Assembly: GCF_003428335.1 (NCBI RefSeq)
Contig: NZ_CP031704.1
Coordinates: 1,488,001-1,552,000, forward strand
Length of the DNA stretch: 64,000 bases
Reading direction: 5' to 3'
Source: Solimonas sp. K1W22B-7
Lineage (GTDB): Bacteria; Pseudomonadota; Gammaproteobacteria; Nevskiales; Nevskiaceae
Under the pieces are notes generated by a model. It was given only the letters and a program-made list of their open reading frames with translations. It was not told the DNA's origin and searched no databases. Of this stretch, positions 1-64,000 are shown one piece after another. Both the position numbers and the translations under genes were made by a program. The number at the start of each line of letters is the position of its first letter. Position 1 is the stretch's first letter.

Positions 1-92
1 TTCGCCCCACCGGCGAGCAGTGCCCTGGTGAAGGCCAGGCCCAGGCCGCGGTTGGCCCCGGTGACCAGTGCTACCGAACCCTTGATCTGCAT
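1..92 (-). CDS. Short-chain dehydrogenase/reductase, N-terminal fragment
   Basis: The first 30 residues are visible and the gene runs off the left edge. They carry the SDR nucleotide-binding motif TGANRGLG (TGxxxGxG) after a VALV beta strand, so this is the start of an NAD(P)-dependent oxidoreductase. The start ATG reads leftward from position 92. The substrate cannot be told from this fragment. An imperfect AT-rich palindrome lies just upstream. Confidence 0.85.
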   Translation of the reverse strand, partial: MQIKGSVALVTGANRGLGLAFTRALLAGGA

Positions 93-116
93 GGCGACAC
101 TCCGGCTTTATTGGAT

Positions 117-140
117 GATGACAATAATATTATGGACGTC
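117..140. promoter_or_regulatory. AT-rich imperfect palindrome upstream of the SDR gene (possible operator)
   Basis: The two 12-base halves match at 9 of 12 positions around a perfect ATAATATTAT core. It lies 25 bases upstream of the SDR start, in an unusually AT-rich patch for this DNA. A dimeric repressor of the TetR type often binds such a site beside an SDR gene, but no regulator gene is visible here. Confidence 0.35.
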
Positions 141-316
141 ATACCAAGAAATCAAGCGCCGGACCGGCGGTCCTCGCCCGCTTGCCGGCGCCCCGGGGGC
201 GTTGCAGCATGGGCGATGGCAATGCAGACAGGCGAAGGCGGCGACATGGTGCAGGGGAGTGCGGTGCCGTTTGGAGCGGTCCGGGGCGGTGGCATGCGGA
301 TGGCGGTGCCGGCCTG

Positions 317-844
317 ATGCGCGAACTCCGGTGGGCCCTGTTGATCCTGCTGTTCCTGGCCTTGCTGTCGCCCTTCATGCGCAACAGCACGGGAGATCAC
401 GCGTATGCATGCCTGAAGAGCGAGGAGTTCACGCAGGCGGGAATCGACGAGGCGCGCCAGTTCGCCGCCTGCATCCGCGCCCGCAGCAACACCCTGGTGG
501 CGCTCTTCCCCAACCGCGACCTTGCCCTGCTGCGGAAGATGCCGTCGCCGACCTGCCGATACGTCGGGACCTGGCTGTCGAGCCGCGGCGGCGGCTACCG
601 GATCACGCTGACCGAGGACTCCCGGTTCGTCGCCGAACCGGACCGTCCGCGCTGGGGCGCAGAGAGCTACCGGGGGACCTGGGGTGAACATGGGGGGCGC
701 ATGATCTGGCTGTACCAGGACCGCCTGACCTGGCCACCCGACATCAACCGTGTCGTCGATGCCAAGGATGATTCCTTCACGCTGACCGAAGTCGATGGCA
801 GCAGCACGCTGTTCACGCGGCTGGAGGAAGGTCACTGCCTTTGA
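317..844 (+). CDS. Small membrane-anchored hypothetical protein
   Basis: The protein has 175 residues. A hydrophobic segment at about residues 5-20 (WALLILLFLALLSPF) is either a signal anchor or an uncleaved signal peptide. The rest is polar, with Cys at about residues 31, 51 and 81, and reads like a small periplasmic domain ending in LEEGHCL. I do not recognise the family. The ATG at 317 is preferred to one at 182 because upstream translation is Arg/Gly-rich low-complexity sequence. It is convergent with prpF, separated by a terminator. Confidence 0.6.
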   Translation: MRELRWALLILLFLALLSPFMRNSTGDHAYACLKSEEFTQAGIDEARQFAACIRARSNTLVALFPNRDLALLRKMPSPTCRYVGTWLSSRGGGYRITLTEDSRFVAEPDRPRWGAESYRGTWGEHGGRMIWLYQDRLTWPPDINRVVDAKDDSFTLTEVDGSSTLFTRLEEGHCL

Positions 845-880
845 GCGGCGCCTGCGGCCGGGAGGACCGCAAACGAAAAA

Positions 881-907
881 GGCCGGCGCCTCCTGCAGGC
901 GCCGGCC
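881..907 (-). terminator. Rho-independent terminator of the prp operon
   Basis: A perfect 11-bp GC-rich stem (881-891 with 897-907) has a 5-base loop. On the minus strand it is followed by a T-rich tract (complement of 871-880). It lies 20 bases after the prpF stop and closes the prpB-prpC-acnD-prpF operon. Confidence 0.85.
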
Positions 908-926
908 CTCGCATGTCGCTGCTGAA

Positions 927-2120
927 CTAGAACGCGTCGCCCGGCACGCGCACCCAGCCTTCCATCAGCACGCGCGCGGAGCGCGACATGATGGCCTTCT
1001 TCACCACCCACTGGCCGTTTTCCTGCACCGCGGCCGCACCGACGCGCAACGTGCCCGAGGGATGGCCGAAGCGCACGGCCTCGCGGGCGCCGCCACCGGC
1101 CGCCAGGTTCACCAGCGTGCCGGGGATCGCGGCGGCGGTGCCGATGGCCACCGCGGCGGTGCCCATCATGGCGTGGTGCAGCTTGCCCATCGACAGCGCG
1201 CGCACGTTCAGGTCGACGTCGCCGGCCTTGACCTGCTTGCCGCTGGACGAGACGTAGTCGGTCGGCGGGGCGACGAAGGCGACCTTGGGCGTGTGCTGGC
1301 GCTTGGCGGCTTCGCTGACGTCCTTGATCAGGCCCATGCGCAGGGCACCGTAGGCGCGGATCGTCTCGAATTTCTCCAGCGCCCTGGGATCGGTGTTGAT
1401 CGCCTCGCGCAGCTCGGTGCCGGTGTAGCCAATCTCGGCCGCGTTGATGAACACGGTGGGGATGCCGGCGTTGATCATCGTCGCCTTCAGGGTGCCGATG
1501 CCCGGCACCTCGAGGTCGTCGACCAGGTTGCCGGTGGGAAACATCGAGCCGCCGCCATCGCCATCGCCTTCATCGGCCGGATCGAGGAATTCGATCTGCA
1601 CCTCGGCCGCGGGAAAGGTGACGCCGTCGAGTTCGAAGTCGCCGGTTTCCTGCACCTGGCCGTTGGTGATGGGCACATGCGCGACGATGGTCTTGCTGAT
1701 CTGCGTCTGCCAGATGCGCACGACGCAGAGGCCGTCCTGCGGGATGCGCGAGGCATCGACCAGGCCGTTGCTGATCGCGAACGAACCCACGGCGGCGGTC
1801 AGGTTGCCGCAGCTGCCCGACCAGTCGACGAAGGCCTTGTCGATCGACACCTGGCCGAACATGTAGTCGACGTCGTGATCGGCCTTGGCACTCTTGGCCA
1901 GGATCACGGTCTTGGAGGTGGACGAGGTGGCGCCGCCCATGCCGTCGATCTGGGCGCCGTAGGGGTCCGGGCTGCCGATCACGCGCAGCAGCAGCTTGTC
2001 GCGGGCTTCGCCGGGCACCTGGCAGCGCTCCGGCAGGTCCTGCAGGCGGAAGAACACGCCCTTGCTGGTGCCGCCGCGGATGTAGGTGGCGGGAATCTTG
2101 ATCTGGGGTACGTGGGGCAT
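927..2120 (-). CDS. prpF: PrpF, 2-methylaconitate cis-trans isomerase (AcnD accessory protein)
   Basis: The protein has 397 residues, the usual PrpF length. It starts IPATYIRGGTSKGVFF and contains the SGSCGNLTAAVG loop typical of the family. PrpF isomerises the 2-methylaconitate made by AcnD so that an aconitase can hydrate it to 2-methylisocitrate; this is family knowledge. It is the last gene of the propionate operon, 107 bases after acnD, and ends at a strong terminator. An inverted 9-nt-period repeat fills the gap between the two genes. Confidence 0.95.
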   Translation of the reverse strand: MPHVPQIKIPATYIRGGTSKGVFFRLQDLPERCQVPGEARDKLLLRVIGSPDPYGAQIDGMGGATSSTSKTVILAKSAKADHDVDYMFGQVSIDKAFVDWSGSCGNLTAAVGSFAISNGLVDASRIPQDGLCVVRIWQTQISKTIVAHVPITNGQVQETGDFELDGVTFPAAEVQIEFLDPADEGDGDGGGSMFPTGNLVDDLEVPGIGTLKATMINAGIPTVFINAAEIGYTGTELREAINTDPRALEKFETIRAYGALRMGLIKDVSEAAKRQHTPKVAFVAPPTDYVSSSGKQVKAGDVDLNVRALSMGKLHHAMMGTAAVAIGTAAAIPGTLVNLAAGGGAREAVRFGHPSGTLRVGAAAVQENGQWVVKKAIMSRSARVLMEGWVRVPGDAF

Positions 2121-2144
2121 TTGATGTGTCCTTAGGAAATCATC

Positions 2145-2210
2145 TGCCGCGGATCACGCGGATAAACGCGGATTCTTTTTTTATCCGTGTCATCCGCGTG
2201 ATCCGTGGCA
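2145..2210. repeat. Inverted 9-nt-period repeat between acnD and prpF
   Basis: Arms of 29 (2145-2173) and 28 bases (2183-2210) built from GCGGATnnaC-like units face each other across a T-rich loop. The arms differ by a few substitutions and one indel. Transcribed, the element folds into a long hairpin inside the prp mRNA. The same unit type occurs at 4842-4930. Confidence 0.8.
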
Positions 2211-2227
2211 AAAAAGCTTTTGCCGTA

Positions 2228-4822
2228 TCAGGCCGCCTTCGTCGACGCCAGGAAGTCCTGGGCAAAGCGCTGCAGCACGCCGCCGGCCTGGTAGATCGAC
2301 ACTTCCTCGTCGGAGTCCAGGCGGCAGGTCATCGGTACTTCGAGCTTTTCGCCGTTCTTGCGCGTGATCACCAGCGTCAGCGTGGTGCGCGGCGCGAGCT
2401 TGCCGACGACGTCGAAGGTCTCGGTGCCGTCGATGCCCAGTGTCAGGCGCGTCGTGCCCGGCTTGAACTCCAGCGGCAGGGTGCCCATGCCGATCAGGTT
2501 GGTGCGGTGGATGCGCTCGAAGCCTTCGGCGGCGATCACTTCCACGCCCGCCAGGCGCACGCCCTTGGCCGCCCAGTCACGCGAGGAGCCCTGGCCGTAG
2601 TCGGCACCGGCGACGATGATCAGCGGCTGCTTGCGCTCCATGTAGGTCTCGATGGCTTCCCACATGCGCACGACCTTGCCTTCCGGCTCGATGCGCGCCA
2701 GCGAACCCTTCTTGACCTTGCCGTCCACCACCGCCATCTCGTTGACCAGCTGCGGGTTGGCGAAGGTGGCGCGTTGCGCGGTCAGATGATCGCCGCGGTG
2801 GGTGGCGTAGGAGTTGAAGTCCTCTTCCGGCAGGCCCATCTTGTGCAGGTACTCGCCGGCGGCCGAGTTCATCATGATCGCGTTCGACGGCGACAGGTGG
2901 TCGGTGGTGATGTTGTCCGGCAGCACCGCCAGCGGCCGCAGGCCCTTGAGCGTGCGCTCGCCGGCCAGCGCGCCTTCCCAGTACGGCGGGCGGCGGATGT
3001 AGGTGCTCATCTTGCGCCAGTCGTACAGCGGGCTGATCTTCTCGTCGTCGAGCACCTTGAAGGTGAACATCGGGTCGTAGACCTTGCGGAACTGCTCCGG
3101 CTTGACGCTGCTGGCGACCACCGCGTCGATCTCGGCGTCGGTCGGCCAGATGTCCTTCAGCGTGACCGGCTGGCCGTCCTTGTCGGTGCCCAGCACATCC
3201 TTCTCGATGTCGAAGCGCACGGTGCCGGCGATGGCGTAGGCCACGACCAGCGGCGGCGAGGCCAGGAAGGCCTGCTTGGCGTAGGGGTGGATGCGGCCGT
3301 CGAAGTTGCGGTTGCCCGACAGCACGGCGGTGGCGTACAGGTCGCGGTCGATGACTTCCTTCTGGATCACCGGGTCCAGCGCGCCGCTCATGCCATTGCA
3401 GGTGGTGCAGGCGAAGGCGACGATGCCGAAGCCCAGCTGTTCCAGTTCCGGCAGCAGCCTGGCTTCTTCCAGGTACAGCTGCACGGCCTTGGAGCCGGGT
3501 GCCAGCGAGGACTTCACCCAGGGTTTGCGCGTGAGGCCGCGGGCATTGGCATTGCGCGCCAGCAGGCCGGCGGCGATGACGTTGCGCGGGTTGCTGGTGT
3601 TGGTGCAGCTGGTGATGGCGGCGATGATCACCGCGCCGTCCGGCATCTGGCCGGGGACTTCTTCCCACTTGGCGGCGATGCCGCGCTCGGCCAGGGCCGA
3701 GGTCGGCAGGCGCTTGTGCGGGTTGGACGGGCCGGCCATGTTGCGCACGACCGTCGACAGGTCGAACTTCAGCACGCGCTCGTACTCGGCGGTCTTGAGG
3801 TCGTCGGCCCACAGGCCGGTGTGCCTGGCGTAGGTCTCGACCAGCTTGACCTGGGCGTCGTCGCGGCCGGTCAGGCGCAGGTACTCGATGGTGTTCTTGT
3901 CGATGAAGAACATCGCCGCGGTGGCGCCGTACTCCGGGGCCATGTTGGAGATGGTGGCGCGGTCGCCCAGCGTCAGCGCCGAGGCGCCTTCGCCGTAGAA
4001 CTCGAGATAGGCGCCGACGACCTTCTGCTGGCGCAGGAACTCGGTCAGCGCGAGCACCACGTCGGTGGCGGTGATGCCTTCGCGCGGCTTGCCGCTCAGT
4101 TCCACGCCGGTGATGTCCGGCAGGCGCATCCAGGAGGCGCGGCCCAGCATGACGTTCTCGGCTTCCAGACCGCCGACGCCGATGGCGATGACGCCCAGGG
4201 CATCCACGTGCGGCGTGTGGCTGTCGGTGCCGACGCAGGTGTCCGGGAAGGCGACGCCATCCAGCGTGTAGACCACCGGCGACATCCGCTCCAGGTTGAT
4301 CTGATGCATGATCCCGTTGCCCGGCGGGATCACTTCCATGTTCTTGAAGGCCTTCTTGGTCCAGTCGATGAAGTGGAAGCGGTCGTCGTTGCGACGATCC
4401 TCGATCGCACGGTTCTTGGCGAACGCGTCCTTCTCGAAGCCGCCATGCTCCACTGCCAGCGAGTGGTCCACGATCAACTGCACCGGCACTACCGGGTTGA
4501 CCTTGGCAGGGTCGCCGCCCATGTCGGCGATGGCGTCGCGCAGGCCGGCGAGGTCCACCAGCGCGGTCTGGCCGAGGATGTCGTGGCATACCACGCGCAC
4601 CGGGAACCAGGGGAAGTCCAGATCGCGCTTGCGCTCGATCAGCTGGCCCAGATAGGCGTTGATCTTTTCCGGCTCAGCCTTGCGCACCAGGTTCTCGGCG
4701 TGCACGCGGGCGGTGTAGGGCAGCTTGGCGTAGGCGCCGGGCTGGATCGCATCGACGGCTGCGCGCGCGTCATAGAAATCGAGCTGGGTGCCGGGGAGGT
4801 TCTTGCGGAAGGCGGTGTTCAT
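2228..4822 (-). CDS. acnD: AcnD, Fe-S-dependent 2-methylcitrate dehydratase
   Basis: The protein has 864 residues and belongs to the aconitase superfamily. Its 4Fe-4S ligands are visible at C406 (TSCTNTSNP) and C472/C475 (ACTTCNG). The C-terminal swivel domain carries GADYGQGSSRDWAAKG. It dehydrates 2-methylcitrate in the propionate (methylcitrate) cycle. Adjacent prpF marks it as AcnD rather than housekeeping AcnA. The operon replaces the iron-independent PrpD found in other bacteria. The start MNTAFRKNLPG agrees with the family. Confidence 0.96.
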   Translation of the reverse strand: MNTAFRKNLPGTQLDFYDARAAVDAIQPGAYAKLPYTARVHAENLVRKAEPEKINAYLGQLIERKRDLDFPWFPVRVVCHDILGQTALVDLAGLRDAIADMGGDPAKVNPVVPVQLIVDHSLAVEHGGFEKDAFAKNRAIEDRRNDDRFHFIDWTKKAFKNMEVIPPGNGIMHQINLERMSPVVYTLDGVAFPDTCVGTDSHTPHVDALGVIAIGVGGLEAENVMLGRASWMRLPDITGVELSGKPREGITATDVVLALTEFLRQQKVVGAYLEFYGEGASALTLGDRATISNMAPEYGATAAMFFIDKNTIEYLRLTGRDDAQVKLVETYARHTGLWADDLKTAEYERVLKFDLSTVVRNMAGPSNPHKRLPTSALAERGIAAKWEEVPGQMPDGAVIIAAITSCTNTSNPRNVIAAGLLARNANARGLTRKPWVKSSLAPGSKAVQLYLEEARLLPELEQLGFGIVAFACTTCNGMSGALDPVIQKEVIDRDLYATAVLSGNRNFDGRIHPYAKQAFLASPPLVVAYAIAGTVRFDIEKDVLGTDKDGQPVTLKDIWPTDAEIDAVVASSVKPEQFRKVYDPMFTFKVLDDEKISPLYDWRKMSTYIRRPPYWEGALAGERTLKGLRPLAVLPDNITTDHLSPSNAIMMNSAAGEYLHKMGLPEEDFNSYATHRGDHLTAQRATFANPQLVNEMAVVDGKVKKGSLARIEPEGKVVRMWEAIETYMERKQPLIIVAGADYGQGSSRDWAAKGVRLAGVEVIAAEGFERIHRTNLIGMGTLPLEFKPGTTRLTLGIDGTETFDVVGKLAPRTTLTLVITRKNGEKLEVPMTCRLDSDEEVSIYQAGGVLQRFAQDFLASTKAA

Positions 4823-4841
4823 ATCTGGCTACCAAGATTTT

Positions 4842-4930
4842 TTGCCGCGGATTACGCGGATTACGCGGATTACGCGGACTACACGGATAAAGCTTTTCAA
4901 TCCGCGTTCATCCGCGTAATCCGCGGCCAA
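4842..4930. repeat. Inverted 9-nt-period repeat between prpC and acnD
   Basis: The left arm (4842-4888) holds about five tandem CGCGGATTA-like 9-mers. The right arm (4899-4930) holds three in inverse orientation, separated by a short AT-rich loop. The unequal copy number suggests expansion by slippage. It is the same family as 2145-2210, and together they bracket acnD inside one operon. Read as protein it gives a spurious YADYADYAD-like peptide. Confidence 0.85.
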
Positions 4931-4942
4931 TGGCGGTGGCTG

Positions 4943-6097
4943 TTACTTGCGGTCCTTGATCGGGACGAACTTCAGGTCCTCGGGACCGACGTAGTTCGCC
5001 GACGGGCGGATGATCTTGCCGTCGATGCGCTGCTCGATGATGTGCGCGCTCCAGCCGGAGGTGCGGGCGATCACGAACAGCGGGGTGAACATGTCGGTCG
5101 GCACGCCCATCACGTGGTAGCTGACGGCGGAGAACCAGTCGAGGTTCGGGAACATCTTCTTGATGTCCCACATGACCGTCTCCAGGCGTTCGGCGATGTC
5201 GAACATCTTCAGGCTGCCGGCTTCCTTGGACAGGTCGCGCGCCACTTCCTTGATCACCTTGTTGCGCGGATCGGCAATGGTGTAGACCGGGTGGCCGAAG
5301 CCGATGACGACTTCCTTCTTCTCGACGCGGGCCTTGATGTCGGCCTCGGCCTCGTCCGGCGTGTCGTAGCGCTTCTGGATCTCGAAGGCCACTTCGTTGG
5401 CGCCGCCATGCTTGGGGCCGCGCAGCGCGCCGATGCCGCCGCAGATCGCGGAGTAGATGTCGGAGCCGGTGCCGGCGACGACGCGGGTGGTGAAGGTGGA
5501 GGCGTTGAACTCGTGCTCGGCATACAGCACCAGCGAGGTGTGCATGGCCTTGACCCAGCTCTCCGGCGGCTTCTTGCCGTGCAGCAGGTGCAGGAAGTGG
5601 CCGCCGATGGAGTCGTCGTCGGTCTCGACCTCGATGACCTTGCCGTTGTAGGCGTAGTGGTACCAGTACAGCAGCATCGAACCGAGGCTGGCCATCAGCT
5701 TGTCGGCGATGTCGCGCGCGCCCGGGTGGTTGTGGTCGTCCTTCTCCGGCTTGACGCAGCCGAGCACCGAAACGCCGGTGCGCATCACGTCCATCGGGTG
5801 CGAGGACGGCGGCAGCTGCTCCAGCGCGGTCTTCACGGCGGCCGGCAGGCCGCGCAGCGAGCGCAGCTTGGTCTTGTAGGCAGCCAGCTCGGAGACGGTC
5901 GGCAGCTTGCCGTGCACCAGCAGGTGGGCGATCTCTTCGAACTCGCACTGCGCGGCGACATCGAGGATGTCGTAGCCGCGGTAGTGCAGGTCGTTGCCGG
6001 AACGGCCGACCGTGCACAGCGCGGTGTTGCCGGCGGTGGTGCCGGACAGCGCAACGGATTTCTTGGGCTTGAACGTCGGGGCGGTGGGTTCGCTCAT
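4943..6097 (-). CDS. prpC: PrpC, 2-methylcitrate synthase
   Basis: The protein has 384 residues from the chosen start [12 protein letters not shown]. It belongs to the citrate synthase family, with the GPKHGGANE and GFGHPVYT histidine motifs. It condenses propionyl-CoA with oxaloacetate to 2-methylcitrate. Two ATGs are possible (6103 and 6097). The downstream one is preferred because the AGGAG ribosome site lies 9 bases from it and only 3 from the other. It sits 33 bases after prpB. Confidence 0.95.
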
Positions 6098-6130
6098 GGT
6101 CATGCTCTCCTGGAAATGGGGGTGTGCGGC

Positions 6131-7015
6131 TTACTTCTTCTTGGCAGCGAACAGAGCGTCGAGCTTGTTCTCGAACGCGTGGTAGCCGATGCGGTCGTAC
6201 AGTTCGGTGCGCGTCTGCATCAGGTCGATCACGTCCTTCTGGTGGCCGTTCTGGCGGATCGAAGTGTAGACCGCCTCGGCGGCCTTGTTGGCGGCACGGA
6301 AGGCCGACAGCGGGTACAGCTGGATGGCGACGCCGACCGAGGCCAGTTCGTCGCGCGTGAACAGCGGGGTGGCGCCGAACTCGGTGATGTTGGCCAGCAC
6401 CGGCACCTTCAGCGCGTCGACGAATTTCTTGTAGGTCGGCAGGTCATAGGCGGCCTCGGCGAAGATCGCGTCGGCACCGGCCTCGGCGCAGGCGATCGCG
6501 CGCTCGATGGCGGCATCCACGCCCTCGGCCTGGATCGCATCGGTACGGGCGATCAGGAAGAAGTTCGGGTCGGTGCGCGCGTCGGCGGCGGCCTTGACGC
6601 GATCGACCATCTCGCCCTGGGTCACGATCTCCTTGCCCGGACGGTGGCCGCAGCGCTTGGCGCCGACCTGGTCCTCGATGTGGCAGGCGGCGGCGCCGGC
6701 CTTGATCAGGCTCTTGATCGTGCGCTCGATGTTGAACGCCGAGGGACCGAAGCCGGTGTCGATGTCGACCAGCAGCGGCAGGTCGCAGACGTCGGTGATG
6801 CGGCGGACGTCGACCAGCACGTCGTCCATGGTGTTGATGCCCAGGTCCGGCAGGCCGAGGCTGCCCGCGGCGACGCCGCCGCCCGACAGGTAGATCGCCT
6901 TGTAGCCGGCGCGCTTGGCCAGCAGGGCGTGGTTGGCGTTGATGGCGCCGATCACCTGCAGGGGCTTTTCGGCGGCAAGGGCGGCGCGGAAGTTGGCGCC
7001 GGCAGAAAACGTCAT
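6131..7015 (-). CDS. prpB: PrpB, 2-methylisocitrate lyase
   Basis: The protein has 294 residues and belongs to the isocitrate lyase/PEP mutase superfamily. It shows the metal-site segment DIDTGFG and the catalytic loop [10 protein letters not shown]. It cleaves 2-methylisocitrate to pyruvate and succinate, the last step of the cycle. The start [13 protein letters not shown] at 7015 has a GAGGAG ribosome site 7 bases upstream. An in-frame ATG at 7165 would add 50 unrelated residues and overlap the promoter, so it is rejected. It is the first gene of the operon. Confidence 0.96.
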
Positions 7016-7056
7016 GGGGTTGCTCCTCGGTTGGCGGGGACAGTCGCCGATTCGTA

Positions 7057-7072
7057 CCCAAGAGCTGTGCCA
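7057..7072 (-). promoter_or_regulatory. Candidate sigma54 (-24/-12) promoter for prpBC-acnD-prpF
   Basis: The minus strand reads TGGCAC-N5-TTGGG, a perfect -24 element with correct spacing. The -12 element has GG where GC is expected. Transcription would start near 7046, leaving a leader of about 31 bases before prpB. It fits the divergent PrpR, which has a sigma54-activation domain. Confidence 0.65.
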
Positions 7073-7164
7073 GCCGTTCCGGCGCCTGAATATGTCACTC
7101 AAGTCATTGGTATTGCTGGATATATTAAGAATGTTCCGGGCGGCTGCCTGTTTCACCAATGGCA

Positions 7165-7199
7165 ATTTCTCGTTTCATGAAACACATGAAACGAGAAAT
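7165..7199. promoter_or_regulatory. Perfect 35-bp inverted repeat, probable PrpR binding site
   Basis: Two identical 15-base arms (7165-7179 and 7185-7199) flank a 5-base spacer. A shorter palindrome, GTTTCATGAAAC (7172-7183), is nested inside. It lies about 93 bases upstream of the -24 element and 18 bases before prpR, the place expected for an enhancer that also allows autoregulation. PrpR is the inferred ligand; no binding data are available here. Confidence 0.7.
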
Positions 7200-7216
7200 G
7201 GAACATAATCTGCGAC

Positions 7217-8788
<1,572 letters not shown>

Positions 8789-8814
8789 GCGGTGAATGGC
8801 CGGCAACCAAGCGT

Positions 8815-8886
8815 GTAGGAGCGGCTGTTAGCCGCGATGGGTGCTCACAAGGCCACCCGCGCATCGCGGTTAACAGCCGCTCCTAC
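8815..8886. repeat. REP-like palindrome (GTAGGAGCGGC type)
   Basis: The 24-base arms (8815-8838 and 8863-8886) match at 23 of 24 positions and enclose 24 bases. It lies between the convergent ends of prpR and the ketosynthase gene. Near-identical arms recur at 34518-34589 and a variant at 18446-18567. No transposase is nearby. Confidence 0.85.
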
Positions 8887-8905
8887 AAAGGCTAGCCGCG
8901 GCAAA

Positions 8906-9862
8906 TCACCACCGCACCATCGCCGCGCCCCAGGTCATCCCGCCGCCCACCGCTTCCAGCAGCACGTTCTGCCCGCGCTGGATGCGGCCGTCGCGTACCG
9001 CGGTGTCCAGCGCCAGCGGCACCGAGGCGGCCGAGGTGTTGCCCTGGCGCTCCAGCGTGGTGACGATGCGCTCGCGCGGCAGGCCCAGCTTGTCGGCGGT
9101 GGCCTGGATGATGCGGATGTTGGCCTGGTGCGGCACCAGCCAGTCGATGTCGGAGCCTTTCATGCCATGGGGCGCGAGGGCTTCCCTGCAGATTTCGTCG
9201 AGCGCGCGCACGGCGAAACGGAACACGGCCTGGCCGTCCATCTGCACGTAGGCGTGGCCGCCGATCTCGCCGTTGTCGACGAAACCGGGTACCTGCAGGA
9301 TGTGCGACTGGGTGCCGTCGGCATGCAGGTGGGTGGAAAGGATACCGTGCTCGGGATCGGGCTTGAGCACCACCGCGCCGGCGCCGTCGCCGAACAGCAC
9401 GCAGGTGCGGCGATCGGTCCAGTCGAGCAGGCGCGAGAACTTCTCCGCGCCGATCACCAGCGCGCATTTCGACTGGCCGCTGTTGACGAACTTGTCGGCG
9501 ATCGACAGCGCATAGAGAAAGCCCGTGCAGACGGCCTGCACGTCGAAGGCCGCGCAGGTGCCGGCGCCGAGCTTGGCCTGCAGCAGGCAGGCCGTGGACG
9601 GGAAGATCATGTCCGGCGTGGTGGTGGCCACGATGATCAGGTCCAGGTCGGCGGCCGTGATGCCGGCCATCTCCATCGCCTGCCTTGCCGCATGCAATGC
9701 CAGGTCCGAGGTGTGCTCGTGCTCGGCGGCGACGTGGCGGGCGCGGATTCCGGTGCGCTGGAAGATCCACTCGTCCGTCGTGTCGATACGGCTTTCCAGC
9801 TCCTGGTTGCTGAGGCTCTGGGCGGGCAGGTAGCTGCCGGTGCCGACGATCCGTGAACGCAT
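8906..9862 (-). CDS. 3-oxoacyl-ACP synthase III (FabH-like)
   Basis: The protein has 318 residues. The catalytic triad sits at the positions of classical FabH: C112 (AVCTGF), H245 (VPHQAN) and N275 (GNTSAAS). Such enzymes condense acyl-CoA with malonyl-ACP. The gene is alone, away from any fab cluster, so it may be the housekeeping initiator or a specialised homologue. The ATG at 9862 has AGGAG 6 bases upstream. Its 5' flank is occupied by a 266-bp structured repeat. Confidence 0.9.
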
Positions 9863-9933
9863 GTACCGCTCCTGCGAGGAAGGGGTGAGGGGCGGGCATC
9901 TTAACCGAGGCAGAACCGGGATTCGCCACCCGA

Positions 9934-10199
9934 AGGGCCTACCAACGCTACCGCGGTCGCTGCGATGCCCCCGTATTTGCCGCCAGGCACGACGCGAGGA
10001 AGACGCTTGGTGGTTCCAAGTAACAGACGAGCAACACAGCATGGCGGCAAAGACGGGGGCACCCGGAGGGCAGGGCCGCTTTGGCGCATGGCGTCGTCCC
10101 GCGCCGCTAATGTACGTCCAGTACACCGCGCGTCTCGGGACATAGCCCTGCGCCAAAGCGGCCTCCGTCGCAGCGATCGCGGTAGCGTTGGTAGGCCCT
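9934..10199. repeat. 266-bp structured palindromic element, copy A
   Basis: Terminal inverted repeats of 32 bases (9934-9965 and 10168-10199) match at 31 positions. Inside are two hairpins. One pairs 9968-9985 with 10042-10059 (17 of 18 match) and carries a smaller CTTGG/CCAAG hairpin (10006-10020). The other pairs 10074-10092 with 10145-10163. No open reading frame of a known type and no transposase is present. It fills the divergent intergenic region between the ketosynthase and the LOG-family gene, leaving about 70 bases on each side for promoters. Copy B is at 38988-39253 and has exactly the same length. Confidence 0.9.
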
Positions 10200-10264
10200 A
10201 GAATGAGATGCCCCGGAGCGGGTGGGGTGCGCTGCTACACTTGCCCTTCCTGGAGGGGAGTGGA

Positions 10265-10990
10265 ATGGAACTGGTCAAGGCCTACAAGAACGAAGAATTC
10301 CTGATGAGCGAGGAGGCGCGCGCAGTGCGCATCCTCTGCGAGTACATGGAGCCGGCGCGGCGCTTCAAGGCCATGGGCATCCGCAATGCCGTGATCTTCT
10401 TCGGCTCCGCCCGTACCCGCGCCAAACCCGGGCTGGGCCGCGATTTCTACGCCGAGGCCGCCGATTTCGCCGAGCGCCTGGCGCGCTGGACCACGGACTC
10501 GCACGGGGAGGGGGAGCGCTACTACGTCTGCACCGGCGGCGGCCCCGGCATCATGGAGGCGGCCCACGAGGGCGCCGCGCGGGTCGACCGCAACCTCAAC
10601 ATCGGCCTGGGCATTTCACTGCCCTTCGAACAGCACGGCAATCCGCATGTGGAACTGTCGCGTGCGCTGGAGTTCCACTACTTCTTCATGCGCAAGTTCT
10701 GGTTCCTGAACCTGGCGCGTGCCGCAGTGATCTTCCCCGGTGGTTTCGGCACCATGGACGAACTGTTCGAGTTGCTGACGCTGACCCAGACCGGCAAGTC
10801 CGCGCCGATGCCGATCGTGCTGTTCGGCAAGGAGTTCTGGGAAGGGCTGTTCAATTTCCGCATGCTGGCCGACCGCGGGCTGATCAGCGAGGCCGACCTC
10901 GACCTGTTCCGCATCTGCGACACCATCGACGAGGCATTGGAATACCTGGTGCCGACATTGGAGCGCTACCACTCTCCGGGCGGCGCTTGA
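10265..10990 (+). CDS. LOG family protein (putative nucleoside 5'-monophosphate phosphoribohydrolase)
   Basis: The protein has 241 residues. The LOG/lysine decarboxylase-like Rossmann signatures are present: GGGPGIMEAA (about 97-106) and PGGFGTMDE (about 158-166). Relatives hydrolyse nucleoside monophosphates such as cytokinin nucleotides. The start MELVKAYKNEEF at 10265 follows an AGGGGAG ribosome site; an ATG at 10208 has none. This is the longer subtype with an extra N-terminal segment of about 40 residues. Confidence 0.85.
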   Translation: MELVKAYKNEEFLMSEEARAVRILCEYMEPARRFKAMGIRNAVIFFGSARTRAKPGLGRDFYAEAADFAERLARWTTDSHGEGERYYVCTGGGPGIMEAAHEGAARVDRNLNIGLGISLPFEQHGNPHVELSRALEFHYFFMRKFWFLNLARAAVIFPGGFGTMDELFELLTLTQTGKSAPMPIVLFGKEFWEGLFNFRMLADRGLISEADLDLFRICDTIDEALEYLVPTLERYHSPGGA

Positions 10991-11023
10991 GGGTCTGGCT
11001 GGTAGGCAGCGAGAAGCAATGCC

Positions 11024-11095
11024 GTCCGCAAATGCACGCAAATGAACGCCAATAGACCGGCTTTCATTCGCGTCCATTTGCGTTCATTCGCGGAC
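11024..11095. repeat. Inverted 9-nt-period repeat (CGCAAATGA type)
   Basis: Two arms of about 33 bases (11024-11056 and 11063-11095) match at most positions across a short loop. Each is built from imperfect tandem 9-mers of the GCAAATGAAC type. The architecture equals 2145-2210 and 4842-4930, but the unit sequence differs. It lies between the LOG-family gene and the convergent small protein. Confidence 0.75.
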
Positions 11096-11126
11096 TGAAG
11101 GCTTTGTGTCCGCTCGCGAGCGCACC

Positions 11127-11363
11127 TCAGCGCCGTCGCCGCGGCTCGTCGAAATCCGGGTCTTCGTCGATGGCGCGCCGCAGGTTGCGCTCTTCCTTGA
11201 ATTTCTCCACGTCGCGCCAGTCGCGTAGCTTGGACTGCGGCAGGGCGCGCGCGCTTTCCGCGCTGGAGACGTCTTCGTCGACGCCTTCGGCTTCGTCAAC
11301 GAACTCGTCGAAGCTCTTGGGAGCTTCAGGCTGCTGCTGGGCTTTCTTCGGCTTGCGCGGCAT
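11127..11363 (-). CDS. Small highly charged hypothetical protein
   Basis: The protein has 78 residues, starting MPRKPKKAQQQPEAP. An acidic middle is followed by a predicted helix RDWRDVEKFKEERNLRRAI and a basic tail PRRRR. There is no signal peptide, membrane segment or cysteine. The low complexity and charge pattern resemble small conserved proteins of gammaproteobacteria, but I do not recognise a function. A longer start at 11447 is possible; the shorter one is preferred for its composition. Confidence 0.6.
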   Translation of the reverse strand: MPRKPKKAQQQPEAPKSFDEFVDEAEGVDEDVSSAESARALPQSKLRDWRDVEKFKEERNLRRAIDEDPDFDEPRRRR

Positions 11364-11574
11364 CGATGCTTTGACCTCAGTAAAACTCGCGTCAAAATCG
11401 GGAGCTGTATTTATCAAGCTTTTTTTCGCGAGGGAAGCCCCCCGCAAAAGCGCTTGTCGATCATTGGCTTGGCGCGGCAGTTTTAACGCCCTTGGCGATT
11501 GCCGCGCAAGGCCGCCTGCGGCAGCTGGCCGGGCAGGGCAGTTGAGTGCCGCTGGCGTTTTCGCGTCGAATTGC

Positions 11575-11580
11575 TAGAAT
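11575..11580 (+). promoter_or_regulatory. Likely -10 element of the tRNA-Ala promoter
   Basis: TAGAAT lies 13 bases before the tRNA, which is the distance expected if transcription starts a few bases before the mature 5' end. No good -35 match was found. Confidence 0.4.
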
Positions 11581-11593
11581 GCTCCCCCTTCAC

Positions 11594-11669
<76 letters not shown>

Positions 11670-11685
11670 TCACCCGGGAAAACGA

Positions 11686-11711
11686 AAGCCAGGCGCAAGC
11701 CTGGCTTTTTT
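11686..11711. terminator. Bidirectional terminator after tRNA-Ala
   Basis: A perfect 9-bp stem (11686-11694 with 11699-11707) has a GCAA loop. A T run follows on the plus strand and a T-rich tract on the minus strand. It can end both the tRNA transcript and the convergent gene at 11728. Confidence 0.85.
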
Positions 11712-11727
11712 CGTTTCGGCGTCCGGA

Positions 11728-12177
11728 TCAGTGAAGGGTGTAGCGCTGCCGCATGCCCCGCAGGTCCTGCTGGTGGCGGCGCAGGTCCTCGTACTGGCGC
11801 TGCACCAGGGCATGCATCGGCTCCGGCATCTCCACCCCCAGCGCATGCTCGTAGCGCATTTCGGCATCGTGCTCGAAGCGCTCGCATTCATCGAGGATGG
11901 CGACTTCGTCGCGCCCCAGGGCCAGCGCTTTCAGGTGCATCCAGCCGCGGCGCACGGTGGAGCCGGTGGTGCCGATCTCCTCGGGCCTGCCGCCGAGTGA
12001 CTTCACGGCCGCCTGCAGTTCGGCGGCGGCGTGGGCGCTGTCGCTGGCGCAGTCGCGCAACAGCTGCTTCAGGTCGGCGTGGTAGGCCTCTTCCGAGGCG
12101 GCGCGGAAATTGCGCTCCGTATCCAGCGAGGTTTCGATCAACTCGTTGAAGGCGGTAATGGTATCGAGGTCGGTCAT
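11728..12177 (-). CDS. PA2169-family four-helix-bundle protein (DUF2383)
   Basis: The protein has 149 residues. It begins MTDLDTITAFNELIETSLD and has ferritin-like helices containing ERNFRAASEEAYH, FEHDAEMRYEHAL and QYEDLRRHQQDLRGM. Members are small helical-bundle proteins of uncertain role, often stress-linked. The start at 12177 has AAGGAG 5 bases upstream and is preferred over 12246. Confidence 0.85.
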   Translation of the reverse strand: MTDLDTITAFNELIETSLDTERNFRAASEEAYHADLKQLLRDCASDSAHAAAELQAAVKSLGGRPEEIGTTGSTVRRGWMHLKALALGRDEVAILDECERFEHDAEMRYEHALGVEMPEPMHALVQRQYEDLRRHQQDLRGMRQRYTLH

Positions 12178-12531
12178 GAGCTCTCCTTGGTCCGCAACGG
12201 TAGTCGGGCCACCTGGGCCCGCAATCCGCCGGAGGGTCCTGACCACGCGCTCGCCGCCGGCGGTGTCTCCATCTGACCGTAACGATGCGCCGAAAAATCC
12301 CGCGCGTAAACAGCCGCTTGCATGAACGGAGGTGTGAGGGAAAACCTTACATTTATATCGCCGGATGCTTACTCAAGCCAGCCAGTATGATTTCTCTACA
12401 TTACTGATTATAAAACAGTTAATTACCGTCGGTCCCTTGACGCATGCCGTTTGTAGGCTGCGACGGTTTTCTGGCGCGGGTCAATGTAAGTATTCACCTA
12501 CACACCCCGTGTACCCCAGGAGACAGTAGTC
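12178..12531. other. Non-coding AT-rich region upstream of the fimbrial operon
   Basis: No gene is seen in these 354 bases. The part from about 12330 to 12425 is clearly AT-rich, with TATAAA at 12409-12414, and probably holds the fimbrial promoter. I could not fix a -35/-10 pair with confidence. An AGGAG ribosome site precedes the fimbrial subunit. Confidence 0.5.
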
Positions 12532-13032
12532 ATGAACAGGATTCAGATAGCGGTAACCGGCATCGTGGCGATGGCCAGCGCGACCCCCGCCCTGGCTGCG
12601 ACGGTGTCAGGCAACTTCCAGGCCCAGATCACCATCCAGAACACCTGCGCGCTGACCACGGCGCCGACCAACCTGAGCTTCGGCACGCAGGGCGTGCTGA
12701 TCGCCAACGTCGACACCACCTCGACGATCAAGGTGACCTGCACCACCGGTGCCGACTACGACATCGGCCTGGACGCCGGCGCCAACGAGTCGAGCGCCAA
12801 CGACATCAACACCCGCCGCATGACCGACGGCTCCTCGCACTACGTCGGCTACAACATGTACAGCAATGCCGGCCGCACCACGGTCTGGGGCGAGACGGTG
12901 GACACCAACACCCTCGGCAGCACCGGCACCGGCGCGGAGCAGTCCTTCACCGTCTACGGCCGCGTGCCGGCGCAGACAACGCCCCAGGCGGGCAGCTATG
13001 CTGATACGGTAACGGTGACGGTAACCTACTGA
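12532..13032 (+). CDS. Spore coat U domain fimbrial subunit (CsuA/B type)
   Basis: The protein has 166 residues. A signal peptide ends at about residue 23 (TPALA-ATVS), and a single spore-coat-U (SCPU) domain follows, ending QAGSYADTVTVTVTY. The C-terminal beta strand is the one normally donated to a chaperone or neighbouring subunit. It is the likely major pilin of an archaic chaperone-usher pilus, used in surface attachment in related systems. It is the first gene of a four-gene operon. Confidence 0.92.
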   Translation: MNRIQIAVTGIVAMASATPALAATVSGNFQAQITIQNTCALTTAPTNLSFGTQGVLIANVDTTSTIKVTCTTGADYDIGLDAGANESSANDINTRRMTDGSSHYVGYNMYSNAGRTTVWGETVDTNTLGSTGTGAEQSFTVYGRVPAQTTPQAGSYADTVTVTVTY

Positions 13033-13063
13033 ACTGGGCACCGTTTCCGCCCAAAAGGGGGAA

Positions 13064-13794
13064 ATGATGCTGCGACCGTACCGGGTGTTGTGCAGCAGGC
13101 TGGCCGTCTTGGCCAGCCTGCTCGTCACCACCGCCGTCACCGCTGCGGGCCTGAGCGTGACGCCGATTTCTCTGGAATTCACCAGTGCCGCGCCGGCCCA
13201 GGCGCTGTGGCTCAGCAACACCGGCGACGCGCCGATCGACGCGCAGCTGCGTGCCTATGCCTGGAACCAGGACGAGGGCAAGGACCGCCTGCTGCCGACC
13301 CGCGACCTGGTGCTGAGTCCGCCGATGATCGCGCTGCAGCCGGGGCAGAAGCAGCTGGTGCGGGTGATCCGCACGGCCGCCACCGGTCCGCGCGAGAGCA
13401 GCTACCGTATCCTGGTGGACGAACTGCCGGATCCGGCCAAGCTGCAGCAGGGCCTGCACTTCGTCATGCAATTCTCGATTCCCGTCTTCGCCGATACCGG
13501 CACCGCGGCGGCCCCGGCGCTGGAGTGGCGCCTGGCGCGGGAGGGCGACAAGCTGAAGCTGATCACCGACAACAAGGGGGGCGGCGTGCAAAGGTCACCG
13601 ACATCGAGTTGCTCGACGGCCAGGGCCGCAGCCTGCTCAAGCATCCGGGCCTGCTGGGCTACGTGCTGGCCGGCGCCACCAGCCGCTGGCCGCTGAAGCT
13701 GGATGCCAGTGCCAACACCGCAACCGAGGTCCAGGCGAGGATCAATGGCGAACCCGGCCGCCACAAGCTGCGCCTGGCGCCTGGTGCTCGCTAG
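13064..13794 (+). CDS. Periplasmic fimbrial chaperone (CsuC type), frameshifted
   Basis: The N-terminal part reads in one frame from 13064: signal peptide, then SVTPISLEFT and the subunit-binding ALWLSNTGDAPI region typical of PapD-like chaperones. The C-terminal domain (AKVTDIELLDGQGRSLL to RHKLRLAPGAR) is in another frame and ends at 13794. The frames would join if the G run at 13576-13581 had seven rather than six bases. The restored length is about 243 residues, normal for the family. As given, the first frame would end in a wrong tail at 13696. This could be a sequencing error, a real mutation or ribosomal slippage. It overlaps the usher by 50 bases. Confidence 0.85.
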
Positions 13795-16117
13795 CCTGCT
13801 GCTGTCGCTGCCGGCCGGCGGCGCGCTCGCCGAGGCGCCGGACCTCGTCAACATCGGCCTGCTGCGCGGCCCGGGGCTGCCGGCCAGCCAGATGGACCTC
13901 TACCTGGAAGTGACGCTCAACGGCGTCAGCACGCAGCGCGTGCTGCACGTGGCCGTCACTGCCGACGGCCACCATCACGCCTGGATCCCGAACCTGCGCG
14001 ACGCCGGCATCCGCGTCGACGGCTTGCCGGCGGAGGGCTACGCCGATCTCGCCGCAATCCCGGGGCTGGATTACGCGATCGACACCCCCAACCAGCGCGT
14101 CGACTTCATTGCGAGCGCCGAGCGGCTCGGCCGCGCGACGCAACGACTCAACGCCCAGTCCGGCAAGGCCTACGACGCCCGGGTCACGCCCGGCGCCCTG
14201 CTCAACTACGATCTCTACGGCAATGCCGGTGATCGCGGCGCGCGCAGCTTCAGCGCCCTGACCGAGCTGCGCGGCTTCGGCGGCTGGGGCGTGCTGAACA
14301 GCACCGGCCTGTCGGCCTTCGACGATGCGCGCGAGCAGGAGCCCTATACCCGCCTCGATACGACCTGGAGCCTGTCCTTCGAGGACCGCCTGACGACGCT
14401 CAATGTCGGCGATTTCATCGGCGGCAACCTCGGCTGGAGCCGTGCCACGCGCATGGGCGGCGTGCAGCTGCGGCGCAACTTCAGCCTGCAGCCAGGCCTG
14501 ATCACCTATCCGCTGCCGGCGTTCTTCGGCCAGGCCGCGCTGCCGTCGAGCGTCGAGCTCTACGTCAACGGCATCCGCCAGTACGAGGGCGAGGTGGCGC
14601 CGGGGCCGTTCCAGCTGTTCGCGGTGCCCGGCGTCAACGGCTCGGGCCAGGCCCAGGTCGTGCTCACCGATGCGCTGGGCCGTCGCAGCGCCGTCAGTTT
14701 TCCTTTCTACAACTCCAGCCAGCTGCTCAAGGCCGGGCTCAGCGACTGGTCGCTGGAGGCGGGCGTGGTGCGCCGCGACTACGGCTTCGACTCCTTCCGC
14801 TACGGCGACGCGCCGGCCGCCAGCGGCAGCCTGCGCTACGGCTGGCGCGAGTGGGCGACGCTGGAGGCGCACGCGGAGGCCAGCGAGCGGCTTGCCCTGG
14901 GTGGCTTCGGTGGCGCACTGCAGCTGGGCGACGCCGGCGTGGTCAACGCCGCCTACGCCCTGAGCGAGGGTGCGGACAGCGGCAGCCAGGCCAGCCTCGG
15001 CTACGCCTGGGTCGGCCGGCGCTTCAACGCCGGCCTCGGCGTCACCCAGGCCTTCGACGACTATCGCGATATCGCCAGCCTCGAGGGCGAGCCGCCGCCG
15101 CAGCGCAGCGCGCAGGCCGTGGCCAGCCTGCAGTTCGGCGCCGCCGGCAGCGTTTCCGTGAACTACAGCCGGCTCGACACCGAGCTGGACGGGCGCCAGC
15201 ACTACGCCGGTGCCGGCTACAGTCTCAACCTGCAGCGCGGTGCCAGCCTGTTCGCCAACGCCACCCGCAACCTCGACGATGCCGGGGACACGGTGGTGTT
15301 CGCCGGCCTGGTATGGAGCTTCGGCTCACGGCTGTCCCTCGGCACCTCGTTCCAGCGCAACCGCGGCCGCAATCTCTATGGCGCCGACCTGGCCCAGAAC
15401 AGCGCGGTCGACGGCGGCTTCGGCTGGAGCCTGCGCACGCAGCAGGGTGAGGGCGTGCACGACTGGCAGGCCGAGGGCTCCTACCGCGGCGACTACGGAC
15501 AGCTGACCGCGGGCAGCTACTCGGTCAATGGGCTGGACAGCGTCTATGCCGGCTACTCCGGCGGCCTGGTGCTGATGGACCGCGATGTCTTCGCCAGCCG
15601 CCGCATCGACGACGCCTTCGTGCTGGTGTCGACCAGCGGCATCGCCGACGTGCCGGTGTACCTGGAGAACCGTCCGATCGGCCGTACCGATCGCGGTGGG
15701 CACTACCTGCTGACCAACCTCAACGCCTGGCAGCCCAATCGCGTCGCGATCGACGCGCTGGGCTTGCCGGCACAGGTGCAGGCCAATGCGGTGGAGGGCG
15801 AGGTCGTGCCGACCGATCGCGCCGGCCTGCTGGTGGACTTCGGCCTGCGCGAGGTGCGCGCTGCCGTGGTGACCCTGGCCGATGGCCGCGGCTGGCCGCT
15901 GCCGCTGGGCAGCCGGGTGCGGCTGGACGGCGCCGGCGTCGCGCCGCAGATGGTCGGCTACGACGGCCAGGTCTACCTCGAAGGCCTGTCGGCCAAGAAC
16001 CGGATCAGCGTGATCACGCCGCAGGGCGCCTCCTGCGAGACCGCCTTTGCCTATCCGCCGCAGGCCAGCGGCATCCCGGTGATCGGCCCGGTGGTGTGCC
16101 GGCCGGTGCTGCCATGA
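13745..16117 (+). CDS. Outer-membrane fimbrial usher (CsuD type)
   Basis: The protein has 790 residues. It has a signal peptide (LVLASLLLSLPAGGALA), an N-terminal usher domain, a long beta-barrel region with repeated aromatic-ended strands, a plug-like segment near SSVELYVNGIRQYEG, and a C-terminal domain with conserved Cys (SCETAF...VVCRP). It exports and assembles the SCPU subunits. The start MANPAATSCAW at 13745 follows GAGG. The stop overlaps the next ATG (ATGA at 16114). Confidence 0.92.
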   Translation: MANPAATSCAWRLVLASLLLSLPAGGALAEAPDLVNIGLLRGPGLPASQMDLYLEVTLNGVSTQRVLHVAVTADGHHHAWIPNLRDAGIRVDGLPAEGYADLAAIPGLDYAIDTPNQRVDFIASAERLGRATQRLNAQSGKAYDARVTPGALLNYDLYGNAGDRGARSFSALTELRGFGGWGVLNSTGLSAFDDAREQEPYTRLDTTWSLSFEDRLTTLNVGDFIGGNLGWSRATRMGGVQLRRNFSLQPGLITYPLPAFFGQAALPSSVELYVNGIRQYEGEVAPGPFQLFAVPGVNGSGQAQVVLTDALGRRSAVSFPFYNSSQLLKAGLSDWSLEAGVVRRDYGFDSFRYGDAPAASGSLRYGWREWATLEAHAEASERLALGGFGGALQLGDAGVVNAAYALSEGADSGSQASLGYAWVGRRFNAGLGVTQAFDDYRDIASLEGEPPPQRSAQAVASLQFGAAGSVSVNYSRLDTELDGRQHYAGAGYSLNLQRGASLFANATRNLDDAGDTVVFAGLVWSFGSRLSLGTSFQRNRGRNLYGADLAQNSAVDGGFGWSLRTQQGEGVHDWQAEGSYRGDYGQLTAGSYSVNGLDSVYAGYSGGLVLMDRDVFASRRIDDAFVLVSTSGIADVPVYLENRPIGRTDRGGHYLLTNLNAWQPNRVAIDALGLPAQVQANAVEGEVVPTDRAGLLVDFGLREVRAAVVTLADGRGWPLPLGSRVRLDGAGVAPQMVGYDGQVYLEGLSAKNRISVITPQGASCETAFAYPPQASGIPVIGPVVCRPVLP

Positions 16118-17106
16118 GACAGCTCGCGCCGCTGCTGTTGCTGCTGCTGGCACTGTGCCCGCAGCCCGGCCAGGCCTCGACCACCTGCTCGGCGAGCCTG
16201 TCGAACGTCAGCTTCAGTCCGGTCAATCCCTTCGGCGGCAACGTCGATGTCACCGCGACGCTGAACTACAGCTGCACCATCACCAGCATCCTGTCGTCCT
16301 CGCGCGTCCGCATGTGCTTCAGCATCGGCGCGGGCGCCCAGGGCGGCGGCAACTTCGCGCCGCGACAGATGAGCAGTGGCGCCAACCTGTTGTACTTCAA
16401 TCTCTACAAGGACAGCGGCCGCAGCCTGATCTGGGGCACGCGCTCCAACAGCTATGGCTCGGTGGGGGCGACGCTGGAGATCGGCGCGCTGCTCGGCAGC
16501 GCCACCGCCAATGGCAGCCTGACGGTCTACGGCCGCATCCCCAGCGGCCAGACCACGCTGGTGCCGGGCAGCTATTCCAATGCCTTCAGCGGTGCGCATA
16601 CCGAGCTGATCTACCAGTACAACGAGTTCCTGCTGGGCCTGCTCGGCTACCCGGCGACCTGCACCAGCGGCGGCAACGGCAGCGGCTCGGGCACGTTCGC
16701 GTTCAGCGCGCTGGCCACGGTCAGCGCGCAGTGCGATCCCAGTTTCAGCGTCGAGAACATCAACTTCGGCACCGGCGGGCTGCTGACCGCCAACTACGAC
16801 GCGACCGCGATCGTAAGCCCGCGCTGCACCAATACCACGCCCTACCAGCTGGGCCTGAACAACGGCATCAACGCCTCGGGGTCGATCCGGCGCATGAAGA
16901 GCGCCGCCGGCAACTACGTCAGCTACGAGCTCTACCGCGACAACGGCCGCAGCCAGCGCTGGGGCAACACCCAGGGCACGGACACCGTGGCCGGCACCGG
17001 CAGCGGCAGCGCCCAGGACGTCACCATCTACGGCCGGGTGGCGCCGCAGGCGACGCCGGTGGCCGGCAGCTACGCCGATACGGTGACGGTCACCATCTAC
17101 TATTGA
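16114..17106 (+). CDS. Double spore coat U domain protein, probable pilus tip (CsuE type)
   Basis: The protein has 330 residues. A signal peptide of about 21 residues is followed by two tandem SCPU domains (about 24-195 and 205-330). Each carries paired Cys and a closing strand such as GSYADTVTVTIYY. A two-domain subunit at the operon end is the arrangement of the CsuE tip adhesin. It is translationally coupled to the usher. The strong promoter of argD begins only 3 bases before its stop. Confidence 0.9.
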   Translation: MRQLAPLLLLLLALCPQPGQASTTCSASLSNVSFSPVNPFGGNVDVTATLNYSCTITSILSSSRVRMCFSIGAGAQGGGNFAPRQMSSGANLLYFNLYKDSGRSLIWGTRSNSYGSVGATLEIGALLGSATANGSLTVYGRIPSGQTTLVPGSYSNAFSGAHTELIYQYNEFLLGLLGYPATCTSGGNGSGSGTFAFSALATVSAQCDPSFSVENINFGTGGLLTANYDATAIVSPRCTNTTPYQLGLNNGINASGSIRRMKSAAGNYVSYELYRDNGRSQRWGNTQGTDTVAGTGSGSAQDVTIYGRVAPQATPVAGSYADTVTVTIYY

Positions 17107-17130
17107 GGGCGATGGCGGGGGGCTTATAAT
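17103..17130 (+). promoter_or_regulatory. Sigma70 promoter of argD
   Basis: TTGAGG (17103-17108) and a consensus TATAAT (17125-17130) are separated by 16 bases. The start would be near 17137, giving a leader of about 75 bases. The leader contains an inverted repeat, AGCCCG (17144-17149) with CGGGCT (17185-17190), followed by TTTT, which may act as an attenuator. Confidence 0.75.
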
Positions 17131-17211
17131 CCGCCCCCGTTTCAGCCCGAGGCCCGCCAGGCAAAGCTCCTGCGTTGCCCGACCCGGGCTTTTGCCGTTG
17201 TGGAGATGAAG

Positions 17212-18435
17212 ATGTCGCAGCTCGATCGCCAGCTGTTCAACGAGGTCATGGTTCCCAACTACGCGCCGGCGGAGATCATCCCGGTGCGCGGCGAAGGCTC
17301 GCGCCTGTGGGACCAGCAGGGCCGCGAATACCTGGACCTGGCCTGCGGCATCGCCGTGACCAGCCTGGGGCATTGCCACCCGGCCCTGGTGCAGGCCATG
17401 GCCGAGCAGTCGCGCAAGCTCTGGCACATCTCCAACGTCATGACCAATGAGCCGGCGCTGAAGCTGGCCAAGCGGCTCACCGAGCTGTGCTTCGCCGAGC
17501 GCGTGTTCTTCTGCAACAGCGGCTCCGAGGCCAACGAGGCCGCGTTCAAGCTGGCGCGGCGCTGGGGCAACAACCAGAACCCGGAGAAGAACGAGATCAT
17601 CTCGTTCTACAACGCCTTCCACGGTCGCACGCTGTTCACGGTGAGCGTCGGCGGCCAGGAGAAGTACACCAAGGGCTTCGAGCCGCTGCCGGGCAACATC
17701 ACGCACCTGCCGTATAACGATCTCGAGACCCTGGCCGATCACATCAGCGAGCGGACCTGCGCGGTGGTGCTGGAGCCGGTGCAGGGCGAGGGCGGCGTGA
17801 CGCCGGCCACCGAGACCTTCCTGCGCGGCGTGCGCGAACTCTGCGACCGGCACAACGCGCTGATGGTGTTCGACGAGGTGCAGACCGGCAACGGCCGCTG
17901 CGGTGCCCTGTTCGCCTACATGGAAATGGGCGTGACGCCGGACGTCCTGACCACGGCCAAGGGCCTGGGCGGCGGCTTCCCGGTGGGCGCCATGCTGACC
18001 ACCGCGAAGCTCGCCGAGACGCTGGCTTTCGGCACGCACGGCTCCACCTACGGCGGCAACCCCATGGCCTGCGCCGTGGCCGGCGCCGCGCTGGAGGAGA
18101 TCGCCAAGCCCGAGACGCTGGCCAACGTGCGCGCACGCAGCGCGCAGCTGCAGGCCGGGCTGGAGGCGATCGGCCGCCGCTACGGCATGTTCGAGGGTGT
18201 GCGCGGCCTGGGCCTGTTGATCGGGGCGCCGCTGACGGAGGCCTGGAAGGGCCGTGCCAAGGACGTGGTCGGCGCCGGCCTCAGGCACGGCGTCTGGCTG
18301 CTGGTGGCCGGTCCGGACGTGCTGCGCTTCGCGCCGGCGCTGAACATCACCGAGGCCGACCTGGCCGAGGCCCTGCGCCGCCTGGATACGGCCTGCGCCG
18401 AGCTGGCGGGCGCCGCGAAGGCTGCGGTGGCCTGA
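17212..18435 (+). CDS. argD: Acetylornithine aminotransferase
   Basis: The protein has 407 residues and is a class III PLP aminotransferase. It shows the [13 protein letters not shown] phosphate-binding segment, [13 protein letters not shown], the [11 protein letters not shown] aspartate motif, and the PLP lysine in TTAKGLGGG. It makes N-acetylornithine in arginine biosynthesis and in many bacteria also serves lysine synthesis. The start MSQLDRQLF at 17212 has GGAG 6 bases upstream; ATG at 17206 and GTG at 17200 are less well placed. It has its own promoter. Confidence 0.93.
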
Positions 18436-18445
18436 GCCTCTGAAT

Positions 18446-18567
18446 GTGGGAGCGGCTGTTGGCTTAACTCAGGCTGACATTGAGTCAGCCTTCGCCGAGA
18501 CCAACAGCTGGCCGCGATAGGCCGGTCATCATGATCGCCGGCCTATCGCGGCCAAGGCCGCTCCCAC
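18446..18567. repeat. Composite nested palindrome (REP variant)
   Basis: Outer arms GTGGGAGCGGC and GCCGCTCCCAC enclose two further perfect hairpins. One is AGGCTGAC/GTCAGCCT (18471-18491). The other has a 16-bp stem at 18510-18525 with 18538-18553. It looks like one REP-like element interrupted by others. It sits between the convergent ends of argD and gspB and may also stop transcription. Confidence 0.8.
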
Positions 18568-18583
18568 GTGTTTTGTGCAGCCT

Positions 18584-19267
18584 TTAGCGCGCGATCGGGT
18601 ACAGCGCGCGCTGTCCCTGGTGCTCGAACACGATGCCGTCGGGCGTGATCTCGGCGATGCGCGGCCCTTCCGACAGCGCCTCGCCCTCGCGGTAGCGCCG
18701 CGTGTTGACCATCACCCAGCGCTTGGCCGGATTGTCGTCGTAGACATGGACCTCGACCGTGATCGACGGGAAGCCGGCGCGGTAGCCGGCGGGCATGTCG
18801 CGCAGCAGCGGCAGGCTGTCCTCTTCCTCCACCGCGGCCTCCTCCTCCGCGGCGACGGCAGGCATGGAGGGCTCGGCACCGGCGCGCGGCGCTGCGGCGA
18901 TCGCGGGAGCCGGCGCTGCCGCGGGTTCCTCGGCCGCGGGTGCTGCCTCTTCCGGCGCTGCCAGGTCATCGAAGCTGCTGACCGCGTCGCCGGCGTCGGC
19001 GGGCGGCGGCATGGCGGCGATCGCCGGGGCGGCCGGCACTGCGGCCACGGCGACCGGAGCCGGGGCGCTGGCCGCGCGGTGGTGACGCCAGACCAGCAGC
19101 GCCATCGTGACCAGCAGCAATAGCGTCACGCCGGCCAGCAGCGGCACCAGCAGGCGCCGGGGCGGCTGCCGCAGCGCCGAGGGCTGCGTCACCGCCTGCA
19201 TCGAGGGCGGCTGGCCCAGGTTGCGTTCGCGCTCGGCCTTGCGCAAGGCGTCGAGGATGTAGCTCAT
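18584..19267 (-). CDS. gspB: GspB, type II secretion accessory protein
   Basis: The protein has 227 residues, starting MSYILDALRKAERERNLGQ, the hallmark of GspB/ExeB. A single membrane helix lies at about 39-60, followed by an Ala/Pro-rich linker and a C-terminal periplasmic domain (about 155-227). With GspA it helps place the secretin through the peptidoglycan. It overlaps gspA by 4 bases (ATGA), so the pair is co-translated. No other gsp gene is in the window. Confidence 0.9.
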   Translation of the reverse strand: MSYILDALRKAERERNLGQPPSMQAVTQPSALRQPPRRLLVPLLAGVTLLLLVTMALLVWRHHRAASAPAPVAVAAVPAAPAIAAMPPPADAGDAVSSFDDLAAPEEAAPAAEEPAAAPAPAIAAAPRAGAEPSMPAVAAEEEAAVEEEDSLPLLRDMPAGYRAGFPSITVEVHVYDDNPAKRWVMVNTRRYREGEALSEGPRIAEITPDGIVFEHQGQRALYPIAR

Positions 19268-20916
19268 CGGCTTGCTCCCAGCAGGGTCGGCGTGGAGGCC
19301 TGGCCGTCGCCCAGCGCGATCAGCGTGCGCGTGCCGAGCATGCCGTCCACCGGCAGGCCGCGCTGCTGCTGGAACTGACGTATCGCGTCCTCCAGCTTGC
19401 GCCCGAAGTAGGTTTTCACTTCCGGCGGAATCGCCACGCCGTCGAGTTCCGCCAGGCGCTCCCAGACCAGGGGCACGGAGGCACTGCGGTCGCCGGGGCG
19501 CAGCTGCGACTCGGCGGTGTCGCGGCGCCACAGCAGCAGGTAGTCGCCGGTCCACAGCTTGTCGAGTTCGCTCAGCGCCACCTTCACCACCCCGAACTGC
19601 GTGTCGAAGCCGGCGTGGGTCGTGGTCAGCTCACGCAGCAGCGCGTGCTGCTCGCCGCCCGCCAGCTTCAGCACCAGGATCGCCGGGCGGTTGATCTGGC
19701 CCAGGTCCGACCAGCTGCCATTGCTGCGGTAGCACTCCAGGTGGTCGCGGCTCAGCGCCTCGCAGGGGTTGCCGCCGCGCGGCAGGCGCAGCTGCGGATC
19801 CCACAGGCGCACCAGGCGGCCCATCACCTCGGGCAGGGGCTGCGGCCTGCGCAGCAACTGGTCGAGCTGGCTGGCCGGCATGGCTCCGAGCGGCGGGGCC
19901 GCCGCGGCGCCGGTGGCCGAGGGGGAGCCGCTTGCCGGGGCGGCCGCCACCGCGGCCGGGACCGGGGCGTTCGCGGCCGCCGGCGGCTGCAGGCGCGGGG
20001 CGATCACGAAGGTGTAGAGAAAGGCCAGGGTGCAGACCGCCAGGGCCAGCGCGCTGACCGTTTCGATGCTGGCCCAGCGCTTCGGCGCGCCCGGGTCGAA
20101 GGTGGTGGGCAGCTCGCCGATGGCTTCCCGGGCGGCGTTGCGGATCATCTCCGGCGTGATCTGGCGCTGGCCCTGCGAATAGGCGCCCAGCAGGGCGCGG
20201 TCGCAGATGATGTTGATCAGGCGCGGGATGCCGCGGGCATAGCGGTGCACCTGCTGGCAGGCGCTGCGGCTGAAGATCTCGGTTTCCGCGCCGGCCACGC
20301 GCAGGCGGTGCTGGATGTACTCGGTGGTCTCGGCGGCACTCAGCGGCGTCAGGTGGAAGCGCGCCGTGATGCGCTGCGCCAGCTGGCGCAGGTCCGGGCG
20401 GGCCAGCAGTTCCGACAGCTCCGGCTGGCCGATCAGCATGATGCGCAGCAGCTTGTCCTTGGTGGTCTCCAGGTTGGTCAGCAGGCGCACCTGCTCCAGT
20501 ACCTCGGGCCGCAGGTTCTGCGCCTCGTCGATGATCAGGACCGTGCGCCGGCCCTCGGCGTGGCTCTTCAGCAGATGGCTGTTGAGCGCATCGACCAGGG
20601 TCTTGAGCGTGACCGGCGCGTCGTAGCGCACGTGCAGTTCATCGCAGATCGACTGCACGAACTCCATCTCGGACTGGCGCGGGTTGTGGACCATCGCCAC
20701 GTCGACGTCGGCCAGGCGCTGCTCCAGCAGGGTACGCACGATGGTGGTCTTGCCGGTGCCGACCTCGCCGGTGAGCTGCACGAAGCCGCCGTGCTGGCCG
20801 GTGCCGTACAGCAGGTGCCCCAGCGCCTCCTGGTGGCGCGGGGACATATAAAGGTAGGCGGGGTCCGGGGTGATGGCGAATGGCATCTCCCGCAGATGAA
20901 AGAACTGGGTATACAC
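19264..20916 (-). CDS. gspA: GspA/ExeA-type AAA ATPase with peptidoglycan-binding domain
   Basis: The protein has 550 residues. The cytoplasmic AAA domain has Walker A GEVGTGKT (50-57) and Walker B TVLIIDEAQN (125-134). One membrane helix lies near 290-307. The periplasmic part ends with a peptidoglycan-binding motif (about 485-535, RQFQQQRGLPVDGMLG). It couples ATP hydrolysis to secretin assembly with GspB. The start is GTG at 20916, giving the family N-terminus MYTQFF; no clear ribosome site was found. Confidence 0.9.
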   Translation of the reverse strand: MYTQFFHLREMPFAITPDPAYLYMSPRHQEALGHLLYGTGQHGGFVQLTGEVGTGKTTIVRTLLEQRLADVDVAMVHNPRQSEMEFVQSICDELHVRYDAPVTLKTLVDALNSHLLKSHAEGRRTVLIIDEAQNLRPEVLEQVRLLTNLETTKDKLLRIMLIGQPELSELLARPDLRQLAQRITARFHLTPLSAAETTEYIQHRLRVAGAETEIFSRSACQQVHRYARGIPRLINIICDRALLGAYSQGQRQITPEMIRNAAREAIGELPTTFDPGAPKRWASIETVSALALAVCTLAFLYTFVIAPRLQPPAAANAPVPAAVAAAPASGSPSATGAAAAPPLGAMPASQLDQLLRRPQPLPEVMGRLVRLWDPQLRLPRGGNPCEALSRDHLECYRSNGSWSDLGQINRPAILVLKLAGGEQHALLRELTTTHAGFDTQFGVVKVALSELDKLWTGDYLLLWRRDTAESQLRPGDRSASVPLVWERLAELDGVAIPPEVKTYFGRKLEDAIRQFQQQRGLPVDGMLGTRTLIALGDGQASTPTLLGASR

Positions 20917-21071
20917 GTTTTGGGGTCAGGTCCTTGGACCGAATCGAGTATAGCGGATGGCCTACAGCCGCTCGCCGTTTTCCGCGGCTACAATACCGGG
21001 GCAGGTCCCCGGCTGGCTGCTGTTCTTTTGCCCGGACCAGACCTTAAACCGTCGTGAAATCGTGCTATTAC

Positions 21072-21147
21072 GCCTTTGTAGCTCAGTGGATAGAGCGACC
21101 GCCTCCTAAGCGGTAGGTCGCAGGTTCGATTCCTGCCAAGGGCACCA
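21072..21147 (+). tRNA. tRNA-Arg (anticodon CCT)
   Basis: The 76 bases form a complete cloverleaf: acceptor GCCTTTG with CAAGGGC, and anticodon stem ACCGC/GCGGT with loop CTCCTAA, giving CCT, which decodes AGG. The T arm is GGTTCGATTCC and the 3' CCA is encoded. The gene stands alone between gspA and the Ig-like lipoprotein. Confidence 0.95.
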
Positions 21148-21273
21148 TCCCGGTGCGCACTTTGCACGCTACTTTCAATTGTTGCCTGACTTGCTTGTTT
21201 TGATTGATTTTCTGGGATAGCATCGGGCTGACTTTTTACCTCGAGCCGCGGGGGACGCGGCGGGCTGGAGCCA

Positions 21274-23163
21274 ATGTACAAAAACTCTCGTGGATTCCTG
21301 TTCGCAGCGGTTGCCGCACTGGCGCTGTCTGCCTGTGGCGGTGGTTCGGTCGGCGAAGACGGCGGCACTGATCCGACGACCCCGGTCCCGGCTCAATTGA
21401 CGCTGCTGGCCAGTTCGCCGCAGCTGGCGTCCGACGCCTCGGCCGTGACCCAGGGCGTGTCCCTGATCGCCATCGTCAAGGACAACAACAACAACGCAAT
21501 GGCCGGAGTGACGGTGGTCTTTTCGACCCCCGATTCCGGCGAAATCGTGGTGACCAACCCCGCGGTTACCGATGATACCGGACGCGTGACCGCGGTCCTG
21601 ACCACGGGCGGCGATCCGCAGAACCGGATCATCGATGTTTCCGCCTCGGTTACGGGTACCAGTCTCAGGCAGACGGTGTCGATCGGCGTGGTCGGCACCC
21701 AGTTGAATGTCACCGGCGCCAGCAGCACGCAGATCAATACGGATACCCCGTATACGGTTTCGCTGGTGGACGCTGCCGGCGACGGCATCTCGGGGCAGCG
21801 GGTCGACGTGACCACGAATGCCGGGAATACGGTGACGCCCTCCAGCTTCGTGACGAATGCCGCTGGACAGGGAGTCGTGATGTTGAGGGGCACACAGGCT
21901 GCGACGAGGCTGACAGTGACGTCGCTGGGACTCACCCAGACGGTAAACGTTGCGGTGTCCACTGATCAGTTCAGGTTCGTCGCACCGCCCGCGGGTGCCC
22001 AGGTCACCGAGGGCAGCGAGGTGAACATCGGGCCCTCCCGGACCCTGGCAGTGCAGTGGCTGACCGGCGCTGCGGGAAATCCTGTTGCGAACCAGCCTGT
22101 CGAGTTCCGCGCCACGCACGCGACGCTGTCCGCGACGACGGTCATGACCAACGCCAGTGGCATTGCCACGGTTCAGGTTTCGTCCCTGCAGGCCGGGCCT
22201 ACCACCGTCGTGGCGTCCAGCACTGTGCTGACCAGGCCCTCCGCGACCCTGAATTTCGAGTTCGTGGCAACGACGCCGGCCAGCATCAGTGTGCAAGGTG
22301 TGCCGGCAAACGTTTCGGTCAACCAGACCAGCGAAATCAACGCCACGGTGTTCGATGCCAACAACAATCTGGTGAAGAACCAAACGGTGGATTTCACGCT
22401 GAACGACATCACCGGCGGTGTCCTGTCGTCCCCGAGCGCTGTCACGAACAGCCAGGGTATTGCCAGGATCACCTATACCGCGTCGTCGCAGACCAGCGCT
22501 GCCGACGGAGTGGTCGTTACCGGTCGCGTACGCGGCACGGGCATCCAGGGGCAGGCCCGGCTGACAGTCGGAGCGCGCGCGGTCAGCATCCAGTTCGGCA
22601 CGGGCGCTGAACTGATCGTGAAGGATGTGTCCACCTACCAGATGCCCTGGACCGTCATTGTCCAGGATTCCAGCGGCAACCCTGTTTCGGATGCTGTTTT
22701 CACCCTTGCGATCCAGCCCATCGAATACACCAAGGGCCTTCGCGCCGACGCCTTCGCTGGCACCGCGACGGAATGCGTCTCCGAAGATGCTCAGCCGCAA
22801 TTTGCGGGCCGTGGCTGGAACTTCAACGATATCCTCGATTCACTGGATATCAATGGCAATGGCGCGATTGACCCGGGTGAGACCGAGGACAACAACGGTA
22901 ATGGAAGTCTGACCCCCGGCCGGCCGGCCTCTGTGCCTCGCACGGTGGCCTTGCAGACGGATGGTACCGGACGCTTCGATGTCACCTATCCGAAGGAGTT
23001 CGGCTATTTCGTACGGGTCCGCTTGATCGGTACCGTCAGAGTCAACGGAACGGAAACCCGGCAGACGCGCGACTTCGATCTCGCGGCTACCGAGAATGAC
23101 TTCGACAATCTGCCTTCGGAAAGTCCCTACGGCACCAGCAACAGCTGCTTCGACGCCAACTGA
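21274..23163 (+). CDS. Large Ig-like (Big-1 type) surface lipoprotein
   Basis: The protein has 629 residues. A lipoprotein signal with lipobox LSAC (C21) is followed by a GGGS linker. Four to five repeated beta-sandwich domains of the bacterial Ig-like Big-1 type each carry AxVxDxNNNxxxGxxVxF and TNxxGxAxV patterns. Near residue 525, DINGNGAIDPGETED looks like a calcium-binding loop. Such proteins act in adhesion or as surface scaffolds. Codon third positions look less GC-biased than in neighbours. A GGAG site lies 3 bases before the ATG, and a bidirectional terminator follows. Confidence 0.85.
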   Translation: MYKNSRGFLFAAVAALALSACGGGSVGEDGGTDPTTPVPAQLTLLASSPQLASDASAVTQGVSLIAIVKDNNNNAMAGVTVVFSTPDSGEIVVTNPAVTDDTGRVTAVLTTGGDPQNRIIDVSASVTGTSLRQTVSIGVVGTQLNVTGASSTQINTDTPYTVSLVDAAGDGISGQRVDVTTNAGNTVTPSSFVTNAAGQGVVMLRGTQAATRLTVTSLGLTQTVNVAVSTDQFRFVAPPAGAQVTEGSEVNIGPSRTLAVQWLTGAAGNPVANQPVEFRATHATLSATTVMTNASGIATVQVSSLQAGPTTVVASSTVLTRPSATLNFEFVATTPASISVQGVPANVSVNQTSEINATVFDANNNLVKNQTVDFTLNDITGGVLSSPSAVTNSQGIARITYTASSQTSAADGVVVTGRVRGTGIQGQARLTVGARAVSIQFGTGAELIVKDVSTYQMPWTVIVQDSSGNPVSDAVFTLAIQPIEYTKGLRADAFAGTATECVSEDAQPQFAGRGWNFNDILDSLDINGNGAIDPGETEDNNGNGSLTPGRPASVPRTVALQTDGTGRFDVTYPKEFGYFVRVRLIGTVRVNGTETRQTRDFDLAATENDFDNLPSESPYGTSNSCFDAN

Positions 23164-23215
23164 CCTTTGAAAGTCCCGGACATCCGGACTCGAAAGCGAG
23201 GTTCTGGCAAAAAAA

Positions 23216-23241
23216 GGCACCCTCAAGGGTGTCTTTTTTTT
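23216..23241. terminator. Bidirectional terminator
   Basis: A 7-bp stem (23216-23222 with 23227-23233) with a TCAA loop is followed by eight T and preceded by seven A. It ends the lipoprotein gene and overlaps the stop of the convergent small membrane protein. Confidence 0.85.
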
Positions 23242-23579
23242 GTCAGCACGTAGCCGACGTAGCCGCCGCCGAACAGCAGCATCAGCAGCGCACTGATCAG
23301 GCCTTGCGTTGCTTCCTTCCTTTCACGGGCGATGTCCGCCTCGATCTCCTGGCGGATCTGCTGGCGCAGCCGTTCGCGATCCTCCGGGCTGGGCTGCAGG
23401 GCCGGGCCGCGGCGTTCCAGGTCCAGTGCCAGGTTCAGTTCCACCGAGGCCCGCAGGTCCTGCTCGCCGTACTGCGGCAGCAGGTACCACTTTTCGCCGT
23501 AGTAGGCGCTCAGCCCCAGGCCGACGGTGAGGGCGATGATGGGCAGGGCCTGCAGGCGCGGCTTCGGGTTGGGGGTCAT
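23223..23579 (-). CDS. Small two-helix membrane protein
   Basis: The protein has 118 residues. A membrane helix near the N-terminus (LPIIALTVGLGLSAYYG) and one at the C-terminus (LISALLMLLFGGGYVGYVL) flank a charged, probably helical middle (RERLRQQIRQEIEADIARER). I do not recognise the family. It overlaps the nth stop by 4 bases, so it is coupled to nth and the ferredoxin upstream. Confidence 0.7.
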   Translation of the reverse strand: MTPNPKPRLQALPIIALTVGLGLSAYYGEKWYLLPQYGEQDLRASVELNLALDLERRGPALQPSPEDRERLRQQIRQEIEADIARERKEATQGLISALLMLLFGGGYVGYVLTKKRHP

Positions 23580-24223
23580 TTCAGTTCCGGGGGCAGGCGT
23601 TTCTGTTTGTATTCGCAGAGATCGACGATGCCGCAGCGCATGCACTCGGGCTTGAGCGCCTTGCAGACGTAGCGGCCGTGCAGGATCAGCCAATGGTGGG
23701 CGTCGCGGCGGAATTCCTCCGGCGTGAACTTGAGCAGGCGGTCCTCCACCTGGCGCACGTTCTTGCCGGGGGCCAGGCCGGTGCGGTTGGAGACACGGAA
23801 GATATGCGTGTCCACCGCGATCGTGGCCTCGCCGAAGGCGGTGTTCATCACCACGTTGGCGGTCTTGCGGCCGACGCCGGGCAGGGCTTCCAGTGCATCG
23901 CGCTCGCGCGGCACTTCGCCGCCGTGCAGTTCCAGCAACTGCCGGCACAGGCCGATGACGTTCTTCGCCTTGGTCTGGTAGAGCCCGATGGTCTTGATGT
24001 GCTGCTTCAGGCCGTCCTCGCCCAGCTGGAGGATCGCGGCCGGCGTGTTGGCCACGGGGAACAGCCTGGCGGTGGCCTTGTTGACGCCGACGTCGGTGGC
24101 CTGCGCGGACAGCACCACGGCGACCAGCAGTTCGAACGGCGTGCTGTAGTGCAGCTCGGTGGTGGGTGCCGGGTTGGCGTCGCGCAGGCGCGAGAAGATC
24201 TGGTGTCGCTTGGCGGGGTTCAT
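23576..24223 (-). CDS. nth: Endonuclease III
   Basis: The protein has 215 residues. The helix-hairpin-helix LPGVGRK ends at catalytic K120, and D138 lies in VDTH. The 4Fe-4S cluster cysteines are C187, C194, C197 and C203, in the spacing of E. coli Nth. It removes oxidised pyrimidines from DNA and nicks abasic sites. It overlaps both neighbours by 4 bases. Confidence 0.97.
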   Translation of the reverse strand: MNPAKRHQIFSRLRDANPAPTTELHYSTPFELLVAVVLSAQATDVGVNKATARLFPVANTPAAILQLGEDGLKQHIKTIGLYQTKAKNVIGLCRQLLELHGGEVPRERDALEALPGVGRKTANVVMNTAFGEATIAVDTHIFRVSNRTGLAPGKNVRQVEDRLLKFTPEEFRRDAHHWLILHGRYVCKALKPECMRCGIVDLCEYKQKRLPPELK

Positions 24224-24852
24224 TGCGGCTTGGCGGCCTTTGCTCTTGCGGCGGCCAGCGCCCGGGCCACCGGGTCCGTTGGGGCGGGGGCTTCGCTGGG
24301 GTCGCTGGCGGCGGCGCGTGCCTTGAGCAGGGTCTTGCGCTGTTCGTGGGCGCTGCGGCGCTGGTCGGCGATCCGTGCCAGGCGGCGTTCGCGCTGCTCG
24401 TAGCGGCGGCGGAACTGCGGCGCACGTGCCGGCATGGACAGATCTGGTGCGGCGGCCATGACGATGCAGTCCACCGGGCAGGCCGGGAGGCACAGCTCGC
24501 AGCCGCTGCATTCGGCGGCGATCACGCTGTGCATCAGCTGGCTGGCGCCGAGGATGGCGTCGGTGGGACAGACCTGGATGCACTTTGTGCAGCCGATGCA
24601 GACCGCCTCGTCGATCAGGGCGACGTAAGCCTGGGTGATCGGCGCGCCGTTGACGGGGTTCATCGGCTTGATGGATTTGCCGGTGAGCGCCGCAAGTGCG
24701 GCGATGCCTTCGTCGCCGCCCGGAGGGCACTGGTTGATGTCGGCAGTGCCTTCGGCCACCGCATCGGCGTAGGGCCGGCAGGCGGGGTAGCCGCAGCGCT
24801 GGCATTGCGTCTGCGGGAGCAGGGCGTCGATGCGGGTTGCGAGAGTAGGCAT
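24220..24852 (-). CDS. rsxB: Solitary RnfB/RsxB-like ferredoxin
   Basis: The protein has 210 residues. An N-terminal Fe-S domain (C17, C20, C25, C42) is followed by two 4Fe-4S ferredoxin motifs (C85-C95 and C115-C125) and a charged, Ala-rich tail. True RnfB begins with a membrane helix, which is missing here, and no rnfA, C, D, G or E is present. It is probably a soluble electron carrier. It is coupled to nth, which also holds an Fe-S cluster. A longer start at 25044 would only read through a repeat. Confidence 0.85.
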   Translation of the reverse strand: MPTLATRIDALLPQTQCQRCGYPACRPYADAVAEGTADINQCPPGGDEGIAALAALTGKSIKPMNPVNGAPITQAYVALIDEAVCIGCTKCIQVCPTDAILGASQLMHSVIAAECSGCELCLPACPVDCIVMAAAPDLSMPARAPQFRRRYEQRERRLARIADQRRSAHEQRKTLLKARAAASDPSEAPAPTDPVARALAAARAKAAKPQ

Positions 24853-24876
24853 CAGGTCGTAGTTTGCTTGCCATTT

Positions 24877-24992
24877 CCCTCTCCCGCTGGCGGGAGAGGG
24901 TAGGGTGAGGGTGGTGTGGCGGCGGTCACGCACGTTGCCGCCGTTTGAAGGCTCCACCCTCACCCCAGCCCTCTCCCGCCAGCGGGAGAGGG
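24877..24992. repeat. CCCTCTCCC-type inverted repeat pair
   Basis: Two short hairpins (24877-24900 and 24969-24992), each pairing CCCTCTCCCGC with its complement, are themselves arranged as an inverted pair with flanking TAGGGTGAGGG/CCCTCACCC. A single related hairpin lies at 30146-30171. It fills the gap between metG and the ferredoxin gene. Confidence 0.8.
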
Positions 24993-25001
24993 AGTTGAAC
25001 G

Positions 25002-27050
25002 TTACTTGATCCGCATCCCCGGCTCCGCCCCGCTGTCCGGCCACAGCAGGAAGGGCTTGCCGTCGCCGTGGCTGGCGGCCAGCACCATGCCCTCGGACAT
25101 GCCGAACTTCATCTTGCGCGGTGCCAGGTTGGCGACCATGACGGTGAGCTTGCCCACCAGCTGTTCCGGCGCATAGGCCGACTTGATGCCGGCGAAGACC
25201 TGGCGTTTGCCCAGGGGGCCCAGGTCCAGCGTCAGTTTCAGCAGCTTGTCGGCGCCCTCGACGTGCTCGGCGTTCTCGATGCGCGCGATGCGCAGGTCCA
25301 CCTTGCCGAAGTCCTCGATGCCAATATGCGCGGCATCCGTGGCGGCGGGCGCAGGGGCTGCGGCCTTGGCGGGAGCGGCGGTTTCCGGCTTCTTGTCCGC
25401 GGGGGCGGTGCTGGCGGCTTCTTCGGCGAGCATGGCTTCGGTGGCTTTGGGATCGACGCGGGTGATCAGGGCGGCGTAGGGACGGATGTCGGTGCCCAGC
25501 AGGGGCTTGTGCGCATCGGCCCAGGTCAGCGGGTGCTCGGCCAGCAGGAACTGCTCCACCTGCGCCGCCACGTTGGGCAGCACGGGCTTGAGGTAGATCG
25601 TCAGCTGGCGGAACAGGTTGATGAAGCTGGTGCAGATCTGGTGCAGGCGCTCGCGCTGCGCCTCGTCCCTGGCCAGCGTCCAGGGTGCCAGCTTCTGGAT
25701 CTCGCCGTTGGCGTCGTCGGCCATCAGCATGATTTCGCGCATCGCGCCGGCGAAGTCGCCCGTCTCGTAGAGCTTGGCAAGATTGGCGGCCTCGCCGGCG
25801 AAGTCCTCGAACAGCGTGCGGTCATGCATGGCCACCGCCAGGCGGCCGCCGAACAGCTTTTCGATGAAGCCGGCGCAGCGGCTGGCGATGTTGACGTACT
25901 TGCCGACCAGATCGCTGTTCACCCGGTTGGTGAAGTCCTCCAGGCTCAGGTCAAGATCGTCCGGCCCGTCGCCGAGCTTGGCCGCGAAGTAGTAGCGCAG
26001 ATATTCCGGGTTCAGGTGGTTCAGGTAGGTGCGCCCGCGGATGAAGGTGCCGCGCGACTTCGACATCTTGGCGCCGTTGATCGTGAGGTAGCCGTTGACG
26101 TGCAGGCGCGTCGGCGTGCGGTGCTGCGAGCCCTGCAGCATCGCCGGCCAGAACAGGCCGTGGAAGTTGACGATGTCCTTGCCGATGAAATGGTGCAGCT
26201 CGGCCTGCGAGCCGGCGGCCCAGTAGCGGTCGAAGTCCAGCTTGCGCTGGCCGCAGAGCGCGCGGAACGCGGCCATGTAGCCGATCGGCGCGTCCAGCCA
26301 GACGTAGAAATACTTGCCCGGCGCGCCGGGAATGGCGAAGCCGAAGTAGGGTGCGTCGCGCGAAATGTCCCAGTCGCGCAGGCCGCCGTCGAACCATTCC
26401 TGCAGCTTGGCGCGGATCGAGGAGTGCGCGACCTCGCCCGCCAGCCAGTCCTGCAGGAAAGCCTGGAAGCGCGGCAACTCGAAGAAGTAGTGCTCGGAGT
26501 CCTTCATCACCGGCGTGGCGCCGGAGACCACGGAGCGCGGGTTCTTCAGGTCGGTGGGGGCGTAGGCGGCGCCGCAGTTCTCGCAGTTGTCGCCGTACTG
26601 GTCGGCCGTGCCGCAGCGCGGGCATTCGCCCTTGATGTAGCGGTCCGGCAGGAACATCTCCTTCACCGGGTCGTAGAGCTGCTGGATCGTGCGGCTGGCG
26701 ATGGCGCCGCCCTGCTTCAGGCGTGTGTAGATCAGCCCGGCCAGCTCCTCGTTCTCGGGCGAGTGCGTGGAGTGGTAGAGGTCGAAATTCACGCCGAACT
26801 CGCGGAAGTCGCGTTCGTGCTCGGTCTTGATGCCGGCGATGAAGGCTTCCGGCGTCATGCCGGCCTTTTCCGCCGCCAGCATGATCGGCGTGCCATGGGC
26901 GTCGTCGGCGCAGACGTAGTGCACCTCGTGTCCCTGCAGCCGCTGGTAGCGCACCCAGATGTCGGCCTGGATGTAGCCGACCATGTGGCCCAGGTGGATC
27001 GGGCCGTTGGCGTAGGGAAGGGCGTTGGTGACCAGGATCTGGCGGCTCAT
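25002..27050 (-). CDS. metG: Methionyl-tRNA synthetase
   Basis: The protein has 682 residues. The class I signatures are [11 protein letters not shown] (12-22, HIGH type) and KMSKS (328-332). The zinc-binding Cys pairs are C143/C146 and C156/C159. A C-terminal tRNA-binding domain (about 580-682) follows an Ala/Pro-rich linker. It charges tRNA-Met. Its length fits the dimeric long form. It is divergent from the His-rich secreted protein. Confidence 0.97.
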
Positions 27051-27179
27051 GGGCGGGCAGGTGGTTGTACGGACTGGGATTATCGCATCTGCGGCAAGCC
27101 CGCGGACAGTTCAGTCCCAATTCATCGGGGAGGCCTAAGCTGGATTCCAGTCCTGCAAAGAGCCACACCGGAGGCCCCC

Positions 27180-27680
27180 ATGACCCGCAAACTGCTCGCT
27201 CCCCTGCTGCTCGCCCTAGGCGCCAGCCTGCTGCCCCTGGAGGCGGCCTTCGCCGATCCGCCGGACTGGGCGCCGGCCCATGGCTACCGCGCCAAGCATC
27301 GCTACATGTACTACCCGGTCCGCGAGGTCTACTACGAGCCGGCCAGTACCACCTGGTTCTGGCTGGACGGTGGCGCCTGGCGCTTTGGCGCCAGCCTGCC
27401 GGTGATCTACCAGCAGTACACCCGCAACGGTGTCTGGGTGGACCTGGATGAGGATCGTCCCTATCGCCGGCACGACTACGTGGTGGAGCACTACGGCCGT
27501 GGTCCGCGCGTGGTGGAGCACCATTACCGTGATCGGCGCCCGGTGGTGGTCGAGCACCACTACCACGACCGTCCGCGCAAGGTGGTGGTGGAACATCGCT
27601 ACGACGATGACCGGCGCCATGGCAAGGGCCACAAGCACAAGCATGACAAGCGCGACCGCGACAGGCACGATCGCGACTAG
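27180..27680 (+). CDS. Secreted His-rich repeat protein
   Basis: The protein has 166 residues. A signal peptide (LLAPLLLALGASLLPLEAAFA) is followed by a YYPVREVYY/WFWLDGGAW domain seen in small periplasmic proteins. The tail contains at least four VVEHxY repeats with Arg/Asp spacers, ending KGHKHKHDKRDRDRHDRD. The histidines suggest metal binding, but the function is unknown. A GGAGG site lies 5 bases before the ATG. Confidence 0.8.
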   Translation: MTRKLLAPLLLALGASLLPLEAAFADPPDWAPAHGYRAKHRYMYYPVREVYYEPASTTWFWLDGGAWRFGASLPVIYQQYTRNGVWVDLDEDRPYRRHDYVVEHYGRGPRVVEHHYRDRRPVVVEHHYHDRPRKVVVEHRYDDDRRHGKGHKHKHDKRDRDRHDRD

Positions 27681-27689
27681 CCGTTTCGA

Positions 27690-27714
27690 AGCCCGGCCCC
27701 GCGCCGGGCTTTTT
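27690..27714 (+). terminator. Rho-independent terminator
   Basis: An 8-bp stem AGCCCGGC (27690-27697) with GCCGGGCT (27703-27710) is followed by a T run, directly after the His-rich protein gene. Confidence 0.8.
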
Positions 27715-27750
27715 CATGGCGAGGCGGGGGACTGCTAAACTCGCCGCCCC

Positions 27751-28833
27751 ATGAGCACCCTCACTCCCGACGCCATCGCCGCGGTCCTGGACCGCTACGT
27801 CCACCCCCTGATCGGGCGCAGCCTGATGGCCGCCGGCGCCGTGCGGCGCATCGAGGCCGGCCGCCAGCCGGCCATCGACCTGGAAATCGGCTTTCCCGCC
27901 GCCGGCCTGCGCGAGTCGCTGGCGGCGGCGGTGCGGGGCGAGGTGAAGAAGGCCCTGGGGGTGGAGCCCGAGGTGCGCATCAGCTGGAAGATCCTGTCGC
28001 AGGCGGTGCAGAAGAACCTGCAGCCGATGGCGGGCATCCGCAACATCATCGCCGTGGCCAGCGGCAAGGGTGGCGTCGGCAAGTCCACGGTCGCGGTCAA
28101 CCTGGCGCTGGCGCTGCAGGCCGAAGGTGCCCGCGTGGGCATCCTCGACGCCGACATCTATGGCCCCAGCCAGCCGCTGATGCTGGGCAGCCGCGATCGC
28201 CCGCAGTCGCCGGACGGCAAGCATATGTACCCGATCGTGGCCCACGGCCTGCAGGCCATGAGCATCGGCTTCCTGATCCCGCAGGACGACCAGCCGATGA
28301 TCTGGCGCGGTCCGATGATCATCCAGGCGCTGAACCAGCTGCTCACCGAAACCCGCTGGGACGACCTGGACTACCTGGTCATCGACCTGCCGCCGGGCAC
28401 CGGCGACATCCAGCTGTCGCTGTCGCAGCGCGTGCCGGTCAGCGGCGCGGTGATCGTCACCACGCCGCAGGACATCGCCCTGCTGGACGCCAGGAAGGGC
28501 CTGCAGATGTTCCGCAAGGTCGGCGTCCCGGTGCTGGGCGTGGTGGAGAACATGAGCGTGTTCTGCTGCCCCAACTGCGGCCACAACACGCCGGTCTTCG
28601 GCGAGGGCGGCGGCGCGCGCATGGCGCAGGATTACGGCGTGGAGCTGCTGGGCCGCCTGCCGCTGGACATGCGCATCCGCCAGCAGGCCGACAGCGGCAC
28701 GCCGACCGTTGCGGCGGACCCGGAGTCGGACCTGTCGCAGCTGTACCGCGACATCGCGCGCCGCGCCGCCGCGGGCCTGGCCTACGGCACGGCCGACGAC
28801 GCCTTCCCGACCATCGAAGTCACCGACGACTGA
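27751..28833 (+). CDS. apbC: Mrp/ApbC-type Fe-S cluster carrier ATPase
   Basis: The protein has 360 residues. A DUF59-like N-terminal domain (about 5-85) precedes a deviant Walker A GKGGVGKS (105-112), the DADIYGPSQP switch and the cluster-binding CPNC (C273-C276). It carries and transfers Fe-S clusters to apoproteins. It is followed after 9 bases by a small membrane protein gene and then dcd. Confidence 0.94.
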   Translation: MSTLTPDAIAAVLDRYVHPLIGRSLMAAGAVRRIEAGRQPAIDLEIGFPAAGLRESLAAAVRGEVKKALGVEPEVRISWKILSQAVQKNLQPMAGIRNIIAVASGKGGVGKSTVAVNLALALQAEGARVGILDADIYGPSQPLMLGSRDRPQSPDGKHMYPIVAHGLQAMSIGFLIPQDDQPMIWRGPMIIQALNQLLTETRWDDLDYLVIDLPPGTGDIQLSLSQRVPVSGAVIVTTPQDIALLDARKGLQMFRKVGVPVLGVVENMSVFCCPNCGHNTPVFGEGGGARMAQDYGVELLGRLPLDMRIRQQADSGTPTVAADPESDLSQLYRDIARRAAAGLAYGTADDAFPTIEVTDD

Positions 28834-28842
28834 GGCCGGGTC

Positions 28843-29451
28843 TTGCGCGGATTATGGATCTGGCTGATGGTCATTGCCTGCGCGTTCGGCGCATGGCGAT
28901 CCTGGCAGCACCGGCAGCTGGAGCAGCGGCCCGGCATCCTGGTGCGTGGCGAGCCGCGGCAGGACTCGCTGGACGGCGCCGATTCACGCGCCTTCGAGCA
29001 CCAGGGATACCTGCTCAAGCCACAGGCGAGCTATCGCATCCAGGCGCGCCTGCTCAGCCGGGAGAGCTATGGCAGCGGCCGGGAGTCAGAGCTGTCGCCG
29101 CTGGACTTTGCGCTGGGCTGGGGGCCGATGTCGGATTCCACGGTGCTGGACGCGATCGAGATCTCGCAGTCCGGCCGTTTCTTCTGGGTGCGCTGGCCGG
29201 ACCAGCCGCCGATTCCGGAGGGCGAGATTTTCGATCACGCCGCCAACACGCACCTGATCCCTGCGGACAGGCGGGTGAGCGGCCTGCTGGACAAGATGCG
29301 CCCCGGGCAATTGATCGAGTTGTCCGGCAGGCTGGTGAATGCCACTGCGGCGGACGGGTGGCACTGGAACAGTTCGCTGAAGCGCACCGACACCGGTGCC
29401 GGCGCCTGTGAGCTGATGTGGGTCGAAGACGCGAGAATCCTGAACCGATGA
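28843..29451 (+). CDS. Membrane-anchored hypothetical protein
   Basis: The protein has 202 residues. An N-terminal anchor ([15 protein letters not shown]) is followed by a soluble domain with [29 protein letters not shown] and [11 protein letters not shown]. This pattern is common in uncharacterised proteins of this kind in proteobacteria, probably periplasmic. The start is TTG with GAGG about 8 bases upstream. It overlaps the dcd ATG by 4 bases. The function is unknown. Confidence 0.75.
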
Positions 29452-30014
29452 GCATCAAATCCGACAAGTGGATCCGCCGCATGGCGGAGCAGGGCATGAT
29501 CGAGCCGTTCGCGCCGCAGCAGGTGCGCCATGCCGCCGACGGCCACAAGATCGTCTCCTACGGCGTGTCCAGCTACGGCTACGACGTGCGCTGCGCCGAC
29601 GAGTTCAAGATCTTCACCAACATCAACTCCACGATCGTGGACCCGAAGGCCTTCGACCCGAAGAGCTTCGTCGACGTGAAGTCGGACGTCTGCATCATTC
29701 CGCCCAATTCCTTCGTGCTGGCGCGGACGGTGGAGTTCTTCCGCATCCCGCGCAGCACGCTGGTGGTGTGCCTGGGCAAGAGCACCTACGCGCGCTGCGG
29801 CATCATCGTCAACGTGACGCCGCTGGAGCCGGAGTGGGAAGGCCACGTGACGCTGGAGTTCTCCAACACGACGCCGCTGCCGGCGAAGATCTACGCCAAC
29901 GAGGGTGTGGCACAGATGCTGTTCTTCGAATCCGACGAGGTCTGCGAGACGTCGTACGCGGATCGCGGTGGCAAGTACATGGGGCAGCAGGGTGTGACGT
30001 TGCCGAAGACTTGA
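29448..30014 (+). CDS. dcd: dCTP deaminase
   Basis: The protein has 188 residues, the standard length. It has the [12 protein letters not shown] and [25 protein letters not shown] motifs, the latter holding the catalytic Glu. It deaminates dCTP to dUTP for thymidylate synthesis. The start [13 protein letters not shown] at 29448 overlaps the previous stop. A terminator follows at 30046. Confidence 0.97.
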
Positions 30015-30045
30015 ATTTGCCGCCGTTCCCTGCCAGATACGTAGC

Positions 30046-30076
30046 CCGGTTTCGCGTAGCGAAGCCGGGTTTTTTA
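30046..30076 (+). terminator. Rho-independent terminator after dcd
   Basis: An 11-bp stem (30046-30056 with 30060-30070, one wobble pair) is followed by six T. Confidence 0.88.
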
Positions 30077-30145
30077 TTGAGTGCCCACTGAACCGTTCAT
30101 CCCGAGTGCCGCGAAGCGGCGTATCGAGGGACGCCCCTCTTGGTT

Positions 30146-30184
30146 CCCTCTCCCCGTTCACGGGGAGAGGGCTAGGGTGAGGGG
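30146..30184. repeat. CCCTCTCCC-type hairpin
   Basis: CCCTCTCCCCG (30146-30156) pairs perfectly with its complement at 30161-30171 across TTCA and is followed by TAGGGTGAGGGG, as at 24877-24992. The rest of the 280-base gap between dcd and the AraC gene shows no gene. Confidence 0.7.
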
Positions 30185-30294
30185 CGCGAGCTTTCGAGTG
30201 GAAGCCCAAGCGGGAATGCCGGCGACTACGCCGGTCAGGAGCCGCAGATCTCTGGAGGTTTGTTTCGCCCAAGGGCGAGGTACTTGTTCACTAC

Positions 30295-31341
30295 TCACCT
30301 CGCCACAGTTCGTTGCGCCTGCTGCCACTGCGCCGGCGCCACCCCCGTCCACCGCCTGAACGCCCGCGCGAAATTGCTCGGGTCGGCAAACCCCAGCAGC
30401 CAGGTCACTTCCGCCGCGCTGCGCCCCTGCCTCAGGTAGGACAGCGCCAGTTCACGGCGCGTGTCATTCAACAATTCCTTATAGGTGGCGTTCTCCGCCG
30501 CGAGGCGGCGCAGCAGCGTGCGCGGCGTCAGCTTCAGGGCGGCGGCCACGGCTTCGCGCGTGGGTTCGCCGGCAGGCAGCTGCCGCACCAGGTGCTCGCG
30601 TACGCGCTGCGAGACCGGCTGGGCATCGAAGCGTCCCAGGTAGGCGGAGGCAGCGGCATCGTACTGGCGCAGCTGCTGCGGGTCGGCGCCGGGCAGGGGT
30701 GCCTGCAGCAGGGCCAGGTCGAAGACTAGGCGGTTCTGCGGCTGGCCGGCGCGCACCAGGCAGCCGAACCAGCGCTCGTAAGGGCCGAGGCCGGCCGGGG
30801 TGTGGCGGAACTCGCAGGCCAGCAAGGCGTTGTCCTGGCCAGCCAGGCTGCGGCCCAGTTGTACGGTCGTGGCCATGAAGGCTTCCACGGCGGCGTCGGC
30901 CAGCGGCACATCGTGGTGTGGCGGCCTGAACACCAGGGACATGCGGCCCGGCTCCTGTTCCAGGGCTATGTCGACGGCATCGCTGACGATGCGCGAGTAG
31001 CGCGCCAGGCGCAGCAGGCCGTCCTGCAGGCTGGGGCTGACGCGCAGGGCCAGGCCCAGGGCATGCAAGGTTCCGGGCTGCACGTGGCGCGGCAGTTCCA
31101 GGGCAAAGGCCGGGTCGCCGGTGGCGGCCCTGGCCAGGTCCCAGAGACGGGTCATGCCGCGCAGGGGATAACGCGCCTCCGGCTCCTCGCGGCGGGCATA
31201 GTCCAGGCCGGCCTGCGCGAACAGGGCCGGGGCGTCGCAGCCGCGGGCTTGCAGGGCGCGGGCGATGGCGGCAGCCCAACTGGCGATGGTGGTCGGTTCC
31301 GGCAAGGGCAGGGGGCGGGTGGCGGGGACTGCCGAAAACAC
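30295..31341 (-). CDS. AraC-family transcriptional regulator
   Basis: The protein has 348 residues. An arabinose-binding-like N-terminal domain (about 20-210) precedes a C-terminal double helix-turn-helix with LSYLRQGRSAAEVTWLLGFADPSNFARAFRRWTG. The GTG at 31341 is chosen because earlier starts would run into the promoter of the divergent sulfatase gene. It is likely to control that gene, 70 bases away. The ligand is unknown. Confidence 0.88.
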   Translation of the reverse strand: MFSAVPATRPLPLPEPTTIASWAAAIARALQARGCDAPALFAQAGLDYARREEPEARYPLRGMTRLWDLARAATGDPAFALELPRHVQPGTLHALGLALRVSPSLQDGLLRLARYSRIVSDAVDIALEQEPGRMSLVFRPPHHDVPLADAAVEAFMATTVQLGRSLAGQDNALLACEFRHTPAGLGPYERWFGCLVRAGQPQNRLVFDLALLQAPLPGADPQQLRQYDAAASAYLGRFDAQPVSQRVREHLVRQLPAGEPTREAVAAALKLTPRTLLRRLAAENATYKELLNDTRRELALSYLRQGRSAAEVTWLLGFADPSNFARAFRRWTGVAPAQWQQAQRTVAR

Positions 31342-31411
31342 TGTCCCAAACGGACCAGTCCTGCAAGCGGGGCACTGCTTAAGCTGGGGCAAATATCTGG
31401 AGGAGACCCGA

Positions 31412-33145
31412 ATGACCCGTCCCACTGCTGCCCTGGCTGCCGCCGGCCTGCTGGCCCTGCTGTCCGCCTGCAAGGACAAGGCCGCCGCCCCGGCGGCGCC
31501 CGTGGCCACCCCGGCCGCGCTGAGCGCGCACAGCGCCGAGTTCCGCAAGGAGGTGATCCAGGCCGCCGAGGGAGTCTACGTGGCGGTGGGCTACGGCATC
31601 GCCAACTCGATCATGCTGGTCGGCGACGACGGCATCATCATCGTCGACACGATGGAGGACGAGGCCACCGCCAGGGCGGTGCTGGCGGAGTTCCGCAAGA
31701 TCACCGACAAGCCGGTCAAGGCGCTGGTCTACACGCACTCGCACCCCGACCACATCGGCGGCGCGCGCGTCTTCACCGGCGGTGCCACCGACATCCCGGT
31801 GTACGCGCAGAACGAGGTGATCCGCAACATGGATCGCACCACCTTCGAACTGCAGGAGGCGATCACGCGGCGCTCCCTGCGCATGTACGGCCCGCTGCTG
31901 CCGCCGGAGGAAATGGTCAACGTCGGCCTGGGGCCCGGCCTGGAGATGCACGAGGGCAGCGTGGTCGACATCCTGCGGCCGAACAAGCTGTTCGGCGAGT
32001 CGCTGAAGGAAAGCATTGCCGGCATCGACTTCGAGCTGGTGCATGCGCCGGGCGAAACCACCGACCAGCTGTTCGTCTGGCTGCCGAAACAGCGCGTACT
32101 GCTGCCGGGCGACAACCTCTACCGTACCTTCCCCAATCTCTACACGATCCGCGGCACCACCTATCGCGATCCGCGGCTGTGGGCGGACTCGCTGGACAAG
32201 ATGCGCGCGCTCAAGCCGGCGGTGCTGGTGCCCAGCCACACGCGGCCGCTGCAGGGCGAGCAGCAGATCCACGACATCCTCACCACGTATCGCGACGGCA
32301 TCCGCTACGTCAACGACCAGACGCTGCGCCTGATCAACCTCGGCTACACGCCCGACGAGATCGCGCCGCGCATCAAGCTGCCGCCGGGCCTTGCGGCTTC
32401 CCCCTTCCTGCAGGAGTTCTACGGCAAGCCGGGCTGGTCGGCGCGCAGCATCTACAGCGGCAACCTCGGCTGGTTCGACGGCAACCCGACGAACCTGCAG
32501 CCGCTGGCGCCGGAGGAAGAAGCGCAGAAGATGATCGCCCTGGCGGGTGGTGCCGAGGCGATGCTCAAGCAGGCGAAGGACGCGGACGCGCGCGGCGAAT
32601 CGCAGTGGGTGCTGCAGCTCACCGACTACCTGCTCCGGGCGCAGCCGGATGCCGGCGAGGCGAAGCAGCTGCGCATCAAGGCCCTGCGTGCACTGGGCGA
32701 GCGCGAGGCCAATCCCAATGCGCGCCACTGGTACCTGATGACGGCGCGCGAGCTGGCCGGCGAGTTCAAGCTGCCGGGCCGCATCATGCAGCCCACGCCG
32801 GACATGCTGGCGCAGCTGCCGCTGCACCGCTTCTTCGATGCGCTGGCGATCAACCTGAATCCCGAGGCCTCGGCCGAGGTGACGACCTCGGTGGCCTTCG
32901 AGTTCACCGACAGTTCCGAGCGCTACACCTACATCGTGCGGCGCGGGGTCAGCGAGGTGGTGCCGGAACTGCGCGACGACGCCGATATCGTGGTGCGTGT
33001 GTCCGGACAGGCCTTCAAGGAAATGCTGGCCAGGCTGCGCAACCCGGCGGTGAGCCTGATGCGCGATTTCGAGGTGACCAAGGGCGGCAAGCTCGACTTC
33101 GCGAAGTTCATGAAGATGTTCGAGCCGATGGAGCAGGGGCACTGA
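31412..33145 (+). CDS. Alkyl sulfatase, SdsA/YjcS type, as a lipoprotein
   Basis: The protein has 577 residues. The lipobox LLSAC gives C20. The metallo-beta-lactamase domain has THSHPDHIGG (108-117) and further metal ligands at HAPGETTDQ and PSHTRP. A dimerisation and SCP2-like C-terminal part follows. Homologues hydrolyse alkyl sulfates such as SDS to alcohol and sulfate. A GGAGGAG site precedes the ATG. Lipid anchoring is unusual compared with periplasmic SdsA. It overlaps the next start (TGATG). Confidence 0.9.
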   Translation: MTRPTAALAAAGLLALLSACKDKAAAPAAPVATPAALSAHSAEFRKEVIQAAEGVYVAVGYGIANSIMLVGDDGIIIVDTMEDEATARAVLAEFRKITDKPVKALVYTHSHPDHIGGARVFTGGATDIPVYAQNEVIRNMDRTTFELQEAITRRSLRMYGPLLPPEEMVNVGLGPGLEMHEGSVVDILRPNKLFGESLKESIAGIDFELVHAPGETTDQLFVWLPKQRVLLPGDNLYRTFPNLYTIRGTTYRDPRLWADSLDKMRALKPAVLVPSHTRPLQGEQQIHDILTTYRDGIRYVNDQTLRLINLGYTPDEIAPRIKLPPGLAASPFLQEFYGKPGWSARSIYSGNLGWFDGNPTNLQPLAPEEEAQKMIALAGGAEAMLKQAKDADARGESQWVLQLTDYLLRAQPDAGEAKQLRIKALRALGEREANPNARHWYLMTARELAGEFKLPGRIMQPTPDMLAQLPLHRFFDALAINLNPEASAEVTTSVAFEFTDSSERYTYIVRRGVSEVVPELRDDADIVVRVSGQAFKEMLARLRNPAVSLMRDFEVTKGGKLDFAKFMKMFEPMEQGH

Positions 33146-34485
33146 TGTTGCGCTACGCCACGCTTTCCCTGGCGCTGCTGCTGGCCGCCTGCGGCGGCAG
33201 CAGTGCGCCGGACACGGCCGCGCCCGCACCGGTACCCGAGCCCACGCCCGAGACCCAGGCGCTGGCGCTGAACTGCAGCTGGCTGCTGCGCAGCGATCCC
33301 GACCTGCTGAACATCGCCTTTCCCGACGAGGCCGCGACCTACTGGGTGGCGGCCTTGCCGGCGCTGCCGGGCACGCGCCTGCGCATCGAGGGCGAGTACC
33401 CGCGTTCGCGCTACTTCTCCTACAACGCCTACGACCCGGCGTTGCGTCCTACCGATGCCATCACCGACTACCAGCTCGATCCGGCCGCGGGCGGCAATCC
33501 CTACCGTAGTGCAGACGCCGCCGGTGGACGCTACGTCGCCTACCTGAAGCCGGGCATGGTGCCGGAGCCGCGCGAGCCGAACACGCTCTACGCCGGCAGC
33601 ATCGACCTGCTGAACCGCGCCGACCTGCCGAACCCGCTGTGGCTGCTGATCTACCGCGTCTATCTCGCCGAGGGCAGCCGCAGCGGCGGCGTGCCGCTGC
33701 CGAAGCTGACGCTGGAGACGGCCGGCGGCACGGCAACACCAATAGCGCTGGAGAGCTGCAACCCGCTGCCGCCGGAGGGCCTGCCGGGCCTGGTCAACGG
33801 CGTCATCCGCGACAGCAGCAACCCGCTGCCCCTGCCGTTCCCGCTGGCACCGAAGGAGCCGCAGGTGCTGCGCTTCTATGGCTTGCCGGAAGCGCTGCGC
33901 CAGCTGGTCAGCAACGCCGTGGGTTTCCCGCTGCCGCTGGGCGCGATCACCGGCGCCGATACCGGCGGCGGCTTCCTCAGCAACGTCGACAACGCCTACG
34001 TCACCAGCATGGCCAGCCGCGACCAGGGCTCGCTGTACATCGTGCGCGCCCGCGCGCCCAGTCACGCGCTGCGGCCGTCGGATGCGCCGCTGGGCAGTGC
34101 GCAGCTGCGCTACTGGTCGCTGTGCACCAACGAGTTCGTCAGCCAGCGCTACGTCGACTGCCTGTCGGACTACGAGGTGCCGGTGGATGCGCAGGGCTAC
34201 TTCACCCTGGTGGTGTCGGACCCGGCGCAGCGGCCGTCGAACGCGACCGATGCCAAGGCCATCGCCTGGCTGCCCTGGGGCTCGGTCTACCCGGACTCGG
34301 TGCTGATCTACCGCCACATGCTGCCCTCGCCGCATTTCGCGCAGGCGGTGCAGAACATTCCCTACGGCACGCCGCCGGTGGAGGTGATGGGCGAGTACCT
34401 GCCGAAGGTTGCCTATTGCGATCGGGCGACGATCGAGGCGGCGGGGAGTGCGGCACAGGCCTTCGAGGCTTGCGCGGCGGAGTGA
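33145..34485 (+). CDS. Hypothetical lipoprotein coupled to the sulfatase
   Basis: The protein has 446 residues. A signal with lipobox LLAAC (C16) is followed by a Pro-rich linker and a large domain with RYFSYNAYDPALRPTDAI and YFTLVVSDP. These segments recall DUF1214/DUF1254-like proteins, but I am not certain. It is coupled to the sulfatase by overlapping stop and start, so a shared role at the cell surface is likely. The function is unknown. Confidence 0.75.
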   Translation: MLRYATLSLALLLAACGGSSAPDTAAPAPVPEPTPETQALALNCSWLLRSDPDLLNIAFPDEAATYWVAALPALPGTRLRIEGEYPRSRYFSYNAYDPALRPTDAITDYQLDPAAGGNPYRSADAAGGRYVAYLKPGMVPEPREPNTLYAGSIDLLNRADLPNPLWLLIYRVYLAEGSRSGGVPLPKLTLETAGGTATPIALESCNPLPPEGLPGLVNGVIRDSSNPLPLPFPLAPKEPQVLRFYGLPEALRQLVSNAVGFPLPLGAITGADTGGGFLSNVDNAYVTSMASRDQGSLYIVRARAPSHALRPSDAPLGSAQLRYWSLCTNEFVSQRYVDCLSDYEVPVDAQGYFTLVVSDPAQRPSNATDAKAIAWLPWGSVYPDSVLIYRHMLPSPHFAQAVQNIPYGTPPVEVMGEYLPKVAYCDRATIEAAGSAAQAFEACAAE

Positions 34486-34517
34486 AGCGCGCGCACCGCT
34501 TCATTCAGAGAGCGGCG

Positions 34518-34589
34518 TAGGAGCGGCTGTTAGCCGCGAACACCGGTGATCATGTCTACCGGCGCTCGCGGCTAACAGCCGCTCCTACG
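34518..34589. repeat. REP-like palindrome (GTAGGAGCGGC type)
   Basis: Perfect 23-base arms (34518-34540 and 34567-34589) differ by only one base from those at 8815-8886. It lies between two convergent genes, like that copy. Confidence 0.88.
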
Positions 34590-34606
34590 AGTCCAATGTA
34601 TTGCTT

Positions 34607-36028
34607 CTAGCGCACCGCGAAACCATTGGCCTTCGCCAGGTCCCGCAGCCCCAGCCACTCCAGGTTGTGCTGGGCCTGCTTGATGTCGGCGCTGGTCAGC
34701 GAGCCGAGCAGTTCGGTGAGGCCGCCATTGGGCAGGATCACCGGCAGGCCGTTGCTGCAGTTGGCGCCGAAGGGGCCGGCGGGCACGGGGAATTCCGGCT
34801 TGTCCGTGCGCGGCGCGCTGCCGAAGTCCAGCGCATGCGCCAGGTTCATCGACCAGTCGCCGCGTGCGCCGAGCTTGTCCAGGCCGAAGCGCCAGCAGAT
34901 GAAATTGAGGATCGAGTTCACGTCGAGCTGCAGGTGGCTGACGTGGCCCTTGCGCGCGCGCGGGCCGATCAGCACGCAGGGCGTGCGGAAACCCAGGCGG
35001 CCGTCGTTCGGCAGCTGTGCCTCGTTGGCCGTGACCGGCCCGGTGGGCGGCACGACGTGATCGTAGAAACCGCCCCACTCGTCGTAGCAGATGACCATCA
35101 GCGTGCGCTCCCACTTCGGGCCGTCGCGCAGCGCGCGGTAGATGCCATCGAGGAAGGCCTGGCCGTTGCGCACGTCGGCCTGCGGGTGATCGTCGTTGGA
35201 GGCGCCATCCGGCGATTCCATCAGGAAGCGCGGGTCGACGTAGCTGACCTCGGGCAGCAGGCCCAGTGCCGCATCGGTGTAGAAGGTGGCGGCGGGTCGC
35301 GAGATCAGCAGGTGTTTCGTGCCCCACAGCGCGGTCAGCGGCAGGTCGTTGAAGTAGTAGAGGCCGCTGTGGCCCTTGTCGGCGAGGCGGCTCCAGATCG
35401 TCGGCAGCTGCGAGATCGTGAAGTCGTTGGAACGGCGGTCGGTCTCGCCCGAGTGCATGTAGATGCGGTTGGGGTAGGTCGAGGCCAGGATGCCGTGGAA
35501 GTAGCGGTCGCAGATCGTGAAGTGTTCGGCCGCGCCCTTGTAGAAGGGCAGGTCGTCGGCTTCGTAGTAGCCGATCGGGAAATGGTCGGTGTCGACGGCC
35601 GTGTCGCCGATGGTGTCCAGCCAGCCGTTCATCTTGCCGTTGTTGAGATGCTTGCGCCCGCCGTCGTAGCCGTGGTTCGGGTCTTCCTTGCCGCAGCCCT
35701 GGTAGCCGTAGTCCTCGCGCGAGGCGAGGTGGAAGCTGTCGATCTGGCGCCCGGCCTTGTCCGGGAACTTCAGCCCGGCCTGGCGGCCGTCGGCACCGGG
35801 CACCCAGCCCAACATGTGGTCGAAGGAGCGGTTCTCCATCATCACCACCACGACGTGGTCGATGCCCGAGTCCTCCGGGGCCGGCAGTGGCGCGGTGGGC
35901 GCCGCCGCTCCCGGGTCGGTGGCGTCGCTGCTGCTGCAAGCGGACAGTCCCAGCGCGGGTGCGGCGGCCAGGCCGGCCAGCAGGCGGCGGCGTGAAGCGT
36001 CGATGGCATCGTCTTGTGGCTTGCTCAT
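34607..36028 (-). CDS. Phospholipase C/acid phosphatase-like phosphoesterase
   Basis: The protein has 473 residues. Its signal combines a Tat-like RRRLLAGL with a lipobox-like LSAC (C31). The phosphoesterase family motif VVVMMENRSFDHMLGW holds the metal- and nucleophile-proximal Glu-Asn, and YDEWGGFYDHV supplies later ligands. The family includes phospholipases C and AcpA-type phosphatases. It is divergent from a PHP-domain lipoprotein 181 bases away, which may act on related phosphoesters. Confidence 0.88.
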   Translation of the reverse strand: MSKPQDDAIDASRRRLLAGLAAAPALGLSACSSSDATDPGAAAPTAPLPAPEDSGIDHVVVVMMENRSFDHMLGWVPGADGRQAGLKFPDKAGRQIDSFHLASREDYGYQGCGKEDPNHGYDGGRKHLNNGKMNGWLDTIGDTAVDTDHFPIGYYEADDLPFYKGAAEHFTICDRYFHGILASTYPNRIYMHSGETDRRSNDFTISQLPTIWSRLADKGHSGLYYFNDLPLTALWGTKHLLISRPAATFYTDAALGLLPEVSYVDPRFLMESPDGASNDDHPQADVRNGQAFLDGIYRALRDGPKWERTLMVICYDEWGGFYDHVVPPTGPVTANEAQLPNDGRLGFRTPCVLIGPRARKGHVSHLQLDVNSILNFICWRFGLDKLGARGDWSMNLAHALDFGSAPRTDKPEFPVPAGPFGANCSNGLPVILPNGGLTELLGSLTSADIKQAQHNLEWLGLRDLAKANGFAVR

Positions 36029-36209
36029 GAGTTCCCCGGGCCCCGGTCGGGCCCCTCAGGCTGGCGGATTTGTATGTCAGTGTTTTGCAGCAAAAGCCGG
36101 TGCGCCGCCAGCGCGGCCGGCTAGTAAAAATGGCCTTGACGCGAAATTTTCATCTTGGCCGCAGCCCGGTGCGGGCATGCTTCCGCTTTTACGGACAACC
36201 CGCCTTTCC

Positions 36210-37454
36210 ATGACCCACGTCCTGTCGCGCCTTTCCGCCCTGGCCCTGCTGCTGATACTGGGTGCCTGCACCGGTTCCGATCCCGACGCCGGCAATCCGG
36301 ATACCGGCACTCCCGGAGCCGCCAAGGCCTGCGATGCCTACACCGGGCCGGCGGTCGCGTCCCTGCGCCACTACCGCGGTGCGCTGCACGAGCACAGCTC
36401 CTACTCCGACGGCGACATCCACTCGATTCCCGCCGACTACTACGCGGCCGCCAAGACGGCTGGTCTGGACTTCATGGGGGGCAGCGAGCACTCCGACAGC
36501 CTCGATCCGCTGGTGTTCATTTCCTTGGGCAACGATTGCTTCAGTACGCCGGACGGCCTGCTGACCTGCCTGACGCCCAGTGTCGATGAGCTCAACAAGT
36601 GGAACTCGATCGGGAAGCAGTCGGAGGCGGCCAGCGATGCGGACTTCCTGGCCTTCCGCGGCTTCGAGTGGACCTCGGATCGCTTCGGCCACATCAACGT
36701 CTTCTTCGGCAAGGACCAGACCAATGCCAAGACCGACGGCGGCTACCTGCTGACGATGGAGTCGTTCTGGAGCTGGTTCACGCGCTCGCCGGACACGCTG
36801 CTGCTCGGTGGTGGCGACGACAGCGTCGCGGTCTTCAACCATCCCGACGACAAGACCCTGGGCGACTTCGACCCCGGCCGCAACTGGTGGATGCTGCGCC
36901 ACGTGCCGCAGGCCGACGAGCGCATGGTCGGCATGGAGCTGTACAACAGCGGCGGCCGCCGCGACTACTACGCCGACTGGTATGCGCTGGCGCTGGACAA
37001 CGGCTGGCATGTGGGCGCGGTGAGCGGCGAGGATGAGCACGGTACGAACTGGGCGAATGCCGAGCTGCCCAAGACCGTGATCCTGGCGCCGGACCTCGCG
37101 TCCGCCACGATGAAGGACGCGATGCTGGCGCGGCGCATGTACGCCGTGGTCGGGGGCGAGGACGTGGTGGTGGATTTCCTCGCCGAGGGGCACCCGATGG
37201 GTTCGCGCCTGAGTTGCGGGGCCGGTACCAGCGTGCCGCTGCATGTCGCTGTGCGACGCCGTGACGGCGGCAGCTACGACGGCCGCATCGCGCTTTTCGA
37301 CAAGGCCGGCGAGCCGTTGGCGCGCAGCACCGGTTCCAGCCTCGACTACAGGCAGCCGGTGTCGGCCACGGAGCGCTGGTACTACGCCCGCATCGAGAAC
37401 GCCGCGGGCGAGTCGGTGGCCTATACCAGCCCGGTGTGGATCAAGGCGCGCTGA
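36210..37454 (+). CDS. PHP-domain metal-dependent hydrolase lipoprotein
   Basis: The protein has 414 residues. The lipobox LGAC gives C20. The PHP domain shows HEHSSYSDGD, GGSEHSD, FRGFEWTS, FNHPDD and SGEDEHG metal-binding motifs, as in CehA/McbA-type hydrolases. A beta domain of about 90 residues ends the protein. PHP enzymes cleave phosphoesters or carbamates. It is convergent with the next gene; an 18-bp perfect palindrome (37449-37466) spans both stop codons. Confidence 0.85.
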   Translation: MTHVLSRLSALALLLILGACTGSDPDAGNPDTGTPGAAKACDAYTGPAVASLRHYRGALHEHSSYSDGDIHSIPADYYAAAKTAGLDFMGGSEHSDSLDPLVFISLGNDCFSTPDGLLTCLTPSVDELNKWNSIGKQSEAASDADFLAFRGFEWTSDRFGHINVFFGKDQTNAKTDGGYLLTMESFWSWFTRSPDTLLLGGGDDSVAVFNHPDDKTLGDFDPGRNWWMLRHVPQADERMVGMELYNSGGRRDYYADWYALALDNGWHVGAVSGEDEHGTNWANAELPKTVILAPDLASATMKDAMLARRMYAVVGGEDVVVDFLAEGHPMGSRLSCGAGTSVPLHVAVRRRDGGSYDGRIALFDKAGEPLARSTGSSLDYRQPVSATERWYYARIENAAGESVAYTSPVWIKAR

Positions 37455-37460
37455 GCGCGC

Positions 37461-37868
37461 TCAGCGGTCCGGGCCGGAGTCCTCATGGCGCGGCAGTGAG
37501 TCGGCGGTCTCGAACCAGCCGATCCGGCTCTGGCGCCAGATGTGGTACTGCGGCGGCAACTGTTCCGGGTCGTCCAGGCTGGCGATGGTGACGTCCACGG
37601 TCTGCGGATCGGCGCTGCGGCGGAACAGCAACTGCGTGCCGCAGGCGCCGCAGAACTCGCGCTGGCTGTGCTCGCTGGAATGGAACACGACGGGCGTGCC
37701 GGCGAGCCAGGCGAACTGCGCCATCGGCACGGTCAGCCAGGCCAGCACCGGGGCACCGGCGGAGCGCTGGCACAGGCGGCAGTGGCAGTAACCGGCGTCG
37801 ATGACCGGCAGGGTGATGCGGTAGCGGAGGGCGCCGCAGAGGCAGCGGCCTTCGAGGGAAGCACTCAT
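37461..37868 (-). CDS. GFA-family protein (CENP-V/GFA domain)
   Basis: The protein has 135 residues. It has the zinc-binding motifs CLCGALRY, CHCRLCQR and CGACGTQL of the glutathione-dependent formaldehyde-activating (GFA) family. Most members have unproven activity. The start MSASLEGRCLCG at 37868 has GGGAG 5 bases upstream. Confidence 0.9.
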   Translation of the reverse strand: MSASLEGRCLCGALRYRITLPVIDAGYCHCRLCQRSAGAPVLAWLTVPMAQFAWLAGTPVVFHSSEHSQREFCGACGTQLLFRRSADPQTVDVTIASLDDPEQLPPQYHIWRQSRIGWFETADSLPRHEDSGPDR

Positions 37869-37890
37869 ATGCGCTCCCACCAATGAACGT

Positions 37891-38292
37891 CTAGCCCGCC
37901 GCCGCCTGCAGCTTGCAACCGCTGAACACCGGCTTGCCATCACGCTCGATGGTCGCTTCGTCGCCCTTGCCCCAGAACACCAGCTTGTCGTTGCTGTACT
38001 TGGCGCCGGAGGCCGACTCGGCCTGGCTCAGTTCCACGGCGGGTTCGCCGGGCAGGGTCAGGGCGATCTTCTGCGATTCGGCATCCAGCATCGCCAGCGT
38101 GACCTGGGCGTCGCCCTCGCACTTGTAGAGCATGGTCATCTGCTGCGGTGTCGGCGGCTCCTCGATCACCAGGTTGGCGGGCGGGGCCGAGGGGCCGGCC
38201 GGCGCGGGTTCGGCCGGCGCCGGCGCTTCCGCGCCGCGTGAGCAGCCGGCGAGCAGGGCGGCGATCAGCAGCAGGCGCGGCAGGGCAGGCAT
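37891..38292 (-). CDS. MliC-family lysozyme inhibitor lipoprotein
   Basis: The protein has 133 residues. The lipobox LLAGC (C17) is followed by a Pro/Ala linker and the MliC domain with YKCEGDAQV, KYSNDKLVFWGKGDEATIE and a closing FSGCK cysteine. It protects peptidoglycan from C-type lysozyme, which suggests host or predator contact. It lies 11 bases after a secreted protein gene on the same strand. Confidence 0.9.
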   Translation of the reverse strand: MPALPRLLLIAALLAGCSRGAEAPAPAEPAPAGPSAPPANLVIEEPPTPQQMTMLYKCEGDAQVTLAMLDAESQKIALTLPGEPAVELSQAESASGAKYSNDKLVFWGKGDEATIERDGKPVFSGCKLQAAAG

Positions 38293-38303
38293 GGCGGGAG
38301 TCC

Positions 38304-38924
38304 TTAACGGGGGCGCAGCGGCGTCCAGTCTTCGCCGTTGTCGGAGGTGAGGATGTTCTTGACGTCGGCGGCCAGGTAGAGCTTGCCCCAGTAGCCGTAC
38401 TTGTAGCCGGTGTCGTCGTACTGGTTCGCGGTCTTGTCCAGGGCATCGCCGCAGGCCGGCAGCGGCAGGCTGCCGACGGTCTTCCAGGCGCCTTCGCCGT
38501 AGACGCTGCAGCTGCGCTGCTCGGTCTCCGGGACCGTGGCCGGCGGCGGCAGTACCTCGGCGGCAGCAGCCACCGGCAGGGCCGCCGGCTGCAGGGCCGG
38601 GGCGGCGTCGAGGATGGACTTGACCGCGGCGCGGTAGCCGAAGGCGCTCCAGCTGCGGCCGGCATCCTCGGAGCGGTAGAAATAGTTGTTGTCGGCGGAC
38701 AGCAGCTGGCGGCCGGCCAGGCCGAACTTGAAGCCCTGGCTGTTGAAGCTGGACACAGACCGGTCCACGGCCTTCAGGCAGGACTCCAGCGAGCCCCGGC
38801 CCAGCGTCTGCCACTGGCCGTTGTCATACGCCCGGCACAGGGCCGCGGGGGCTTCCTGGGCTGCTGCGGCAAGGCTGGAAAGGCTGAGCAGCGCGAACAG
38901 CGCTGCACGCATCGGGTGGACCAT
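38304..38924 (-). CDS. Secreted protein with two related domains
   Basis: The protein has 206 residues. A signal peptide (ALFALLSLSSLAAAA) is followed by two copies of a unit of about 65 residues joined by an Ala/Pro linker. Each copy has CxxYxxGxWxTxG, a second Cys, GFKFG or GYKYG, and a closing DAGRSW or DNGEDW. The two Cys of each copy may form a disulfide. I do not recognise the family. It precedes the mliC-like gene by 11 bases, so the pair may act together in the envelope. Confidence 0.8.
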   Translation of the reverse strand: MVHPMRAALFALLSLSSLAAAAQEAPAALCRAYDNGQWQTLGRGSLESCLKAVDRSVSSFNSQGFKFGLAGRQLLSADNNYFYRSEDAGRSWSAFGYRAAVKSILDAAPALQPAALPVAAAAEVLPPPATVPETEQRSCSVYGEGAWKTVGSLPLPACGDALDKTANQYDDTGYKYGYWGKLYLAADVKNILTSDNGEDWTPLRPR

Positions 38925-38987
38925 CTGCGACGCTCCTGGAAATCGGGTGCGCCGACTCTAGCATGCCGGCCGGGTCGGACGACCCCT

Positions 38988-39253
38988 AGGGCCTGTTAAC
39001 GCCACCGCAGTCGCTGCGATACCCCCGTATTTGCCGCCAGGCAAGGCGCGAGGAGGTCGCTTATCGGGAATAAGAGACTGACGAGCAACACGGCATGGCG
39101 GCAAAGACGGGGGCACCCGAAGGGCGGGGCCGCCTGGGCGCAGGGCGTCGCCCCGAGTCGCTGATGTACATCTAGTACACGGCGCGCCTCGGGGCATAGC
39201 CCTGCACCCAGGCGACCTCCGTCGCAGCGACTGCGGTGGCGTTAACAGGCCCT
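38988..39253. repeat. 266-bp structured palindromic element, copy B
   Basis: It has the same length and orientation as copy A. The terminal inverted repeats (38988-39019 and 39222-39253) are perfect over 32 bases. Internal hairpins occupy the same places, including CTTAT/ATAAG (39060-39074), where copy A has CTTGG/CCAAG. It lies between two minus-strand genes and upstream of the secreted-protein gene. The remaining bases of this 350-base gap hold nothing recognisable. Confidence 0.9.
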
Positions 39254-39274
39254 AACGGGGGACGGACAGGGAGG

Positions 39275-40243
39275 TCAGGCGCCCGGGCTGGCCGCGGTGC
39301 GGCCGCGGATGCGCGACAGCAGGCCCATGACGCGGTTGGCGACGCTGCCAGTGGCCTCTTCCGGTTGCCTGATCTTTTCGACCTGGTAGGCGACCCGCAG
39401 CTTCGGCGCATCGCGCAGGGCGCGATGGTGGCGCAGGGCGGAAGCGATGTTCATGCCCAGCGGGCCGCGGCGCACCGGCTTGGGCAGCAGGCGGAAGACC
39501 TGGCCCTGGTTGATCAGGCCGATGAAGACGCTGACGTCCTGGAACGGCGTCAGCACCACGGTCACCACTTCGGGATGGTGTGCCTTGAGCAGTTTCAGCA
39601 GCGGCGTCACGGTCTCCCGCTTCACCACCAGTTCCGAGACGATCACCGCGATTTCGTGCTGCTCGATCGCGGTCATGGCCTGGTCCAGCGTCTGTGCCCA
39701 CAACACGGCCATCGACGGACCGACGATCTCCTGCACCGCCTGCACCACCTCGGCGTCGTCGTCGATCACCAGCAGGGTTTCGGAAGGCTTCACCAGGGCC
39801 GGTGCCACGAAGCTGCCGGTCTCGGTGAACAAGGGTTGCGGCGGGGCCACGGGGCCGGCGGCCATCAGCGAGCGCGAGATGTCCGCGGCCTGGCGCACCG
39901 TGTCGCGCAGCTCGGCAGCGTCCCAGGGCTTGTTGATGAAGCGGAAGATCTCGCCCTCGTTGACCGAGGCCACCACGGCTTCCAGCTCGGAATAGCCGGT
40001 CAGCAGCAGGCGCATGGTGTTGGGCGACTTCTCGCGCACCTGCCGCAGCAGCTCGGCGCCGCGCATGATCGGCATGCGCTGGTCGCTGACGATGACGTGC
40101 ACCGGCTCGCGCCCGATGATCGCCAGGGCCTCGTGCGGGTCGGTGGTGGTGTGCAGGCGGTAGTCGCCGCGGAACAGCATCGCCAGCGAGCGCAGGATGC
40201 GTTCCTCGTCGTCGATCAGCAGCAGCGTGGGCTTGGGGGTCAT
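39275..40243 (-). CDS. Double-receiver response regulator
   Basis: The protein has 322 residues and two receiver domains. The first (about 5-120) has the acidic pair D11/D12, phosphoacceptor D54 and K105. The second (about 155-270) keeps DDD (161-163) and K255 but has E204 where the phosphoacceptor Asp should be. No DNA-binding or enzymatic output domain follows, only a basic tail. It is 12 bases after the kinase gene and is the probable partner. Confidence 0.9.
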   Translation of the reverse strand: MTPKPTLLLIDDEERILRSLAMLFRGDYRLHTTTDPHEALAIIGREPVHVIVSDQRMPIMRGAELLRQVREKSPNTMRLLLTGYSELEAVVASVNEGEIFRFINKPWDAAELRDTVRQAADISRSLMAAGPVAPPQPLFTETGSFVAPALVKPSETLLVIDDDAEVVQAVQEIVGPSMAVLWAQTLDQAMTAIEQHEIAVIVSELVVKRETVTPLLKLLKAHHPEVVTVVLTPFQDVSVFIGLINQGQVFRLLPKPVRRGPLGMNIASALRHHRALRDAPKLRVAYQVEKIRQPEEATGSVANRVMGLLSRIRGRTAASPGA

Positions 40244-40255
40244 TGGGGGGCTCGG

Positions 40256-41611
40256 CTACGCGGCGATGGAGGCGACCGGGGCGGCCGTCCCGGCAGCCGG
40301 CTGTACCAGCGGCAGGCTGATGACGAACTTGGTGCCGCGGCCCGGTTCCGACACCACGTCGATGCGCCCGCCGTGCGCCTGCACGATCTGGAAGCTGATC
40401 GACAGGCCCAGGCCGGTGCCCTGGCCGATCGGCTTGGTGGTGAAGAAGGGGTCGAAGATCTTCTTCAGGACCTCCGGCGGCATGCCCTTGCCGTTGTCCT
40501 GGATGTGGATGCGCACCGAATGCTCGCTGGCCTCGGTACGCAGCAGCAGCTTGCCCTGGTCGTGCTCGATCGCCTGGGCGGCGTTGGTCATGATGTTGAG
40601 CAGGACCTGGTTGATCTGCGACGGCGAACACGAAATGTTCGGAATGTCGCCGTACTGCTTGAGGATCTCGACGCGGTCCTTCAGCACGTTGTTGGCGATG
40701 GTCAGCGTCTGCTCGATGCAGTCGTTGATCGAGACCTCGGCGACGCGGGCCTGGTCCAGGCGCGAGAAGTTGCGCAGGTTCACCACCAGGTCCTTGATCG
40801 TGTCGACGCCGAACAGCGTGTCGCCGAACAGGGCGAGGGTGTCTTCCAGCAACTGGTTCTCGCGCAGTTCGGCCATCACCGCGGCGCAGTCGGCCATCTG
40901 CTGGGCCACGGTGTCGGCATCTGCGGTTTCGTCGTTGAGCAGCTTGCCGAGCTGCTCGTGGGCGTCCAGCACCTCGCTGACCTGGTCGAACACGCCGCGG
41001 ATCATGTCGACGTTGTTGCGCACATAGCCCAGCGGCGTGTTGATCTCGTGCGCCACGCCCGCGACCATCTGGCCCAGCGAGGCCATCTTCTCGGACTGCA
41101 CCAGCTGTGTCTGCGAGGCCTGCAGCTGGCCGTAGGCTTCGCCCAGTTCATGGGCGGCCTGCCCGACACGCTTCTGCAGCGCGGAGATCAGGTCGAGCAC
41201 GATGCCCATGCCGAGGTAGCGGCCGTTGTCGACGATCACGAAGTCTTCGGTGATCGGCGCACCGAGCTTGGCGGTGATCTCGGCGGCGGCCTGCTCCAGC
41301 GTGCTGCGGATGTCGACCACCAGGGGGGCGGCGTTCATCGCCTGGGTCACCGCGCGCGGGCCGAAGATCTCGCGGCCGAAGCGGCGCAGGAAGATGCCGT
41401 TGAGCGTGTGGCGGCTGAGCGTGCCCACCGGCTGGCCGTCCTGTGTCACCACCGGCAGGCACAGCATGCGTGCGTACTCGGGGTGCAGGAACAGCTCGGC
41501 CGCAGCGTCGATCGTCAGCCGGGAGCTGACGGGTGCGACCGTCTGAAGCAGGCCGGCAATTTCACCGCTGGCGGTGGGCGGGGGAGGCAGCATTGGGGGG
41601 GCAACGGTCAT
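40256..41611 (-). CDS. Sensor histidine kinase with N-terminal CBS-like region
   Basis: The protein has 451 residues and no clear membrane segment, so it is probably cytoplasmic. The N-terminal region (about 20-145) resembles a CBS-pair or PATAN-like sensor. A coiled stretch leads to the H box VAHEINTPLG (H188). The ATPase domain shows NAAQAI, DNGKGM, FFTTK and GTGLGLS. It phosphorylates the receiver protein encoded just downstream. The signal is unknown. Confidence 0.9.
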   Translation of the reverse strand: MTVAPPMLPPPPTASGEIAGLLQTVAPVSSRLTIDAAAELFLHPEYARMLCLPVVTQDGQPVGTLSRHTLNGIFLRRFGREIFGPRAVTQAMNAAPLVVDIRSTLEQAAAEITAKLGAPITEDFVIVDNGRYLGMGIVLDLISALQKRVGQAAHELGEAYGQLQASQTQLVQSEKMASLGQMVAGVAHEINTPLGYVRNNVDMIRGVFDQVSEVLDAHEQLGKLLNDETADADTVAQQMADCAAVMAELRENQLLEDTLALFGDTLFGVDTIKDLVVNLRNFSRLDQARVAEVSINDCIEQTLTIANNVLKDRVEILKQYGDIPNISCSPSQINQVLLNIMTNAAQAIEHDQGKLLLRTEASEHSVRIHIQDNGKGMPPEVLKKIFDPFFTTKPIGQGTGLGLSISFQIVQAHGGRIDVVSEPGRGTKFVISLPLVQPAAGTAAPVASIAA

Positions 41612-41673
41612 AGCCTTTTCAGGCTAGGGCCTTGCCGTTACGCCCGTATTGCAACCTGATTACGAGGCGAAGT

Positions 41674-43890
41674 TCAGTCCTTGCGGATCTGCCAGCAGCG
41701 GTGTGCCGGCGGCGGCCGCTTGAAGTCCTCGTCCAGGGTCTGCGCGGTGATGTCCTTGATTTGCAAGCCTTCGAGCAGCGCCTCGTCGAGCTTGAAGCCA
41801 CGACGGTTGGTGGAGAAGTACAGCACGCCGCCCGGCGCCAGCAATGCCGCGCAGCCCTGGATCATTTCCACGTGGTCGCGCTGCACGTCGAGGATGCCTT
41901 CCATCTTCTTGGAGTTGGAGAAGGTCGGCGGGTCGCAGAAGATCAGGTCGTAGCGCTCGCCCGGCTTGGTGGCGGCGATCTTGAGCCACTGCATGCAGTC
42001 GGCGCGCACCAGTTCGTGCGGCGCCTGCTGCTTCGTGCGCCAGGGTCCGCCGGAACCGGCCGAGCGGTGAATCTGGTCGCGGCGGTCGCGCAGGGTGCCG
42101 CTCTGCTGACTGTCGAAGCCGTTGAGGCGCAGGTTTTCCGCGGCCCAGTCGAGATAGGTGTTGGACAGGTCCACCGACACCGACTCGGTGGCACCGCCCA
42201 GCGCGGCATGCACGGTGGCGGCGCCGGTGTAGCAGAACAGGTTGAGGAAGCGCTTGCGCGCGCTCTCCAGCTGGATGCGCTTGCGGATCGGGCGGTGGTC
42301 GAGGAACACGCCGGTGTCGAGGTAGTCCTCGAAGTTCACGCGCAGCTTGCAGCCGTATTCGTCGATCTCCAGGAAGTGGCCGATCTCGTCGTGCTTCTCG
42401 TACTGTGCCGTGCCCTTCTGCGAGCGGCGCATCTTGAAGTGGATGCGCGAGGCCGGCACCTCGAGGATCTCGCTGGTATGCGCCAATGCCTCGCGCAGGC
42501 GGATCTCGGCCTTCACCGGGTCGATGGTCTTGGGCGCGGTGTATTCCTGCACGTGCACGTGCAGCTGCTCGTCGGCCTCGTAGAGGTCCACGGCGATGGC
42601 GTAGTCCGGCAGGTCGGCGTCGTAGACGCGGTAGCAGCTCACGCCCGTGCGCTTGGCCCACTTGCCGAGGTGCTTGAGGTTCTTCTGCAGGCGGTTGGCG
42701 TACTCCTCGCCGCCGCGCGGCGGCGGGTTGGCGGAGACCGGGTTGATGTCGAAGTTCAGCAGCTTGCAGGCCAGGGCGCCGTTGAACAGCGAGTACATGC
42801 GCCCGGCGCGCAGGCCCAGGCGCGGGCCGAGGTCCGGGCGGCTGGTGAAGACCGCGGCTTTCCAGCCAGGGAACTGGCGCTTCAGCGACATGCCGAACAG
42901 CGAGTACAGCTTGATGATCTCGCCCTCGGCGCCGAGGCGCTCGCCGTAGGGCGGGTTGACCACCACCAGGCCCGGCATCTCGCCGACGGGCCGTGCTTCC
43001 AGCGCGTCGAGCTGGGTCCAGTCGATCTTGCCGGTCAGGCCCGCCTGCGCGGCATTCTTGCGGGCGGACTTGAGTGCGCCCAGGTCGATGTCGCTGCCGG
43101 CCATCGGCGGCAGCTTCTTCAGGCCCTCGCTGCGGCGCTGCAGGGCTTCGGCATGCAGGTCGGACCAGACCTTGGGCTTGTGGTCCAGCCAGGCCTCGAA
43201 GCCCCATTTTTCGCGCATCAGGCCGGGGGCGACGTCGCCGGCCATCCAGGCCGCTTCGATCACCAGGGTGCCGGAGCCGCACATCGGGTCCACCAGCCCT
43301 GCGCCCTGCGCCGCCAGGTCCGGCCAGCCGGCGCGGACCAGGATCGCGGCGGCGAGGTTTTCCTTCAGCGGCGCCTCGACCCCGCGCAGGCGGTAGCCGC
43401 GGCGGTGCAGGCTGTCGCCGGCCAGGTCCAGGCTCAGCGTCGCCTGCTCCTTGTCCAGGTGCAGGTGGATGCGGATGTCCGGGTTGTCGGTGTCCACGTC
43501 CGGGCGCTGGCCCGCCGTGTCGCGGAAGTGATCGACGATCGCGTCCTTCACCTTCAGCGCCGCGTAATGGGTATGCGTGACGTTGGCCGAGTGGCCGGCC
43601 ACCTCGATCGCGAAGCGGTGCGAGGCGGTGAACAGGTCGTCCCAGGCCAGTTCACGCGCGGCGGTGTAGAGGCCGTCGGTGCCGGTCAGGGGGAAGGTGC
43701 GCAGTGGCATCAGCACGCGGCTGGCCAGGCGTGACCACAGGCAGGCACGGTAGGCCACCGCGACATCGCCCTGGCAGGCGACGCCGCCGATGCGCTCCTT
43801 GACCTCGGTGGCGCCGAGCTGGGTCAGCTCGGCGGCGAGCAGGGCTTCGACGCCGCGAGGCGTGGTGACGAACAGGGGAAAGGCGGACAT
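41674..43890 (-). CDS. rlmKL: Bifunctional 23S rRNA methyltransferase RlmKL
   Basis: The protein has 738 residues. A THUMP domain is followed by the RlmL part with DPMCGSGT (201-208) and NPPYGERLG (312-320). The C-terminal RlmK part has DPPTFSNSKKM from residue 653. It makes m2G2445 and m7G2069 in 23S rRNA in E. coli numbering. The fused form is typical of gammaproteobacteria. Confidence 0.95.
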   Translation of the reverse strand: MSAFPLFVTTPRGVEALLAAELTQLGATEVKERIGGVACQGDVAVAYRACLWSRLASRVLMPLRTFPLTGTDGLYTAARELAWDDLFTASHRFAIEVAGHSANVTHTHYAALKVKDAIVDHFRDTAGQRPDVDTDNPDIRIHLHLDKEQATLSLDLAGDSLHRRGYRLRGVEAPLKENLAAAILVRAGWPDLAAQGAGLVDPMCGSGTLVIEAAWMAGDVAPGLMREKWGFEAWLDHKPKVWSDLHAEALQRRSEGLKKLPPMAGSDIDLGALKSARKNAAQAGLTGKIDWTQLDALEARPVGEMPGLVVVNPPYGERLGAEGEIIKLYSLFGMSLKRQFPGWKAAVFTSRPDLGPRLGLRAGRMYSLFNGALACKLLNFDINPVSANPPPRGGEEYANRLQKNLKHLGKWAKRTGVSCYRVYDADLPDYAIAVDLYEADEQLHVHVQEYTAPKTIDPVKAEIRLREALAHTSEILEVPASRIHFKMRRSQKGTAQYEKHDEIGHFLEIDEYGCKLRVNFEDYLDTGVFLDHRPIRKRIQLESARKRFLNLFCYTGAATVHAALGGATESVSVDLSNTYLDWAAENLRLNGFDSQQSGTLRDRRDQIHRSAGSGGPWRTKQQAPHELVRADCMQWLKIAATKPGERYDLIFCDPPTFSNSKKMEGILDVQRDHVEMIQGCAALLAPGGVLYFSTNRRGFKLDEALLEGLQIKDITAQTLDEDFKRPPPAHRCWQIRKD

Positions 43891-43923
43891 TCCGCCATTA
43901 TCCCTGAAAAGGCTGCTCCCTTA

Positions 43924-44442
43924 TCAGGGCGGCCGCGCCAGTTCGCGTTCGTAGGCGTCCAGGATCGCCTCGCTGTAGCAGGCGAAGATCACCTCGGCCG
44001 GCTGGCCGTGGGCGGTGATGAAGGCGCGCACCTCGCGCACCGCGATCGCGGTGGCGGCGGGGACGGGGTAGCCGTAGACCCCGCAGCTGATCGCCGGGAA
44101 GGCGATGCGCTTCACGCCGTTGTCCAGCGCCAGCCGCAGGCTGTTGCGGTAGCAGCGCGCCAGCAGTTCCGGCTCGCCGGCATTGCCGCCCTGCCAGACC
44201 GGGCCCACGGTATGGATGACCTTGGGTGCCGGCAGCCCATGGCCGGCGGTGATGCGCGCCTCGCCGGTGGGGCAGCCGCCGAGGCCGCGGCACTCGGCCA
44301 GCAGCTCCGGGCCGGCGGCGCGGTGGATCGCCCCGTCCACGCCACCGCCGCCCAGCAGGGTCTGGTTGGCGGCGTTGACGATGGCGTCGACTTGCAGCCG
44401 GGTGATGTCGGCGAGTTCGGCGTATAGCTGCGGCGCGCTCAT
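43924..44442 (-). CDS. Macrodomain protein (O-acetyl-ADP-ribose deacetylase type)
   Basis: The protein has 172 residues. The macrodomain signatures are [27 protein letters not shown] and [11 protein letters not shown]. It binds ADP-ribose; YmdB-like members remove acetyl or ADP-ribosyl groups. It sits between rlmKL and a small hydrolase gene on the same strand. Confidence 0.93.
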
Positions 44443-44463
44443 GCGCCGCAGCTTAGCGCTTCC

Positions 44464-45081
44464 TTACCAGGCGAAGGACGCCGCCTGGGTCAGCGCCGGC
44501 TTGGCGAAGCCCGGTACCAGGGCCGGGGACCGGCGCGGCACCGCACGCGGGGTCTCCTGCTTGGCCTCCAGGCGCTCCAGCAGCTTGAGGCCGTCGGCCC
44601 AGGGACCGTAGCCGCTGTCGGTGTTGACGTGGCCGGCATCGCCCAGGTTGAGGAACTCGCTGTCCCAGGTGGCCGCCAGCGCGCGGGCGCGCGACAGGCT
44701 CAGCCAGGGATCGGACTGGCTGCCGACCAGGATGCTGGGGATGCCCAGCGGCAGTTGCGGCAGCAGGCGGGTGATGCCGAACTTTTCCGGCGCCGCCGGC
44801 GCCACCAGCAGCAGGCCGCGAATCTTCGGCGCCACGCGGCGCAGGGCGTGGACGGCGGCCAGGGTGCCGAAGCTGTGCGCGATGAGCACCGCCGGCCGCG
44901 GGTCCGGGTTCACCGCCGCGACGACGCGGGCGCTCCAGCGCTCCAGGTCGGGGGTGTCCCAGTCGAGCTGTTCGACGCGCGTGGCGCCCAGGGCGCTTTC
45001 CCAATGGGTCTGCCAGTGCCCCGGGCCGCTGCTGCGCAGGCCGGGGACAATCAGGTACCGCAGGTTGGTTTGCCAGCTCAT
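44464..45081 (-). CDS. RBBP9/YdeN-type alpha/beta hydrolase
   Basis: The protein has 205 residues. YLIVPGLRSSGPGHWQTHWE opens the fold, the nucleophile is in IAHSFGTLAA, Asp is near SQSDPW, and His is in DAGHVN. These are small serine hydrolases of unclear substrate. The start MSWQTNLRYL at 45081 follows GGAGA. The macrodomain gene follows closely. Confidence 0.9.
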   Translation of the reverse strand: MSWQTNLRYLIVPGLRSSGPGHWQTHWESALGATRVEQLDWDTPDLERWSARVVAAVNPDPRPAVLIAHSFGTLAAVHALRRVAPKIRGLLLVAPAAPEKFGITRLLPQLPLGIPSILVGSQSDPWLSLSRARALAATWDSEFLNLGDAGHVNTDSGYGPWADGLKLLERLEAKQETPRAVPRRSPALVPGFAKPALTQAASFAW

Positions 45082-45150
45082 CGGGTGTTCTCCAGTTGCC
45101 GGGCAGGTTACTGGAGAGAGATTCACTTAAAAAGGAATTTGGAATTTTAT

Positions 45151-45681
45151 TTATATTCCAAAATGTGCGGTTCTTGGTGGATGGCAAGCCCCTGACAGGG
45201 GCTGCGCGATCTGGCGCGGACTACGCAGGCAGCGCAGGCCCACTGCAGCCGCCAGCAGTCCCGACAGGGTCCAGGCCAGCATCAGGCGCAGGCGGCCTGT
45301 GTACTGCAGGGCACTGCCGCGTGGCTCGGAGGTGTACAGATCAGCAGTCAGGGGTGCAGCGGGGTCGTAGCGCACCCACAGCGGTGCCCCGGCCGGCAGG
45401 GGCTCGTCGCTCAGGAAGTGGCGCTGGCTGCCCTCGTAGGCGATCTCGTAGAGGTAGCGCCGCCGGGTAGCGCCTTCGGCGGGTAGCGGCTGCTCGCGCA
45501 GCAGGCGGGCTTCCACGCTGCGGCCGCCGCGGTCCAGGGTCGCGGCGCGGCCCAGTTCCTGGACCAGGCCCAGGCCGAAGACCAGCGACACGCCCAGCAG
45601 GGCGATGCCCAGCACCGCGAGCAGGCCGCGCGGGGCGGCGGTCCGCGAGGGATCGGGGGGGAAGCGCGGCGATGGCGACAT
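45151..45681 (-). CDS. DUF3592-like two-helix membrane protein
   Basis: The protein has 176 residues. Membrane helices lie near the N-terminus (LLAVLGIALLGVSLVFGLGLV) and C-terminus (LMLAWTLSGLLAAAVGL). Between them is a beta-rich region with VEARLLREQPL and VRYDPAAP, as in DUF3592 proteins. The function is unknown. The start at 45681 follows GGAG. Confidence 0.75.
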   Translation of the reverse strand: MSPSPRFPPDPSRTAAPRGLLAVLGIALLGVSLVFGLGLVQELGRAATLDRGGRSVEARLLREQPLPAEGATRRRYLYEIAYEGSQRHFLSDEPLPAGAPLWVRYDPAAPLTADLYTSEPRGSALQYTGRLRLMLAWTLSGLLAAAVGLRCLRSPRQIAQPLSGACHPPRTAHFGI

Positions 45682-45770
45682 GGCGGACTCCAGGAACGGG
45701 CGAGTCGCCATAGTCTCGGGCCGGCCGGGGCGAAGCGGCAGACACAGGGGAGGGGCTCTTGTGTGCTTTG

Positions 45771-45804
45771 CTGTACTCCCCGGAGCTGACGCCGGGGAGT
45801 ACAG
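45771..45804. repeat. Perfect 13-bp hairpin between two minus-strand genes
   Basis: CTGTACTCCCCGG pairs with its exact complement across an 8-base loop. No T run follows, so it is a weak terminator at best. It lies just after the TVP38-like gene end. Confidence 0.6.
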
Positions 45805-45805
45805 A

Positions 45806-46504
45806 TCAGGCGTCGTCGCGCAGTGCCCGGCGCCGCAGCCACCACAACCACAGTCCCGCGGCGACCAGGATCGCGGCCATCAGGCTGTAACCGCCGGGGC
45901 CGGGGTCGCGCAGCAGGGCACGCGCCTGGTGGCCGAAGGCGGTGACCAGCAGGTTGCCGGGCAGCAGTCCCAGCAGGGTGCCGATCATGAAACTCCAGAA
46001 CCGTACCCGCAGCGCGCCGGCGGCGAGATTGACCACGCTGTAGGGAGCGATCGGCACCAGGCGCAGGCCGGCCATGCCGGGGATGCCGCCCTTGCGCAGC
46101 ATGCGGCTGAGCCTGTCGATGCCGGGCAGGTCCAGTGACTGCAGCCGCTCCTGGCCGTAGCGGGCGCCCAGGGCGTAGAACAGCGCCGCGGCGCTGAGGC
46201 TGCCGCCGAGGGCGCAGGCCAGGCCGATCCCCGTGCCCATGGCCAGGATCACGGCGACGTTCAGCAGGGTGTTGGGAAACAGCAGGGCGCTGGCCAGCAG
46301 GTACAGGCCGACGATGGCCAGCGGCGCCCAGGGGCTGTGGCGCAGGCGGATCAGCCAATGGGCGATTTCCCGTGGCTCGGCGTAGTCGTGCAGCGGCGTC
46401 CAGCGCCAGGCGCCGGCCAGCAGCAGGGCGACCGCGAAGGCGCCCGCGGTCGCGAACAAGGCGATACGGGTGTTCGAACGTCCATGCAGGGCGGTGTGGG
46501 GCAT
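45806..46504 (-). CDS. TVP38/TMEM64-family membrane protein
   Basis: The protein has 232 residues and about five membrane segments. The SNARE-associated (VTT) domain shows FPNTLLNVAVILAMGTG and GLRLVPIAPYSVVNLAAGA, the conserved re-entrant loops. Bacterial members are thought to act as lipid scramblases or transporters related to DedA. An AAGGA site precedes the ATG. Confidence 0.88.
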   Translation of the reverse strand: MPHTALHGRSNTRIALFATAGAFAVALLLAGAWRWTPLHDYAEPREIAHWLIRLRHSPWAPLAIVGLYLLASALLFPNTLLNVAVILAMGTGIGLACALGGSLSAAALFYALGARYGQERLQSLDLPGIDRLSRMLRKGGIPGMAGLRLVPIAPYSVVNLAAGALRVRFWSFMIGTLLGLLPGNLLVTAFGHQARALLRDPGPGGYSLMAAILVAAGLWLWWLRRRALRDDA

Positions 46505-46526
46505 GCGTCCTTGCCTGCCGCGGCGC

Positions 46527-47177
46527 TCAGGGCGCGGCCAGCAGCGGGTAGGGATTGATCGCGGTGCCCTGCCACCAGTGCTTCTCGGGGCCGAGCAGGA
46601 AGATCGCGAAGTGCAGGTGCGGCGCGGCCGGGTTGGCGTTGCCGCTGGAGCCGACGTAGCCGAGCAGGTCGCCGCGCTTCACGGTCAGGCCCTCGACGAT
46701 GCCCTCGGCATAGCGATCGAGGTGGGCGTAGTAGTAGGCGCGGGTTTCGGCGGGGTCGAACTGGTAGATCGTCAGGCCGCCCGGCACGCTGGCGAACAGC
46801 TTGACGATGCGGCCATCGGCGGTGGCCAGTACCGGCGTGCCTGCCGGGGCCATGATGTCGATGGCTTCATGCTGCTGCGTGCCGCCGCGGCCGTCCTGGA
46901 AGCTGTCGCTGAGCTGTGCGGCGGCCACACCCGACACCGGGATCAGCAGCGGCGCCGTTGGGCTTTCGGTGGCCAGCGATCTTTCCGCGTCGACCGGCGC
47001 CGGCGAGGTGTCGGGCGCCATCGCGACGGCGGACGCGATCACCGGTGAGACATTTTCCAGGGGTGTCACCACCACGGCGGGTGCCAGCGGCGGTTCCTCC
47101 GGCGGTGGCGGGCCGACCCATAGCGACAGCAGGCCGCCGGCCACCAGTCCCGCGAGCAAGATCCAGACTTCGCGCAT
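46527..47177 (-). CDS. M23-family (LytM-like) metallopeptidase
   Basis: The protein has 216 residues. It has an N-terminal membrane anchor and a Pro/Ala linker. The peptidase domain has [14 protein letters not shown] and HLHFAIF zinc motifs. Such enzymes cleave peptidoglycan cross-links, or regulate such cleavage when degenerate; here the His and Asp ligands are present. AGGAGG lies 7 bases before the ATG at 47177. An L,D-transpeptidase gene precedes it by 19 bases, so the two form a cell-wall pair. Confidence 0.9.
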
Positions 47178-47196
47178 GGCTGTGCCTCCTGTCTGC

Positions 47197-48186
47197 TCAG
47201 CGCCGCAGCAGCGCCGGCGTGCCGGGCTTGACTGCTTCGGCCAGCGCGGCGGCGTCCCAGTTGGCCAGGCGGATGCAGCCATGCGACTGCGTCTTGCCGA
47301 TGGTGCCGGGCTCGGGCGTGCCGTGAATGCCGTAATGCGGCTTGGACAGGTCGATCCACACCACGCCCACCGGGTTGTTCGGCCCCGGCGCGATCTTCGC
47401 CTTGGAGTGGCCGGCTTCGGCGTCCCAGAACAGGCCGGGGTTGTAGTGGAACGGCGGATCGCGCGCCACACCCTTGATCTTCCACTTGCCCAGCGGCAGC
47501 GGATCGTGGCGGCTGCCGATGGTGGCGGGGAAGCGCGCGGCGGTCCGGCCCTGGGCATCGACCAGCGATACCGACAGGTCGGAGCGGTCCACCACCACCT
47601 TGGCGGCGGCAGGCAGCGGGCCGCGCGCGACGTTGGGCACGATGATCTCCTCGCCGGCCCTGGCGAAGTCCCTGTCGGGATTCAGGCGGCGCAGCAGTTC
47701 GGGCTTGATGTGGAAACGCTCGGCCAAGGCCTCCTCCGCCGAGCGGTAGCCCAGCGCCGGCAGCGCCGCTTTTTCCATCATGTCTTCGGGGATGGTCTGG
47801 TAGGGGCCGGCGGCATCGGCGTCGCTGACGCGGTAGGTCAGCAGCGGCGGCGTGTTGTCGCGGATGAGTTCCGCCCAGGACTTCGCATCGATGCTGCCGC
47901 TGGCGCGCAGGCCCCGGCTCTTCTGCCAGGCGGCGACCGCGCGCGCCATGTTGGAACCGTAGACGGCGTCGATCTCTCCGCTGGGAAAGTGCGCGCGGTC
48001 GATCAGTATCTGGGCGCGCAGCACCGCCGCGCTGTGGGCACCGCGTTGCAGGGGCGGGGAGGCATTGAGATCGCTGACGACGTCGCCGGTGGCCTCGGGG
48101 GCGGGGCGCGCATCAGCCTGTGTCGCTACACCCAGCAGGGCAGCGAGGCACAGTACGGCCAGGCGATGTCCTTGTTGTTGTGGCAT
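47197..48186 (-). CDS. L,D-transpeptidase (YkuD) with peptidoglycan-binding domain
   Basis: The protein has 329 residues. A signal peptide is followed by a peptidoglycan-binding domain (about 45-110), a LysM-like region (about 160-185) and the YkuD catalytic domain with [10 protein letters not shown] and [11 protein letters not shown] (catalytic C304). It forms 3-3 cross-links or attaches proteins to peptidoglycan in the periplasm. It is the first gene of the pair with the M23 peptidase. Confidence 0.93.
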
Positions 48187-48324
48187 GTCTGCGTCCTTGC
48201 AGTGTCACCCTTTGTGACCGGGGGATACGGCCACTGGTTCGCGAGGTTTGCAAACCCTCCGTTTGCAGGGCGATTCAGCGGCCGCTCAGGGATACCGTGA
48301 AACCTATCGCCGCAGGAGTGGATC

Positions 48325-49290
48325 GTGGGCAAGACTGTTCTTCTGACCGGGGCTTTCGGCAACATCGGTTCCCAGGTGCTGCGCCAGTTGCTGGCTGCCG
48401 GCCATCGCGTGCGCTGCCTGGACCTGGCCAACGACCGCACCCGCGCACTGGCGGCGGGATTCGGCGAGCGCATCGAAACGGCCTGGGGCGACCTCGGCGA
48501 TCCGGCGGTGGTGAGTGCCGCGCTGCAGGGCGTGGATGCCGTGGTGCACATGGCGGCGATCATCCCGCCGCTGTCGGAGAGCAACCCGGCACTGGCGACC
48601 AGGGTCAACGTCACTGCCACCGAGGAACTGCTGCGGCAGATGGAAGCTTCGCCGCAGGCGCGGCGACTGGTGTTCGCCTCCAGCATGGGCGTGGCGGGGC
48701 AGGAGCAGCATCGCCGCACGCCACCGCTGCGGATCGACGAGGCCCCGGCCCCCACCGATCACTATGGCCAGACCAAGGTACGCTGCGAGGAACTGCTGCG
48801 CGCCGGCAAGCTGGACTGGACCATCCTGCGCATTGCCGCCTGCCCGCCGGTGGAACTGCGCGCGGGCGATCCTTCCGACATGGCGATCATGTTCGAGGCC
48901 ACGATCGACGGCCGCGCGGAGTTCGTACACCCCGAGGATGCCGGCCTGGCCTTCGCCAACGCGGTGAGCTGCGATGCTGCCATCGGCAAGACCCTGTTCG
49001 TCGGCGGTGGGGCGCGCTGCCAGACCCGTGCGCTGGAGTTCTACAACGCCGTGCTGGGCACCATGGGCCTGGGGCCGTTGCGGGCGGAAAAATTCAAGCC
49101 GGGCCCGACTTTCTTCTTCGGCGACTGGCTCGACACCGCCGAAAGCCAGGAACTGCTGCAGTTCCAGCGCCACAGTCTGGACGACTACCTGCAGGCCATG
49201 CGCAAGCAGATAGGCATGAAGCGCCACCTGCTGCGCCTGATCGCGCCGCTGGCCAATCGCCAGATCCACAAGCATTCGCGCTACGGCTGA
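48325..49290 (+). CDS. NAD(P)-dependent epimerase/dehydratase-family protein
   Basis: The protein has 321 residues and is an extended SDR. It has TGAFGNIGSQVLRQLL at residues 8-23 and ASSMGVAGQEQH and YGQTKVRCEELL (Tyr-x-x-x-Lys) for catalysis. The substrate is unknown. The start is GTG at 48325 with CAGGAG 6 bases upstream. The next operon begins 235 bases later with its own promoter. Confidence 0.88.
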   Translation: MGKTVLLTGAFGNIGSQVLRQLLAAGHRVRCLDLANDRTRALAAGFGERIETAWGDLGDPAVVSAALQGVDAVVHMAAIIPPLSESNPALATRVNVTATEELLRQMEASPQARRLVFASSMGVAGQEQHRRTPPLRIDEAPAPTDHYGQTKVRCEELLRAGKLDWTILRIAACPPVELRAGDPSDMAIMFEATIDGRAEFVHPEDAGLAFANAVSCDAAIGKTLFVGGGARCQTRALEFYNAVLGTMGLGPLRAEKFKPGPTFFFGDWLDTAESQELLQFQRHSLDDYLQAMRKQIGMKRHLLRLIAPLANRQIHKHSRYG

Positions 49291-49462
49291 GGCTGTTGCT
49301 TGGGAAGCAGCGCAGCCGGATTCTGTTGATATCGCAGCAGGCGACAGCGTGATCCAGGGTGCTTTCGCGGCGCGTGCCTGCTGCACTCCTGGTCGTAAAT
49401 CCCGCGGGCAATCCACGACTTAAGCGAACTGTGCAGCCTGTGGCTGTGCACCGCGAACCGCA

Positions 49463-49478
49463 TGGCACAGTCCCTGCT
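49463..49478 (+). promoter_or_regulatory. Sigma54 (-24/-12) promoter of the redox operon
   Basis: TGGCAC (49463-49468), five bases, then CTGCT (49474-49478) keep both invariant GG and GC pairs 12 bases apart. Transcription would start near 49489, about 37 bases before the SMP-30 gene. The activator is not identified. Confidence 0.65.
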
Positions 49479-49525
49479 CCAAGCCGAAAGCCAACGACGA
49501 TTTCATTGCTTTCGGAGAATCCCGC

Positions 49526-50530
49526 ATGACCTTTTTTGCTGCCGCTTCCGCGCGGCTGACCGCCCCACGTTCGAAGACCGGCCTGGCGCTGGCCGTGGCG
49601 GCTGTCTTGGGCGCGAATGCCGCCCATGCCGAAGACCTGCTGACCACGGAGATTCCCGGTGTGGTCGCTGCCGGCACGCGCATCGAACTGCTCAAGGAAG
49701 ACCTCAAGGGCACCGAGGGCCCGATTGCTGCTCCCGATGGCGGCCTGCTGTTCACGGAAAACCAGGCGGGCCGGATTCTCAAGATCGCGGCGGACGGCAG
49801 CTTCTCGGTGTTCTCCGAGCAGAACAACAGTTCCAATGCGCTGGCCTACACGCCGCGTGGCGACCTGGTGTCGGTGCAGACCGCGCAGACGCGCGTCGGC
49901 GTGATCCAGCCGGCGGGCCACGAGAAGACGCTGGCCGAAGGTTTCGAGGGTCTGCCGTTCGGGCGCCCCAATGACCTGGTGGCGGACAAGCGCGGCGGCA
50001 TCTACTTCACCGACTCCGGCGCCAACGCCAACCAGCCGCAGCCGGTGTCGGACAAGACGCCTGCCAAGCCGGCGGTGTACTACATCACCGCCAAAGGTGA
50101 GTTGAAGCGCGTGGCCAACGACATCCAGCGGCCCAACGGCATCCAGCTCAGCCCTGACGAGAAGGTGTTGTACGTCGCCAATACACCGGGCGAACACGTG
50201 CTGGCCTACGACGTGGCCAAGGACGGCTCGGTGAGCAATCGCCGCGACTTCGCGCGCCTGGTCGGCTGGCGCAAGGGCGAGAACGACAGCTGGAGCAGCG
50301 GCGCGGACGGCCTTGCCGTCGACGCGGATGGACGTCTTTACGTCGCCACCAATGCCGGTGTCGAAGTCTTCACGGCCGAGGGCAAGACGCTGGGCGTGAT
50401 CCAGCTGCCGAAGAAGCCGCAGAACCTGGCCTTCGCGGGCGCCGACAAGAAGACGCTCTACATCGTCGGCCGCGGATCGGTGTACCGCCTGCCGACCCTG
50501 GCCAGCGGCTATCGTGGGCGGGTCAAGTAG
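49526..50530 (+). CDS. Exported SMP-30/gluconolactonase-like protein
   Basis: The protein has 334 residues. It has a signal peptide (LALAVAAVLGANAAHA) and a six-bladed propeller with GTEGPIAAPDGGLLFTEN, GRPNDLVADKRGGIYFTDS, RPNGIQLSPDEKVLYVAN and ADGLAVDADGRLYVA, where the Glu, Asn and Asp metal ligands lie. It hydrolyses lactones in related enzymes. It is the first gene of an eight-gene run with cytochromes. Confidence 0.9.
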   Translation: MTFFAAASARLTAPRSKTGLALAVAAVLGANAAHAEDLLTTEIPGVVAAGTRIELLKEDLKGTEGPIAAPDGGLLFTENQAGRILKIAADGSFSVFSEQNNSSNALAYTPRGDLVSVQTAQTRVGVIQPAGHEKTLAEGFEGLPFGRPNDLVADKRGGIYFTDSGANANQPQPVSDKTPAKPAVYYITAKGELKRVANDIQRPNGIQLSPDEKVLYVANTPGEHVLAYDVAKDGSVSNRRDFARLVGWRKGENDSWSSGADGLAVDADGRLYVATNAGVEVFTAEGKTLGVIQLPKKPQNLAFAGADKKTLYIVGRGSVYRLPTLASGYRGRVK

Positions 50531-50556
50531 ACCGCATTCACGACAGGGAGCCAGAC

Positions 50557-51453
50557 ATGACACGCAAGACCGTTGACGACTTTCACCCGGAAGTCCTGAA
50601 GCTGTTCGACCAATACGTCCATGGTCAGGTGACGCGCCGTGGGTTCCTGAGCGGCGCTGCGCGCTTCGCGGTGAGCGTGGTGGCGGCGGAGGGCCTGCTG
50701 GAAGCCCTGAGCCCGAACTTCGCGCAGGCACAGCAGGTGCCGCCGGCCGACGCCCGCATCAAGGCCGAGTACCTGGAGTTTGCGTCGCCGCAGGGCAACG
50801 GCAAGGTTCGCGGCTACCTGGTGAAGCCGGCCAAGGTCAAGGGCAAGCTGCCGCTGGTGCTGGTGGTGCACGAGAACCGCGGGCTCAATCCGCACATCGA
50901 GGACATTGCCCGCCGCCTGGCGCTGGATAACTTCATCGCCTTCGCTCCCGACGCGCTGTTCAACCTCGGCGGTTATCCGGGCGACGAGGAAAAGGCCCGC
51001 GAGCTGTTCAAGCAGCTCGACCAGGACAAGGTGCGCGAGGACTTCCTTGCGTCGGTGGCGCATCTGAAGGCACTGCCCGGTGGTAACGGCAAGGTCGGCG
51101 CGGTCGGTTTCTGCTACGGCGGCGGCATCGCCAACTTCCTGGCCACGCGCGTGCCGGACCTGGGTGCTGCGGTGCCGTTCTACGGCAACCAGCCGCCAGC
51201 GGAGGACGTGCCGCGCATCAAGGCGCCGCTGTTGATCCACTACGCGGAGAAGGACGATCGCATCAACGCCGGTTGGCCGGCCTACGAGACGGCACTGAAG
51301 GACGCCGGCGTTCGCTACGAGGCGCATGTCTACGCCGGCGCGCAGCACGGCTTCAACAACGACACCACGCCGCGCTACGACCAGGCCGCGGCAGCGCTGG
51401 CCTGGAGCCGCACCGTGGCGTTCTTCAACACGCAGTTGCGTGGGGCCGCGTAA
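50557..51453 (+). CDS. Tat-exported dienelactone hydrolase-family protein
   Basis: The protein has 298 residues. A twin-arginine signal TRRGFLSG (26-33) is followed by the hydrolase fold with nucleophile C186 (GFCYGGG), Asp near AEKDDRI and H264 (GAQHGF). The Cys-Asp-His triad is that of dienelactone hydrolase. Export by Tat is uncommon for the catabolic enzyme and suggests a periplasmic ester or lactone substrate. Confidence 0.9.
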   Translation: MTRKTVDDFHPEVLKLFDQYVHGQVTRRGFLSGAARFAVSVVAAEGLLEALSPNFAQAQQVPPADARIKAEYLEFASPQGNGKVRGYLVKPAKVKGKLPLVLVVHENRGLNPHIEDIARRLALDNFIAFAPDALFNLGGYPGDEEKARELFKQLDQDKVREDFLASVAHLKALPGGNGKVGAVGFCYGGGIANFLATRVPDLGAAVPFYGNQPPAEDVPRIKAPLLIHYAEKDDRINAGWPAYETALKDAGVRYEAHVYAGAQHGFNNDTTPRYDQAAAALAWSRTVAFFNTQLRGAA

Positions 51454-51462
51454 GAGGCCTGC

Positions 51463-52167
51463 ATGCAACGCGTTTTCGTCTGGGACCTGCCGACACGGCT
51501 GTTCCACTGGTTGCTGGTGTTCGCCATCGCGGTTTCCGTGATCACGGGCCAGATCGGCGGCGCGTGGATCGACTGGCATGGCCGCAGCGGCATCGCGATC
51601 GTCGGGCTGGTCGTGTTCCGGCTGGCCTGGGGCGTGGTTGGATCGCGTACGGCGCGATTCGCCCAGTTCGTCCGCGGGCCGCGCACGATCCGCGACTACC
51701 TGCGCGGGCAGTGGCAGGGCATCGGCCACAACCCGCTCGGCGCGCTGTCGGTCCTGGCCTTGCTGGGCGTGGTCGCCCTGCAGGTCGGCACCGGTTTGTT
51801 CACCAATGACGACATCACCTACCAGGGGCCGCTGGCGGATCTGATCAGCAAGGAGTTGTCCGACCGCCTGCGCGCCTGGCATGGCTGGCTGTTCTACGCG
51901 CTGGCGGGCCTGATCGTGCTGCACTTCGCGGCCATCGTGTTCCACGTGCGGATCAAGCGCGAGCGGCTGATTCGCCCCATGGTCACCGGCTGGAAGGAAT
52001 TGCCTGCGGCTGCGCCGTTGCCGGCTACCGAGCCGGTTCGCCTGGCGCTGCACGTCGGCAGCCTGCTGCTGGCGCTGGGCCTCAGCGGCCTGGCCGTCTA
52101 TGCCGCCACCGGCGGCTTTCTACCGCCTCCACCACCACCGGCCGCCACCCCGGCGCCGGCGTGGTGA
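51463..52167 (+). CDS. Cytochrome b561-type membrane protein
   Basis: The protein has 234 residues. Four core membrane helices carry the heme-ligand histidines (LFHWLL, DWHGRSG, AWHGWLF, VLHFAAIVFH). A fifth C-terminal helix is followed by a Pro-rich tail. It passes electrons from the quinone pool to periplasmic c-type cytochromes, which are encoded next. It starts 9 bases after the hydrolase gene. Confidence 0.92.
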   Translation: MQRVFVWDLPTRLFHWLLVFAIAVSVITGQIGGAWIDWHGRSGIAIVGLVVFRLAWGVVGSRTARFAQFVRGPRTIRDYLRGQWQGIGHNPLGALSVLALLGVVALQVGTGLFTNDDITYQGPLADLISKELSDRLRAWHGWLFYALAGLIVLHFAAIVFHVRIKRERLIRPMVTGWKELPAAAPLPATEPVRLALHVGSLLLALGLSGLAVYAATGGFLPPPPPPAATPAPAW

Positions 52168-52202
52168 CTCGAAACGACCCATTGTTCCCAGAAAAGACTC
52201 GA

Positions 52203-52673
52203 ATGAAGTTCATCAAGATCACGCTGGCCGCCATCGTTCTCGCGGCTTCCACGGCAACGCTGGCCCAGCAGGCCGCGCCCAAGCCGGAGGCGCTCATCAA
52301 GTGGCGCCAGTCCGTCTTCCAGGTGCTCGCCTGGAACAGCTCGCGCATCAAGGCCAACGTCGAGGGCCAGCAGTACAACAGGGAAGAGGTGGTGAAGGCC
52401 GCCAACAGCACGGCGGCCATCGCCGCTTCCGGTCTCGGCTCGCTGTTTCCCGCCGGCACCGAGCAGGGCAAGGGCTGGCACGACACTGCCACAAAGCCGG
52501 GCTTCTTCCAGGACAGCGCCAAGGTCGGCGAACTGGCCGGCAACTTCACCAAGGAAGCCAGTGAGCTGGCCCGCATCGCCGGTACTGGCGACCAGGCCGC
52601 GGTGAAGGCGCAGTTCGCCAAGCTGACCCAGACCTGCCGCTCCTGCCACGACGACTACAAGGTCAAGGACTGA
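52203..52673 (+). CDS. Cytochrome c' (class II)
   Basis: The protein has 156 residues. A signal peptide precedes a four-helix-bundle domain ending with the heme motif CRSCHDDYK. The Arg-x-x-Cys-Lys-type C-terminus is typical of cytochrome c'. It may bind NO or carry electrons in the periplasm. It lies between cytochrome b561 and a rhodanese-like gene. Confidence 0.92.
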   Translation: MKFIKITLAAIVLAASTATLAQQAAPKPEALIKWRQSVFQVLAWNSSRIKANVEGQQYNREEVVKAANSTAAIAASGLGSLFPAGTEQGKGWHDTATKPGFFQDSAKVGELAGNFTKEASELARIAGTGDQAAVKAQFAKLTQTCRSCHDDYKVKD

Positions 52674-52710
52674 TTTCTCTTCCACCCTCCTCTCTGCCGA
52701 ACACATCACG

Positions 52711-53199
52711 ATGAACAAGATCACCCTGCTGGGCCTGTCGGCCGTTTTCGCCCTGTTCGCGACGATGCCGGCCGCGGCGGCCCAGGCACCGCAGAAGGCC
52801 GAGCCTGCCGTCCCGCAGGCGGAAGGCTGGAAGTACAAGACGCCGAAGCTCAGCCGCAGCGAGTTCGACAAGCTGCTGGCCAAGCCCCGGAAGATCGTCA
52901 TCATCGACGTCCGCCGGCCGGACGAACTGACCCGCAACGGTGGCTTCCCGGCCTACCTCAGCATCCAGTCGAAGGACCTCGAGAAGTACCTCGCCTACAT
53001 CCCGCGCGAGCGCAGGGTCGTCACGGTTTCCAACCATGCCAACCGGGCCGGCGCCGCCGGCGACCTGCTGGCCTCCCGGGGATTCAAGGTGGCAGGCGCG
53101 GTGGGGGCGCAGACCTATGAACAGGAAGGCGGCAGCCTGCTGAAGATAGCGCCGGTGCCGAAGAAGATCGCGGCGCTTCCCAGCGGGCCGCGTCGCTGA
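52711..53199 (+). CDS. Exported rhodanese-like protein with Ser in the active site
   Basis: The protein has 162 residues. A signal peptide precedes a rhodanese domain with KIVIIDVRRPDEL. The catalytic loop reads VTVSNHANRAG, so S107 replaces the sulfur-carrying Cys of the CxxxxR loop. Sulfur transfer is therefore unlikely; a binding role is inferred. It is embedded among cytochrome genes. Confidence 0.85.
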   Translation: MNKITLLGLSAVFALFATMPAAAAQAPQKAEPAVPQAEGWKYKTPKLSRSEFDKLLAKPRKIVIIDVRRPDELTRNGGFPAYLSIQSKDLEKYLAYIPRERRVVTVSNHANRAGAAGDLLASRGFKVAGAVGAQTYEQEGGSLLKIAPVPKKIAALPSGPRR

Positions 53200-53219
53200 G
53201 CCTTCAATTCCCCATCGCC

Positions 53220-53600
53220 ATGAAAAAGATTTTCGCGATACCGGGCCTGGCGGCCCTGGGCTGGCTGTCCCTGGGCTGGGCCGCCAGCGAGTTCGACATG
53301 GATCTGATGCAGACCGTCGAGGACACCGCCAAGGATCTGGTCTCCAACCTGTCCCTCGCCGACGGGCCGGCCGCCAAGGCCAACATCGCCGACCTCGACG
53401 CCATGCTTGCGCAGGTCGAGGACCACTATGCGCAGAAGGGCGATGCCGCCGACGCCGCGGCGATCGCGCACGACGGCCGTAGCCTGCTGGGCGACATCGG
53501 CCGCTTCGTGGAAGCCGGGGACTTCGATGCTGCGAACGCGAAGAATTCGGAGTTCTCGAAGACCTGCAAGTCCTGCCACAAGGTCTACAAGAAATCCTGA
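53220..53600 (+). CDS. Small class II c-type cytochrome
   Basis: The protein has 126 residues. It has a signal peptide, helices rich in Ala and Asp, and a C-terminal heme motif CKSCHKVYKKS. It is shorter than cytochrome c' but of the same fold. It overlaps the next gene by one base. Confidence 0.88.
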   Translation: MKKIFAIPGLAALGWLSLGWAASEFDMDLMQTVEDTAKDLVSNLSLADGPAAKANIADLDAMLAQVEDHYAQKGDAADAAAIAHDGRSLLGDIGRFVEAGDFDAANAKNSEFSKTCKSCHKVYKKS

Positions 53601-54199
53601 TGCGGTGGCTCAGCCCGCGGCATGTCGCGCTGGCCATGCTGGCGCTGACGGCCGCCATGCCTGGCGCGGCGGCCGGCGATGCCGCAGAAGGCGAAGCCGC
53701 CGCCCGCGACCTGCGTTGCCTGGAGTGCCACGAGCGTGCGGTCGACGGTAGTCCCGAGTCGGGCCGCTATCCGCGGCTCGCGGGGCAGCGCTACGACTAC
53801 CTGGTCCGGCAGCTGCGCGATTTCCGCGACGGCCGGCGCCGCAACGACCTGATGTTCGTGCTGGCGCGCAACCTCGAGGACAACGAGATTCAAGACCTGG
53901 CCGCCTACTTCTCGAGCCTGGCGGCGGGACGCGGGCAGGGCAGCGCCGGCCTGGGGCTCCAGCTCTTCCAGGGCGGCGATCCGGCACGCGGTGTTCCTGC
54001 CTGCGCCTCCTGTCACGATGCTGGCATTGCCGGTGCGCCGCGCATCGACGGCCAGCACGCGCCCTACCTGTCGAGCCAGCTGCGTGCCTGGCGTGCCGGG
54101 GAACGCGGCGCTGCCGCCGACGGTCCCATGGGCAGCATTGCCGCACCCTTGAGCGACGCCGATATCGACGCGCTTGCCGATCATATTTCCCGGCGCTGA
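53600..54199 (+). CDS. Diheme cytochrome c (c4 type)
   Basis: The protein has 199 residues. A signal peptide precedes two cytochrome c domains with heme motifs CLECH and CASCH. Each is followed by a PRLAGQ or PRIDGQ segment and a late Met (NDLMFVLA, PMGSIA) as axial ligand. This pattern is typical of cytochrome c4, which feeds terminal oxidases. Confidence 0.92.
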   Translation: MRWLSPRHVALAMLALTAAMPGAAAGDAAEGEAAARDLRCLECHERAVDGSPESGRYPRLAGQRYDYLVRQLRDFRDGRRRNDLMFVLARNLEDNEIQDLAAYFSSLAAGRGQGSAGLGLQLFQGGDPARGVPACASCHDAGIAGAPRIDGQHAPYLSSQLRAWRAGERGAAADGPMGSIAAPLSDADIDALADHISRR

Positions 54200-54230
54200 A
54201 AGCGCCAGCCAACACCCAAGAGGATCGATC

Positions 54231-54824
54231 ATGAAAAAGTTGTGGATGATGCTGATGCTGGCGGCTTCCTGCTGCCTGCCCGCCCAGGCCGCCCTGTCCC
54301 CCGGCGATGCGGCACCGGAGTTCAAGACCCGCGCGGCGCTCGATGGAAAGGCCTTCGACTACTCCCTGCGCGAAGCCCTGCAGAAGGGACCGGTGGTGGT
54401 CTACTTCTATCCTTCCGCGTACACCAACGGCTGCAACGTCCAGGCTCATACGTTTGCCGAATCGCTGGGAGACTTCGCCGCCGCCGGCACCAGCGTGGTC
54501 GGTGTGTCGCTGGATGACATCGGCCGGCTCGAATCATTCTCGGCCGATCCGCAGTACTGCGCCGGCAAGCTGCCGGTGGCCTCCGACGGCAATGGCGACA
54601 TCGCCAGGGCCTATGGCCTCGAAGTCAGGGAAGCTGCCCCGGGCAAGAAGGACACGCGTGGCGCCGACATCCTCCACGGCAGGGCGGAGCGCACCAGCTT
54701 CCTGATCGATACCGACGGCAAGATCGTCGCGACGATCGGAGGGCTGTCTCCGGTGGACAACGTCGCCAAGGCACTGGAGCAGGCCCGCGCCCTCGCGACC
54801 ACGAAAAAGCCGAAGAAGAAGTAG
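54231..54824 (+). CDS. Exported peroxiredoxin (AhpC/TSA/Bcp-like)
   Basis: The protein has 197 residues. A signal peptide (WMMLMLAASCCLPAQA) is followed by a thioredoxin fold with the PxxxTxxC motif: P61, T65 and peroxidatic C68. A possible resolving C109 is present. The tail is Lys-rich. It reduces peroxides in the periplasm and closes the cytochrome operon. Confidence 0.9.
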   Translation: MKKLWMMLMLAASCCLPAQAALSPGDAAPEFKTRAALDGKAFDYSLREALQKGPVVVYFYPSAYTNGCNVQAHTFAESLGDFAAAGTSVVGVSLDDIGRLESFSADPQYCAGKLPVASDGNGDIARAYGLEVREAAPGKKDTRGADILHGRAERTSFLIDTDGKIVATIGGLSPVDNVAKALEQARALATTKKPKKK

Positions 54825-54841
54825 CACGCGGACATCGCCTC

Positions 54842-54901
54842 GCTGCTGCTCCAGCAGCAGCAGCGGGGCTGGCGCTGCTGCAGTTTGCGCAGTGTTTTTT
54901 T
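54842..54901 (+). terminator. Possible terminator after the redox operon
   Basis: A perfect GCTGCTGCT/AGCAGCAGC hairpin (54842-54861) is followed by a second GC-rich segment and then a run of T near 54895. The stem next to the T run is weak. Confidence 0.45.
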
Positions 54902-55076
54902 CGGCAGTGCTTATGCCGTTTTTCGACATAAGGACCCTCGGCTTTTTGATGGTTGCAAGGCGCTGTATTCGTTGACGAAATTTCATAGATCAATTGATGC
55001 GCCGCCGCGCGGATTTCCTGGCTGTATTGGCATATCGGTTGCGTAGCCCTCCGCTCACTTCATGGGAGCAACAGGG

Positions 55077-57926
55077 ATGGGCGGCAAGGTTCGCGGTAAA
55101 CAGAAACATCAGGGACGCGGCCAGGCTGCGCATGTCACGCAGTTCAAGAGGACGTTGATTCACTCCAGCATTCTCGCGGTCCTGGGCGGCGTGTCGCTCG
55201 GCGCGCCGAGCCTGAGCTGGGCGGCGGAAGAACAGAGCCTGGAAGCGCTGCAGCGTGAGAACGAGCAACTGCGCCAGCAACTGGAAGCGCTGAAGCGCGC
55301 AGCGCCCGACGCGGCGAACGCCCAGGCCGAACCCGTCGCTCCGGCGGCGGCAGCGACCGAGGTGGCGCCGGAGCAGACGGAGCAGGCTGGCTCCGACGAA
55401 CCCACGGAACTCGACCGCGTCGTGGTGTCCGGAAAGAAGACACTGCAGCGCGTAAAGGACATACCTCAGTCGATCTCGGTAGTCTCGGGAGAGGATCTCA
55501 AGCGCGAGGACGCGGTCACGCTGGAGGCGATCACCAAGCGCCTGGCGAACGTGAAGTGGAATTACGGCAACAGCTCCACCAGCAACTACTCGATCCGTGG
55601 CCTGGGCAAGATCGCCAACATCGACAACGGCGATCCCAGCGTCGGTCTCTATGTCGATGGCATCGGCTATGCCTTCAACCAGATGGCCTACTTCAACTTC
55701 GTGGACGTCGATACGGTCGAGGTCGCCCGCGGGCCACAGGGCACACAGTTCGGCAGGAATGCCAGCATCGGCACGATCCGCGTCAACTACAAACGGCCGT
55801 CCTTCACGCCGTACAACGAGGTCACGGTTGGCTTCAGCAAGTACCAGGACCAGGATTACGGCGATTCCAATGGCAGTGTCAAGGCCACCGCCGTCAGCAC
55901 CGGTCCGTTGATCGACAACCTGCTGGCCTATCGAACCACGGTCAACGTCGACAAGGGCGGCGGCTGGATCCGCAACAGCTACAACCCCGACAATCGCTAC
56001 ATCAGCTCTGATCGTGTAACCGGCCGCATGCAGCTGTTGCTGACGCCTGCGCCGAACCTCGACATCAAGTTCAGCGGCGAGGTCAGCCCGCGAAACAGCG
56101 AGAACGTCAACATCGGCTCCACCAACTTCTTCTTCAAGGCCACGCCGCCGCGCTATGCGGATGGCACCCTCACAACGGTCAATCTGACGACGGAGGCCCG
56201 CCTGGCGCGCCCCTGGTTTACGCGCAACACGGACTACACCGTCCCCGGCGACTACTTCAACCAGGAGTTCATCGCCAGTGATACCCAGCAGGGCGTGGTC
56301 ACGGGCAGCAACGGCGCCAATCTCGAGGTGAACTGGAACGTCGCCGACAAGTACCAGCTCAGCTCGATCTCGGGCTTCAGGGACTACTACTTCAACGCTT
56401 TCCGCGACGATGAAGGCACGGTGTTCGATGTGCAGACCGCCGCTGGCCAGAACAAGGTCTATTCGCAAGCCAGTCAGGAATTCCGCCTGGTGTCACAGGT
56501 GGAGGACCTTGTCGACTACCAAGCTGGCGTTTTCCTGCAGCGCGCCATCAGCGACTCGGCAGGAAATGCGATCTTTGGTACGGATGCCGGCGCCTGGTTT
56601 GCGTCGAAACAACAGTACGATCGCCTGGACGTTACTGGTCCGAATGGCGTTTCCGGCCGCGCCCTGCTCAACGATTCCCTTGCCGATCTCTGGAAGAAGA
56701 CGCCAACGAAGTCGGAGAACACTTCCACCGCACTGTATGCGAACGCGGACTGGCACGTTACCGAGCCGTTGACGGTCAATACGGGTGTCCGTTTTGGCCA
56801 CGAGAAGCGTGAACTGACCACGAGGGCCTTCATCAAGGAGAATGGCTATGGTGCTGCGCTGAACCCAGGGAATCGTGGAGGCTTCAACTCGAACAACCTC
56901 GGAGACATATCGACAAGCACCAATACGCCAGAGCAAATAGCCTTGGCCGACAGTGTCGCGCAGCGCTATTTTGGTGTCACGACCTATGCCAGCCTCACGC
57001 CAGCTCAGATGCGGCAGGTTGCGGATGCCAAGGCAATCCGCAGCGGGCGTATCGGTGCGACCTATTCTTCGTATGCCGCCAAGCCTTACGAAGACGACAT
57101 CTACACTGCCAGCTTCGCCCCGCGCTACAAGTTCAATGAGAACGTAACGGGCTACCTGTCGGCAGCCTACGGAGAGAAGTCTGGTCTGCCGGGCGTGCTG
57201 TCCACTTCCGGGACCCTGGTGGAGTACGAGGTGAAGCCCGAGAAGAACACTGCCTTCGAGATCGGCGCCAAATCGACGCTGCTGGGTGGAGATCTGCTGC
57301 TCAATACTGCGATCTACCTCAACGATATCGAGGACTATCAGCAGAACCTTCTGGTGCTTGACGAACTCGCCACCGCGGCGGGTGGCGGCGGGGCGATATT
57401 TGCCTCCGTGGCCGGCAATGTCCCGAAGGTTCGTGCGCAGGGTGTGGAGATCGACGGGGTATACACCGGCATCAAGAACACATCTCTGCGCTTCTCCGGC
57501 GCATACAACGACGCGTACTACAAGGAATTCCCCAACCTGGCGAAGCCAGTCGAGCGAAGCAACGAGCAACCCGAAACCTATCGGGACGCATCGGGAGAAA
57601 CCTTGCCCGGCGCCTCCAAGTGGTCTTTCAGCGTGGGCGCCAACCATAGCTTGCCGCTGGCCAACAACAAGGTCTTCCGTAGCGGCTTCACCACCAACTA
57701 CGTCAGCAGTTTCAATTCGGACAACGCCTTGTCGGAGTACGCGGTCATCGGTGGCTACAGCACGACGGACCTGTCGCTGGGTTTCGGCGATTCGCGAGGC
57801 CGGGCCGAGGTGGGCTTCTTCGTCAAGAACGTGTTCGACGACGACACGCCGCGCAACAAGACCTGGAACGCCTGGGCGCCCGGCTTCCCGCGCCAGTTCG
57901 GCCTGACTTTCACCAGCAGGCTGTAA
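55077..57926 (+). CDS. TonB-dependent outer-membrane receptor
   Basis: The protein has 949 residues. A long signal (about 1-48) is followed by a coiled-coil stretch SLEALQRENEQLRQQLEALK and an Ala/Pro linker. The plug domain starts near LDRVVVSGKKTLQRVKDIPQS, and the beta barrel ends FGLTFTSRL with a C-terminal aromatic-hydrophobic pattern. It imports an unknown ligand using TonB and ExbBD. The start at 55077 has GGAG 8 bases upstream. The part around 56.4-57.5 kb looks less GC-biased than neighbours. Confidence 0.93.
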   Translation: MGGKVRGKQKHQGRGQAAHVTQFKRTLIHSSILAVLGGVSLGAPSLSWAAEEQSLEALQRENEQLRQQLEALKRAAPDAANAQAEPVAPAAAATEVAPEQTEQAGSDEPTELDRVVVSGKKTLQRVKDIPQSISVVSGEDLKREDAVTLEAITKRLANVKWNYGNSSTSNYSIRGLGKIANIDNGDPSVGLYVDGIGYAFNQMAYFNFVDVDTVEVARGPQGTQFGRNASIGTIRVNYKRPSFTPYNEVTVGFSKYQDQDYGDSNGSVKATAVSTGPLIDNLLAYRTTVNVDKGGGWIRNSYNPDNRYISSDRVTGRMQLLLTPAPNLDIKFSGEVSPRNSENVNIGSTNFFFKATPPRYADGTLTTVNLTTEARLARPWFTRNTDYTVPGDYFNQEFIASDTQQGVVTGSNGANLEVNWNVADKYQLSSISGFRDYYFNAFRDDEGTVFDVQTAAGQNKVYSQASQEFRLVSQVEDLVDYQAGVFLQRAISDSAGNAIFGTDAGAWFASKQQYDRLDVTGPNGVSGRALLNDSLADLWKKTPTKSENTSTALYANADWHVTEPLTVNTGVRFGHEKRELTTRAFIKENGYGAALNPGNRGGFNSNNLGDISTSTNTPEQIALADSVAQRYFGVTTYASLTPAQMRQVADAKAIRSGRIGATYSSYAAKPYEDDIYTASFAPRYKFNENVTGYLSAAYGEKSGLPGVLSTSGTLVEYEVKPEKNTAFEIGAKSTLLGGDLLLNTAIYLNDIEDYQQNLLVLDELATAAGGGGAIFASVAGNVPKVRAQGVEIDGVYTGIKNTSLRFSGAYNDAYYKEFPNLAKPVERSNEQPETYRDASGETLPGASKWSFSVGANHSLPLANNKVFRSGFTTNYVSSFNSDNALSEYAVIGGYSTTDLSLGFGDSRGRAEVGFFVKNVFDDDTPRNKTWNAWAPGFPRQFGLTFTSRL

Positions 57927-57955
57927 GGCGTCGGGACGCTATCCCCACAGCAGCA

Positions 57956-57985
57956 GGTTCCGGGCCCCGCGAGGGGCCCGGAACC
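57956..57985 (+). terminator. Strong hairpin after the TonB receptor gene
   Basis: A perfect 13-bp GC-rich stem (57956-57968 with 57973-57985) has a GCGA loop. It lacks a real T run, so termination is likely but not certain. No gene lies between it and 58200. Confidence 0.6.
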
Positions 57986-58199
57986 GTTCTGCAGGCAGGC
58001 ACTGTTCGGCAATCAACAGCAACTGTTGTAAGCGCGACAGCGGCTGTCTTTCCCTCACGGATCGTCCGTAATTAAAGCTTTACAAAACAACACCTTGAAT
58101 TTGTGTTCGATGAGTTCCGGCTTGGTATGCGTCTTGCCCTGGTGGGCGGATGGAGCGGAGCTCCACTTTGAAGTTTTCCAGATCATCAGGAGAGGTTTC

Positions 58200-60650
58200 A
58201 TGAGCAACAGTAAGCGCCTTGCCTTCGTGCTGGGCGTCGCCACGGCCCTGGGCGCCGGCGCCCTGGCCGCGCAGGAAAAGCCCGCCGCCATGGATGGCAA
58301 GGCAAAGCTGCCGATCCCGCATGGCGTGTTCGTGAAGCCCGCGGAGGACAAGGCGACGCCGCAGTCCAAGGCGCGCCTGCCGGGCAACTGGGCCTACCGT
58401 CCGCTCGCCGTTCCCGCCGTGCCTGCCGTGAAGGACAAGCATTGGGCGCGTACGGACATCGACCGCTTCGTGCTGGCGCGGCTGGAGGAGGCCAAGCTCA
58501 AGCCCTCGCCGGAAGCCGACAGGAGCACGCTGATCCGTCGCGTCTACCTGGACGTGACCGGCGTGATTCCCAAGCCGGAAGAGGTCAGGGCCTTCGTCAA
58601 CGACCGCTCTCCCGACGCCTACGAGAAGCTGGTGGACCGCCTGCTGGCCTCCCCGCAGTACGGCGAACGCATCGGCCGCCGCTGGCTGGACCTCGCGCGC
58701 TACGCCGACACGCAGGGCTTCCAGGACGACGAGCAGCGCCCCGGCATGTGGCGTTACCGCGACTACGTGATCAAGTCCTTCAACCAGGACAAGCCCTTCA
58801 ACCAGTTCGTGCGCGAGCAGATCGCCGGCGACGAACTATGGCCGGGCAAGCAGGAGGCCCTGGTGGCCACCGGCTTCCTGCGCGGCTACCCGGATGCCCC
58901 CGACCATCGCGACCTGCTGGAGAAGCGCTACAACAGCATCACCGACATGACCGACACGGTCGGCACGGCGCTGCTGGGTCACCCGGTGGAGTGCGCCCGT
59001 TGCCACGATCACAAGTTCGACAAGGTGTCGCAGAAGGAATACTTCCAGCTGCAGGCCTTCTTCACCAACACGCTGCCCAGCGACAACCTGCCGGTGATCG
59101 AGAAGGGTGAGCGCGAGCTGAAGTTCGAGAAGGACTACGCCGCCTGGGAAGAAGAGACCAAGGACGTCCGCGGCAAGCTCGCGGCTTTCGTGGAGCCGTA
59201 CCGGGGCGAGGTGGTCGAGTACGGCCGCCAGCGCTTCTACGAGGACTCCCGTGCCTCGCTGTACAAGCCGGAGTCGGAATGGAAGTCGCTGGACCGCTGG
59301 ATCAACTACCGCTTCGACCAGTACGTCATCCGCAACAATCCCAACTATGGCTTCGACATCAGCTTCTATGCCGCGGCCAACGGCGCCTTCAACAACGCCC
59401 TGGAAGTGGCCCAGGCCGACCCGGGATTCGACAAGGACAAGCTGGCCAAGCTCAAGTCCCGCAAGGAGGACTACGGCAAGCTGTACGGCAAGCTGAAGGA
59501 CTTCAACGACAAGCGTCCTGTCCAGGGTGCGACGATCATCTCCGGCCTGACCGAGCATGGCACCGACGCCGCGCCGCAGTTCGTCTACGCGGTGGGCGAT
59601 CACCACAAGCCGTTGGAAGAAGTGCAGCCGGCGTTCCCGGCGCTGTTCACGCCGGGCAAGACGGAGGCGAAGATCGTGCCGACCGCGACCTCGTCCGGGC
59701 GCCGCAGCGCACTGGCCAACTGGCTGGTGTCGGAGGACAACGCCGTGGTGCCGCGCGTGTTCGTCAACCGGGTGTGGGCGCAGTACCTGGACAATGGCAT
59801 CGTCTCCACGGTCAGCGACTTTGGCCGTGCCGGGCAGAAGCCGACGCATCCGGAGCTGCTGGACTACCTGGCCGAGGAGTTCGTCAAGAACGGCTGGAGC
59901 GCCAAGAGGCTGAGCCGCGAGATCCTGCTGTCCAGCGTCTACCGCCAGTCTTCGGCGGAGCGCAAGGAGGTGGCCGCGGCCGATCCGTACAACAAGCTGC
60001 TGGCGCAGTTCCCGCGCAAGCGCCTGGAAACGGAACAGGTGCGCGACTCGCTGCTGGCCGCCGCCGGCCTGCTGACGGAGAAGGACGGTGGTCCGGGTGC
60101 CTTCCCGCCTTTGCCTGAGGTGATCTACAAGGCCTCGGCCCGCAACGTGCCGGACTTCTGGCCGCAGACCAAGGACGATCAGGACCAGTACAGCCGCAGT
60201 GTCTATGTCTACGTGCGGCGCAGCCTGCCGTATCCGATGCTGGAGGCCTTCGACAGCGCATCGCCGCAGGCCGCGCACAGCCGTCGCGACGTGACCACCA
60301 CGCCGCAGCAGTCGCTGACCCTGTTCAACAACGAGCAGGTCTTCGAATGGTCCAAGCACCTGGCCGGACGAGTGATCCGCGAGGCCGGCGGCAGCGAGGA
60401 CGCGCAGCTGGACCGCCTGTACCAGGTGCTCTATTCGCGCACGCCGGACCTGCAGGAGAAGCAGATCGCCAAGACCTTCCTCAAGCACCACGAGGGCGTG
60501 ATCCGCGAGCAGCTGACCTCCGGCAAGTTCGCGGTGGCCACCCCGACGGGCCTGAAGGACGTGCCGAACGTCAGTCCGACCCGCCTGGCCGCCTTCGTCG
60601 ACCTGGCGCACGCGCTGTCCAACACCAACGAATTCATCTACCGCTTCTAG
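58200..60650 (+). CDS. DUF1549/DUF1553 domain protein, exported
   Basis: The protein has 816 residues with a signal peptide. DUF1549 spans about 75-280 (DRFVLARLEEAKLKPSPEA, LIRRVYLDVTGVIP, RRWLDLARYADTQGFQ, and CARCHDHKFD with a CxxCH heme-like motif). DUF1553 spans about 490-770 (RRSALANWLVSEDN, RVFVNRVWAQ, SRRDVTTTPQQSLTLFN). Planctomycete relatives often carry a separate cytochrome domain, absent here. It is paired with a DUF1501 gene 25 bases downstream. The function is unknown. Confidence 0.9.
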   Translation: MSNSKRLAFVLGVATALGAGALAAQEKPAAMDGKAKLPIPHGVFVKPAEDKATPQSKARLPGNWAYRPLAVPAVPAVKDKHWARTDIDRFVLARLEEAKLKPSPEADRSTLIRRVYLDVTGVIPKPEEVRAFVNDRSPDAYEKLVDRLLASPQYGERIGRRWLDLARYADTQGFQDDEQRPGMWRYRDYVIKSFNQDKPFNQFVREQIAGDELWPGKQEALVATGFLRGYPDAPDHRDLLEKRYNSITDMTDTVGTALLGHPVECARCHDHKFDKVSQKEYFQLQAFFTNTLPSDNLPVIEKGERELKFEKDYAAWEEETKDVRGKLAAFVEPYRGEVVEYGRQRFYEDSRASLYKPESEWKSLDRWINYRFDQYVIRNNPNYGFDISFYAAANGAFNNALEVAQADPGFDKDKLAKLKSRKEDYGKLYGKLKDFNDKRPVQGATIISGLTEHGTDAAPQFVYAVGDHHKPLEEVQPAFPALFTPGKTEAKIVPTATSSGRRSALANWLVSEDNAVVPRVFVNRVWAQYLDNGIVSTVSDFGRAGQKPTHPELLDYLAEEFVKNGWSAKRLSREILLSSVYRQSSAERKEVAAADPYNKLLAQFPRKRLETEQVRDSLLAAAGLLTEKDGGPGAFPPLPEVIYKASARNVPDFWPQTKDDQDQYSRSVYVYVRRSLPYPMLEAFDSASPQAAHSRRDVTTTPQQSLTLFNNEQVFEWSKHLAGRVIREAGGSEDAQLDRLYQVLYSRTPDLQEKQIAKTFLKHHEGVIREQLTSGKFAVATPTGLKDVPNVSPTRLAAFVDLAHALSNTNEFIYRF

Positions 60651-60675
60651 AACCCCCTTGTTAAGGAGTAGAACC

Positions 60676-62121
60676 ATGAGCAACGACAAACTCTCCCGCC
60701 GCGATTTCCTCGCGTCGGCAGGCAAGGGGGCGGCCTATACCGTCGGCGGCATGATCGGCGTGACGGGAATCTTCTCGCCGGTGATGGCCGCGGAGCCCGA
60801 GGCGCCCGTCGCCAATTTCCTCGACCCCAAGCCGACGCACTATCCCGGCAAGGCGAAGTCGGTGATCTGGCTGCACCAGAACGGCGCCCCCGCCGCGCAG
60901 GATCTCTTCGACTACAAGCCGGAACTGGTCAAGCTGCACAACCAGGAAATCCCGGAGTCCTTCCTCAAGGGTGTGCAGGTCAATACCCAGGGCGGCGCCG
61001 GCAAGCTGCTGGCTTCCGACCGCAAGTGGAAGCAGTACGGCCAGAGCGGCAAGTGGTTCTCGGACCTGCTGCCGAATCTCGGCACCCACGCCGACGAGCT
61101 CGCCTTCATCCACAGCATGGAGACGATCGGCGCGACGCATGACATCTCCACCATGCTGCTGAACTCCAGCGGCGCGGTCCCGGGTCGTCCGACGCTGGGC
61201 GCCTGGGTGACCTATGCCCTGGGCTCCGGCAATCCCAACCTGCCACCCTACGTCGTGCTGTCCAACGGTGGACGTGGTCTCGCCGGCGGTTCGGTGAACT
61301 ACTCCGCCGGCTTCCTGCCCGCGGTCTACCAGGGCGTACCGCTGCAGCTGGGCGAAACGCCGATCCTGTACCTGGACCGCCCGGAACTGCTGTCGTCCCG
61401 GCAGCAGCGCGATTCGCTGGATTTCCTGCGCGACTTCAACAAGCGCCAGGCGGCGAAGCGTCCTGCCGACACGGAACTGAAGGCCCGCCTGGAGGCCTAC
61501 GAACTGGCCTACCGCATGCAGACCACCGTGCCCGACGTGGTGGACATCAACAAGGAGTCCGCCGCCACGCGTACGGCCTATGGCATCGGCACCGACGAGA
61601 CCAACGACTACGGCACCAACCTGCTGCGCGCCCGCCGACTGGTGGAGAACGGCGTGCGCTTCGTGCAGGTGGTCTCCGGCAAGGCCGGCAAGTACAACGA
61701 CTGGGACGCGCACACCGACCTCGAGGGCAACCACAAGGCGCAGGCGAAGATGGTCGACAAGCCGATCGCGGCGCTGCTGACCGATCTGAAGGAGCGCGGC
61801 CTGCTCGACTCCACCCTGGTGGTCTGGACCGCCGAGTTCGGCCGCACCTCCTACGGCCAGTCCGGCACCGGTCGTGACCACAACCCCTGGGGCTACACGC
61901 AATGGCTGGCCGGCGCCGGCACCAAGGGCGGCAGCACGCTGGGCCAGACCGACGAGATCGGCCTCAAGGCCGTCGGCAAGGCCGTGACCACCTACGACTT
62001 CCAGGCCACGGTGCTGCACGCCCTGGGCCTGAACCACCTGAAGACCACCTTCCTCTACAACGGCCGCTCCGAGCGTCCGACGGTGGTCTACGGCGACATC
62101 GTCAAGGAAGTCTTCGCCTGA
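60676..62121 (+). CDS. DUF1501 domain protein with Tat signal
   Basis: The protein has 481 residues. A twin-arginine signal SRRDFLASAG (7-16) is followed by a sulfatase/alkaline-phosphatase-like fold with WLHQNGAPAAQDLFDYKPEL, FIHSMETIGATHD, VWTAEFGRT and GRDHNPWGYTQWLAGAG. DUF1501 genes accompany DUF1549/DUF1553 genes in many bacteria. AAGGAG lies 7 bases before the ATG. The role is unproven. Confidence 0.9.
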   Translation: MSNDKLSRRDFLASAGKGAAYTVGGMIGVTGIFSPVMAAEPEAPVANFLDPKPTHYPGKAKSVIWLHQNGAPAAQDLFDYKPELVKLHNQEIPESFLKGVQVNTQGGAGKLLASDRKWKQYGQSGKWFSDLLPNLGTHADELAFIHSMETIGATHDISTMLLNSSGAVPGRPTLGAWVTYALGSGNPNLPPYVVLSNGGRGLAGGSVNYSAGFLPAVYQGVPLQLGETPILYLDRPELLSSRQQRDSLDFLRDFNKRQAAKRPADTELKARLEAYELAYRMQTTVPDVVDINKESAATRTAYGIGTDETNDYGTNLLRARRLVENGVRFVQVVSGKAGKYNDWDAHTDLEGNHKAQAKMVDKPIAALLTDLKERGLLDSTLVVWTAEFGRTSYGQSGTGRDHNPWGYTQWLAGAGTKGGSTLGQTDEIGLKAVGKAVTTYDFQATVLHALGLNHLKTTFLYNGRSERPTVVYGDIVKEVFA

Positions 62122-62164
62122 TCGGGCGAAGGCCGTTTTCTCAAAGACTCAAGGAACAGACACG

Positions 62165-62581
62165 ATGAAACACGCACTTCATAAGATTCCCGCAGCGATC
62201 CTGCTGCTGGCCCTGGGCGGAGCGGCCAGCGCCGCCGACGTCCAGATCAAGCTCAGCGGCGACCAGGAGACGCCGGCGGTCACCACCTCCGCCAGCGGCA
62301 GCGGCACGCTGTCCGTCGGCGACGACAAGAGCATCTCCGGCAGCATCAAGACCAAGGACCTGGCCGGCGCCACCGCCGCGCACATCCACAAGGGTGCGGC
62401 GGGCGACAAGGGCCCGCCGGTGGTGCACCTCACCAAGGCCTCGGAGAGCGAGTGGACGGTCCCGGCCGGCTCCAAGCTGAGCGACGAGGACTACGAGAGC
62501 TTCAAGGCCGGCAAGCTGTACGTGAACATCCACACCGCGGCCAACAAGGGCGGCGAGATTCGCGGGCAGATCGCGCCCTGA
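62165..62581 (+). CDS. CHRD domain protein, exported
   Basis: The protein has 138 residues. A signal peptide (AILLLALGGAASA) precedes one CHRD domain with LSGDQETPAVTT, AAHIHKGAAGDKGPPVVHL and LYVNIHTAANKGGEIRGQI. CHRD domains are beta-rich and often extracellular; the conserved His may bind metal. It is the last gene of the DUF1553-DUF1501 run, ended by a terminator. Confidence 0.92.
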   Translation: MKHALHKIPAAILLLALGGAASAADVQIKLSGDQETPAVTTSASGSGTLSVGDDKSISGSIKTKDLAGATAAHIHKGAAGDKGPPVVHLTKASESEWTVPAGSKLSDEDYESFKAGKLYVNIHTAANKGGEIRGQIAP

Positions 62582-62601
62582 GCGGGCGGCGGCAAAACAA
62601 G

Positions 62602-62625
62602 GGCGGCCGGATGGCCGCCTTTTTT
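62602..62625 (+). terminator. Rho-independent terminator
   Basis: A 7-bp GGCGGCC/GGCCGCC stem with a GGAT loop is followed by six T. Confidence 0.88.
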
Positions 62626-62692
62626 GTTGCCGAACGGCTGCTTGGTGATGCGATGCCGGGCTTGTAGGAGCCTGGGAACACAGTCCAAAAGA

Positions 62693-62721
62693 AAAGGCGG
62701 CCAGATGCCCTGGCCGCCTTT
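62693..62721. terminator. Bidirectional terminator facing the exb genes
   Basis: A perfect 9-bp stem (62696-62704 with 62710-62718) is flanked by A-rich and T-rich tracts. On the minus strand it ends the exbB-exbD-exbD operon. Confidence 0.8.
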
Positions 62722-62741
62722 CTCGTTCCAGACGCTTGCGC

Positions 62742-63173
62742 TCAATCTGCGAACTGCTCTCCACCCACCAGTCCCACCTTGGTCAGCCCGCCGCGCTGGA
62801 TCGCGGCCATGACGCTGGCGACGACGCGGTAGGCAGCCTGCTTGTCGGGGCGGACATGCAGTTCGGGCGTGATCTCCTGGGCTGCTGCTGCCTTGAGGCG
62901 TGCTTCCAGCGCCGGCAGGTCGGCCAGGGTTTCCCCGTTCCAGAGGATGCTGCCCGAGGGCGCGATGTCCACGCGCACGACCTCGGGCGGTACCGCGGGC
63001 GGCGGCGGGTTGCCCAGCGGCATGTTGAGGTTGACCGAGTGCAGCTGGATGGGGATGGTGATGATCAACATGATCAGCAGCACCAGCATCACGTCGATCA
63101 GCGGCGTGGTGTTGATGTCGACGATGACATCCGGGTCGCCGGAGCCGGCGCCCGATCCGATATTCATGCCCAT
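62742..63173 (-). CDS. exbD: ExbD-type biopolymer transport protein (second copy)
   Basis: The protein has 143 residues. A short Gly-rich cytoplasmic N-terminus is followed by VDINTTPLIDVMLVLLIMLIITIP, the single membrane helix with the proton-conducting Asp (D27), and a periplasmic domain. With ExbB it powers TonB. It is the last gene of the operon. Confidence 0.93.
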   Translation of the reverse strand: MGMNIGSGAGSGDPDVIVDINTTPLIDVMLVLLIMLIITIPIQLHSVNLNMPLGNPPPPAVPPEVVRVDIAPSGSILWNGETLADLPALEARLKAAAAQEITPELHVRPDKQAAYRVVASVMAAIQRGGLTKVGLVGGEQFAD

Positions 63174-63205
63174 GAACGGGTTTCCTGCATTGGGTGGTGG
63201 TCCGC

Positions 63206-63631
63206 CTACTGCCGCGGCGGAGGTTCGGTGATGAAGCCGAGCTTGGCGATGCCGGCACGCTGGCTGGCCAGGACGACCCGGCCGACGTGCTCGTAGGCGG
63301 CGTCGCCGTCGCCGCGGATGTGGACCTCGGGTTGGGGATCCTGCTGGGCGATGGCCGTGAACTTCTCGAGCAGCAGGTCGGAGTTGCCGACCTGCTGCTC
63401 GTTCCAGAACACGTCGCCGGCGCGCGTCACCGACAGGGTGATGTTCTCCGGCTTGGTGATGCGCGGCTGGTTGCGCTCCTTGGGGAGCTCGACCGGCACC
63501 GTGCGGATCGCCACCGGGATGGTGATGAGGAAGATGATGAGCAGCACCAGCATCACGTCCACCAGCGGGGTGGTGTTGATGGTGGAGACGACCTCGTCCT
63601 CATCGTCGGCGGAGCCGATATGGATGCCCAT
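63206..63631 (-). CDS. exbD: ExbD-type biopolymer transport protein (first copy)
   Basis: The protein has 141 residues. It has the same build: STINTTPLVDVMLVLLIIFLITIP with Asp in the helix, then a periplasmic domain containing VHIRGDGDAAYEHV. Two unequal ExbD genes in tandem suggest a heteromeric or alternative motor. It lies 6 bases after exbB. Confidence 0.93.
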   Translation of the reverse strand: MGIHIGSADDEDEVVSTINTTPLVDVMLVLLIIFLITIPVAIRTVPVELPKERNQPRITKPENITLSVTRAGDVFWNEQQVGNSDLLLEKFTAIAQQDPQPEVHIRGDGDAAYEHVGRVVLASQRAGIAKLGFITEPPPRQ

Positions 63632-63637
63632 GTCGGA

Positions 63638-64000
63638 CTACCGGGCCGCGGCGGCCTGCAGCGGGGTGTGCTGCACGAGTTTGACCGGAGCGTGGCCCTG
63701 GGCGGCACGTGCGGCGGCCGCGCCCAGCAGCACCGAATGCAGTTCGCCGCCGAAGCCGCGCACGCTTTCCAGCGCCGCCTTGTTGCGGCGGACCAGCCAG
63801 TTGTAGCCCAGCACCGCCGGCACGGCCACGGCCAGGCCGATGGCGGTCATGATCAGTGCCTCGCCGACGGGACCGGCGACCTTGTCGATCGAGGCCTGGC
63901 CGGCGATGCCGATGGCGGTGAGCGCGTGGTAGATGCCCCAGACGGTGCCGAACAGGCCGACGAAGGGTGCGGTGGAGCCCACCGTCGCCAGGAAGGCGAG
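63638..64000 (-). CDS. exbB: ExbB/TolQ-type motor protein, C-terminal part
   Basis: At least 120 residues are visible and the gene continues beyond the right edge. LAFLATVGSTAPFVGLFGTVWGIYHAL and EALIMTAIGLAVAVPAVLGYNWLVRRN are the conserved membrane helices of the MotA/TolQ/ExbB family. It forms the proton channel with the two ExbD proteins. Confidence 0.93.
   Translation of the reverse strand, partial: LAFLATVGSTAPFVGLFGTVWGIYHALTAIGIAGQASIDKVAGPVGEALIMTAIGLAVAVPAVLGYNWLVRRNKAALESVRGFGGELHSVLLGAAAARAAQGHAPVKLVQHTPLQAAAAR

Follow-up and report, generated by a model that had tools for sequence, protein, structure and literature searches.

Bacterial MITEs are usually viewed as shrunken ISs that hold nothing worth keeping between their ends. 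ERIC, Correia/NEMIS, RUP and other small bacterial MITEs are short, mostly TA-ended and protein-free; in the available portions of the sources they are below 200 bp and mostly A+T-rich, whereas the element described here is 266 bp long, GC-rich and contains an inverted hairpin pair (PMC2229807, PMC10969869). MITEPsy1 of Pseudomonas syringae resembles it in being small and non-coding, in having ends similar to those of an IS (ISPsy2, listed as IS5) and in its CTAG or YTAA target, but it differs in length (100 nt), target repeat (4 nt) and ends (18 nt), and a two-hairpin core is not described in the accessible part of that article (PMC3189936). Two hairpins inside a long palindrome also occur in the REP dimers GTAG-15 of A. 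variabilis, which has ends TATAGGA, and in CGTC-1 of H. neapolitanus; as far as the portion of the report at hand describes them, these carry GTAG or CGTC tags and stems of 5-13 bp, while such tags are mostly absent from the present element (PMC3733652). The closest autonomous systems are found in the IS427 group of the IS5 family (an Acinetobacter IS annotated as ISAba31 family and an IS5 of Azotobacter chroococcum), which share GGGYCTGTTNAC-kind ends and TA repeats with the element but are 821-863 bp long and encode a transposase; in 18 such loci searched the hairpin core had no match at E below 0.3.

This article describes a palindromic element present in two copies, A and B, in the window, that is, the whole stretch of 64,000 nucleotides analysed. 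Comparison of its sequence with those of its relatives suggests, with a probability of about 0.82, that it is a non-autonomous MITE, mobilised in trans by a transposase of the IS5 family (IS427 group). Assignment to the MITE mobility class is well supported by the 32-bp arms, the 266-bp length without room for a transposase, the TA target repeat and the existence of empty sites; the features that point to IS5/IS427 are ends common with an autonomous IS and the 2-bp target repeat. MITEs are a known kind of element; to our knowledge, a strand-polarised hairpin pair kept across genera is new.

Architecture of copies A and B

Each copy is exactly 266 bases in length and has 32-base terminal arms, as a sequence-only reading of the window had described; the arms match at 31/32 bases in copy A and 32/32 in copy B (Table 1). 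The remark of that reading that no transposase is encoded also holds, since 266 bases are too short for such a gene. Copy A is predicted to fold as a Y whose outer stem, of some 33 pairs, leads to hairpin 1 (HP1), a mini hairpin (CCC..GGG) and hairpin 2 (HP2), and copy B folds alike. The folding energy of copy A is -186.9 kcal/mol (z -14.6 against dinucleotide shuffles; z -13.9 for the opposite strand). The HP1 motif AGGCAAGGCGCGAGGAG ... GACGAGCAAC is conserved and includes tandem GA mismatches in most members. Because the left junction of copy A reads AA and not TA, its target repeat has decayed on that side.

Copy A is flanked by a FabH-type gene on the minus strand and a lysine-decarboxylase-family gene on the plus strand, both transcribed away from it, and no promoter- or terminator-like site was detected around it with simple consensus patterns (9700-10400). 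Copy B adjoins a response-regulator gene.

Table 1. Positions of the element copies and their parts in the window
Feature	Position	Strand	Remarks
Copy A, full 266-bp element	9934..10199	+	Orientation: hairpin 1 left
Left arm, outer stem, copy A	9934..9965	+	31/32 complementary to right arm
IS5/IS427-like terminal sequence, copy A	9935-9949		GGGCCTACC..., drifted with respect to the commoner GGGCCTGTT; compared with commonest ends and IS ends
HP1, copy A	9967..10060	+ (inferred functional strand)	Model R1, E 5.6e-19; own HP1 is part of the model
Mini hairpin CCCGGAGGG, copy A	10062..10070	+	Between HP1 and HP2; from the fold
HP2, copy A	10071..10166	-	Inverted relative of HP1; HP1-only model R1 on minus strand, E 6.5e-9
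Right arm, outer stem, copy A	10168..10199	+	
Right TA of target repeat, copy A	10199..10200		Left junction 9933-9934 reads AA
Copy B, full 266-bp element	38988..39253	+	
HP1, copy B	39021..39114	+	R1, E 3.1e-17
HP2, copy B	39129..39216	-	R1 on minus strand, E 5.7e-7
Target repeat TA, copy B	left 38987..38988, right 39253-39254		

Copies A and B differ at 45 positions, and 25 of the substitutions fall on paired positions. When the 100 pairs of the predicted fold of A are traced in B, 85 are unchanged, 1 is kept by a one-sided change, 10 are kept by two-sided changes and 4 are broken. Random placement gave a mean of 1.5 two-sided changes and a maximum of 6 in 20,000 trials, and all the paired changes named in the sequence-only reading were found in the two copies.

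Copies in the host genome and relatives elsewhere

A DNA search of the host genome (5.37 Mb) gave at least 50 matches, with 40 of 72 candidates scored, and 25 copies were extended to full length. Variants of 315, 338 and 366 bases contain extra hairpins, others carry hairpin 2 only, and bare outer stems of about 57 bp also occur. Between copies the outer arms differ in whole blocks while their complementarity is kept. A second, divergent family comprises four loci (L058, L059, L060 and L061, near 475951, 3760099, 3998201 and 2516753, respectively) of 268-269 bp that share the two-hairpin plan but whose ends resemble AGAGCTTATCCG; L057 (4937497), whose hairpins are very similar, seems to belong to a third family in the host genome. 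In L048, L051, L055, L077, L079, L080 and L082, further hairpins of about 50 nt, bounded by GGCCATTGGCC- or GCCGATGGC-like ends, are embedded close to the HP1 or HP2 apex, and these longer, insert-bearing copies stand outside the length count given below. At L224:1728-1862, an element of about 135 bp has the same kind of ends, with a different REP-like hairpin, GTGGGAGCGGCTTTAGCCGCGATGG, in place of HP1 and HP2.

Matches were found in 17 of 61 genomes (own, genus, family and order; at most 12 candidates scored per genome). Elements built on this plan, and of nearly equal length, are also present in further genera of the family as well as in Solimonas, Salinisphaera, Alcanivorax, Microbulbifer and other genomes, which agrees with the mention, in the sequence-only reading, of large palindromes in other proteobacteria. 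The 32 elements used from the public genome scan have a mean pairwise identity of 64%. In total, 102 full-length candidates were collected: 25 from the own genome, 37 kept only at lengths of 255-272 and 40 from public genomes without a length filter. Fourteen of them, with arms matching at fewer than 26/34 bases, were left out, a filter that biases outer-stem pairing upward and leaves the hairpins unaffected. The remaining 88 elements were reduced to 73 by removal of copies at least 95% alike. Length is 263-269 bases in 86/88 full-length elements, part of which had been pre-filtered at 255-272, and in 38 of the 40 public-genome candidates.

With a model of hairpin 1 only, matches at E 0.001 or better were obtained in at least 64 of 249 genomes of the phylum. 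Among the matches listed, 122 places were examined, 52 of which had no clear ends; in the others, spans close to 265, 226 and 160 bp recur and their ends differ, and some of the spans measuring 220-259 correspond to inner TA pairs within the 265-bp kind. The core is therefore common to elements that differ in their ends. Several Burkholderiales-labelled loci, L104, L131 and L144 among them, are elements of about 226 bp with ends GAAACGGCAGTTG and the HP1 core in common.

Copy A had no match in plasmid records or in phage records. Each of three relatives matched 2 plasmid records, and 5 of these 6 matches were listed without an annotated feature beneath them in a gene table that is itself incomplete; such elements seem to go unannotated. 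The HP1 pattern was present in 3 stretches on 2 viral contigs, and the Microbulbifer relative had no match in E. coli. As to whether the element is already catalogued, it has no Rfam match at gathering score, where the only matches of the window are two tRNAs; at E up to 1 there were four weak matches, all to unrelated families. No description of the element was found in the portion of open-licence PMC text searched, where the match to an element string that was examined corresponds to primers in a methods table.

Covariation and polarity of the two hairpins

Covariation was analysed on the 73 non-redundant elements and 85 consensus pairs, against a null of 40 alignments with substitutions re-placed on the tree, by a script written in the manner of R-scape (not R-scape itself). 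Among 6,191 ungapped pair cells, 5,730 are Watson-Crick, 205 G-T, 102 A-C and 154 other. E 0.05 was reached by 29 of 34,980 column pairs, 28 of which are consensus pairs and 1 is not. The significant pairs are located in the outer stem (13/31), the lower part (9/16) and apex (1/6) of hairpin 1 and the lower part of hairpin 2 (5/15), with none in the middle of hairpin 1 (0/5), the middle (0/5) and apex (0/5) of hairpin 2 or the mini hairpin (0/2). In the outer stem, covariation can be explained on ordinary grounds, as a mobile element carries a single recognition sequence at both of its ends; since this stem was also partly selected for complementarity and is a terminal repeat, its signal is the least informative, and the hairpin stems provide the real evidence.

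In each of 19 elements from 18 sources, the HP1-only model matches HP2 on the opposite strand (E 1.2e-17 to 5.4e-5), and by this match HP1 and HP2 are recognised as inverted relatives of one another. Their mismatches differ in polarity. Counted as cells, which are not independent events, the G-T to A-C ratio over the 73 elements is 99:19 in hairpin 1 and 44:43 in hairpin 2, and it becomes 44:17 and 14:43 when two and one helix-end column pairs, respectively, picked post hoc, are left out. In 34 representatives the ratios are 43:13 against 17:17 (p 0.012), or 25:11 against 10:17 after trimming (p 0.02). Tandem GA modules (GA/GA) occupy the two HP1 positions in 58/73 and 45/73 elements and are replaced by full Watson-Crick pairs in 8/73 and 11/73. 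This mismatch pattern is suggestive of selection on a single-stranded hairpin, on opposite strands for HP1 and HP2. The proposal of the sequence-only reading that the fold is maintained finds support in the 73 elements with the tree-aware null, but the mismatch polarity speaks against a single transcript strand as the selected molecule.

Insertion sites and mobility

Target-site duplications and empty sites, which the sequence-only reading had recommended looking for, were both found. TA is present at both junctions in 20 of 28 own-genome copies and missing on one or both sides in the other 8. All 20 TA-flanked copies are located in YTAR, with C (16) or T (4) before and G (14) or A (6) after the dinucleotide; since TTAG on the left occurs with CTAA on the right, the target repeat is not 4 bp. 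Empty sites were searched with 8 joined sites (those of A and B not among them) in three congeners. Six of the eight were crossed, in one congener or more, by a single element-free match spanning both flanks (16 of 24 site-genome pairs), five of them in all three congeners and one in one congener, while the remaining two matched one flank only. At five crossed sites TA is intact exactly at the junction in a congener. A comparison of 39 own and 21 congener stretches revealed no insertion site in common; one pair had a one-sided flank match of 168 bp at 71%. Given the empty sites and the lack of a shared site, these copies most likely moved after the species parted.

Targeting of stop codons was considered and rejected: a TAG stop that closes an ORF of at least 80 codons is created by 18 of 33 copies, but such ORFs also terminate at 23 of 34 ordinary YTAR sites of the window, so there is no enrichment. 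Left-right pairing of the flanks was 5.2 against 4.31 +- 0.23 in 300 shuffles (maximum 5.04), and 4.92 once a copy lying within a palindrome was removed, an excess partly expected from the CTAG target.

Ends and transposase partner

The terminal sequence is of the IS5/IS427 type. In viral stretches an IS5-type transposase starts 7-82 bp inside CTAGGGYCTGTTNAC at 12 of 143 places (10 stretches), against 0 of 104 for the reversed pattern, and such a transposase adjoins a third end variant at 7 of 23 places on viral contigs. The transposase beside element-type ends carries DUF4096 and DDE_Tnp_1. The ISs examined are 821-863 bp long with TA on both sides, within CTAG in three of four. One complete IS from viral contigs (862 bp, ends GGGTCTGTTGACRTTT) encodes a transposase with relatives in 3,088 plasmid records, the best-ranked of which (77.5%) is located on plasmid pAcX50e of Azotobacter chroococcum NCIMB 8003, in an IS with ends TAGGGGCTGTTGACGTTT and TAGGGCCTGTTGACGATT. 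Plasmid pAcX50f of the same strain contains an element with the hairpin core, 265 bp between TA repeats and with ends GGGTCTGTTGACGTTTTG, which shares 16/18 left and 14/18 right end bases with the IS. Of 176 MITE ends, 111 agree with one of the 8 IS ends compared at 13/15 bases or more, with at most 9 for shuffled ends. In the rows shown of Table 2 of PMC3281130, the IS427-group ISs are 832-865 bp long and all but one have a 2-bp repeat; by length, repeat and Pfam domains the partner ISs are here assigned to this group.

Searches for PF01609 and PF13586 revealed no autonomous partner in the host genome, where both are absent, and the end sequence of the window does not occur in any IS5 locus fetched from element-rich genomes; the IS427 link rests on viral contigs and one Azotobacter strain. 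DDE_Tnp_1 (PF01609) is present in 11/20 element-rich genomes and DDE_Tnp_1_2 in 4/20, and co-occurrence of RAYT, IS630 and IS5 domains revealed no partner common to these genomes. The other end types, AGAGCCTGTCTG, GAAACGGCAGTTG and GTGTCCTGT, were matched to no IS. The IS5 ends in G188 and G196 (GGGAGATGCTGAT) resemble, by visual comparison, the ends of element L111; they do not resemble those of the window. The hairpin core is absent from 18 IS loci (14 by end pattern, 4 annotated records; best E 0.3), and the element is hence not a simple deletion derivative of those ISs.

Alternative explanations and proposed mechanism

Template switching or conversion between the palindrome arms could produce paired changes in a fold that is not selected. 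Palindromes are known to be corrected in this way, the outer arms do differ blockwise yet remain complementary, and the bare forms of about 57 bp were read as resembling slippage deletions at the stem base. Such correction is nevertheless an unlikely source of the pattern as a whole, as HP1 retains uncorrected mismatches (GA/GA in 58/73 and GC/AA in 58/73), length stays within 263-269 in 38 of the 40 public-genome candidates collected without a length filter, and mismatch polarity is opposite between the two hairpins. The last observation also bears on the possibility of a structured RNA gene or cis-regulatory RNA, in which the fold of the transcript would be selected and mobility incidental. 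Covariation is strong, the z-scores are near -14, tandem GA pairs are common in functional RNA, and with nothing left out G-T exceeds A-C, 205 to 102; once four column pairs are left out the figures are 105 and 91, and the opposite bias of the two hairpins favours no single transcript strand. Together with the lack of a shared insertion site in the own and congener stretches, of an Rfam match at gathering score and of a promoter- or terminator-like site (simple consensus, 9700-10400), this makes an RNA function of that kind improbable.

Two other transposases are much harder to reconcile with the data. An origin as a REP/REPIN-like element, mobilised by a RAYT (Y1) transposase, would account for the presence of two inverted, strand-oriented hairpins. 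Long palindromes enclosing REP dimers have been reported in the consulted part of PMC3733652, and PF01797 is present in 17/20 element-rich genomes; the same domain is found in 14/20 genomes without a core match, and the best HP1-model match in 10 fetched RAYT loci (E 0.025) is a cut-off match. GTAG occurs anywhere in the core in 9 (+) and 8 (-) of 73 elements and a CGTC-like tag beside the apical stem in at most 4/73, and TA repeats with inverted ends do not fit this already disfavoured origin, which is regarded as very improbable. Insertion at TA within CTAG is also a habit of IS630, and a MITE of an IS630/Tc1-like transposase would show this target preference. RUP and IS630-Spn1 have common ends and TA targets, according to the available section of PMC2229807. 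PF13358 is present in only 7/20 element-rich genomes, the block common to three own-genome IS630 copies starts TATTGAT, unlike the element, and IS5-type transposases lie directly inside the end sequence of the element, and this likewise disfavoured assignment is also regarded as very improbable.

According to the preferred explanation, mobilisation by an IS5-family enzyme, an IS427-type transposase would act on the two ends and copy or move the 264-bp unit between TA repeats, and the autonomous partner would since have been lost from the host genome. The ends enclose a conserved passenger core in which one hairpin is present twice, in inverted orientation, each copy apparently under selection in single-stranded, folded form and on its own strand. 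With HP1 on the plus and HP2 on the minus strand, either DNA strand or either transcript would carry one working hairpin. As a putative strand-specific DNA or RNA structure, the pair most likely helps the element to persist or spread. More tentatively, it might in itself be a selfish structural module, one that MITEs of about 265, 226 and 160 bp, differing in their end sequences, have in common across gamma-, beta- and zetaproteobacteria. It would then be kept because each hairpin is read in single-stranded form and solely on its own strand, for instance by a factor of the host or of transposition; this is possible but doubtful. Here the middle is kept across genera while the ends vary, which provides a testable case of a non-coding bacterial mobile element carrying a selected nucleic-acid structure, and the family supplies the enzyme class for testing that idea.

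Other repeats in the window

Three further repeats were observed. A 32-bp inverted repeat with GTAGGAGCGGCTGTTAGCCGCGA is located at 34516-34589 and is presumably a REP pair of the GTAG type. The inverted repeat TCCCTCTCCCGCTGGCGGGAGAGGG at 24876-24993 has arms 93% complementary with 58 bases between them. Two direct repeats of 101 nt, 77% alike and 464 bases apart, occupy positions 63052-63152 and 63516-63616.
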